From Lysobacterales bacterium (lineage in GTDB: Bacteria > Pseudomonadota > Gammaproteobacteria > Xanthomonadales > Marinicellaceae), in NCBI GenBank assembly GCA_027067055.1, contig JAMOMK010000081.1, positions 1-35,401 on the forward strand: a stretch of DNA of 35,401 bases. The letters are read 5' to 3'. Positions 1-35,401 of this stretch are shown piece after piece (within the stretch, counting starts at the first letter, position 1; each line of letters starts with the position of its first letter). The notes beneath the pieces were generated by a model, which saw only the letters and a program-made list of their open reading frames with translations, had not been told where the DNA came from and searched no databases. The position numbers were made by a program, and so were the translations under genes.

Positions 1-235
1 TAACTTCTGCCAGTTCTATTTCAACTAAACAAGGGCGACCAAGTAATGGTAAATCTTTTATCGTTCGATGGATGTATAAATTAATACTTGTCTTGAGTTT
101 TGAGACTGGATCAATCACCTTAGTGCGTTTATCACGGCTGCAGGTTATAACTATTTCACCTGAGTTTTGTTGTTGGATTGTGTTGACTACTTGGCCGCTT
201 ATACCTAAAATATTCACTGGGATGCTTGTACTCAT
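1..235 (-). CDS. ISL3-family transposase, N-terminal part (truncated by window edge)
   Basis: An ATG at 233-235 on the minus strand opens 78 codons that run off the window. The protein begins MSTSIPVNILGISGQVV. After a stretch containing ITCSRDKRTKVIDP it reaches LPLLGRPCLVEIELAEV. That last segment resembles the region before the zinc-finger cysteines in ISL3 (IS204/IS1001/IS1165) transposases. The catalytic DDE core would lie outside the window. No stop interrupts the visible part, so the transposase may be intact. Family assignment is by motif memory, not by search. Confidence 0.7.
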   Translation of the reverse strand, partial: MSTSIPVNILGISGQVVNTIQQQNSGEIVITCSRDKRTKVIDPVSKLKTSINLYIHRTIKDLPLLGRPCLVEIELAEV

Positions 236-332
236 TTATCTACCTGTTTATTAAGTTGTTAGAAACCTTATAATACAACAAGTTAGGTTTGAACTCGCAT
301 CCTTTTTTTACTCACCTAAGCGGTGAAGAGCC
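1..332 (-). mobile_element. ISL3-family insertion sequence, partial (right part in window)
   Basis: On the minus strand the outer end at 332 reads GGCTCTTCACCGC. The GGCTCTTC start is typical of ISL3-family terminal repeats. About 97 bases inside it lies the transposase start (235). The element continues past base 1, so its other end and its target duplication cannot be seen. The first 8 bases outside (333-340, TGAATGAT) would be the duplicated target if the copy is intact. The end also contains a small palindrome, TCACC/GGTGA (312-326). Confidence 0.72.
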
Positions 333-342
333 TGAATGATCT

Positions 343-582
343 CTTAATTGGGTTTTGATTAATTGTATTGCTCATCAAGATTAAACATTGGGAGGAAAAA
401 TAAATGTTGTTGAACGTGAAGACAGTAAATTGATTTTTCTGAATAAAGGGTGTTTTATTCCGAAAACCATAGAAAATGTTTTAATTAGTGATGCTCCAGA
501 ACTGGTTTATCGTAATAGGTTTTTAACTGGGGCAATGGCTAGCCTCAACATATCGATAGGGTCAGAGAATTTGATTTTATAG
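343..582 (+). pseudogene. Remnant of an AlbA_2/Schlafen-like (divergent AAA-4) ATP-binding regulator
   Basis: Read in one frame from about 352, the sequence gives LINCIAHQD, an in-frame TAA (382-384), then TLGGKINVVE. It continues through GCFIPKTIENVLISDAPE and YRNRFLTGAMASLN before a frame-disturbed end and a TAG at 580-582. The order INCIAHQDY-T-GGRINVVE, then FIPGxVExVI, DAP, YRNPFLAxAMxNLNMIDTIGSG is characteristic of the ATPase half of AlbA_2-type proteins. The aromatic residue expected after HQD has become a stop. The 5' part is missing where the ISL3 element abuts. A TTG at 388 could open a 64-residue ORF, but it would be only a fragment of the domain. Confidence 0.68.
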
Positions 583-894
583 ATTGCCGTCTTTGCGGCA
601 ATGACAGAGTTTTTTATCTGTGGGGAATGCCAAACAAAACCTCCGTAGGCACAAGGCACTGCCTTGTTGCTACGGTGTTTTGTTTAAATATTCTAGATTC
701 CCAATCAAGTTGAGAATGACAATATTTTTTTATCTTTGTATCTTTGTGTTCCTTCGCGGACTTGGCGTTACGCTTTTGCTCTTGATTTAGTTTGATAACT
801 GGATTCTCGATTGGAGTTAGAAATGACGAATTATTTGCTGATTATACTGAAATTCCTCTGATGGGTGCAGCCCATCTTACTCAGGCACCCGCGT
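583..894. repeat. Non-coding stretch with several palindromic units
   Basis: No convincing gene is visible. It starts with a perfect 7-bp hairpin (ATTGCCG/CGGCAAT, 583-602). A long imperfect hairpin follows (632-685), whose arms contain CCGTAG/CTACGG and AACAAAAC/GTTTTGTT. Two related short units appear at about 692-720 and 792-822 (GATTCCCAATCAAGTTGAGA and GATTCTCGATTGGAGTTAGA, each followed by AATGAC). A final hairpin with alternative pairings lies at 860-890 (GATGGG/CCCATC or GGGTGC/GCACCC), just past the mgtE stop. These look like dispersed palindromic repeats, but copy number cannot be judged from one window. Confidence 0.5.
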
Positions 895-2256
895 TTATTG
901 CATGAGAAATACGGAACCCAGTCCTAAAAAGGATACATAGCCAACAATATCGGTGACGGTTGTTAACACTACGCCTCCAGCGATAGCGGGATCAATGGAT
1001 AGGCGACGTAAAATCAAGGGGACGATGACACCAGCGATGGCACCAGCGATAAGGTTGATGGTTAATGCCATGGCGATGACTAGCCCAATATTCCAATCGT
1101 TAAACCATAAAAAGGTGATAACAGATAAGACAATTGCCCAGATGAAACTGTTAAATATACTGATAAAAAATTCGCGCGTGAGTAAGCTCTTGGCATTGCC
1201 AAGCCCGACTTGCCCAGTTGCCATTCCACGAATCATAAGGGTTAAAGTTTGAGAGCCTGCGATACCACCCATTGAGGCTACTACAGGCATTAAAATTGCC
1301 AGTGCGACCACATGTTCGAGTGTGTCAGCGAAAAATCCTATGGCATAAGCTGCTACTAATGCCGTTAATAAATTGATGCCAAGCCAGACCGCACGTCTTT
1401 TAGATGAGATCAAAACGGGTGCAAACATATCGTCTTCTTCATCAAGACCTGCCATGCGCATAACGGTTTGCTCGGATTCATCACGTATTACATCGACAAT
1501 ATCATCAACAGTAATACGTCCAATCAAAGTGTTTTGTTCGTCAACTACAGGCGCAGAAATCCAATCGTGGTGCTCAAAATCTTGTGCTACTTCGCTAGCT
1601 GGTGTGGTCGCTAGAATGGCGGGTGATTTTAAATCGAGTATATCAGAAACCTTAGTGTTGGGATCTTTGAGTAATAAATCATTAACATCCAGTCGACCAC
1701 GATAATGCCCATCTCTACCCACAGCAAATAAATCACCCAATGGATTGGGTAATTTGCCACGCATGCGTAAATAGCGCAAAACAACATCAATAGTTACATC
1801 AGGACGTATGGTAATAACATCGGGGTTCATTAGACCGCCTGCTGAATTTTCTGGATAAGATAAAGCGCGTTTTAAAAGTTCGCGATTGTTCTTGTCCATC
1901 GAAAGAAGCAATTCATCGGTGACTTCTTTGGGTAAATCTTCGATAATATCGGCCAAATCATCAAGTTCTAAGTCAGAAGTGGCTTCTACTAGCTCTTGAT
2001 TTTCCATAGCTGCAATAAAGTCATTACGCACTTCATCGTGTAAATGGACTAAAATTTCGCCACTGTGTTCTGAATCAACTAAATCCCAAACCTTTTGTCT
2101 TTTTGTCTTGGGTAATGATTCCAAGAAAAAAGCAATCTCTGAGGCTGGAAGACTATTAATCATGCGCTCAACTTCGTGCAAACGATTGTCATCGAGTGCA
2201 GTGTTGAGAACCTGAATCTCCTTTTCGGTTGCTTCGTTTGGAACGGCTTCAGACAT
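895..2256 (-). CDS. mgtE: MgtE-family magnesium transporter
   Basis: Inner-membrane Mg2+ channel/transporter of 453 residues, the usual family length. Domains in order: a soluble superhelical MgtE_N domain (about 1-125), with repeated acidic LxxLxxxE-type helices such as DLADIIEDLPKEVTDELL; a pair of CBS domains (about 130-255); a plug helix; and a five-helix membrane domain from about 285 to the end. The membrane domain has the family signature PVVASMGGIAGSQTLTL. The last helix has LTTVTDIVGY, where the Asp matches the pore Mg2+ ligand known in MgtE. In the family the N and CBS domains close the pore when Mg2+ is high. It is divergent from rimI with 64 bases between them, and no strong ribosome binding site is visible. 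Confidence 0.95.
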   Translation of the reverse strand: MSEAVPNEATEKEIQVLNTALDDNRLHEVERMINSLPASEIAFFLESLPKTKRQKVWDLVDSEHSGEILVHLHDEVRNDFIAAMENQELVEATSDLELDDLADIIEDLPKEVTDELLLSMDKNNRELLKRALSYPENSAGGLMNPDVITIRPDVTIDVVLRYLRMRGKLPNPLGDLFAVGRDGHYRGRLDVNDLLLKDPNTKVSDILDLKSPAILATTPASEVAQDFEHHDWISAPVVDEQNTLIGRITVDDIVDVIRDESEQTVMRMAGLDEEDDMFAPVLISSKRRAVWLGINLLTALVAAYAIGFFADTLEHVVALAILMPVVASMGGIAGSQTLTLMIRGMATGQVGLGNAKSLLTREFFISIFNSFIWAIVLSVITFLWFNDWNIGLVIAMALTINLIAGAIAGVIVPLILRRLSIDPAIAGGVVLTTVTDIVGYVSFLGLGSVFLMQ

Positions 2257-2320
2257 AAGATTTATTTATTACTGTATTTCGGGTATTATATGCTAGTTTT
2301 TAACCAAGTAAACATACAAT

Positions 2321-2767
2321 ATGACAAAACTGTCTTTTGCCTCCATGAGATTGTCAGATTTAGACGAAGTGATGAGGATTGAAAAAAAGAGTTACCCTAT
2401 TGGTTGGTCAAAGTCTGTTATGCGAGATTGCATAAAATCGGATTACCATACCATTGTTTTAAAAAAGGATAAGCAAGTCATTGGTTTTGGCATTATAATG
2501 ACTGCTTTGGATGAAGCACATTTATTGAATATGTGTATTGATTCAGACTTTCAAGGCAAAGGTTATGGACGAAAGTTGTTAAAATACCTCAAAAATATCT
2601 GTCTTTGCAATCATTGCAAAATATTTTTATTGGAGGTCAGGGAGTCTAGTCTGGTGGCTCAATCCTTATACAAATCGTTCGGTTTCAAACAAATTGGTCT
2701 GCGTAAGAATTATTATAAAAAGCCGAATGGCAGAGAACACGCTATTGTCATGAATAAAAGCCTGTAA
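2321..2767 (+). CDS. rimI: Ribosomal protein S18-alanine N-acetyltransferase (RimI type)
   Basis: GNAT-fold acetyltransferase of 148 residues, the typical RimI size. Known members acetylate the N-terminal alanine of ribosomal protein S18. The acetyl-CoA pyrophosphate loop is QGKGYG (78-83), after the beta-4 strand ending in NMCIDSDF. The RimI-like block LEVRESSLVAQSLYKSFGF (104-122) contains the conserved Glu and the Tyr (117) used as general acid. The ATG at 2321 is the only good start, although no clear Shine-Dalgarno precedes it. In many gammaproteobacteria rimI follows tsaB; here it is followed by a TPR lipoprotein and a helicase gene, probably in one transcript. Other GNAT substrates cannot be excluded. 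Confidence 0.85.
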   Translation: MTKLSFASMRLSDLDEVMRIEKKSYPIGWSKSVMRDCIKSDYHTIVLKKDKQVIGFGIIMTALDEAHLLNMCIDSDFQGKGYGRKLLKYLKNICLCNHCKIFLLEVRESSLVAQSLYKSFGFKQIGLRKNYYKKPNGREHAIVMNKSL

Positions 2768-2818
2768 TGCTGAATTAATTCTGCTAAAATCCTTGTTTTC
2801 TAGATTTTGTGAGAGTTT

Positions 2819-3319
2819 GTGCGGTATTTTCTACTGGTTTTATTTGTCTTTTTGAGTTCTTGTCATATGTTGCCCAAACGCGAAGGCTCACCTGCACAAG
2901 TAAAAGACAGTTCGATTGATGCCAAAATCAACCCGCTAAACCAGCAAGAATCAGTCATAGAAACCGTGCCATTGATGAATGAAGCGGTTAAAAGTTTATA
3001 CAATTTAGCACAGCAAAATTACCAAAAAAATCAATTCAAAAAAGCCATCTCACAATTACAACGCGCCTATAGAATTCAGGTCAATTCACCCGAAGTGACA
3101 CAATTAATAGCTGAAATAAATCTGCATCAAGGCGATGCCAAACAAGCACATTATTGGGCAACAATTTCCACCCAAAATTCTCCAGCAAAAGGAAAGGTTT
3201 GCGAAAAATCTTGGCGAATACTGGCGATTGCTGCACAAATGCTGGGTTATGATGCCAATCAAGCTCTGGCACTCGAAAAAAAAGAGCAGTGCGTAGTAAA
3301 AGCACCACCGAGATACTAA
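2819..3319 (+). CDS. TPR-containing lipoprotein of unknown function
   Basis: A 166-residue protein starting at GTG 2819, with GAGAG a few bases upstream. The N-terminus is a lipoprotein signal peptide: MRYF, a hydrophobic run, then the lipobox LSSC with Cys15, so it should be acylated and anchored in an envelope membrane. After a polar linker there are about two tetratricopeptide-like helical pairs (50-125), for example LYNLAQQNYQKNQFKKAISQ and its continuation, and QAHYWATISTQNSPAK. The gene ends 4 bases before the helicase ATG, suggesting translational coupling. It may act as an envelope adaptor, but no partner is evident. Confidence 0.8.
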   Translation: MRYFLLVLFVFLSSCHMLPKREGSPAQVKDSSIDAKINPLNQQESVIETVPLMNEAVKSLYNLAQQNYQKNQFKKAISQLQRAYRIQVNSPEVTQLIAEINLHQGDAKQAHYWATISTQNSPAKGKVCEKSWRILAIAAQMLGYDANQALALEKKEQCVVKAPPRY

Positions 3320-3323
3320 TGTC

Positions 3324-5231
3324 ATGAGCGTTGTCGATATACTAGGTGAGAATGGTGTTTTTGCCAAAAAACTTGAAAACTTCAAAACCCGCGAAGTGCA
3401 AATTCAATTAGCAGATAAAATCGCACAAACAATTCAAGAAAATGGCACACTAATAGCCGAGGCAGGCACCGGCACAGGTAAAACCTTTGCTTATTTGGTT
3501 CCTGCCATTTTAAAGAACAAAAAAACCATTGTTTCTACAGGAACTAAAAACCTCCAAGAGCAGTTGTTTTACCGTGACTTGCCTAAAGTCCTAGAAATCA
3601 TGGAACTCAAGCCCAAAATACGCTTGCTCAAAGGGCGCTCAAATTATCTATGCCACCACCGCATGTATGGTGCATTGCATTCACGCATCGCACACAATCC
3701 AGATTTGGCAATCCCATTGCAAATTATAGAAAAATGGTCTCATAAAACCAAGGTAGGCGATAAAGCCGAACTTGAGGAAGTCTCGGAAAACGATTTGATT
3801 TGGCGACATGTGACATCCACTGCCGATAATTGTTTGAGCAATGAGTGCCCAAGTTATACTGAATGTTTGGTGATGAAAGCAAGGCGAAGAGCCATGGAAG
3901 CGGATATTTTGGTGGTTAATCACCATTTATTGTTTGCTGATATGGCACTCAAACAAGAGGGCTTTGGCGAATTATTACCCGATGCTGAGGTGATAATCTT
4001 GGATGAAGCACACCAAGTTCCTGATATTGCCTCCAAGTTTTTTAGCCAATCCTTTTCATCCTACCAATGCCAAGATTTACTCAATGATTGTGCCAAGGAA
4101 GCAGGTGAAGTTACAGGTGCATTTGCGGCAATTTCGGATGAACATAAGGGCGTTGAGCAGTCATTGCGTGATATTTATTTACAGTTCTCAAACATTAAAG
4201 ATTCTGATACTCTTGTGTCGTTATTAGAGAAAAAATCCAATCAAGAGCATCTTGAATTATTGCAAGATTCTTTAGAGGAATTGGCTGAAGTTTTGAAGCC
4301 ATTAGCCACTTCGTCCAAAGGTTTAGAGTCGTGTTTTATGCGTGCAGAAGCATTGGTTGATTTTATTGATGAAATTTTGGGAAAATTAAGTGCTGATTTT
4401 ATTTATTGGTACGAAAACCGCACAAAATATTTTATTTTTCACAAAACACCATTAGATATTTCGGATCCACTAACAAAGTTCCGCAACGAAAACAAAGCCG
4501 CATGGATACTCACTTCTGCGACATTAGCAGTCAATCAATCTTTTGGTCATTTTAAAAAAGAAACCGGTTTTGTCGATAGTGAAACCATGCTGGTCGATAG
4601 TCCCTTTGATTATGAAAATAATGCATTGATATATGTGCCAAAAGAAGTGCCAGATGCTAATGATTACAATTTTAATCAAGCAATTTGTGAACACATGTTG
4701 CCAATGATTAAACAAACAAAAGGTGGCATATTTTTTCTTTTCACTAGCCACCGAGCGTTAAATAATGCCGCTGGATTTTTTCAAGATAAATTGGATAAGC
4801 CCTTATTTGTTCAGGGTCAAGGTTCTCGCCATCAATTGTTGGCAGATTTTAGTGAATCAGGCAATGGGGTGTTACTAGGAGCTGCTAGTTTTTGGGAAGG
4901 GGTGGATGTGGCAGGTGATAATCTTTCTTGCGTTATCATTGACAAGCTGCCTTTTGCTCATCCTGATGACCCTGTTTTACAAGCACGAGTGAATAAAATT
5001 GTTGAAAATGGCGGTAATGCTTTTTTTGATTACCAACTACCCAAAGCGATTATTGCTCTTAAGCAGGGTGTTGGTCGTTTAATTCGTTCCGAAACAGATA
5101 AAGGCATCTTGGTCATTTGCGATAAACGCATTATTTTTAAAACATATGGCAAACAATTCATTAACAGTTTGCCCAAAATGCGCAAAACCACAAATAAAGA
5201 CAAAATAACCCAGTCATTTACAAAAATCTAA
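3324..5231 (+). CDS. yoaA: YoaA/DinG-type Fe-S ATP-dependent DNA helicase
   Basis: XPD-like superfamily 2 helicase of 635 residues. The length matches YoaA (about 636) better than DinG (about 716). Walker A is AGTGTGKT (47-54) and the DEAH box is at 227-230 (ILDEAHQVPD). Four cysteines between motifs Ia and II (C110, C170, C175, C181) are spaced as expected for the 4Fe-4S cluster of this family. Motif VI is QGVGRLIRS near the C-terminus, after FWEGVDVAGD. Family members unwind DNA 5' to 3' and take part in repair of stalled or damaged forks; YoaA partners with HolC. The ATG at 3324 is chosen because the ATG at 3319 stops after two codons. The Lys/Thr-rich tail (about 615-635) is unremarkable. 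Confidence 0.92.
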   Translation: MSVVDILGENGVFAKKLENFKTREVQIQLADKIAQTIQENGTLIAEAGTGTGKTFAYLVPAILKNKKTIVSTGTKNLQEQLFYRDLPKVLEIMELKPKIRLLKGRSNYLCHHRMYGALHSRIAHNPDLAIPLQIIEKWSHKTKVGDKAELEEVSENDLIWRHVTSTADNCLSNECPSYTECLVMKARRRAMEADILVVNHHLLFADMALKQEGFGELLPDAEVIILDEAHQVPDIASKFFSQSFSSYQCQDLLNDCAKEAGEVTGAFAAISDEHKGVEQSLRDIYLQFSNIKDSDTLVSLLEKKSNQEHLELLQDSLEELAEVLKPLATSSKGLESCFMRAEALVDFIDEILGKLSADFIYWYENRTKYFIFHKTPLDISDPLTKFRNENKAAWILTSATLAVNQSFGHFKKETGFVDSETMLVDSPFDYENNALIYVPKEVPDANDYNFNQAICEHMLPMIKQTKGGIFFLFTSHRALNNAAGFFQDKLDKPLFVQGQGSRHQLLADFSESGNGVLLGAASFWEGVDVAGDNLSCVIIDKLPFAHPDDPVLQARVNKIVENGGNAFFDYQLPKAIIALKQGVGRLIRSETDKGILVICDKRIIFKTYGKQFINSLPKMRKTTNKDKITQSFTKI

Positions 5232-5278
5232 ATCGTCAGTGCTTTTTTTATAGTGGGATTATGGTTTTATCTAAAAAA

Positions 5279-5306
5279 TTGACTTATTTTGAAATGCCCA
5301 TAATAA
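5279..5306 (+). promoter_or_regulatory. Candidate promoter for the TonB-receptor transcript
   Basis: TTGACT (5279-5284) and TAATAA (5301-5306) are 16 bases apart, giving a 5' leader of roughly 175 bases. Further down, a short palindrome GTCTATTAGAC (5413-5423) could be an operator. No Fur box was recognised. Confidence 0.35.
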
Positions 5307-5462
5307 ACATACGAAAGTAGGGGCAAATGCTATTCCCACTGAAAATAAGGTTAATATTTTGTTAAAAACATGAAAACAATCTTTTTTTTACAGGTTTAAA
5401 GTGTTAACATTCGTCTATTAGACAGGAAATCTACTAAATTATAACTTATTAAGAGGAAACTC

Positions 5463-5492
5463 ATGGAAAAATTTTTGGAGAACAATAAATGA
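5463..5492 (+). CDS. Nine-residue leader ORF overlapping the TonB-receptor start
   Basis: ATG at 5463 opens MEKFLENNK and stops at TGA 5490-5492, which overlaps the receptor ATG at 5489 as ATGA. It has its own Shine-Dalgarno-like AAGAGG a few bases upstream (5451-5456). The GGAG at 5477-5480, inside the mini-ORF, would serve the receptor. The arrangement suits translational coupling or a leader peptide. A chance ORF is possible, since it is only ten codons. Confidence 0.35.
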   Translation: MEKFLENNK

Positions 5493-8212
5493 AAATAAAA
5501 CGTAATCCTATTGCTAACGCAATAAAAATAGCCTTATATTCAGGCTTAATAGCGTCTGCCTCTCTTGCAGGAGTATCTCTTGCGCAGGAAGAGGGTGATG
5601 GTACTGACAAAGAGGAGCTTGACAAAGTTGTCGTAACAGGGTCAAGAATCTCACGCGCTCAAGTTGAAGGTGTTGAGCCCGTTCTAACAATTACTCGCGA
5701 AGACTTAGAAGATTCTGGTTTTGCATCAGTTGCAGATGTATTAAGATCTAATGCATTCAATAGCTTTGGTTCATTTCGTGAGTCATCAGGTAGTGCCGCT
5801 CAAGGTCAAGCAACATTAAGTTTGCGAGGTATAGGGTCTGGAAGAACATTAATTCTTGTCAATGGTCGACGTATGCCTGGTTCACCAGTTTTAGACGGTC
5901 AGATCCAGAACTTAAATACAATTCCCTTTGCTGCGGTTGAGAGGATAGATATTTTGTCAGATGGAGCGTCAGCGATTTATGGATCGGATGCAATTGGTGG
6001 TGTTGTAAACATTATTTTAAGAACCAATTATGAAGGAGCCTCTGTTACCGTTCGTTATGACAATCCTACTGAGCCAGGAGCTCAACAACAAGGGTATTCA
6101 GCCATCTTTGGCGGCAGTAGTGAAAGAGCTCGTTTTACGCTTTCTATGGAAGCTGACTCTAAAGATATTATCTTTTCAAGAGATCGTGATTTTTTAAGTA
6201 ATAGTTTCTTGGGTGGTGATGTAAATGATATCAATAACTATACACAAGTTTCAGTTAACTCTCGCACAATTTGGGACAATGGTTTTAACCTAACTCCAAT
6301 GATACAGGGCGAAGTTGGAAGTGATGTTTGTTCTGCTTATGGTGCTGGATTTTTGCCAAACGTCTTATTTGATTCGACATTCCCAACAGATTCTATGTGT
6401 GCTTATGACTATACAAAAATTTCTGCGGAAACTGCGTCAATAGACAGATTGTCGTTCTTTGCAAGTGCTGAGTATGATGTAAATGATACAACAACAGCAT
6501 TTGCTCAAGTTCTTTCATCAAGGGTCGAGACTTTTGGTCGCTATGCACCTGTAGCCTCAGGTTTAGTAAGATGGACTGGTCCCGATTTGCCAGCTCAAGA
6601 TATAAACTATAATGGTAGAAACCTAACCTTAAATCCTTTGATGAACGGTTGGTTTTATACATATAGATTTGATTTTACAGGTGATGGACGTGATACGACT
6701 CAAGTAGACTATCAAATGGATGCTCAAGTTGGTATGAAAGGTTATAACTATGGTGTTGAATGGCAATTTGTTTATCAATATGATTTATATGACCTGCAAG
6801 AGTGGGGTGATGGTTATGTAAATGAATTGGGCTTACGTGATGCTGCTCAAAATGGATGGGATCCAAGACATCCAGACCAATTAGGACAATATAGTGGTTT
6901 TGTAGCTCAAATGCGTGAAAATTCAAACAGACGTGCGCAAATGAAAATGCAAAGATTCGAATTTGGCGGGCAATTTGACGTAGCAAGCGCCTCAGTATTT
7001 GTAGGTGGAGAACTTCGCACGGAAGACTATTTTGACCAAGCCCAAGCACAAAATGAGGCAGGTTTAATTAGGGGAACTTCTGGTGGTTCATCTGCTGGAT
7101 CTAGAATTGCAAGAGCTGTTTTTGTTGAAGCAATGCAACCAGTAGGTGAGCAGGTTGAGCTAACTGGTGCTTTGCGCTATGATAACTATAGTGATTTTGG
7201 TAGTAATGTTTCTGGTAAGTTGGGATTAAGATACTCTCCAACTGACAATTTATTATTTAGAGCAACTTATGGTACTGGCTTTAGAGCACCTTCTTTAGAT
7301 GAACTGAATCAATCCCCATCTTTTGGTGCAACACGAGGTGCTGACGTTGTTGCTTGTCAAGCAGCTGGAATTGATTTTGTAGATTGTCGAGCTAGACAGT
7401 GGGATACATTTTATGGGGCTAATAAGAATCTAGACCCAGAAACTTCTAATCAATTTTTGGTAGGTGGTGTAGTTGATTTATCTGACTGGGCCGGGTTCAA
7501 CTTGTCTGTTTCATTAGACTATTACTATACCGAAGTTGAGGATTTGATAACAACTATAGATGGCACAACTCTTTATTTTGCTGAACTGGCGGGGCAATTG
7601 GGCGAGTTAGATGCTGCAACTAATGGTGGTTGTAATTATAGCATTGAGAGATCTGATACTGGTAGACTGGTTAGGTCTGATGTCTGCGCTATAAACTATG
7701 GCAGCTTTGACACTTCTGGACTGGATTTTAGAGTGACAATGAATTTTGACTTAGGAAATGCGGGAATTTTAGGGTTTCGTCATCAGACAAACTATGTCTT
7801 AGATTACAACTCTCAAGACTATATTGGTGGTCCTTTTTCAGATTTGACCGGAAGAAGAGGCTTGCCTCAGTTTAGATCAAACTTTGATTTGGATTGGACT
7901 TATGGAGATCATAGAGTTGCATTGAGTTCTTATTATATTCCTGGTCAAAACTTCAGATCAGTTCCTCAAGATGGTTTTGATTTAGATGATACAAATACAT
8001 TTTATAATGTAGGTACTGATCCAGATGTTTCTAGCTATTGGAATCACAATTTAGCTTATACTTATAGCACTCCTTGGAACTCAAGAATTCAAATCGGGGT
8101 AAGTAATTTGACTAATGAGTCTCCAGTACTAGATATAGAGTTATCAACAGATACATCTTTGTATCCACTTAAGTCTAGGGCTTATTACTTTCAATTTACT
8201 CAAGATTTCTAA
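5489..8212 (+). CDS. TonB-dependent outer-membrane receptor
   Basis: A 907-residue outer-membrane transporter. A signal peptide of about 32 residues ends VSLA before QEEGDG. A TonB-box-like segment follows (DKVVVTGSRI, 45-54). The plug domain (about 58-180) contains LSLRGIGSGRTLILVNGRR, then AVERIDILSDGASAIYGSDA and IGGVVNIIL, the usual plug signature. The rest is a 22-strand-type beta-barrel, including FRATYGTGFRAPSLDELNQS, ending in aromatic YYFQFTQDF with terminal Phe. The NILSDGASAIYGSDAIGGVVNIIL style is common in receptors of Xanthomonadales and Caulobacterales for complex organic substrates rather than classic siderophores. The substrate cannot be read from sequence. It is followed by a strong terminator and by an oxygenase/methyltransferase pair. 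Confidence 0.93.
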   Translation: MKIKRNPIANAIKIALYSGLIASASLAGVSLAQEEGDGTDKEELDKVVVTGSRISRAQVEGVEPVLTITREDLEDSGFASVADVLRSNAFNSFGSFRESSGSAAQGQATLSLRGIGSGRTLILVNGRRMPGSPVLDGQIQNLNTIPFAAVERIDILSDGASAIYGSDAIGGVVNIILRTNYEGASVTVRYDNPTEPGAQQQGYSAIFGGSSERARFTLSMEADSKDIIFSRDRDFLSNSFLGGDVNDINNYTQVSVNSRTIWDNGFNLTPMIQGEVGSDVCSAYGAGFLPNVLFDSTFPTDSMCAYDYTKISAETASIDRLSFFASAEYDVNDTTTAFAQVLSSRVETFGRYAPVASGLVRWTGPDLPAQDINYNGRNLTLNPLMNGWFYTYRFDFTGDGRDTTQVDYQMDAQVGMKGYNYGVEWQFVYQYDLYDLQEWGDGYVNELGLRDAAQNGWDPRHPDQLGQYSGFVAQMRENSNRRAQMKMQRFEFGGQFDVASASVFVGGELRTEDYFDQAQAQNEAGLIRGTSGGSSAGSRIARAVFVEAMQPVGEQVELTGALRYDNYSDFGSNVSGKLGLRYSPTDNLLFRATYGTGFRAPSLDELNQSPSFGATRGADVVACQAAGIDFVDCRARQWDTFYGANKNLDPETSNQFLVGGVVDLSDWAGFNLSVSLDYYYTEVEDLITTIDGTTLYFAELAGQLGELDAATNGGCNYSIERSDTGRLVRSDVCAINYGSFDTSGLDFRVTMNFDLGNAGILGFRHQTNYVLDYNSQDYIGGPFSDLTGRRGLPQFRSNFDLDWTYGDHRVALSSYYIPGQNFRSVPQDGFDLDDTNTFYNVGTDPDVSSYWNHNLAYTYSTPWNSRIQIGVSNLTNESPVLDIELSTDTSLYPLKSRAYYFQFTQDF

Positions 8213-8240
8213 ATTAAAAATTGGATAAATTAAAGTAAAA

Positions 8241-8266
8241 AGAGCCTCTAACGAGGCTCTTTTTTT
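8241..8266 (+). terminator. Rho-independent terminator after the TonB receptor
   Basis: Perfect 8-bp stem AGAGCCTC/GAGGCTCT with a TAAC loop, followed directly by six T residues. It is 28 bases past the receptor stop and separates it from the downstream oxygenase gene. Confidence 0.93.
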
Positions 8267-8339
8267 GAGTAATTTATATTATCAACAATGCTTAGTTGTG
8301 GTAAGATGTACAGTCATTAATTAAATACTGTGAAAAACT

Positions 8340-8975
8340 GTGGAATACTTAAAGGCTTTTTATACACCTATTGTTGCCAGTAGAATTGATTTGATTCAGA
8401 GTGAATATCATGCAATAAATAAGGTTATTTTTAAACTAGAGAAACTTAAATGGAAAAACAAGCAACCATCCCAAGGAATTGAGGAGGGTGTTTATGAGAG
8501 TCCTCATAGGTTGTTTCAGCGAGAAGAACCAGAAATTAAAAAAATATCAGCATTGATAACAAATAAAATTTTAGATGTAGTTTGTACGTTAAATAGTTAT
8601 AGCGGTAGACAAAGAGGTTTACTACAAACTTATGCTGCATCTTGGTTTCATATTACAAGAAAGAATGGCTTTGTTCAGCCGCATAACCACCCAAATGCTT
8701 CCTGGAGTGCAGTATACTGCACTGCTAGTGGCGAAGAGGCAGGCATTACAAAAACAGCATTAGTTTTAATGACTCCAAATAATATTCCAATGTATGTGGA
8801 TGCAGGCAATGCCAATATTAATCTTCCTATATCATCTGACACGGTAAGGTTTTATTTGAAAGAAGGCGATCTGTTGATATTTCCATCAAATCTAATGCAC
8901 TTTGTAAGCACTCACCTATCATCAAAAGAGCGGATAACAATAGCGACCAATTTTTGGTTTCAATTGAAGCAGTAG
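8340..8975 (+). CDS. Putative 2OG-Fe(II) oxygenase-like protein (TIGR02466/PF13759 type)
   Basis: A 211-residue protein starting at GTG 8340. The C-terminal half looks like the 2OG-FeII_Oxy_5 group: SWFHITRKNGFVQPHNHPNA (101-120), then SWSAVYC, a beta-strand stretch, EGDLLIFPSNLMHFVS (175-190) and KERITIATNFWF (196-207). H115 or H117 and H187 are candidate iron ligands, and R198 a candidate 2-oxoglutarate anchor. Such proteins are often found near TonB-dependent receptors, but their substrates are unknown. The N-terminal 60 residues are less typical. It ends 2 bases before the methyltransferase ATG, so the two are cotranscribed. It lies after the receptor's terminator, so it needs its own promoter or readthrough. 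Confidence 0.7.
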   Translation: MEYLKAFYTPIVASRIDLIQSEYHAINKVIFKLEKLKWKNKQPSQGIEEGVYESPHRLFQREEPEIKKISALITNKILDVVCTLNSYSGRQRGLLQTYAASWFHITRKNGFVQPHNHPNASWSAVYCTASGEEAGITKTALVLMTPNNIPMYVDAGNANINLPISSDTVRFYLKEGDLLIFPSNLMHFVSTHLSSKERITIATNFWFQLKQ

Positions 8976-8977
8976 AT

Positions 8978-9925
8978 ATGAAAACACACATCCCTCAGTG
9001 GGCACAGTATTGGAAAACAGGTGTATTAACTTCCTTACCCCAAGATTTTGAACACAACTATAGTGGAGAAATCTATGATTTTTGGTATAAGCAAGTAAAC
9101 AGTTTTGAAGACAACTCTGTTGTTCTAGATGTTTGTACAGGGAACGGAGCTATAGCTATCATGATAAAGGAAATCGCAAACAAAATCAATAAAAGGCTTA
9201 ACGTAATTGCTATAGATGGAGCAACAATAGACACTAAAACCTTAGTTAAATGCCAGCCTAAGCTTAAAAGCATTATTGAGGAAATTTCATTCATAGGGGA
9301 GGTTCAAATTGAAGAAATTGATGTTGCAATTAAAAAGCAAGTAGACTATATAGTTAGTCAATATGGAATAGAGTACTGCAAAATAGAAGTGATAGCACCA
9401 AAAATTAGTAAGATTCTTAAATCATGTGGAAAATTAATTTTTATTTCTCACGCTGCAGAAACAGATATTCATAACTATATGAAGATAGAACAGGAGCACT
9501 TTTATAAATTAAAGAAAATTGGTGTATTTAAATTATTTAAAAAATTTATTGCCAATAAAGAAAAGCCACAAAGTTTTATATCTAAACTTAACATCTGTTT
9601 GAATGAAATAGAAGACATATTTGGGAATAGTTTGAATGAATATGTTTATGAGTGGGCTCAAACTATGCAAATGTTGGCAAGAATGCCAAAACATATATTG
9701 CTTTCCAACAGAAAGCAAATAAAAGAGTTTTACTATTTGCATTTATATGCAAGAATGAGAAGTGATGATTTGCTATCAGTATCTAAGAAACTAAAAAATA
9801 ACCCGAAGTGGTATAATAAATTTATTGAGAGTGGCTTGTCACTAAAATCTCACGGAGAATTGACTTACCAAAGCCGTCATAAAGTTGGTCAATATTATGA
9901 GTTTATTCATAAAGGTGAAGAGTAA
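8978..9925 (+). CDS. Class I SAM-dependent methyltransferase, substrate unknown
   Basis: A 315-residue protein. The ATG at 8978 directly follows the oxygenase stop; a longer ORF beginning at 8954 would run back into the oxygenase coding sequence and is less likely. SAM-binding motif I is VVLDVCTGNGAIAI (48-61). It is followed by VIAID (76-80), whose Asp fits motif II, and a motif IV-like segment VDYIVSQYGIEY (122-133). The C-terminal half is helical, Lys/Ile-rich and unlike anything recognised. The gene is visibly more AT-rich than its neighbours: bases 9481-9540 are about 22 percent GC, against about 48 percent in a sampled secA line. Together with flanking IS remnants this suggests an acquired block. 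Confidence 0.72.
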   Translation: MKTHIPQWAQYWKTGVLTSLPQDFEHNYSGEIYDFWYKQVNSFEDNSVVLDVCTGNGAIAIMIKEIANKINKRLNVIAIDGATIDTKTLVKCQPKLKSIIEEISFIGEVQIEEIDVAIKKQVDYIVSQYGIEYCKIEVIAPKISKILKSCGKLIFISHAAETDIHNYMKIEQEHFYKLKKIGVFKLFKKFIANKEKPQSFISKLNICLNEIEDIFGNSLNEYVYEWAQTMQMLARMPKHILLSNRKQIKEFYYLHLYARMRSDDLLSVSKKLKNNPKWYNKFIESGLSLKSHGELTYQSRHKVGQYYEFIHKGEE

Positions 9926-9935
9926 ACAAAATAAA

Positions 9936-10205
9936 TTAATAGTTGCATTCTTCATTGTTTATACCTTTGACAAGGGTTAGTCTTGTCATTTCAATTGATC
10001 CTTCTCCAAAATAAGAGAAACGTTCATTTGGTTTCCAAGATAGGGAAATGTTGTTGTTATCGAGCTTTGTTAGAAGCATCTCGCCCCACTCTAAAAGAGT
10101 TTTTTGTTCTTGGTTGAAATTTGGTGGAAAGTTAGTGCCACTAACAAAAGTAGAGTTTAAAGAGGAGCTATTTCCTTGAACTAGTCCATTGCCAAGAAGC
10201 CAGAG
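9936..10205 (-). pseudogene. C-terminal fragment of a secreted repeat-type protein, cut by an IS end
   Basis: On the minus strand an open frame ends at 9936. Its first codons, from TTG 10241 or ATG 10232, lie inside the transposase tail and terminal repeat of the neighbouring IS256-type element, so the apparent signal-like start MKLHSLVYTL is IS sequence. The rest reads WLLGNG, GTNFPPNFNQEQ, LLEWGEMLLTKL, ISLSW, GEGSIEMTRLT and ends EECNY. The pattern W-L-x-G-x-G, FPPNF, WG, W, G-x-GS, RLT resembles the C-terminal unit of uncharacterised exported proteins seen in Marinicella and Xanthomonadales. This is recalled by eye, not checked. It is probably non-functional. Confidence 0.42.
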
Positions 10206-10658
10206 GGTGTAAACTAAACTGTGTAACTTCATTTTAGGCAATTTTAATTCTGCCCTCGAATTCTATCACAAATCTGTTCAAAGCGGGTTTCCAATTATGA
10301 ATTGCATAGTCCATTTTTTACTGGCATGTTCAACAGCTAAGAAAATGGTCTTTAATGCCGATTCATCGTGTGGAAAAACTCTTCAGTTTTTGATTGCTTT
10401 TCTGATAACTGAATTTAAAGACTCAATCGCATTTGTCGTATAAATGACTTTTCTGATGTCCGCAGGGTATTCAAAAATAGTAATTAAATTCTTCCAGTTA
10501 TTGTACCAAGATAAGTAAATTGCAAGGTATTTATCGTTCCATTTTTGTTAATTCTTTCTCGTTCATTGTGTAACCTCAATTTTGATTTTAATATTTTAAA
10601 AATTTTTCCCTCTAGGGGGAACTATTATTTGAAGTTACACAGTTAGGTTTACACTCTC
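10203..10658 (-). mobile_element. Internally deleted IS256-family element with both ends
   Basis: About 456 bases bounded by inverted repeats of about 28 bp with roughly three mismatches. Reading inward, both ends share GTGTAAAC, then AACTGTGTAACTTC. The left arm is 10203-10230 and the right arm 10631-10658. Between them lies a transposase start, eight codons, then only the C-terminal transposase region. No 8-9 bp direct repeat flanks it (AGAAGCCA on the left, CAATTTTC on the right), so a rearrangement after insertion is likely. The right end supplies the stop codon of the adjacent E2 gene. Confidence 0.8.
10234..10566 (-). pseudogene. IS256/Mutator-family transposase, internally deleted and frameshifted
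   Basis: ATG at 10564-10566 follows a good TTGAGG Shine-Dalgarno and gives MNEKELTK. It then joins, in another frame, to C-terminal transposase sequence: YLSWYNNWKN, FEYPADIRKVIYTTNAIESL, NSVIRKAIKN. An in-frame TGA follows, then RVFPHDESALKTIFLAVEHA, SKKWTM, a frameshift, and HNWKPALNRFVIEFEGRIKI ending at TAA 10234-10236. The IRKVIYTTNAIESLN block is diagnostic of IS256-family enzymes. The N-terminal catalytic residues are deleted, so the copy cannot transpose itself. Confidence 0.85.
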
Positions 10659-11836
10659 CAATTTTCTAGTGTCTCTACAAAGCAATTTAGAAACTGATTG
10701 CATTGATGTGCATCCAAAACTCGATGGTCTATTGTTAGTGAGACATAGCACATAGGTTTTATGCTAATCATGTCTTCTCCGTTGATTTCTGTAACAACAA
10801 CACGTTTTTCCATTTTGCCAATCCCTAGTATTGCTGATTGTGGTTGGTTGATTATTATTGGAGTGGCAATTAAAGAGCCACTGATGCCGTGATTGGAGAT
10901 GGTGAAAGTTCCATCTTTGACATCTGTTGGTTGCAAGGTTTTGCTGCGTGCTTTGTTAGTCAAGCGAGTGAGCTCTTGTGTGATACTTAATAAATTTCGG
11001 TTTTCGCAATTTTTTAATACGGGTACAATTAACCCATCATCAGCAAGTGATGTTCCTATACCAATATTGATATCATTGAAAATTTCAATGATATCGTTAT
11101 GTAGTTGTGAATTAATCATTGGTACAGCCTGAATAGCTGTCTTGGATGCAGCAATGAAATAAGCAGTAAAGGTTAGATTGGCTTTTTGTTCAAGGAAATG
11201 TTGTTTATTTGCCTTTCTATGAGCAATTACACGTGAAAGGTCAAGGTTGAAAACAGAGGTGACATGAGGTGCTGTATGCAATAAGCTTTGAACCATGTGT
11301 TTGGCAATGCTTTTTCGCATATTATTTAATGGTATGAGTGTACTCCTTTTGTCATTGGTGTGAGAAGTTGCGGGCTTTTGTTTTAGAAAGGCATGAATGT
11401 CACGACTGGTGACGCGGTGATCTTTGCCAGTTCCATGAATGTTTTTTATGTTAATGTTATGTTGTGAAAGTAATCGACGAACTGCTGGAGATGTTGCATT
11501 ATTGTTAATGTCAGCTTCCACCTGGTCATTACTGTTTGTAGCTTCATGAGTTTGTCTACTGGTGATTTTTTTGATTGTAGGTGATATATCTTGAACGCTT
11601 GAATCTATAACACCCAAAGCTAAATCTCCTTGTATATCGTCACCTGTTATTAAGTTAATTTTTGTTAAAACTCCAGAAACTGGGGCGACTATTTCCATCA
11701 TAACTTTATCGGTTTCTAATTCGACTAATGGCTCATTTTTTTCAATAAAGTCACCCTCATTAATCAACCATTGTGCTACAGTAGCGGTGGTTCCCTCACG
11801 TTGCTCTTCATCTAATACAATATTGACAATACTCAT
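10649..11836 (-). CDS. bkdB: 2-oxoacid dehydrogenase E2, dihydrolipoyl acyltransferase (likely branched-chain)
   Basis: E2 core of a 2-oxoacid dehydrogenase complex, 395 residues. It has an N-terminal lipoyl domain (1-76) with lipoyl Lys44 in LVELETDKVMMEI, a linker, a peripheral subunit-binding domain (about 118-150; SPAVRRLLSQHNI, VTSRDI), and a CoA acyltransferase domain with the active-site motif DHRVLD (His371, Asp375). It starts one base inside the E1 stop (TAATG), so E1 and E2 are translationally coupled. The last residues (RV) and the stop codon come from the terminal repeat of the adjacent IS256-type element, so a few native C-terminal residues seem to be lost. No E3 gene is present, so dihydrolipoamide dehydrogenase must come from elsewhere. 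Confidence 0.88.
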   Translation of the reverse strand: MSIVNIVLDEEQREGTTATVAQWLINEGDFIEKNEPLVELETDKVMMEIVAPVSGVLTKINLITGDDIQGDLALGVIDSSVQDISPTIKKITSRQTHEATNSNDQVEADINNNATSPAVRRLLSQHNINIKNIHGTGKDHRVTSRDIHAFLKQKPATSHTNDKRSTLIPLNNMRKSIAKHMVQSLLHTAPHVTSVFNLDLSRVIAHRKANKQHFLEQKANLTFTAYFIAASKTAIQAVPMINSQLHNDIIEIFNDINIGIGTSLADDGLIVPVLKNCENRNLLSITQELTRLTNKARSKTLQPTDVKDGTFTISNHGISGSLIATPIIINQPQSAILGIGKMEKRVVVTEINGEDMISIKPMCYVSLTIDHRVLDAHQCNQFLNCFVETLENWRV

Positions 11837-13926
11837 TAGGCTTTATCCAACTCAAGTATAGAGAGTAGAATTTTTTCCGTTGTAGGTACAACGGCATTCA
11901 TAAGGTTTGGTTCGTGTGGGTTGCCAATATCCGGCATAGCCAGTCTTGTAATGGGAGCATCTAAATCATAAAAGGATTCTTTTGCTAAAGTAGCTGCAAT
12001 TTCTGCCCCAAACCCTGCAGAAATATTATCCTCGTGAACGATGAGGCAGCGGTTGGTTTTTTTAACAGATTCCATCACCATGTCTTTATCCCATGGGCGC
12101 AATGTGCGTAAATCAATTAGGTCTATCGCAAGTCCTGATTGTTCAACGGCTTTATGGCAACGGTGTACCATGCCTCCCCAGGTTACCAGTGTGAGTCTAT
12201 CGCCTTGGGTGATTTTATTGGCTTTACCAAAAGGGATTATGTATTGGTCACCTGGATATTCACGGCGTGCCCACACATGATCAAGCATCTTGCGGTGTTC
12301 AAAGAAGATGGTGGGATTGTTATCACGTAAAGCGAATCGTAATAAGCCGACGGCATCTTGGGCATTGGATGGCATTGCAACTTGCCAACCAATAGCGTGA
12401 ACCCACTTAACTTCGGCAGTTTGAGAATGCCATGGATCGCCGCAACCAAAATAACCGCCAGCCATGCGCACAACCATAGGTGCGGCAAAGCGATTATTAG
12501 TGCGCCAACGCATGGAACCAATGTCGTTGAGTTGTTCTTCGGCTGGATCGGCATATTTTCTAAATTGAATTTCAGGCACAGGCAATAATCCAGCAAGAGA
12601 CATACCAAGAGCGCGCCCGATTATGCCCTCTTCAGACAAGCTAGTGTCAAAGATTCTTTGCTCACCATGCTTTTCTTGTAAACCTAGTGTGACAGCATGA
12701 ACCCCGCCCTTAACGCCAATATCTTCACCAAAAATCGCCATTTTTTTATTATTTTGCAATTCAAAATCTAAAGTTTTACGAATGGCAGTGACCATATTAA
12801 TACGACCAGGGTGAGCAATAACTTCCTGCGATGAAGGTGGAAAGACTGGTTTTGCTAGATGAATACCGCCTTGCTGTTGTAATTGCATAACGCCATCATC
12901 GTTATATTCACAGAAGGTATTGGTTGTAACGTCCTCAGGATTGGCAAAGGGTTTATTGTCCGCCTTGATAAAAGCTTGGTTAACGACCTTATTGGCTTGG
13001 TTTTCGAGATCTTGCCATTTTTCTTCAGTCATCAAGTCGTGTGAGAAAAGATGTTTTTTTAATTTTGGTAATGGATCATGGCGTTGTTCAAACGCAATTC
13101 GTTCAGCTGTTTTGTAAGTTTGTGTGTCTTGAGCAGAATGTCCGTTTAGGCGAGGGACAGTTAAACGCAACAATACGGGTTTTCTATCGAAACGCACTAC
13201 TTGATGTGCTTGTGCAACTAAATCAACAACTTGCTCGGGATTTGTTCCGTCACCACTAAAAATGGTCAAGCCTTTAAAACTGGCTAAGTTTTTTGCAATA
13301 TCTCCGCCAGGTGTTTGAAAGTCTGATGGCACAGAAATGCCGTAGCCATTGTCTTCGATATAAAATAATTGAGGCAATTCTTGCGTGGTTGCTATGGTCA
13401 AGGCAGACCAAAAACCGTTAGTTGCAACAGAACCATCACCGCCTAATACTAGACCAATTGCATCCTTCCATTTATGGTTGTTTAGCACATTATAGTAGTA
13501 TTTTGCTGCTTGTGCCCAACCAGAAACTGGCGTATATTGTGCACCAACGCCACCAGACATAGGTAATATGCAAGCACCATCGTGTTTGGGATTGTTAAAA
13601 ACAACGCCAATATCACGACCATCTGAAAACCCACCTTTTTTCATCATGGAAGCTTCTAAAGCCGTCTCAGGTGGTAAGCCCATAGCAAGTAATAAAGGGC
13701 GAGAACGGTAGTAGCCAGATACTGCATCTTTTTGCCCAATCAAACATTGCCCTAAAATAATTTGAGCCATATCATGACCGCGAGCAGAAAATTGGTATAA
13801 AACTTTCTTATTCTTAACTAAAGTATATTCTTCCAAGTCATCTAGAGCGCGTGAAATAAGTAGTTTTTGAGTAATTTCGTTCCAATCAAAAACCAAATTA
13901 GAGTTAATGTTTTCGGCAGTGTTCAT
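11836..13926 (-). CDS. bkdA: 2-oxoacid dehydrogenase E1, fused alpha and beta subunits (likely branched-chain)
   Basis: A 696-residue fusion of the two subunits of thiamine-diphosphate E1. The alpha part (1-about 330) has the TPP/Mg motif GGDGS (162-166) closed by Asn193 in YIEDNGYGIS, and SARGHDMAQ and GRDIG as in E1 alpha. The beta part (about 370-696) has MAIFGEDIGVKGGVHAVT, SLSEEGIIGRALGMSLAG, GSMRWRT and DLRTLRPWD. The enzyme decarboxylates 2-oxoacids and reductively acylates the E2 lipoyl group. The split-type alpha/beta architecture and the divergent Lrp-family gene point to branched-chain 2-oxoacids (Val/Leu/Ile catabolism, branched acyl-CoA supply) rather than pyruvate. Substrate is inferred, not proven. 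Confidence 0.88.
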   Translation of the reverse strand: MNTAENINSNLVFDWNEITQKLLISRALDDLEEYTLVKNKKVLYQFSARGHDMAQIILGQCLIGQKDAVSGYYRSRPLLLAMGLPPETALEASMMKKGGFSDGRDIGVVFNNPKHDGACILPMSGGVGAQYTPVSGWAQAAKYYYNVLNNHKWKDAIGLVLGGDGSVATNGFWSALTIATTQELPQLFYIEDNGYGISVPSDFQTPGGDIAKNLASFKGLTIFSGDGTNPEQVVDLVAQAHQVVRFDRKPVLLRLTVPRLNGHSAQDTQTYKTAERIAFEQRHDPLPKLKKHLFSHDLMTEEKWQDLENQANKVVNQAFIKADNKPFANPEDVTTNTFCEYNDDGVMQLQQQGGIHLAKPVFPPSSQEVIAHPGRINMVTAIRKTLDFELQNNKKMAIFGEDIGVKGGVHAVTLGLQEKHGEQRIFDTSLSEEGIIGRALGMSLAGLLPVPEIQFRKYADPAEEQLNDIGSMRWRTNNRFAAPMVVRMAGGYFGCGDPWHSQTAEVKWVHAIGWQVAMPSNAQDAVGLLRFALRDNNPTIFFEHRKMLDHVWARREYPGDQYIIPFGKANKITQGDRLTLVTWGGMVHRCHKAVEQSGLAIDLIDLRTLRPWDKDMVMESVKKTNRCLIVHEDNISAGFGAEIAATLAKESFYDLDAPITRLAMPDIGNPHEPNLMNAVVPTTEKILLSILELDKA

Positions 13927-13990
13927 AGGTTTTATTATTGTTCTAAGAGTTTTACTATTATGTGCCTAAACAAGAGAAATGTGCTTGCTA

Positions 13991-14011
13991 AATATACTTA
14001 ATAAATGTATT
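13991..14011. promoter_or_regulatory. Candidate Lrp-type operator between the bkd operon and its regulator
   Basis: AATATACTTAATAAATGTAT plus T is a degenerate palindrome (about 15 of 21 positions symmetrical, AT-rich centre), similar in style to Lrp/AsnC sites. It lies in the 139-base divergent space and overlaps a weak promoter-like pair, TTGCTA (13985) and TATTAA (14108 minus 100). Confidence 0.35.
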
Positions 14012-14037
14012 AAAGAGCATGGAAATTGAGTTATAAT
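14009..14037 (+). promoter_or_regulatory. Candidate promoter of the Lrp/AsnC gene
   Basis: A perfect -10 TATAAT (14032-14037) with a weak ATTAAA (14009-14014) 17 bases upstream. Transcription would start about 20 bases before the ATG at 14066. Confidence 0.5.
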
Positions 14038-14065
14038 TGAAAAACTTAAAATTATATTGCTTGAT

Positions 14066-14530
14066 ATGGATAAATACGACATTAAAATACTTGAAGAGAT
14101 ACAACGTAATGGACGCATTAGTAATAAAGAGTTGGCAGAAATTGTTAACCTTTCTTCTGCCCCGTGTTGGCGAAGAATGAATGCTTTAGAAGATCAGGGT
14201 TATATTAAAAGTTATACGGCTTTGTTAAATAAAGAAAGTGTTGGGTTAACCATCACGGCTTTTGCCCATATCAGTTTAAATGATCACCATGAAAAAACAG
14301 TGGCTGAATTTGATAACTCTATTGCTAATTGGCAAGAAGTGCAAGAGTGTCATGCGACATCTGGCGGTTATGATTATTTGTTGAAGATAGTCACAGTTGA
14401 CATGCAAGCCTACAATAACTTTATGTATGAACACTTGCTTAAGCTTAAAGGCATTCGATCAGTTAATACCAGTTTTTCCATGGTGCAAAAAAAAGTGTCA
14501 ACACAGTTGCCATTGTCCCATTTAAAATGA
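14066..14530 (+). CDS. bkdR: Lrp/AsnC-family transcriptional regulator, probable bkd regulator
   Basis: A 154-residue DNA-binding regulator. An N-terminal winged helix-turn-helix (1-55; NKELAEIVNLSSAPCWRRMN is the recognition region) is joined to a C-terminal RAM ligand/oligomer domain (about 70-145), which contains VQECHATSGGYDYLLKIV. ATG 14066 matches the normal family start MDKYDIKIL; an in-frame TTG at 14057 is possible. It is divergent from the E1-E2 operon. In Pseudomonas the Lrp-family BkdR lies divergent from bkdA1 and activates it in response to branched-chain amino acids. By analogy this gene likely senses such a ligand; the symbol is inferred from context. Confidence 0.85.
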   Translation: MDKYDIKILEEIQRNGRISNKELAEIVNLSSAPCWRRMNALEDQGYIKSYTALLNKESVGLTITAFAHISLNDHHEKTVAEFDNSIANWQEVQECHATSGGYDYLLKIVTVDMQAYNNFMYEHLLKLKGIRSVNTSFSMVQKKVSTQLPLSHLK

Positions 14531-14556
14531 AAATGGCTGATATTAGCAGCCATTTT
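14530..14556. terminator. Bidirectional terminator between convergent lrp-type and DUF481 genes
   Basis: Perfect 10-bp stem AAAATGGCTG/CAGCCATTTT with a 7-base loop, starting at the last base of the regulator stop. Its A-rich and T-rich flanks let it act on both strands. The DUF481 stop lies about 25 bases further on. Confidence 0.8.
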
Positions 14557-14578
14557 CCAGAATTCAAATTTTAATAAT

Positions 14579-15298
14579 TTAGAAAGTATAACCTAAGTTA
14601 ATAGCGAATAATGTATCTGTGTTATCAAACCCAGCAGGTACATCTGTATTGTGCTTGATTTGATGAACAAAATTAACATTGACTTTATCGCTAACCTTAA
14701 GCGATAAACCTGCATCGTTTTGAAAGTAGGTGTTGTCGCTAATTGCTTCAACAATTAAAACATCAATAAACTGCATAGTGTCAGTTAGTTGGCGCATGTA
14801 GTCGACTTTCCCTGTAAAAGCAATACCAGAAACATCAGAGCGATCAATATCTAAAGCTTGAACCTTATAACCAACACCAACCTCTGTAATAAGTCTTTTC
14901 GTCTCAGTGTCATAAAATTTATGACCCCAGCCTGCACTAGTGGTCATTGTATAATCAAAGGCAGAGAAGTTGTCTTTTTCATATCTTGAGCCATAAAAAA
15001 TATAGTCATTATCACTCAATTTATAACCTGTTTTAGATGAAAGAATGTATCTTTCAGCCGTGTCAATGTTATTGGCAGACGCACGTAGGATATCTAGGCC
15101 TATGTCGCTAATCCATTTGCCCGTTTCGTACTTAACTTTTAATCCAGTAGTAAGGCTTTCGGTGTCAGTATTGCCGCCCGTTGTAGAAAAGCCTAAGTAA
15201 CCAGTTGAACCTGTCCACTTGCTTTTAGGTGCATCATCAGCAAGTGCTACAGTAACGCTACCTAATAATAGTCCTGTTATTAACATCGTTTTTTTCAT
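14579..15298 (-). CDS. DUF481-family outer-membrane protein (YdiY-like)
   Basis: A 239-residue protein. Its signal peptide (MKKTMLITGLLLGSVTVALA) is cleaved before DDAPKSK. The mature part is a run of alternating beta strands: TGYLGFSTTGGNTDTESLTT at 34-53, then KYETGKW, YIFYGSRYEKDNF, GWGHKFYDTETKRLITEVGV. It ends INLGYTF with terminal Phe, as in outer-membrane barrels. GNTDTxS is the recurring DUF481 hallmark. The function of the family is unknown; E. coli YdiY is linked to acid stress only loosely. It is monocistronic, with a strong promoter (15329-15357). Confidence 0.85.
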   Translation of the reverse strand: MKKTMLITGLLLGSVTVALADDAPKSKWTGSTGYLGFSTTGGNTDTESLTTGLKVKYETGKWISDIGLDILRASANNIDTAERYILSSKTGYKLSDNDYIFYGSRYEKDNFSAFDYTMTTSAGWGHKFYDTETKRLITEVGVGYKVQALDIDRSDVSGIAFTGKVDYMRQLTDTMQFIDVLIVEAISDNTYFQNDAGLSLKVSDKVNVNFVHQIKHNTDVPAGFDNTDTLFAINLGYTF

Positions 15299-15328
15299 TG
15301 TGAATCTCTTGTTTGTTTAGAAAGGCGC

Positions 15329-15357
15329 ATAATAGGCGCAAAGTATGAAAAATTCAA
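15329..15357 (-). promoter_or_regulatory. Sigma-70 promoter of the DUF481 gene with flanking direct repeats
   Basis: On the minus strand TTGAAT (15352-15357) and TATTAT (15329-15334) are exactly 17 bases apart, about 30 bases before the ATG. Two GGCGCA direct repeats on the plus strand (15324-15329, 15335-15340), 11 bases apart, bracket the -10 box and could be an operator. Confidence 0.7.
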
Positions 15358-15396
15358 CCTTAGGCAGTCTCTTAACCCTTGCTTTTATGTCAATTT

Positions 15397-15426
15397 TTGT
15401 AAAATTAATGCAATTTTAAGTATAGT
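15397..15426 (+). promoter_or_regulatory. Candidate promoter for the small hydrophobic ORF
   Basis: TTGTAA (15397-15402), an 18-base spacer and TATAGT (15421-15426) place a start near 15433, about 22 bases before the ATG of the 33-residue ORF. Confidence 0.5.
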
Positions 15427-15454
15427 GTTAATTTAATCCTTATATTGAGTCACC

Positions 15455-15556
15455 ATGATTAAACTTGTATTAGTAACCATTCTTACTGTGCTTTTTGCAA
15501 TTGAAGACCAATCAAAAGTGCTAAATTTAGTCTCAATTATTTTATTAATTTTCTGA
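15455..15556 (+). CDS. Candidate 33-residue hydrophobic membrane protein
   Basis: ATG at 15455 opens MIKLVLVTILTVLFAIEDQS followed by KVLNLVSIILLIF and TGA. Two hydrophobic stretches flank a short polar EDQSK turn, which could form a small membrane protein or hairpin. TTGAG lies about 7 bases upstream, and a promoter-like pair precedes it. The size and composition recall small hydrophobic peptides such as type I toxins or respiratory accessory peptides, but no family is recognised. It lies between DUF481 and a glutathione transferase remnant, in a region without other genes. A chance ORF in AT-rich DNA is the main alternative. Confidence 0.35.
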   Translation: MIKLVLVTILTVLFAIEDQSKVLNLVSIILLIF

Positions 15557-15775
15557 TGGGAAAAACTTTTGTTGTTTCTCCACTAAATAAATCAAAATAG
15601 CCCTGCTTTCAAAAATAACACGATTGTTATCGGTATCACGGATAACTGAAATCTTTCCATTTGGGTTCATCCTCGCTTAGGTTGACTGGTATAACTTTAT
15701 AATCAACGCCTAATTCCTCAAGCATGATTGAGGTTTTTCATCCACTTAGGTGTCGCTACGGTATAAAGTTCAGTC
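15557..15775 (-). pseudogene. Glutathione S-transferase, N-terminal remnant
   Basis: On the minus strand, after the def stop, frames that shift more than once read ELYTVATPKWMKNLN, MLEELGVDYKVIPVNLSEDE, PKWKDFSYPVIRDTDNNRV and IFESRAILIYLVEKQQKFFP. Together these match the thioredoxin-fold domain of YghU/YfcG-like transferases (LYT-x-PNGxK, MLEELGxxYxxxxVNL, PVIRD, ESxAILxYL). About 70 of 210-290 residues remain, with frameshifts and an internal deletion (PN-region and ISPNNRIP are gone). No functional product is expected. Confidence 0.72.
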
Positions 15776-16273
15776 ACTGATTTCTGCCTCTTTCTCTAAT
15801 TTTTTTATTGCCATCTTTCGCTTTAATGGAGAAAGGTGGTCCAAAAACACAACCCCATTTAAGTGATCGATTTCATGCTGTATACAGACCGCCAAGAGTT
15901 CATCTGCTTGCATTTTTTTCTTTTCACCCTTTTCATTAAAGTATTTTACTTCAATGGTGCTGGCTCTTTTAACTTTTGCGTAAATGCCAGGAACTGATAA
16001 ACAACCCTCTTCATGTATTTGTACACCCTCTTTCTGGATGATTTTCGGGTTAACTAAGCACAAAGGTTGATTTTTTTCTTCAGATATATCTATAACAACC
16101 AATTGTATGTGCTTATCAACCTGAGTGGCAGCCAGACCAATACCTGGTGCTTCATACATAGTATCGAGCATGTTGTTTGCAAATTCTTGAAGCTTTTGAT
16201 CAAATACAGTTACAGGTTTTGCAATTGTTTTTAAGCGCTTATCTGGTAGTGTAAGTATTGTTAATAGTGTCAT
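15770..16273 (-). CDS. def: Peptide deformylase
   Basis: A 167-residue metalloenzyme that removes the formyl group from the N-terminal methionine of new proteins. All three signature motifs are present: GIGLAATQ (44-51), EGCLS (89-93; metal-ligand Cys91) and HEIDH (133-137; two metal-ligand His and catalytic Glu). The C-terminal helix is normal in length. The gene is divergent from the LysM protein gene, as in many gammaproteobacteria. However, fmt, its usual partner just downstream, is missing, and a glutathione transferase remnant lies there instead. No strong ribosome binding site precedes the ATG. Confidence 0.96.
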   Translation of the reverse strand: MTLLTILTLPDKRLKTIAKPVTVFDQKLQEFANNMLDTMYEAPGIGLAATQVDKHIQLVVIDISEEKNQPLCLVNPKIIQKEGVQIHEEGCLSVPGIYAKVKRASTIEVKYFNEKGEKKKMQADELLAVCIQHEIDHLNGVVFLDHLSPLKRKMAIKKLEKEAEISD

Positions 16274-16467
16274 TGATTATGTGTGGTTGTTTGATGTCTT
16301 ATTATAATATTGGGCTTAATTTTTTAAAGACAATACTGTGATTTCTTCATTATTGTCTAAGAAATATCGTTTTTTTTATAAAAATGCCACGAGATTCACG
16401 TTTTTTAGTTAATTTTAGGGTATAGTTTGTCTAAATTAATCACAATAATATCAAGGATTTGTCGGAA

Positions 16468-17673
16468 ATGCTTAAAAAACTACATTTACTTTTAATTGCT
16501 GTATTTTTAATATCAGCAACAGTTCGTGCTGAAATTGAATTAAACCCTACGCACCCTGATACCTATACGGTAGTAAAGGGAGATACATTATGGGATATTT
16601 CAGCCAGGTTTTTAAAATCACCGTGGGTATGGCCAGAGGTTTGGCATGCAAACCCCCAAATTGAGAACCCTCATTTGATATATCCAGGTGACGTAATTTC
16701 ATTAATTTATGTCGATGGTAAACCAACTTTACAGGTGACTCGTGGGCATCCCACAATAAAACTTTCACCAAAAGGTCGCAGTATAGACCACCATACAGCT
16801 ATACCAACCATACCGTTAAGAGATATTGAGCCATTTCTAAGAAAACTTAGGATACTCTCTCAAGAAGATATTGATGACGCGCCATATGTTGTTTCCATGG
16901 AAGAAGGGCATATAAAGGGCTCTAAGCCCAACTTGCTCTATGTCAAAAACTTAAAAGCCAGACAGGGCGATGAGTTTGCTGTAGTGCGTCCAACAGTCAT
17001 ATACCGGGATGTCCCAGTTCACTATCCATGGGGCTCATCAGCCTATAAAGACCGTAGAACAGAATCGTTACCATGGAAGAAAACCAGCACTTCAACAGGA
17101 AATTCATACATGACAAGGTTTTGGAAAAAGTATATTGATAGAACTTATTGGGAGAATGTTGATATTTTAGGTTATGAGGTTGCAGATATTGCAAAAGCAA
17201 AGGTGACGCGCGTTGGAGATAAAGACATTACCACAATGAGAGTTAGTGGCAATATTTTTGAAATAGATGAAGGGGATTTAATTATTCCGTTAAATGATGT
17301 CCGCTTTGATGCTTATTTTCAACCAAAAGGTGCATCAATTAAAGATGATAATATTCGTATTATTGCTTTAAACAATGCTAATTTTAGATCAGGTAAATTT
17401 CAAATTGTAGCGATTAGTCGCGGTTCTGTAGACGGTATCAGTCACGGAGATGTTTTTGAGGTTTATAGACCAGAAAGAGTCATTCGCGATGAGGTCATGC
17501 ACCCGAAGAACGACTTGAAAACATATCTTAGGCCTTCGAAAGCGATGGTTACATTGCCTGAAGAATACTTATCAAACATAATGGTTTTCAAAGCTTTCGA
17601 TCATATTTCTTATGCATTAATTGTTTCTGGAAATCGACCAGTTAAGTTACTTGACTTTGCAAGAGCTCCTTAA
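16468..17673 (+). CDS. Exported LysM-domain protein (YgaU/lytic-associated type)
   Basis: A 401-residue protein. ATG 16468 is preferred over TTG 16459 because AAGGA (16453-16457) is about 10 bases from the ATG but nearly touches the TTG. A signal peptide of about 20 residues ends VRA before EIELNP. One LysM domain follows (about 30-80), with YTVVKGDTLWDISARFLKSP, WVWPEVWHANPQIENPHLIY and PGDVI, so it should bind peptidoglycan glycan. The remaining 320 residues form beta-rich repeats of unknown role. Position beside dprA and opposite def is conserved in many gammaproteobacteria. It is probably periplasmic and cell-wall associated. Confidence 0.88.
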   Translation: MLKKLHLLLIAVFLISATVRAEIELNPTHPDTYTVVKGDTLWDISARFLKSPWVWPEVWHANPQIENPHLIYPGDVISLIYVDGKPTLQVTRGHPTIKLSPKGRSIDHHTAIPTIPLRDIEPFLRKLRILSQEDIDDAPYVVSMEEGHIKGSKPNLLYVKNLKARQGDEFAVVRPTVIYRDVPVHYPWGSSAYKDRRTESLPWKKTSTSTGNSYMTRFWKKYIDRTYWENVDILGYEVADIAKAKVTRVGDKDITTMRVSGNIFEIDEGDLIIPLNDVRFDAYFQPKGASIKDDNIRIIALNNANFRSGKFQIVAISRGSVDGISHGDVFEVYRPERVIRDEVMHPKNDLKTYLRPSKAMVTLPEEYLSNIMVFKAFDHISYALIVSGNRPVKLLDFARAP

Positions 17674-17694
17674 CTTGAATAGATTTTTAATTTC

Positions 17695-17723
17695 AAAGGC
17701 TCATTTTGTGAGCCTTTTTTTTT
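17695..17723 (+). terminator. Rho-independent terminator after the LysM gene
   Basis: Perfect 9-bp stem AAAGGCTCA/TGAGCCTTT with a TTTTG loop and a continuing T run to 17723. It lies just before the dprA ribosome binding site, so dprA must partly depend on readthrough or its own promoter. Confidence 0.9.
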
Positions 17724-17744
17724 GAAAGCAAAGGAGAAGAATAA

Positions 17745-18848
17745 ATGGATTATAGTGAAGCGTGGTTGTTATTGAATAAAATCAAGGGACTTGGTATTGT
17801 TAAAATTAAAAAATTGCTTACGGTTCATGAAAGTGTTGAAAATATATTTAAGCAAAAAAGATTTCCAGACTACATCAAGTTAAATGAAGACACGAAAGAA
17901 GCAATACGACAAGCTAATTCTGATTTGATTCGCAATGATTTAGAGTGGCTTGCAAAAGAAAATAATCATATTTTGCCAGTTGATCATGACTTATATCCAC
18001 CATTACTCAAAAAATCCGATTCTCCACCGCCGCTTTTATACATTACAGGTAATCCGAATATATTACTGCAGCCACAGCTAGCGGTTGTTGGTAGCCGAAA
18101 TGCTACTGAGGTAGGTTTAAAAAACACTTATTCTTTTTGTTCATCTTTGGCAGCCAATGGCTTAACAATTACCAGTGGAATGGCTTTGGGTGTGGATGGA
18201 ACTGCGCATAAAGCAGCCATTGAAGCTCAAGGAACAACAGTTGCCGTCTTGGGAAATGGGTTGGATACCGTATACCCAGCAAAACATCGTGAGCTTGCTC
18301 ATTTAATAGCTCAGAATGGCACATTAGTTTCGGAGTTTAGTATTGGAACTAAACCTCATCATTATAACTTCCCCCGAAGGAACCGTATTATTTGCGGCCT
18401 TAGTCTTGGTACCTTAGTCATCGAAGCGGGATTGCAGAGTGGAACTTTGATTACGGCTAGGCAGACGATGGAAAACAACCGACCAGTGATGGCAATACCT
18501 GGTTCTATCCACTCACCACTAGCTAAAGGCTGTCACTTTTTAATTAAGCAAGGGGCTAAGTTAATTGAGTCAGCCAATGAAATTATTGAAGAACTAACGC
18601 CTCTTGCACATAGTTTGACTGAAGATTTATCTGGAAAAATTAAGGAGCTTGATGTGAGAGGAAAAGAAGTCAACTCAAAGCATGAGCACCAAAATATTCT
18701 TGATACCATTGGCTATGAGGCCACTTCAATTAATCAAATAATTGAAAAAACAGGCCTTGAAATTTCCGAACTTTCTTCAGTACTTTTGATTCTTGAATTA
18801 GAAGATAAAATACAAGCTCTTGCAGGAGCACACTATATAAGAGTGTAA
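17745..18848 (+). CDS. dprA: DNA-processing protein DprA/Smf
   Basis: A 367-residue protein that in the family loads RecA onto incoming single-stranded DNA during transformation. A SAM-like N-terminal region (1-80) is followed by the Rossmann-type DprA core (about 95-300): LAVVGSRNATEVG, SGMALGVDGTAHKAAIEAQG, VAVLGNGLDTVYP, FPRRNRIICGLS, LVIEAGLQSGTLITARQ and VMAIPGS. The C-terminal 60 residues form a winged helix, as in many DprA proteins. A strong AAAGGAGAAG ribosome binding site precedes the ATG. The upstream partner lysM is present, but smg (DUF494), often between dprA and topA, is absent. Confidence 0.95.
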   Translation: MDYSEAWLLLNKIKGLGIVKIKKLLTVHESVENIFKQKRFPDYIKLNEDTKEAIRQANSDLIRNDLEWLAKENNHILPVDHDLYPPLLKKSDSPPPLLYITGNPNILLQPQLAVVGSRNATEVGLKNTYSFCSSLAANGLTITSGMALGVDGTAHKAAIEAQGTTVAVLGNGLDTVYPAKHRELAHLIAQNGTLVSEFSIGTKPHHYNFPRRNRIICGLSLGTLVIEAGLQSGTLITARQTMENNRPVMAIPGSIHSPLAKGCHFLIKQGAKLIESANEIIEELTPLAHSLTEDLSGKIKELDVRGKEVNSKHEHQNILDTIGYEATSINQIIEKTGLEISELSSVLLILELEDKIQALAGAHYIRV

Positions 18849-18902
18849 AAAACACCCTTGACCCGAGTATTTCATAGAATAACTCATAAACAAGGTGTTT
18901 TT
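18848..18902 (+). terminator. Hairpin terminator after dprA
   Basis: AAAAACACCCTTG (18848-18860) pairs with CAAGGTGTTTTT (18891-18902) with one bulged C. A second stem (GAGT...ACTC, 18865-18885) sits in the loop, and T residues end the structure. Confidence 0.65.
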
Positions 18903-19002
18903 CTTTATATAACAACATCTTATCCTCATGAATTACAGTGTTATACCGAAGGGTTAATATATTTTGCAGCAAGTGGTTTTAAAGAAAAGCTAGCTTCATA
19001 TC

Positions 19003-19059
19003 TTGCACAAATATCACCATAACCTATGAATAACTAGGTGTTTAGTGATATTTGTACAA
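19003..19059. repeat. Long interrupted palindrome in the dprA-topA gap
   Basis: A 15-bp arm TTGCACAAATATCAC (19003-19017) pairs with GTGATATTTGTACAA (19045-19059) with one mismatch. An inner ACCTA/TAGGT pair (19022-19026, 19035-19039) continues the stem. The 400-base gap 18849-19249 otherwise holds only the dprA terminator and very AT-rich DNA before topA, with no gene seen. Confidence 0.7.
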
Positions 19060-19249
19060 TCTATTTTGCTATTTTTCCTTTAAATTCCATTCTCCTATGA
19101 AATATTCGGGTTAGAATAAAATATAAACCTTGAATAAACGAACAAATTTAGATAATGTGCATACAGAAAAAATAATTTATATTATTTTTTTATAATTTTA
19201 TAGCTGTTTTTTTAGTTTAAAACCAGCTCAATAGACAACTAAATACACT

Positions 19250-21712
19250 ATGGCAAAAAACTTACTCATTGTCGAATCACCGGCAAAATCAAAAACAATC
19301 GAAAAGTATCTTGGGAAAGATTATAAAGTATTAGCATCCTATGGTCACATCCGCGATTTACTCGCCAAAACGGGAGCAATTGATACCGACCACAATTTTG
19401 AAATGACTTATGTTGAGGTCGAACGCAACAAAAAACACATAGATGCAATAGTTCGAGAAGCAAAAAAAGCAGAAACCATCTATCTCGCAACCGATTTGGA
19501 TAGAGAGGGTGAGGCCATATCTTGGCATGTATTGGAAATACTAAAAGAAAGAAAAATTCTTAAGGGGAAAAATGTCTTCCGCGTTGTCTTTAGTGAAATT
19601 ACTGAAAGCGCCATTAAAGATGCGGTAGCTAATCCTCGTGAATTGTCAACTGATTTGGTCGATGCACAGCAAGCCAGACGTGCTTTAGATTACTTGGTTG
19701 GATTTAATTTATCTCCATTGTTATGGAAAAAAGTCCGTCGAGGTTTGTCCGCAGGTCGTGTTCAATCCCCAGCTTTAAGTATGATTGTCAATCGAGAGGC
19801 TGAAATTGACGCTTTTGATCCGAAAGAGTATTGGACTATCGCTACGCCAATGGTCAAAGACAATTATGAATTTAATGCCAATCTTATTCAATTGGATGGA
19901 CAAAAGCTCAAGAAATTTGATTTAAACAACAAAGAACAAGTTGATGCTGTATTAAAAACATTAAAACAGCAAGCGGGAAATTTACTCACTGTTACTAAAT
20001 TAACGGAAAAACAACGTAAAAGACGTCCAGCAGCTCCCTTTATTACTTCAACTCTACAACAAGAAGCCGCTCGAAAGCTTGGCTATTCAACACGAAAGAC
20101 CATGCAGATTGCGCAACAATTGTATGAAGGAATGTCCGTTGATGGGACGGTACAGGGTTTAATTACCTATATGCGTACCGATGCGGTAATTTTATCAAAA
20201 GATGCTTTGGCTAACATTCGTCAAACTATTGCTAGCGAGTTTGGCAGTGATTTAGTGCCAGAAAAACCCAACTACTACAAGGGCAAATCTAAAAATGCTC
20301 AAGAAGCACATGAAGCGGTGCGTCCAGTAAATGCCTCACTAACACCTAAAAAGGTCAGTGGGTCTTTGGATAGAGACCAGCTAAGGTTGTACGACCTAAT
20401 TTGGAAACGTTCTTTGGCATGTCAAATGACTGACGCTTTGATAGGCACTGTGTCAGCCGATTATGAGTTTGGTGATGCACATGTTTTTCGTGCAACAGGT
20501 TCAACAGTTATTAAAAAAGGCTTTCTTACTGTCTATGAAGAAGGCAAAGATGATGAGAAAAAGAAAAAAACCAATGTTCTGCCACGCTTAAAAGAAGGCG
20601 ACACTTCAAAAGTAGTCAATATTGAAGGTAAGCAACATTTTACCGAACCACCACCTCGCTTTTCTGAAGCGAGTTTGGTTAAAGCATTAGAGGAATATGG
20701 TATTGGTCGTCCTTCAACTTATGCTTCGATTATTAGTACGTTGCTTAACCGTGATTATGTAGAACTTGAGCAAAAACGTTTTACACCGACAGATATAGGA
20801 AAAGTTGTTGCTCGCTTTTTACAAAAACATTTTGAAAACTATGTGGATTATGACTTTACCGCTCGTTTAGAGGATGCATTGGATGCTGTTTCACGAGGAG
20901 AGGAAGAATGGGTGCCGTTAATGCGAAAGTTCTGGGATCCGTTTATTAAGTTGGTTGAAGAAAAAGAAGAGTCTGTAAGTCGTGAAGAAGCACAGTATCA
21001 ACGCGTGCTTGGAGTTGATCCTAAAACAGGCAAACCTGTGACTGCCCGAGTTGGAAAATATGGCTCTTTTGTACAAATTGGTCACCGAGATGATGAAGAC
21101 AAGCCACAGTTTGCTGGTTTGTTGCCAGGGCAAAAACTTGATAAGATTACTTATGAAGAAGCGATGGAATTATTTAAGTTGCCTCGAACATTAGGTGAAA
21201 CAGAGGAAGGGGAAAAAGTCAGTACAAACATCGGTCGTTTTGGGCCTTATGTGCGTTATGATAATAAATTTGTATCCATAAAAAAAGATTTCCCAGCCAC
21301 GCCTTATGATATTTCCCTTGAGCAAGCACTGGAATTAATTAAAGAAAAGAAAATTGCCGATGCTAATCGCATTATTACCACTTTTGATGACGGTATCCAA
21401 ATCTTAAATGGTCGTTGGGGTCCTTATGTAACAGATGGGAAAAAGAATGGAAAAATTGTTAAAGGAACAGATCCAAAATCATTAAGTCATGAAGACTGTA
21501 TTGAGATTTTAGCTAATACACCTGATAAAAAATCACGCTTTAAGAAAAAGACTAAAAAGAAAGTAGCTAAAAAGAAAACCACTAAGAAAAAGGTGGCTAA
21601 GAAAAAAACAACTAAAAAGAAAGTTGCAAAAAAGAAAACAACCAAGAAAAAAGCGACGAAAAAGAAAAGTACAAAAAAGAAGGCTTCTAAAAAGAAAGTG
21701 ACAAAGAAGTAA
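19250..21712 (+). CDS. topA: DNA topoisomerase I, type IA, with lysine-rich tail
   Basis: An 820-residue enzyme that relaxes negative supercoils by single-strand passage. The Toprim domain carries Glu9 in LIVESPAKSK and the DxDxE triad Asp82, Asp84, Glu86 in ATDLDREGEAISWH. Later motifs are SAGRVQSPAL, the catalytic Tyr307 in LITYMRTD, and GIGRPSTYASI. The C-terminus lacks the zinc-finger cysteine clusters of E. coli TopA. It has instead about three Toprim-C repeats (GKYGSFVQIG, GRFGPYVRYDNKFVSI, GRWGPYVTDGKKNGK), then a tail of about 55 residues made of KKKTTKKKVA-like repeats. The basic tail probably strengthens DNA binding. It reads straight into tsaC (6 bases apart). Confidence 0.97.
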   Translation: MAKNLLIVESPAKSKTIEKYLGKDYKVLASYGHIRDLLAKTGAIDTDHNFEMTYVEVERNKKHIDAIVREAKKAETIYLATDLDREGEAISWHVLEILKERKILKGKNVFRVVFSEITESAIKDAVANPRELSTDLVDAQQARRALDYLVGFNLSPLLWKKVRRGLSAGRVQSPALSMIVNREAEIDAFDPKEYWTIATPMVKDNYEFNANLIQLDGQKLKKFDLNNKEQVDAVLKTLKQQAGNLLTVTKLTEKQRKRRPAAPFITSTLQQEAARKLGYSTRKTMQIAQQLYEGMSVDGTVQGLITYMRTDAVILSKDALANIRQTIASEFGSDLVPEKPNYYKGKSKNAQEAHEAVRPVNASLTPKKVSGSLDRDQLRLYDLIWKRSLACQMTDALIGTVSADYEFGDAHVFRATGSTVIKKGFLTVYEEGKDDEKKKKTNVLPRLKEGDTSKVVNIEGKQHFTEPPPRFSEASLVKALEEYGIGRPSTYASIISTLLNRDYVELEQKRFTPTDIGKVVARFLQKHFENYVDYDFTARLEDALDAVSRGEEEWVPLMRKFWDPFIKLVEEKEESVSREEAQYQRVLGVDPKTGKPVTARVGKYGSFVQIGHRDDEDKPQFAGLLPGQKLDKITYEEAMELFKLPRTLGETEEGEKVSTNIGRFGPYVRYDNKFVSIKKDFPATPYDISLEQALELIKEKKIADANRIITTFDDGIQILNGRWGPYVTDGKKNGKIVKGTDPKSLSHEDCIEILANTPDKKSRFKKKTKKKVAKKKTTKKKVAKKKTTKKKVAKKKTTKKKATKKKSTKKKASKKKVTKK
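21537..21711 (+). repeat. Tandem coding repeat of the TopA lysine tail
   Basis: Imperfect units of about 30 bases encode KKKTTKKKVA-like decapeptides; the plus strand is A-rich with very few C. Such tracts can vary in copy number between strains. Confidence 0.75.
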
Positions 21713-21718
21713 AGGCTG

Positions 21719-22273
21719 ATGTCAATTGCGAAACAGACTGAACATGCCATCAGTACCATTAGATTTGGTGGCATTATTGCTTATCCTACGGAATCTGTTT
21801 ACGGTTTAGGCTGTGATCCATTCAATCAAGAAGCTGTGGAAAAAGTTTTGCAGTTAAAAGAACGTTCAGAAGAAAAGGGCTTGATTGTCATTGCCTCACA
21901 TGTGCAACAAATATTGCCGTTAATACAACCAATTAATCCTAATGATTTAGCACGAGCTTTAAAAACATGGCCAGGACATCAGACTTGGGTCTTTCCTAAA
22001 TCCAAATTGGTTCCGTCTTGGATTTCGGGAAAGTTTGATACCGTTGCGGTTCGGGTTAGCGCTCATCCTGTTGTCAAAGCTTTATGCGACAATCTAAATA
22101 TGCCACTGGTTTCAACCAGTGCTAATAGTGCAAACCAAGCAGTATTGAGTTCAATAAAAGACATTAAAATGCAATTTGGTGATAAAATAGATGCCTTTAT
22201 TAACGCACCTTTGGGTCAGCACAGTAAGCCCAGTAAAATAACGGTTGCACATACACTAAAACAACTTCGATAA
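21719..22273 (+). CDS. tsaC: TsaC/Sua5-YrdC-type threonylcarbamoyl-AMP synthase
   Basis: A 184-residue enzyme that makes threonylcarbamoyl-AMP from threonine, bicarbonate and ATP for the t6A37 modification of tRNAs reading ANN codons. The YrdC fold is recognised from GGIIAYPTESVYGLGCD (17-33), the Lys-Arg segment LQLKERSEEKGLIVI (40-54) and VRVSAHPVVKALCD followed by PLVSTSAN. It is the short, TsaC form without a C-terminal Sua5 domain. The ATG at 21719 lies 6 bases after topA, with AAAGG just before it. The order topA-tsaC fits the family neighbourhood seen in other gammaproteobacteria. Confidence 0.93.
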   Translation: MSIAKQTEHAISTIRFGGIIAYPTESVYGLGCDPFNQEAVEKVLQLKERSEEKGLIVIASHVQQILPLIQPINPNDLARALKTWPGHQTWVFPKSKLVPSWISGKFDTVAVRVSAHPVVKALCDNLNMPLVSTSANSANQAVLSSIKDIKMQFGDKIDAFINAPLGQHSKPSKITVAHTLKQLR

Positions 22274-22277
22274 AATT

Positions 22278-23624
22278 TTGAACATAGATTTTAAAAACCG
22301 CTTATATTCCATTGCGACATTTTTGCTCACGCCAGTGGTATTGTTTCGCCTTGCTTCTCGTGGCATTAAAGCGCCTGCCTATTTTAGACGGTGGAAAGAA
22401 CGCTTTGGTATTTTCCCTAACCCTAACTTTAAAAAGTCAATTTTGATTCATGCGGTCTCTGTTGGTGAAGTGAATGCCGCTATTCCATTAATAAAAGCAT
22501 TAATGGAGACTTATAAAGAGCACGATTTCGTGATAACCACTGTTACACCAACGGGCTCAGATCGAGTTCAACAAATATTTGGCAACTCGGTTTTCCATTT
22601 GTACTTGCCTTATGATTTATCAGGAGCCGTCAAGCGTTTTTTGAAAAAGATAAAGCCAGATTTGGCTGTCGTCATGGAAACTGAAATTTGGCCTAACCTT
22701 TTTCGGTTTTGTAAAAAAAGAGATATTCCTATTGTTGTTGCCAATGCACGTTTATCAGAGCTCTCCTTAAAAGGTTATAAATGGGTGCAATCACTCGCTA
22801 CTATGGCGGTCAATAATACCAAGTTCGTTGCGGCACAAACACAAACAGATGCTGATAGGATGATTCGCCTAGGCTGTGATGCAGATAAAATTTATGTGGT
22901 AGGCAGTTTGAAGTTTGATATTATTATTGAGCAAGACATTATCAAAAAAGGGCAGGCAATTCACAAACATGTCGCTCAGAACCATTTGATTTGGATTGCA
23001 GCAAGTACGCACCAAGAAGATGAACTTGAGCTACTAGAAGCTTACACATATTTAAAGAAAAAACACCCAAGCTTATTATTGATTATTGTACCTCGTCACC
23101 CTGAACGTTTTCAAGTGACAACACAAGCCTGTATTCAAAAAGGGTTTAATACACAACTACGCAGTAAATGCGGGTTGTACGACATAGACGCAGATGTTTT
23201 TATCGTGGATACTATGGGAGAGATGCTTGAGTTTTATGCTGCTTCTGATATTGCATTTGTTGGCGGGTCTATTGCTAACATCGGCGGGCATAATGTATTA
23301 GAAGCTGCTGTTTTTAAATTGCCTGTTTTAGTTGGTCCAAACACCCATAATTTTGCCGAAATTACTCAATTATTACATAATTGTGGCGGTTCTTACTTGG
23401 TTAATAATGCAGAAGATATTATTCGCCATATGGAAGAGTTAATTCAAAACCCACAACAACGAAAAAAAATGGGCCGTGCTGCTTTTAAATTGGTTGAAGA
23501 AAACAGAGGGGCAGTTGCTTTAACCATGAAATTAATAGCAAATGCCATGGAGAATGCACCGCTTGATCAAGACATGCAAAATCGTCGTTATACTCTTTCT
23601 AAAGACAGGAAAAGCACCATATGA
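22278..23624 (+). CDS. waaA: 3-deoxy-D-manno-octulosonic acid (Kdo) transferase
   Basis: A 448-residue inner-membrane GT30 glycosyltransferase that adds Kdo to lipid IVA in LPS core synthesis. It starts at TTG 22278, 4 bases after tsaC; no earlier ATG exists. A membrane-associating N-terminus precedes RWKERFG (39-44). HAVSVGEVNAA contains Glu64, the likely catalytic base. VMETEIWPNLFRFCKKRDIP and the C-terminal domain motif FVGGSIANIGGHNVLEAA are typical of WaaA, with PVLVGPNTHNF following. The 3' end overlaps ccoS by 4 bases (ATGA). The number of Kdo units transferred cannot be predicted. Confidence 0.95.
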   Translation: MNIDFKNRLYSIATFLLTPVVLFRLASRGIKAPAYFRRWKERFGIFPNPNFKKSILIHAVSVGEVNAAIPLIKALMETYKEHDFVITTVTPTGSDRVQQIFGNSVFHLYLPYDLSGAVKRFLKKIKPDLAVVMETEIWPNLFRFCKKRDIPIVVANARLSELSLKGYKWVQSLATMAVNNTKFVAAQTQTDADRMIRLGCDADKIYVVGSLKFDIIIEQDIIKKGQAIHKHVAQNHLIWIAASTHQEDELELLEAYTYLKKKHPSLLLIIVPRHPERFQVTTQACIQKGFNTQLRSKCGLYDIDADVFIVDTMGEMLEFYAASDIAFVGGSIANIGGHNVLEAAVFKLPVLVGPNTHNFAEITQLLHNCGGSYLVNNAEDIIRHMEELIQNPQQRKKMGRAAFKLVEENRGAVALTMKLIANAMENAPLDQDMQNRRYTLSKDRKSTI

Positions 23625-23785
23625 ATATTATTTTTGTTATGGTCACAATGAGTGTTTTGTTGTTAGGTTTTGCTGTTTGGGCATTTTTCTGGGCAGTCAA
23701 AAACAATCAATTTGAAGACCTCGATACGCCTGCTTATTCAATGTTAGATAATAAGGATAAAACGAAATCTGACGAAGAAGAATGA
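23621..23785 (+). CDS. ccoS: cbb3-type cytochrome oxidase assembly protein CcoS
   Basis: A 54-residue protein too short for a length-filtered scan. It has one transmembrane helix (VTMSVLLLGFAVWAFFWAV), then the conserved CcoS-like stretch NNQFEDLDTPAYSMLDN and an acidic tail ending DEEE. CcoS is needed for cofactor insertion into cbb3 oxidase. It overlaps waaA (ATGA at 23621) and the next gene (ATGA at 23782), so all three are translationally coupled. The rest of the ccoNOP/GHI genes must be elsewhere. Confidence 0.87.
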   Translation: MNIIFVMVTMSVLLLGFAVWAFFWAVKNNQFEDLDTPAYSMLDNKDKTKSDEEE

Positions 23786-24492
23786 ATCTACTGACCCCTT
23801 TTTTAATTGGATTGTTTTCTAGTGTGCATTGTTTAGCCATGTGTGGCGGTTTGTGTGGTGTTTTTTGCCGTAATAACCCCAGTTCTAAAACTATTTTAGT
23901 GATTAATTTAGGTAGAATTATTACCTATACTCTTTTGGGTGTACTTTTTGCTGGTATTATCCAAGGACTTGCTATCCAACTACCCTTAGCACAAGTTGGT
24001 TTTTGGATACGTTCTTTGTTAGGTCTGGTTTTAGTATTTTTAGGGATAAGAATCCTGCGTAATAAAAGCAATCTTCATGGTTTTTTTGAAAATAATTTTT
24101 TATGGCAAAAAGCTAAAAAGCAGCTGCACAAAATTACAAAACTAAACTCTATAATGGCTAATATAAGTAAAGGCTTAATTTGGGGTTTGATTCCCTGCGG
24201 ACTGCTTTATGGTGTTCTTCTTGCGGCGGCTACTACACACAGTGTATATCAGGGTGGATTATTTATGCTGGCATTTGGGTTAGGCACGCTTCCTTCAATG
24301 TTTGTAGCTGCTGGTTTAATAAAAACCTTTGAAAAAAAATTACAATCCAAATCATTAAGATACAGCGCCGCATTATTTGTCATTATAATTGGGCTATGGA
24401 GCTTATTATCACCTTGGTTTAGTCACGAGCTTATTCCCAATCACCCAGTCTTTACTTCGATAGTTGCCTTCTTAGACAGTTGTATTCCATAG
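23782..24492 (+). CDS. TauE/SafE-like (DsbD_2) membrane protein next to ccoS
   Basis: A 236-residue polytopic membrane protein with about six helices, of the urease-accessory/SafE-like PF13386 group. The N-terminus has the family hallmark FSSVHCLAMCGGLCGVFC, whose cysteines could bind metal or thiols. A second half-repeat carries LIWGLIPCGLLYGVL. Genes of this type commonly follow ccoS in cbb3 oxidase clusters and are suspected to act in copper or heme delivery, though annotations as sulfite exporter are widespread. It overlaps ccoS by 4 bases and ends 1 base before the convergent dciA stop. Confidence 0.83.
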   Translation: MNLLTPFLIGLFSSVHCLAMCGGLCGVFCRNNPSSKTILVINLGRIITYTLLGVLFAGIIQGLAIQLPLAQVGFWIRSLLGLVLVFLGIRILRNKSNLHGFFENNFLWQKAKKQLHKITKLNSIMANISKGLIWGLIPCGLLYGVLLAAATTHSVYQGGLFMLAFGLGTLPSMFVAAGLIKTFEKKLQSKSLRYSAALFVIIIGLWSLLSPWFSHELIPNHPVFTSIVAFLDSCIP

Positions 24493-24493
24493 T

Positions 24494-24802
24494 TTAGGGC
24501 TTATCACCTATAATAATTCTTAATTTTTGAGCCGTAATTTTGAAATCTTGGTTAAAAATCTGTAGAATCACACGGCTATGCATACGTACCTTACTCGCTT
24601 CGAGCTGAGAATAGCAAATAAGAACAATTAGATTGGTTCTTATATTGGCAATTGAACACAAGCCGCGAAGAGCCAGCGGCAATTTGGATTGAAATTTCCG
24701 ATCAAGTTCTCGCAGGTAGTTCGCATGTTTAAAAATTTTTGGAAGTTCACTTCCAGAATTCAAACAGTAATTTATTGGTGTTGGGCCAGATTTATTGTGC
24801 AT
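24494..24802 (-). CDS. dciA: DciA-like (DUF721) replicative helicase loader
   Basis: A 102-residue protein with the DUF721 fold: an N-terminal helix with LPKIFKHANYLRELDRKFQS, the hydrophobic LPLALRGLCSIANIRTNLIV strand, then CYSQLEASKVRMHSRVILQI and a C-terminal helix. DciA binds and helps load DnaB where DnaC is absent, and in many bacteria dciA lies divergent from the secA region, as here. Its start (24802) is 45 bases from the peptidase ATG. The protein is somewhat short, as expected for DciA forms made mostly of the KH-like domain. Confidence 0.75.
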   Translation of the reverse strand: MHNKSGPTPINYCLNSGSELPKIFKHANYLRELDRKFQSKLPLALRGLCSIANIRTNLIVLICYSQLEASKVRMHSRVILQIFNQDFKITAQKLRIIIGDKP

Positions 24803-24847
24803 GGTTTAATTGTCACAATAGATAGATAAGAAGGCAAGAAAAAGTTT

Positions 24848-25780
24848 ATGAAAAATATAATTGTATTAAAACAAAATCAAATGGGTACTACCAGTTATGA
24901 TTTGTCAGATTCAAAAATCCGTCAAAAAATTATTGCAGCATTTTCACTGCTTGTTATTTTTGTTATTACCGTTGGTCTTGGGTTAGGTTTTTTATTGTTC
25001 AATAACTCTGTGGATAAAAACCTGGAGTTGCAGAACATTCATCAATTAGTGCAGCAAAAAGAACTTGATATTCAACAGTTCAAATCTGCCGTGAATCGAG
25101 ATTTAGATGCTTTGGCATTGCAAATTGGTGGCTTATACGCTCAAAGCATGCGTATAAATGCACTGGGCCAACGTTTAACTGAAGAAGTTAATCTTAAAAA
25201 TAATGAATTTGACTTCAGCAAAGAGCCCGGTATTGGTGGCGCAGATTTAGAATTAACCAATCAAGAGAATACACCAGCTGATTTGTTTGCTAGTTTATAT
25301 TCAGTAAAAGCAAGCTTTCTTCAGCAAGAAGAACAGCTAACATTGTTAAATAAGTTGTTAGAAGAAAAGAACCTTGATAAACAAATAAAACCTTCAGGTA
25401 AGCCCATTAAAAATGGTTGGGTGTCATCAAGATATGGAACCAGACCAGATCCGTTTACGGGTAAACAAGCATTTCACTCAGGGATTGATTTTTCTGGCAA
25501 ACCAAACGCCATAATACAAGCCGTAGCAGATGGCGTTGTCATATGGTCAGGGAAACGAGGCGGCTATGGTAACCTAGTTGAAATTGACCATGGCGAAGGT
25601 TTTGTTACACGTTATGCGCACATGAAAAAAGCTTCCGTGAGTATTGGAGAGAAAGTGAACAAAGACCAAGCGATTGGTGTAATGGGCAAGACAGGAAGAG
25701 CAACATCTGAACATTTGCATTTTGAAGTACTTAAAAAAGGTCATAAAATCAACCCTTGGCCATTTTTAGCAAAAAAATAA
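24848..25780 (+). CDS. Membrane-anchored M23 (LytM-type) peptidase
   Basis: A 310-residue protein with one transmembrane helix (about 32-54, AAFSLLVIFVITVGLGLGFL), a periplasmic coiled-coil region (about 60-170; QQKELDIQQFKSAVNRDL) and a C-terminal LytM domain. The zinc-ligand motifs HSGIDF and HLHFEV are intact, and the third histidine is in TRYAHM, so it should be an active peptidoglycan endopeptidase. A M23 gene between dciA and secA is a known gammaproteobacterial order, in the place that secM holds in Enterobacteriaceae. Which cross-link it cuts cannot be told. Confidence 0.9.
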   Translation: MKNIIVLKQNQMGTTSYDLSDSKIRQKIIAAFSLLVIFVITVGLGLGFLLFNNSVDKNLELQNIHQLVQQKELDIQQFKSAVNRDLDALALQIGGLYAQSMRINALGQRLTEEVNLKNNEFDFSKEPGIGGADLELTNQENTPADLFASLYSVKASFLQQEEQLTLLNKLLEEKNLDKQIKPSGKPIKNGWVSSRYGTRPDPFTGKQAFHSGIDFSGKPNAIIQAVADGVVIWSGKRGGYGNLVEIDHGEGFVTRYAHMKKASVSIGEKVNKDQAIGVMGKTGRATSEHLHFEVLKKGHKINPWPFLAKK

Positions 25781-25878
25781 TGCTTTAAACTTGAAAAAAA
25801 CGGCAACAACTACCATTTACAGTACACTATATTTATACAATTAACCGCGGCACTTTGCCTTAAGAGAAATTCATCATC

Positions 25879-28632
25879 ATGATATTAAATTCATTATTCA
25901 CTAAAGTTTTCGGCTCTCGAAATCAAAGACTTATCAAGCAACTCCTTAAAACCGTAGATAAAATTGACGCACTTGAACCCAAGTATCAAGACATGCGTGA
26001 TGGAGATTTGCAAAATCAGACTCAGGTTTTAAAGGAGCGATTGAACGAAGGTGAGAGTTTAAATGATATAATGATTGATGCTTTTGCGGTTGTACGTGAG
26101 GCTTCTGTTCGAATTATGAAGATGCGCCATTATCGTGAGCAAATGATTGGCGGCATGGTTTTGCATGATGGTAAAATTGCAGAAATGCGAACAGGTGAAG
26201 GTAAGACTTTAGTGGCTACTTTACCAGCTTACTTAAATGCTTTATCTGGTAAAGGCGTTCATATTGTGACTGTAAATGATTACCTGGCATCTCGTGACGC
26301 TAAGTGGATGGAGCCGTTATACAATTTCTTAGGCATGGAGGTTGGTATTGTTGTTCCAGATATGAATCAAGAAGACAAACGTAAAGCTTATGCAGCAGAC
26401 ATCACTTATGGAACAAATAACGAATACGGCTTTGATTACTTACGTGATAATATGGCATTTTCATTGGATGAAAAAGTCCAAAGAGAACCTAATTTTGCCA
26501 TTATTGATGAAGTTGACTCCATTCTAATTGATGAAGCTCGAACACCATTAATTATCTCTGGACAAACGGACGACTCACCTGAACTTTATCATCGCATTAA
26601 TCGACTAACACCAAGTCTTGTTGCGTCTACTAAAGAAGTAACTGATGTTGAAGGCGGCATGGCAGCTTTAATGGCACAAAAGGAAGAGGGCGCTAAAGAG
26701 CCTGATGGTGATTTCACTATTGATGAAAAGGGCAAACAAATTCACTTAACCGAAAAAGGCATGGAGAAAGTTGAAGAGCTATGTAAAAAAGACGGGCTGA
26801 TTAAAGACAATGAATCACTGTATGATTCAAAACACTTGCAACTAATGCACCACATTAATGCAGCTCTACGTGCGCAACACTTATACCAAATAGATGTCGA
26901 TTATATAATTGACAACGGCGAAGTGGTTATTGTTGATGAGTTTACCGGTCGAACACTTTCTGGTAGGCGTTGGGGCGATGGTTTACATCAAGCCGTTGAA
27001 GCAAAAGAAAACTTAGTCGTACAAAAAGAAAACCAAACACTAGCCTCTGTCACCTTTCAAAACTATTTCAGATTGTACCCAACACTATCGGGTATGACAG
27101 GTACAGCGGATACAGAAGCCTACGAATTTCATACCATTTATGGTCTTGAAGTAGTGGTCATTCCAACACACAAACCTATGCAACGTGATGATCAAGGTGA
27201 TTTAGTGTTCCTCACAATGGATGGTAAATTTAAAGCCATTGTAGAAGACATAAAAGAATGCTATGAGAAAAAACAACCCGTTTTAGTTGGTACGGCATCC
27301 ATTGAAGTATCGGAACTGATTTCCAAACAACTAAAAGATGATAAAGTTAAACATAATGTGTTAAATGCTAAACAACATGAGAAGGAAGCACTTATTGTTG
27401 CTACTGCTGGAAAACCAGGCTCAATAACTATTGCGACCAATATGGCTGGTCGTGGCACAGATATTGTATTGGGTGGTAACTTAGAAATTGAATTGGCTAA
27501 TTTAGGTGAAGAAATTTCAGAAGAGAAAAAACAAGCAGCTCGTGATAATTGGCAGTCAGTTCATGACAGCGTTATTGCCAATGGTGGTTTACGAATTATT
27601 GGCACAGAACGCCACGAATCACGTCGTATTGACAATCAATTACGTGGTCGCGCTGGTCGTCAAGGTGACCCTGGGTCCTCTCGTTTTTATATTTCATTAG
27701 AAGATAATCTCATGCGTATCTTTGGTGGCAATATTGCACAAACAATGCGTAAATTTGGCATGGGAGAAGACGAAGCCATCGAGCATAAATGGATTTCGCG
27801 TACGATTGAAGGCGCACAGCGTAAAGTCGAATCACACAACTTCGACATTCGTAAAAGCTTGCTAGAATACGATGATGTAGCCAATGATCAACGACTGGTT
27901 ATTTATCAACAGCGCATTGACTTGCTAGAATCAGAAGAAATTAAAGACTTTATTATTGCCATACGTGAAGAAGTATTTGATGAAATGATTCACCAATATA
28001 TTCCTGTGGAAAGTGTTGAAGAACAGTGGCAAATAACAGAATTAGAACAAGCATTGCGATCTGATTATGGTATTGATTTGAATATTCAACATTGGCTCAA
28101 CTCAAACGAAAACATGGACGAAGATGAATTGGTTGAAAAAATTCATAAAAATGTCGAACGTTTCTTCCGTGAAAAAGAAGCCATTACAGGCTCAGAAACT
28201 ATGCGCGGTTTTGAAAAAGCAGTTTACCTAAATGTTCTTGATCAGCTATGGAAAGAACATTTGCTGGCGATGGATCATTTACGTCAAGGAATCGGTCTTC
28301 GTGGTTATGCACAAAAACAGCCGATTCAAGAATACAAAAAAGAGTCTTTTGAACTCTTTACATCGCTATTGGATAGAATTCGAATAGAAGTAACAAAAAT
28401 AATTGCACGTGTCAAAATTCAACAAGACGATGTCGACGAAATGTCACAACACGAACAGCAACAAATGGAATACCAACACAGTGCAGCAGAAAGTGCAACA
28501 CAACCACAACAGCCACAAGAACCCGCTCAAGCAGAGCCATTTGTCAGAGAAGGCAAAAAAGTCGGAAGAAATGAAGCCTGCCCATGTGGGTCTGGTAAAA
28601 AATACAAACAATGCCACGGTAAGTTAGTATAA
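25879..28632 (+). CDS. secA: Preprotein translocase ATPase SecA
   Basis: A 917-residue motor of the Sec pathway. Walker A is MRTGEGKT (103-110), with Walker [21 protein letters not shown] (about 206-225). The preprotein cross-linking domain, IRA1 and scaffold regions follow. [14 protein letters not shown] and [20 protein letters not shown] are the NBD2 motifs. The C-terminus has a Gln/Pro-rich linker, then the zinc-binding [14 protein letters not shown] that binds SecB and lipid. The length is normal. No secM-like arrest ORF was seen in the 98 bases before it. Confidence 0.98.
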
Positions 28633-28643
28633 ACATAAAGCCA

Positions 28644-29033
28644 TTGAATGTTGTCGCCTTGGTATTAGAAAACCACCAAGGCGAAATATTAGTTGCCAAA
28701 CGGGCTGATTATAAGCATTTAGGTGGCATGTGGGAATTTCCTGGTGGAAAAGTCGAACAAGGTGAAACACAACTGCAAGCCATCATTCGAGAAACCAAAG
28801 AAGAAATTGACTTTGATTTACCAACAGCCATACCATTAATCACCACTACACATGAATATGAAGACCTGATTCTTACTTTAGATGTGTGGTATCACCAAGC
28901 CAACAACCCAAAGGTTTACCCCAATGAAGGGCAACCCCTCAAGTGGGTTAAACGCACTGAATTAAAAAATTTAGGAATGCCAGAGGCAGATATGCCCACA
29001 ATCCAAGCAATTGAAAACCTTACTTTTTCCTAG
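28644..29033 (+). CDS. mutT: MutT-type Nudix hydrolase
   Basis: A 129-residue protein that in the family hydrolyses 8-oxo-dGTP to the monophosphate. The Nudix box is GGKVEQGETQLQAIIRETKEE (34-54; REXXEE metal ligands intact). The usual Gly two residues after EE is Asp56. The MutT-like GGMWEFPGG precedes the box. The start is TTG 28644 with no clear ribosome binding site, 12 bases after secA, a position known for mutT in gammaproteobacteria. Its 3' end overlaps the convergent xerC by 14 bases. Confidence 0.9.
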   Translation: MNVVALVLENHQGEILVAKRADYKHLGGMWEFPGGKVEQGETQLQAIIRETKEEIDFDLPTAIPLITTTHEYEDLILTLDVWYHQANNPKVYPNEGQPLKWVKRTELKNLGMPEADMPTIQAIENLTFS

Positions 29034-29922
29034 CTCTAGGGTGTGCTTTATCATACACCTTGGCGAGGTGTTGAAAGTTAAGGTGGGTATAAATTTGAGT
29101 AGTTGAGATGTCAGCATGACCAAGCATTTCTTGGACAGCGCGTAAATCTTCGCTTGATTCCAGTACATGCGATGCAAAAGAATGACGCAATAAATGTGGA
29201 TAAACACGTTCCCACAACCCTTGTCTTTGTGCCCAATACTTAATGCGCTGTTGAATGCTTCTTTGTTTGAGTTGTGTGCTTCTTTTGGATATAAATATAT
29301 GACCTAATTGTTCTATATCCCAAACCAGTGCAATTGATTGCCATTGTTTGAGTGCCTGAAGTGCAAATCGACCTACCGGCACTACTCTTTGCTTATTGCC
29401 TTTTCCAACAACTGTAATGAGTGCCTGATCAAAATCCAAATTATGCCAAATCAAATTGGATAATTCACTTAAACGCAAGCCCGATGAATAGAATAATTCA
29501 ATAATCGCTTTATCACGAATAGCAATTTCTGATTCTAATGGTATGTTGACTAAGCGTGCAACAGTATCAACATCCAGCACTTCAGGTAATTTATTATGAA
29601 TTTTTGGAGTCATCACTAAGTGGGCTGGGTTACTTTTTATGCCTTTTTTTCTTACAAGATAATCAAAAAAGCTTTTGATTGAACTATGGTAGCGGGCTAA
29701 AGACTTAGGGCTTATTTTATTGTTGTATTGTGCAACTAAAAACTCACTGACATCCTCATCACTAATTTTTTTGAGCTTGTAAGAGGGGCTTTTGAGTTGG
29801 TAAAACCCAATAAAAGCATCCAAGTCACGTTGGTAGGCTTTTAAGGTTAAAGTAGCTAAGTTCTTTTGATTTTTACAAAAATCTAAATATTCTTTTTTCC
29901 ATGCTTCAAGAGTCATTTTCAT
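29020..29922 (-). CDS. xerC: Tyrosine recombinase XerC
   Basis: A 300-residue recombinase that with XerD resolves chromosome dimers at dif. The start is taken as ATG 29922 (MKMTLEAWKKEYL), giving the usual length; a longer ORF to 29949 adds nine residues. An N-terminal SAM-like domain precedes the catalytic domain. Catalytic residues are visible in SGLRLSEL (Arg), GKGNKQRVVP (Lys), HLLRHSFASH (His-x-x-Arg), LGHADISTTQIY (His and nucleophile Tyr). It overlaps DUF484 by 17 bases. The order dapF-DUF484-xerC supports XerC over XerD. Confidence 0.93.
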   Translation of the reverse strand: MKMTLEAWKKEYLDFCKNQKNLATLTLKAYQRDLDAFIGFYQLKSPSYKLKKISDEDVSEFLVAQYNNKISPKSLARYHSSIKSFFDYLVRKKGIKSNPAHLVMTPKIHNKLPEVLDVDTVARLVNIPLESEIAIRDKAIIELFYSSGLRLSELSNLIWHNLDFDQALITVVGKGNKQRVVPVGRFALQALKQWQSIALVWDIEQLGHIFISKRSTQLKQRSIQQRIKYWAQRQGLWERVYPHLLRHSFASHVLESSEDLRAVQEMLGHADISTTQIYTHLNFQHLAKVYDKAHPRARKK

Positions 29923-30622
29923 GATTTTTGGTAGAGCTAACTGAACCAAAAGTTTTGTTAAATTTACGGTCTAATATTTCGCTTAAACGGGCGAGTAGGT
30001 CAGTTGACATTTCAGGGTTAAAACGGCTCTCATCAAAGCTAGCAAAGACTAACAAGCCTTTTTCAGCATTTTTGCCAATAGGCAAAATAACACAAGATCC
30101 AATTTTTTCAGCTTGTGCACCAAATATAAATTGCAGCTTTTGTTTCTTTAAGCGACCGCAAATAGGCTTTCCTTTGCGAATAAATTCTTCAAATACTTGA
30201 GAAAATACATTCTCTTGGTCGATTGATAGACTCTTAACTACAGTTGATGACTCAAGGCCATCATAGGCAGGAACAACAATCTTAAATAAATCAGAATCAA
30301 AAGAATGCTTCACAAACCGCGCAAAATGTTTGGTAACATTAGCAATATGTGAGATTTGGCACAGTTGTAAAGTCAGCTCAAAAACTTGAGACATGGTTTT
30401 TTCATTTTCTTCTGCGTAACCAATCAATTGATTTAATTTGCTCTTTAATTGAATGTTTCGTTCTTTTAGCACATTCACCTGGTGATTAATCAAGCTACTG
30501 ACTTTACCCTTTTTATTGTTCACTTTTAAGACTTCTAGCTGCTCAGGGTGACGAATAAAGAAGTCCTTATTTTCTGTTAAATAATGAATAATGTCTGTGT
30601 CTGATAAGTGTTTATCACTCAT
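29906..30622 (-). CDS. DUF484 family protein (YigA-like)
   Basis: A 238-residue cytoplasmic protein with an N-terminal helical segment (LSDTDIIHYLTENKDFFIRH, 5-24, then PEQLEVL), a coiled-coil linker (50-80) and a GAF-like C-terminal domain (about 90-225), as in the DUF484 family. The opening phrase, xxIxxYLxxxPDFFxxHPELL, is diagnostic. It overlaps dapF by 4 bases and xerC by 17, fitting the conserved dapF-DUF484-xerC operon. The family's role is unknown; the GAF fold suggests small-molecule or protein sensing. Confidence 0.9.
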   Translation of the reverse strand: MSDKHLSDTDIIHYLTENKDFFIRHPEQLEVLKVNNKKGKVSSLINHQVNVLKERNIQLKSKLNQLIGYAEENEKTMSQVFELTLQLCQISHIANVTKHFARFVKHSFDSDLFKIVVPAYDGLESSTVVKSLSIDQENVFSQVFEEFIRKGKPICGRLKKQKLQFIFGAQAEKIGSCVILPIGKNAEKGLLVFASFDESRFNPEMSTDLLARLSEILDRKFNKTFGSVSSTKNHENDS

Positions 30623-31395
30623 AAAATGATTTCTCCAGTAAATACGCTTTGCGCGGGACCTGTTAAATAAATTTCGTTTTCTTCTAAATTATATTCTACC
30701 ATTAATTTACCTCCTGACAATACGACTTTAACTTTTGAGGTCAAATCTCCTGTTTGCATTAGAGCAAAAGCTGCAGCACAAGCACCACTGCCACAAGCCA
30801 AAGTTTCACCAGTTCCTCTTTCATGTACTCTTATCCTTATCTCTTGAGTCGAAACCACCTGAACAACTTCAAAATTTATTCCTTTTGAATATTGACCTGT
30901 ATACTCTTTATTCATACTTTCTAAATCGCAACCATCAACATCATCTACACAAGTGACTAAGTGAGGGTTGCCAAAGTCAAGTTCGTAACACTTTTGATTG
31001 TTAGCCTCTTTAACATGATAAGATTTCATAGGACCCATATTTACTCGCACTTGCATGTTTGTTAATATTTCAGAACTAACAATGCCAGCTAAACCAGAGA
31101 GTTTAAAGGATGTTTTGTGTGGATTTTGTTGGTGCAAATAAAGACTTAAACAACGTTGACCATTACCGCACTGTTCTGCTTGAGTACCATCGGGATTAAA
31201 AAATTGATAAGCCGCATCACAATCAGCAATATCTGATTGGGATAGAAATAACAACTGATCAAAGCCGATACCAGTATGCCTATTACCCATATAAATAATG
31301 TCATCGGTACTCAACTTAATATCAGTATAACGATTATCAATTAAGACAAAATCATTGCCTATTCCATGCATTTTTACAAAAGAAATAGTACGCAT
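30619..31395 (-). CDS. dapF: Diaminopimelate epimerase
   Basis: A 258-residue enzyme that converts LL- to meso-diaminopimelate for lysine and peptidoglycan synthesis. ATG 31395 gives the standard start MRTISFVKMHGIGNDFVLID, one base after the lptM stop; the ORF could extend nine codons upstream over lptM. Catalytic cysteines lie in AEQCGNGQRC and in ACGSGACAA, the two signatures of the fold's two halves. Length is typical, though the N-terminal half is slightly compact. Operon: lptM-dapF-DUF484-xerC. Confidence 0.95.
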   Translation of the reverse strand: MRTISFVKMHGIGNDFVLIDNRYTDIKLSTDDIIYMGNRHTGIGFDQLLFLSQSDIADCDAAYQFFNPDGTQAEQCGNGQRCLSLYLHQQNPHKTSFKLSGLAGIVSSEILTNMQVRVNMGPMKSYHVKEANNQKCYELDFGNPHLVTCVDDVDGCDLESMNKEYTGQYSKGINFEVVQVVSTQEIRIRVHERGTGETLACGSGACAAAFALMQTGDLTSKVKVVLSGGKLMVEYNLEENEIYLTGPAQSVFTGEIIL

Positions 31396-31396
31396 G

Positions 31397-31519
31397 TTAC
31401 TCGGTTTGTTCCTTAGTGTCATCGCCTTTTTTGGGGTGATATAAATCCCCTTTATTACCGCAGGAACTAAAACCTAAAATAATTATTGCAATAATTAGCA
31501 CTTGTTTTAATGTTTTCAT
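31397..31519 (-). CDS. lptM: LptM/YifL-type small lipoprotein
   Basis: A 40-residue protein, MKTLKQVLIIAIIILGFSSC and then GNKGDLYHPKKGDD. The hydrophobic core ends in lipobox GFSSC, and CGNKGDLYHP is the conserved CGxKGxLYxP motif of LptM. LptM binds LptD and helps its disulfide maturation in LPS export. Its position one base upstream of dapF is conserved. It was not listed among longer ORFs because of its size. Confidence 0.9.
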   Translation of the reverse strand: MKTLKQVLIIAIIILGFSSCGNKGDLYHPKKGDDTKEQTE

Positions 31520-31642
31520 TTTAACCAAAAGTAATCAATATTTGAAAATAACATCAAATCGTGTATTTATCAATAATGATTTGTTTTATAAATGTATAAA
31601 GTCCTATAAAATTATGCATTACTTTTTTTATAACTCAACTTT

Positions 31643-32839
31643 ATGAAATATATTCTACTACTTAGCTTAATTTGCATCACTCAGCCATCTATTGCCAATG
31701 AAGAGGTGTTGGAGCTTAATGCTGAAAATCTAACGCTGCTTGCTTTGAAAAACAGTTCTCAAGAGGCTGTTGAGGAATACGCTTTATACTTAGTTAGATC
31801 TACAAGAACAAAAGAGTATTTTAGAGCCATGAGGGATAAGAAAAAATTAGATGAGTTAGTAAACCAAGAAAAAAACAAGTTGACTGCGAAATTAAATAAA
31901 ATCAATAAACTTGGTCACTACAAGTTTAAAAAAGTTTTCAGCTACAAATCCTATGATAAGGACTCCTCTACATTGCATCTTAAGAAAATAATTTCTCAAA
32001 ATGTTTTTGATGTTTTTAGAGCTTATGATGACATGGTTTATTTACCAAGTACGTTTCTTTTACTAACACCCAATACAGAAATTATTAAAAGTGTTAAAGT
32101 AAATAAAAAAAGATTTGAACGCTTGTTAAGCTACTGGAGTGAAAACAATCAAAGCTACAAAAACACCTTGTATTTAGAAATTATTTTTAATGTCGGAAAA
32201 TTTCAAAATAGCAACGATTTTCAAGCCACTGTCCAAAGGCTTGATATCTACTCGTCAAAAAATAAAAAAACCTTACTTGCTTCAAAAGTTGAAAAAAGAA
32301 ACTACTCCGAGCTCGTAAGCAATTGGTTATTGTCTAGTGGCTTTTCTAGCCCATTGGTTGGAATCCATGCGTTCTCTTATTTCAGCATTAGATTGCAAGA
32401 CCAACTTGTAATTCAAGAGCATTCAAGCAAAACATGCAAAAAGACCAAAAAAATTGGTAGCCACCAAGCTATTGTTTGCACACAACCTTATACCAAAAGC
32501 ACAGAACTTGTTATTAGCTACCTTGGCGGTAGAGTTGCTCAAATCGATGTGGTTTCGCTAAGCCCTCTTGCAAAGCATGAAATTAATAAAGTTAAGCAGG
32601 ATATTAAAAGATTTCTAAAGTCTTCTGACCCCAAAGTTAATCATTCATTCATTAAATGGAGTAAACATGGTGTTAACTTTCGGTTAGTTTCAGATGGATT
32701 TATCAATAAACAAAGTAAAGAATCAAGCTATAAAAATATATTTGAAACTAGTAGCTCTCCTAAAAAACGGGCATTAATACTAACAATGATGGCAGATGGT
32801 ACTAAAAAGCTACTAACCGACTTAGGAGTTAAATTATGA
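31643..32839 (+). CDS. Exported protein of unknown function
   Basis: A 398-residue protein with a signal peptide (MKYILLLSLICITQPSIA, cleaved before NEEV). No family was recognised with confidence. The N-terminal part (20-90) is charged and helical (REYFRAMRDKKKLDEL-like). The middle (100-260) has alternating beta strands, such as DDMVYLPSTFLLLTPNTEII. The C-terminal third contains TELVISYLGGRVAQIDVVSL and a short Lys-rich tail. Two cysteines (CKK, VCTQ) could form a disulfide. It overlaps the carboxylesterase by 4 bases (ATGA), so the two are coupled. It may be periplasmic. Confidence 0.75.
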   Translation: MKYILLLSLICITQPSIANEEVLELNAENLTLLALKNSSQEAVEEYALYLVRSTRTKEYFRAMRDKKKLDELVNQEKNKLTAKLNKINKLGHYKFKKVFSYKSYDKDSSTLHLKKIISQNVFDVFRAYDDMVYLPSTFLLLTPNTEIIKSVKVNKKRFERLLSYWSENNQSYKNTLYLEIIFNVGKFQNSNDFQATVQRLDIYSSKNKKTLLASKVEKRNYSELVSNWLLSSGFSSPLVGIHAFSYFSIRLQDQLVIQEHSSKTCKKTKKIGSHQAIVCTQPYTKSTELVISYLGGRVAQIDVVSLSPLAKHEINKVKQDIKRFLKSSDPKVNHSFIKWSKHGVNFRLVSDGFINKQSKESSYKNIFETSSSPKKRALILTMMADGTKKLLTDLGVKL

Positions 32840-33486
32840 CTCTAGAAACGATAAACAAACAAACCGGAGATAAACCAAAGCTTGTTATAATTTGGATGCA
32901 CGGATTGGGTGCTGATGGTAATGACTTTGCTCCAGTTGTGCCACAGTTCGCTATTCCAAATTTGCCAATTAAATTCATTTTCCCTCATGCGCCCAAAATC
33001 CCTGTTACAGTAAATGGCGGTATGGTAATGCGTGCTTGGTATGATATTACAATGATGGATATTGGTAAGCATGCGGATAAAAAAGGCGTTTTGGACTCGG
33101 CCGAATTGATTAAAGAGTTGATTCAAGAACAGATTGATCAAGGGTTTTCCTATGAGCAAATTGTGCTTGCTGGCTTTTCACAAGGTAGTGCCATGGCATT
33201 ACATTTGGTAACAACGATGCCTGAAAAAATAGCGGGTGTCATTGCCTTATCTGGGTATCTCCCTATTCCCGAGTCTTTATCACAAAAAATTAATTTATCC
33301 ACTCCTTTTTTTATGGGCCACGGCACTCAAGATCCAGTTGTTCCTTTTACACTTGGGACTAAAAGCAAACAACAGCTTGAACAATTTGGTTACAAAATTG
33401 ATTGGAATACATACCCAATTCAGCACGGTGTCTCAATGGAAGAAATAAATGACATTAAACAATGGCTAATCAAAATTTTTGTTTAG
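32836..33486 (+). CDS. Carboxylesterase/phospholipase-family alpha/beta hydrolase
   Basis: A 216-residue serine hydrolase of the PF02230 group (EstB/acyl-protein thioesterase-like). Triad residues are Ser115 in LAGFSQGSAM, Asp166 in GHGTQDPVVP and His197 in IQHGVSMEEI, with the oxyanion motif MHGLGADG (21-28). Typical substrates are short-chain esters. The start is ATG 32836, coupled to the gene before. Its 3' end overlaps birA by 25 bases. Confidence 0.9.
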   Translation: MTLETINKQTGDKPKLVIIWMHGLGADGNDFAPVVPQFAIPNLPIKFIFPHAPKIPVTVNGGMVMRAWYDITMMDIGKHADKKGVLDSAELIKELIQEQIDQGFSYEQIVLAGFSQGSAMALHLVTTMPEKIAGVIALSGYLPIPESLSQKINLSTPFFMGHGTQDPVVPFTLGTKSKQQLEQFGYKIDWNTYPIQHGVSMEEINDIKQWLIKIFV

Positions 33487-34391
33487 AATCACTCTTTCAT
33501 TATGTGGCAGTGCATAATGAGTTGGAACTTAAGAAGATTGTAAATACCTTTGGCTCTACCACCCATGTTGTACTGCAAAAGCTCAATGAGTTAAAAGATA
33601 TGGGCTTACCGTTAACAATTGATTGTAACGGTGTAAAATTAAATAAATTTTTTTCACCACTAGATGTTAAATCTCTAAAGTCTCAGAGCCAAAAAAAAAT
33701 CCACTATCTATTTTCTACTGATTCGACAAACACACTTGCCAAAATGAGTAATGAAGATGCTGTATTTATTACAGAGCACCAGACTCAGGGCAGGGGGCAA
33801 CATGGAAAGTCATGGCTTACACCATTGGGGCAATCAGTCGCACTTTCGCTTTCTTATTCATTTAATTTCCCATTAACTCATTTATCTGGGTTGAATATAG
33901 CCATTGGAGTGGCAGTAATCAAAATAATTAAACAGTTTTCCAATTTGCAGGTAAGTCTCAAGTGGCCCAATGATATTATTGGCGAGTTTGGCAAAATTGC
34001 TGGTATACTAATTGAAGCTCAAGGAAGTGGAAATAAATGTAAGGCATGTATTGGCATTGGTATTAATTGGAATGTTTCACAAAACTTGTTAGATTCAATT
34101 AATCAGCCTTGTATGAATGTTGAAATTGAATCAGTTAACCGTAGTCAATTCTTAGCCTATTTGATAAACGAATTGGATAAGGTCATTAATGAGTTTAAGT
34201 CTAACAAATTAAAAAACTTAATTTCATTATGGAATGAATTTGATTTACTCGAAAATCAAACTATACATATAACAGAACCGATGGATTCTTATGATGCCAC
34301 ATACTTAAATGTCGATGCCAGTGGGATGCTAAAAGTATTGGTAGGTAAAGAAGAAAGGCTTATTTCTAGCGCTTCAATCAAGATACTTTAA
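33462..34391 (+). CDS. birA: Bifunctional biotin protein ligase/repressor BirA
   Basis: A 309-residue protein. An N-terminal winged helix (about 5-60) precedes the ligase domain. Biotin/ATP-binding motifs are GRGQHGKSW (110-118), KWPNDI (167-172) and KIAGILIEAQG (about 177-187). A C-terminal SH3-like domain closes the protein. It biotinylates acetyl-CoA carboxylase biotin carrier protein. The HTH suggests it can also repress biotin genes, but no biotin operator is in this window. The next gene downstream in many relatives is coaX, which is not found here. Confidence 0.93.
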   Translation: MANQNFCLESLFHYVAVHNELELKKIVNTFGSTTHVVLQKLNELKDMGLPLTIDCNGVKLNKFFSPLDVKSLKSQSQKKIHYLFSTDSTNTLAKMSNEDAVFITEHQTQGRGQHGKSWLTPLGQSVALSLSYSFNFPLTHLSGLNIAIGVAVIKIIKQFSNLQVSLKWPNDIIGEFGKIAGILIEAQGSGNKCKACIGIGINWNVSQNLLDSINQPCMNVEIESVNRSQFLAYLINELDKVINEFKSNKLKNLISLWNEFDLLENQTIHITEPMDSYDATYLNVDASGMLKVLVGKEERLISSASIKIL

Positions 34392-34514
34392 GGCAGCTAA
34401 AACAGTTAAGAATTCTTGCTATCTTCTTAGAGTTGTACAAAGGTCTCTATAATTTATTGACTATTTAATAAAATCATTTATTATTCAACAATGCCTTTTA
34501 CAGCAACTTAATCA

Positions 34515-35186
34515 ATGCTTATTTTCCGAATACTATTTATTACTCTTTTACTGTCAAACATAGCTTTTTATAGTTATAGTAAAAAACATACGCCAAATCA
34601 AGCTAAGTTTGTTGCAGTTGATAATCGTGTAAACAAGTTGACATTACTGAATGAACTCGACACCTCAAGATCTATTTGGGAGGAAAGTCAACCCAAGTCA
34701 CAAAATCCACCCTCGGAAGTCTTTAACCAAGAGTGCTACACCATAGGGGTGTTCAATTCTAAATCAGAATCTACCACTATTCTTAATGCATTAAAAAAAG
34801 AGGTTCTAAAAATTCGAACCCGCAAAATTATTTCTTCTCAAGAAGCGGGTTATTGGGTATATATACCAGCAAAAAATTCAAGAAATGAGGCACTTGATAT
34901 AGGCAGAAAGCTTTCTGATCTCAATATAAAGGATTATTATGTTGTAACTGGAGGTGAAAACGAAAACACAATTTCTCTTGGGCTTTACCGCGATGTAAAT
35001 AATGCGGACTCCCGTTTACAAGAACTACAATCAAAGGGTTTCGATGCTAAGAAACAAATAAAAATAGAACAATGGCCAGAGTTTTGGATCGATTACTCTA
35101 TAGCATCTGATCAGGTTTATAAATTAACTGATATATCTCAATTCAACTCGAAAATTAGCAGTAACAAAGTTGAATGTAACTGGTAA
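34515..35186 (+). CDS. SPOR-domain protein
   Basis: A 223-residue protein with an N-terminal signal anchor (LIFRILFITLLLSNIAFYSY), a polar linker, and a C-terminal SPOR-like region (about 75-195): CYTIGVFNSKSESTTI, YWVYIPA, then NTISLGLYRDVNNADSRLQELQ and KQIKIEQW. SPOR domains bind denuded peptidoglycan at the septum. The position between birA and tRNA-Thr fits a common gammaproteobacterial arrangement in which coaX lies between birA and the SPOR gene. Here coaX is lost; only 123 non-coding bases separate the two genes. Confidence 0.72.
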   Translation: MLIFRILFITLLLSNIAFYSYSKKHTPNQAKFVAVDNRVNKLTLLNELDTSRSIWEESQPKSQNPPSEVFNQECYTIGVFNSKSESTTILNALKKEVLKIRTRKIISSQEAGYWVYIPAKNSRNEALDIGRKLSDLNIKDYYVVTGGENENTISLGLYRDVNNADSRLQELQSKGFDAKKQIKIEQWPEFWIDYSIASDQVYKLTDISQFNSKISSNKVECNW

Positions 35187-35281
35187 TATAGTATTAAATC
35201 AAATGCACTATACTATCAGTATTTAGGATTTACAATTCCTCCTGTTTTTTTATGTTTTTTTAAAAAGAATTCACAAAACAT

Positions 35282-35310
35282 TTGAAATTATAATTAAACC
35301 TCTCTATACT
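35282..35310 (+). promoter_or_regulatory. Strong sigma-70 promoter of the tRNA-Thr operon
   Basis: TTGAAA (35282-35287), exactly 17 bases, then TATACT (35305-35310). Transcription should begin about 35317, seven bases before the tRNA. Confidence 0.85.
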
Positions 35311-35323
35311 GCACAACCTCAAA

Positions 35324-35399
<76 letters not shown>

Positions 35400-35401
35400 T
35401 A

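Follow-up and report, generated by a model that had tools for sequence, protein, structure and literature searches.

Analysis of a 35,401-nt stretch from a Lysobacterales bacterium (contig JAMOMK010000081.1, GCA_027067055.1; this whole stretch is the window, and all positions are window positions) revealed three consecutive genes on the + strand. The first (5489–8212) encodes a TonB-dependent receptor (TBDR) of 907 residues, whose plug (PF07715, 75.4 bits, cut-off 23.9) and barrel (PF00593, 114 bits, cut-off 27) both score over their cut-offs, and its stop codon is followed by a terminator-like hairpin with a 12-pair stem and a T-run (8237–8264). An earlier note on this DNA had described such a receptor and terminator with an oxygenase gene and a methyltransferase gene behind them, and coordinates and domain scores agree with that description. 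The oxygenase-like protein, O (8340–8975, 211 residues, GTG start), is of the PF13759 2-oxoglutarate (2OG)–Fe(II) type, and M (8978–9925, 315 residues) is a predicted class I SAM-dependent methyltransferase with a helical lid. The ORF of M was listed from a TTG at 8954; the in-frame ATG at 8978, two bases past the O stop codon, is the likely start because it matches the family start in the alignment. Given the hairpin, the receptor and the O–M pair are probably separate transcripts. In a sister genome, G009, the three genes are syntenic and have the same flanks. M had also been singled out as AT-rich, which holds for its overall composition (31.0% GC, the lowest of the three, against 39.3% for the TBDR and 35.4% for O) but not as a mark of odd origin: the low GC is carried by codon positions 1 and 2, and the GC3 of 28.2% lies within the 24–39% range of 24 measured window genes. 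A foreign origin of M on grounds of GC was rejected, since its GC3 equals that of its neighbours.

O scored 54.3 bits against PF13759 (gathering cut-off 27) and 41.4 bits against TIGR02466, below the NCBIfam cut-off of 62.5. Its AlphaFold2 model (pLDDT 87.6) is a double-stranded beta-helix whose nearest structures are the PF13759/TIGR02466 oxygenases 2rg4 and 3bvc (Z 18.8), followed by the P. putida prolyl hydroxylase P4H (Z 17.1; 16.8 with EF-Tu) and PHD-type hydroxylases (Z 16.6 and below). The HxH...H plus R pattern of these oxygenases aligns with O by profile, whereas the score under the TIGR02466 cut-off and the pairing with M and a TBDR set O apart from that group. All 10 aligned O proteins share H115, H117, H187 and R198, and the three histidines sit on the modelled beta-helix, which is consistent with the H115/H117–H187 putative iron site suggested earlier. 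Protein prolyl hydroxylases such as P. putida P4H and PHD2 share the double-stranded beta-helix at Z 15–17 but only 12–15% identity among the matches listed, and the second metal-site residue, Asp in PHD2, is His in O. O is predicted to be an Fe(II)/2OG enzyme with a fold near those of protein prolyl hydroxylases. The structures 2rg4 and 3bvc are themselves named only as uncharacterized proteins.

M represents a conserved family that has no curated name, present in 46 of 101 genomes (the window's own genome counted) and at 75 named loci. The confident AlphaFold2 model (pLDDT 95.2) supports the methyltransferase fold, with a Rossmann core, SAM motif I and a helical lid, as in class I SAM-dependent methyltransferases; across 64 aligned sequences D51 and G55 are invariant, and N56 and D80 are conserved in at least 90%. 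Ranked by Z, Coq5 comes first (17.8), with MtfA (17.6) and LahSB (16.1) also among the matches. No Pfam family was hit at E 0.001, and the window protein fell below the cut-off of each Pfam or NCBIfam model listed for a named subfamily. The earlier note called its C-terminal half unlike any family it recognised, which is half right: the segment combines a helical lid, embedded in the methyltransferase fold, with the final two strands, and key residues within it show conservation across the family. Fold searches gave no close homologue of the lid among the matches listed. A phage or plasmid origin was rejected, as tblastn found no match to M in phage or plasmid collections, no relative was confirmed in viral contigs, and a single-protein scan of viral contigs with O, sensitive to close relatives alone, returned none. 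O does match phrog_81 (E 8e-25).

The link to receptors of this style, raised in the earlier note, is borne out by gene neighbourhoods. Of 48 M copies, 21 have a TBDR no more than 400 bp away and 32 have one within 3.2 kb; by simple arithmetic, positions at those distances from any of the 11 TBDRs make up about 1% and 3% of the genome, respectively. At genome-contig loci (the window plus 72 named loci, a sample that overlaps the 48 copies), 35 of 73 have a TBDR as the immediate upstream gene on the same strand, and 48 have one within 2.9 kb; three of 76 loci with less than 1.5 kb upstream were left out, and at L186 the weaker of two M hits was used. Where M directly follows the receptor, the gap is 65–208 bp. 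These counts use profile hits on six-frame ORFs, because longest-ORF calling gave antisense false ORFs in high-GC loci. The TBDR profile was built from the window receptor type and may miss distant TBDRs. Several M copies (for example L149, L150 and L182) had no TBDR found near. The link of M to the receptor appears in several taxa and in more than one gene order, far more often than the base rate. The two enzyme genes are found together: 21 of 101 genomes have both O and M, in nine of these they lie within 1 kb of each other, and further named loci show the pair. Culturable relatives share the arrangement, Marinicella litoralis KMM 3900 (L124) for M and Wenzhouxiangella sp. XN79A (L144) for M and O.

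The window receptor belongs to a clade with the motif FGRYAP (residues 349–354) and has the conserved residues C281 and C304. The DNA pattern of FGRYAP gave 63 matches, spread over 44 genomes, and a reversed-pattern control gave 30, spread over 24; the window's own genome has one exact match, in the window receptor alone. Because the pattern partly matches by chance, with nine match places lacking a receptor ORF (L259, L260, L261, L262, L273, L277, L280, L281 and L290), confirmed receptors are given beside raw matches. Among the 46 genomes with M, 37 have raw matches, as do 7 of the 55 without M (Fisher p 3e-12, uncorrected for phylogeny); confirmed motif receptors are present in 37 and 2 of these genomes, respectively. 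The reversed control showed no such link (9 of 46 versus 15 of 55). Nine genomes have M without the motif. Searching for the exact pattern overlooks variants of FGRYAP. We also considered whether FGRYAP marks only enzyme-linked receptors. A first contrast (53 linked versus 19 unlinked receptors) was biased because most receptors had been collected through M, and the idea was rejected on a wider sample, in which 20 of 54 motif receptors had no tailoring gene nearby (15 on loci of at least 12 kb; five on stretches below 6 kb, where the view of the neighbourhood is incomplete). One genome, G023, has a single motif receptor with M and five without any tailoring gene. Receptor residues such as P193, R233 and R345 are found in 14 of 14 receptors with O versus 23–28% of 69; a residue marking the presence of O was nevertheless unsupported. 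O occurs in few clades, and with only five independent pairs, too few for a decision, none of the columns considered (some of the 23) could be shown to follow O once phylogeny was taken into account.

Related loci carry further enzymes, namely TPR-sulfotransferases, B12-radical-SAM proteins and another 2OG oxygenase, and in L091 M is naturally fused to a TPR-sulfotransferase. TPR repeats were found on the scanned neighbouring sulfotransferases, one PF13759 protein and one glycosyltransferase, which suggests a polypeptide substrate. As O and M turn up next to this type of receptor in other bacteria too, they probably decorate the receptor or something that it handles. Modification of an imported compound or a peptide, as the earlier note put forward, is among the candidate readings of the substrate. 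A mechanism is proposed where O, in the cytoplasm, would use Fe(II)/2OG to hydroxylate a residue of a polypeptide and M would use SAM to methylate that residue or a nearby one; in related loci the TPR-sulfotransferases, B12-radical-SAM proteins or second oxygenase occupy this neighbourhood as well. The substrate could be the unfolded receptor, still cytoplasmic and ahead of Sec export, which would then arrive at the outer membrane with altered surface loops. That O and M supply the hydroxylation and methylation steps of a tailoring set tied to one TBDR clade, with the receptor as leading guess for the substrate, is a tentative assignment to which we give somewhat less than an even chance. It is possible, though less likely than not, that the clade itself is decorated post-translationally (hydroxylated and methylated, with sulfation or C-methylation in relatives) by dedicated enzymes of adjoining genes, perhaps altering ligand choice or hiding surface loops from phages or bacteriocins. 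Several observations argue against receptor tailoring: the motif receptors without a tailoring gene, the M copies without a near TBDR, the genomes with M but no motif, the lack of a receptor residue shown to track O, the probable separate transcripts and the unestablished likeness of M to outer-membrane methyltransferases.

Methylation of outer-membrane proteins, the role proposed for M, is known from the lysine methyltransferases PKMT1/2 of Rickettsia and KmtA of Acinetobacter, with OmpB and AtaA as precedent (PMC11784438). PKMT1 was the first Foldseek match of M by E-value, with a TM-score of only 0.32, and enzymes of this kind were absent from the best 50 structures by Z and the best 60 of 112 profile matches; this likeness may reflect just the common Rossmann core. 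Should the receptor prove to be the substrate, transporters would be added to the short list of outer-membrane proteins with known enzymatic methylation, and the set would show how bacteria can retune a receptor while its gene stays unchanged.

The mix of enzymes near these receptors, which in L156 includes a halogenase, is also typical of peptide natural products. Methanobactin is reportedly taken up by a TonB receptor encoded together with its tailoring genes, some such loci being said to contain a sulfotransferase, and by analogy O and M might modify a peptide or metallophore-like compound that is made and secreted by the cell and then taken back through the receptor, a minority possibility that we regard as plausible. 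Likenesses to peptide-product enzymes, all below cut-off, point the same way (L072 radical-SAM protein, nearest KedN5, 239 bits, cut-off 700; L091 2OG oxygenase, YhhC peptide oxygenase, 21 bits, cut-off 150; L070 S9 peptidase, lasso isopeptidase model, 54 bits, cut-off 400), as do the structural matches of M to MtfA and LahSB. However, the window locus differs from methanobactin-type loci in its other enzymes, the 127-bp receptor–O gap holds no convincing precursor ORF, the M–receptor gaps noted above are short, and no synthetase or peptide exporter was noticed in an unsystematic reading of the neighbourhoods. With a peptide as substrate, this receptor clade would become a beacon for new peptide products.

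TBDR genes often adjoin catabolic genes for their ligand, and co-location could instead reflect co-regulated uptake and metabolism, with O and M serving the use of an imported nutrient. S9 and S8 peptidases near some loci and a 2-oxoacid dehydrogenase E1/E2 pair on the other strand of the window (10649–13926) fit such a role, which we nonetheless judge improbable: enzymes that attach costly groups (sulfotransferases, methyltransferases, radical-SAM proteins) would be unusual for catabolism, and the ten window proteins scanned (895–15298) included no further enzyme completing a pathway for O and M. It is similarly unlikely that M is a general methyltransferase, for example of quinones or lipids, that stayed beside a TBDR by chance. 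Within the family, NCBIfam hits fall most often on ubiE-like models (57 of 64 members at E 0.001), Coq5 leads by Z and some M genes have no near TBDR, but ubiE-type models score about 20 bits on the window M against cut-offs of 158–351, and chance proximity sits poorly with linkage so far over the base rate.

Through these results one clade of TonB receptors emerges as a consistent partner for the unnamed methyltransferase family and some PF13759-type oxygenases, which makes their substrate a testable question. Among titles and abstract starts of open-licence PMC literature, no paper appeared to treat this gene set. For a defence-system reading, PADLOC gave M a weak 'mad2' match alone (23 bits).

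In the window, the gene for a 907-residue TonB-dependent receptor (5489-8212, + strand) is followed by a terminator-like hairpin (8237-8264) and then by genes for a 211-residue PF13759 protein, O (8340-8975, + strand), and a 315-residue class I methyltransferase, M (8978-9925, + strand). The contig, C81, belongs to a 3.42 Mb assembly that encodes 11 TonB-dependent receptors (PF00593). With ATG 8978 as the start of M, which the family alignment favours, 2 bases separate it from O; with TTG 8954 the two genes would overlap. A sister genome, G009, carries receptor, O and M inside the same flanking genes, with identities of 90%, 74% and 57%, respectively.

M scores below the cut-off of every Pfam and NCBIfam model listed and represents an unnamed methyltransferase family. 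A search with the window protein (E 1e-5) found matches in 46 of 101 genomes, its own included, and scanning with a profile yielded 75 named loci from Marinicella, Wenzhouxiangella, Kangiellaceae, Pleionea, Luteimonas, Pseudoxanthomonas, Shewanella, Microbulbifer, Burkholderiales and others; the closest named relatives come from two Lysobacterales MAGs (57% and 40%) and from Marinicella species. Residues W8, W12, Y28, W36, D51, G55, E132, Y133, H158 and R261 are invariant across 64 sequences. The predicted structure (pLDDT 95.2) has a Rossmann core, with helices at about 163-284 forming a lid ahead of the last two strands. Coq5 (Z 17.8) and MtfA (17.6) lead its matches amid many class I methyltransferases, and none of the best matches by Z points to a substrate.

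The O model (pLDDT 87.6) most resembles 2rg4 and 3bvc (Z 18.8 over 176 and 177 residues), followed by P. putida prolyl-4-hydroxylase (17.1; 16.8 with EF-Tu) and PHD-type hydroxylases (16.6 and below). H115, H117, H187 and R198 are unchanged in 10/10 relatives; the putative iron site that the earlier note read from these histidines is thus supported by conservation and by the modelled fold, rather than by geometry. Loci L107-L110 and L112, partly from the same genus, hold another kind of O (33-40% identical) and share a different neighbourhood (clusters c20, c21, c26 and c27), which has no TonB-dependent receptor.

The association of O and M with receptors is real and recurrent, and involves ordinary folds. 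Among 48 M copies (the window and loci L062-L106), a TonB-dependent receptor lies within 400 bp of 21 and within 3.2 kb of 32, and at 3.4-5.4 kb from 7 more. An overlapping sample of 73 genome-contig M genes (the window and 72 named loci) has a receptor directly upstream on the same strand in 35, with gaps of 65-208 bp, and within 2.9 kb in 48. No receptor was found near M in L149, L150 and L182, among others; in L150, M was placed by eye between truB and pnp. The linked receptors have in common FGRYAP (window residues 349-354) and C281/C304. A DNA pattern for the motif matched 44 of the 101 genomes, namely 37/46 with M but 7/55 without, whereas the reversed pattern, used as a control, matched 24 (9/46 and 15/55). 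A motif receptor was confirmed at the matched places in 37/37 M genomes and in only 2/7 of the others (G028 and G095). In the window's own genus, the 6 genomes (of 11) that have the motif are also the ones that have M.

The earlier note's pairing of O with M would have failed had the two never occurred together, but the pair does recur: O is found in 41 of the 101 genomes, M in 46 and both in 21, of which 9 have them within 1 kb, on the same strand (G000, G001, G009 and G016) or tail to tail (G064, G065, G071, G077 and G089), and 12 have them apart. More instances come from the named loci L145, L153, L158, L159 and L170. Other receptor neighbours include TPR-sulfotransferases (PF13469), a PF13640/PF13661 2OG oxygenase, a TPR-fused PF13759 protein and radical-SAM proteins, one of which, when scanned, came nearest to KedN5, under the cut-off. 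A tryptophan halogenase (PF04820; L156, 5246-6775) lies among M, sulfotransferase, B12-radical-SAM and receptor genes; in G012 (L223), too, a receptor has a match to the halogenase profile nearby. G014 encodes sulfotransferase and M domains, assigned by Pfam, in a single TPR protein (L091, 5183-7456), and G027 a putative fusion of like size (L090, 2345-4624) in which M was recognized by profile only. At both loci the fusion is accompanied by another M, encoded separately, and by a 2OG oxygenase. The order in G014 is receptor, M, 2OG oxygenase, fusion, so that an oxygenase again stands beside M, but one from a different Pfam family than O. The TPR repeats on these neighbours suggest binding of polypeptide chains.

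What is shown comprises the folds as modelled, the conserved sites, the linkage and the co-occurrence; the proposed reading is that O would hydroxylate, and M methylate, a polypeptide. We lean towards the receptor as that polypeptide, because it is the receptor clade itself with which the genes are linked, because the gap between receptor and O showed no precursor peptide, and because outer-membrane protein methylation has precedents in OmpB and AtaA (PMC11784438). Against this, no residue of the receptor was shown to track O once phylogeny is taken into account, and many members of the clade lack such an enzyme in their vicinity: among 54 exact-motif receptors in the tree, 34 have a tailoring gene close by (M, O, sulfotransferase, B12-radical-SAM protein or another 2OG oxygenase) and 20 do not. 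Of 21 tree receptors without the exact motif, 8 have an M, O or sulfotransferase gene close by, and 1 has a halogenase. In G023, one motif receptor has M and another five lack it. One M per several receptors would be consistent with trans action of the enzyme on a feature that the receptors have in common, and equally with action on a chemistry common to their ligands. The firmer co-occurrence of motif and M bears on partnership, not on substrate, and leaves the odds of these readings unchanged.

The low GC that the earlier note ascribed to M is correct as a figure (31.0%, versus 35-42% for most of 24 window genes measured; the M of G009 has 27%) but is uninformative on origin: third-position GC (28.2%) is ordinary among window genes, and the deficit lies in codon positions 1 and 2 and accompanies a high content of Lys (12.1%) and Ile (11.7%) in the protein. 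Downstream of M, a 101-residue ORF (9936-10241, - strand) resembles the C-terminal end of an 878-residue FG-GAP/ASPIC-UnbV protein that occupies the corresponding place in G009 (L062, 9857-12493), and in the window looks like a remnant. Beside it, at about 10242-10640 (- strand), three-frame translation revealed a disrupted segment, similar to the end of a mutator-type (IS256-like) transposase, part of which has one further match in the same genome (contig C25; 110 bp, 85% alike).
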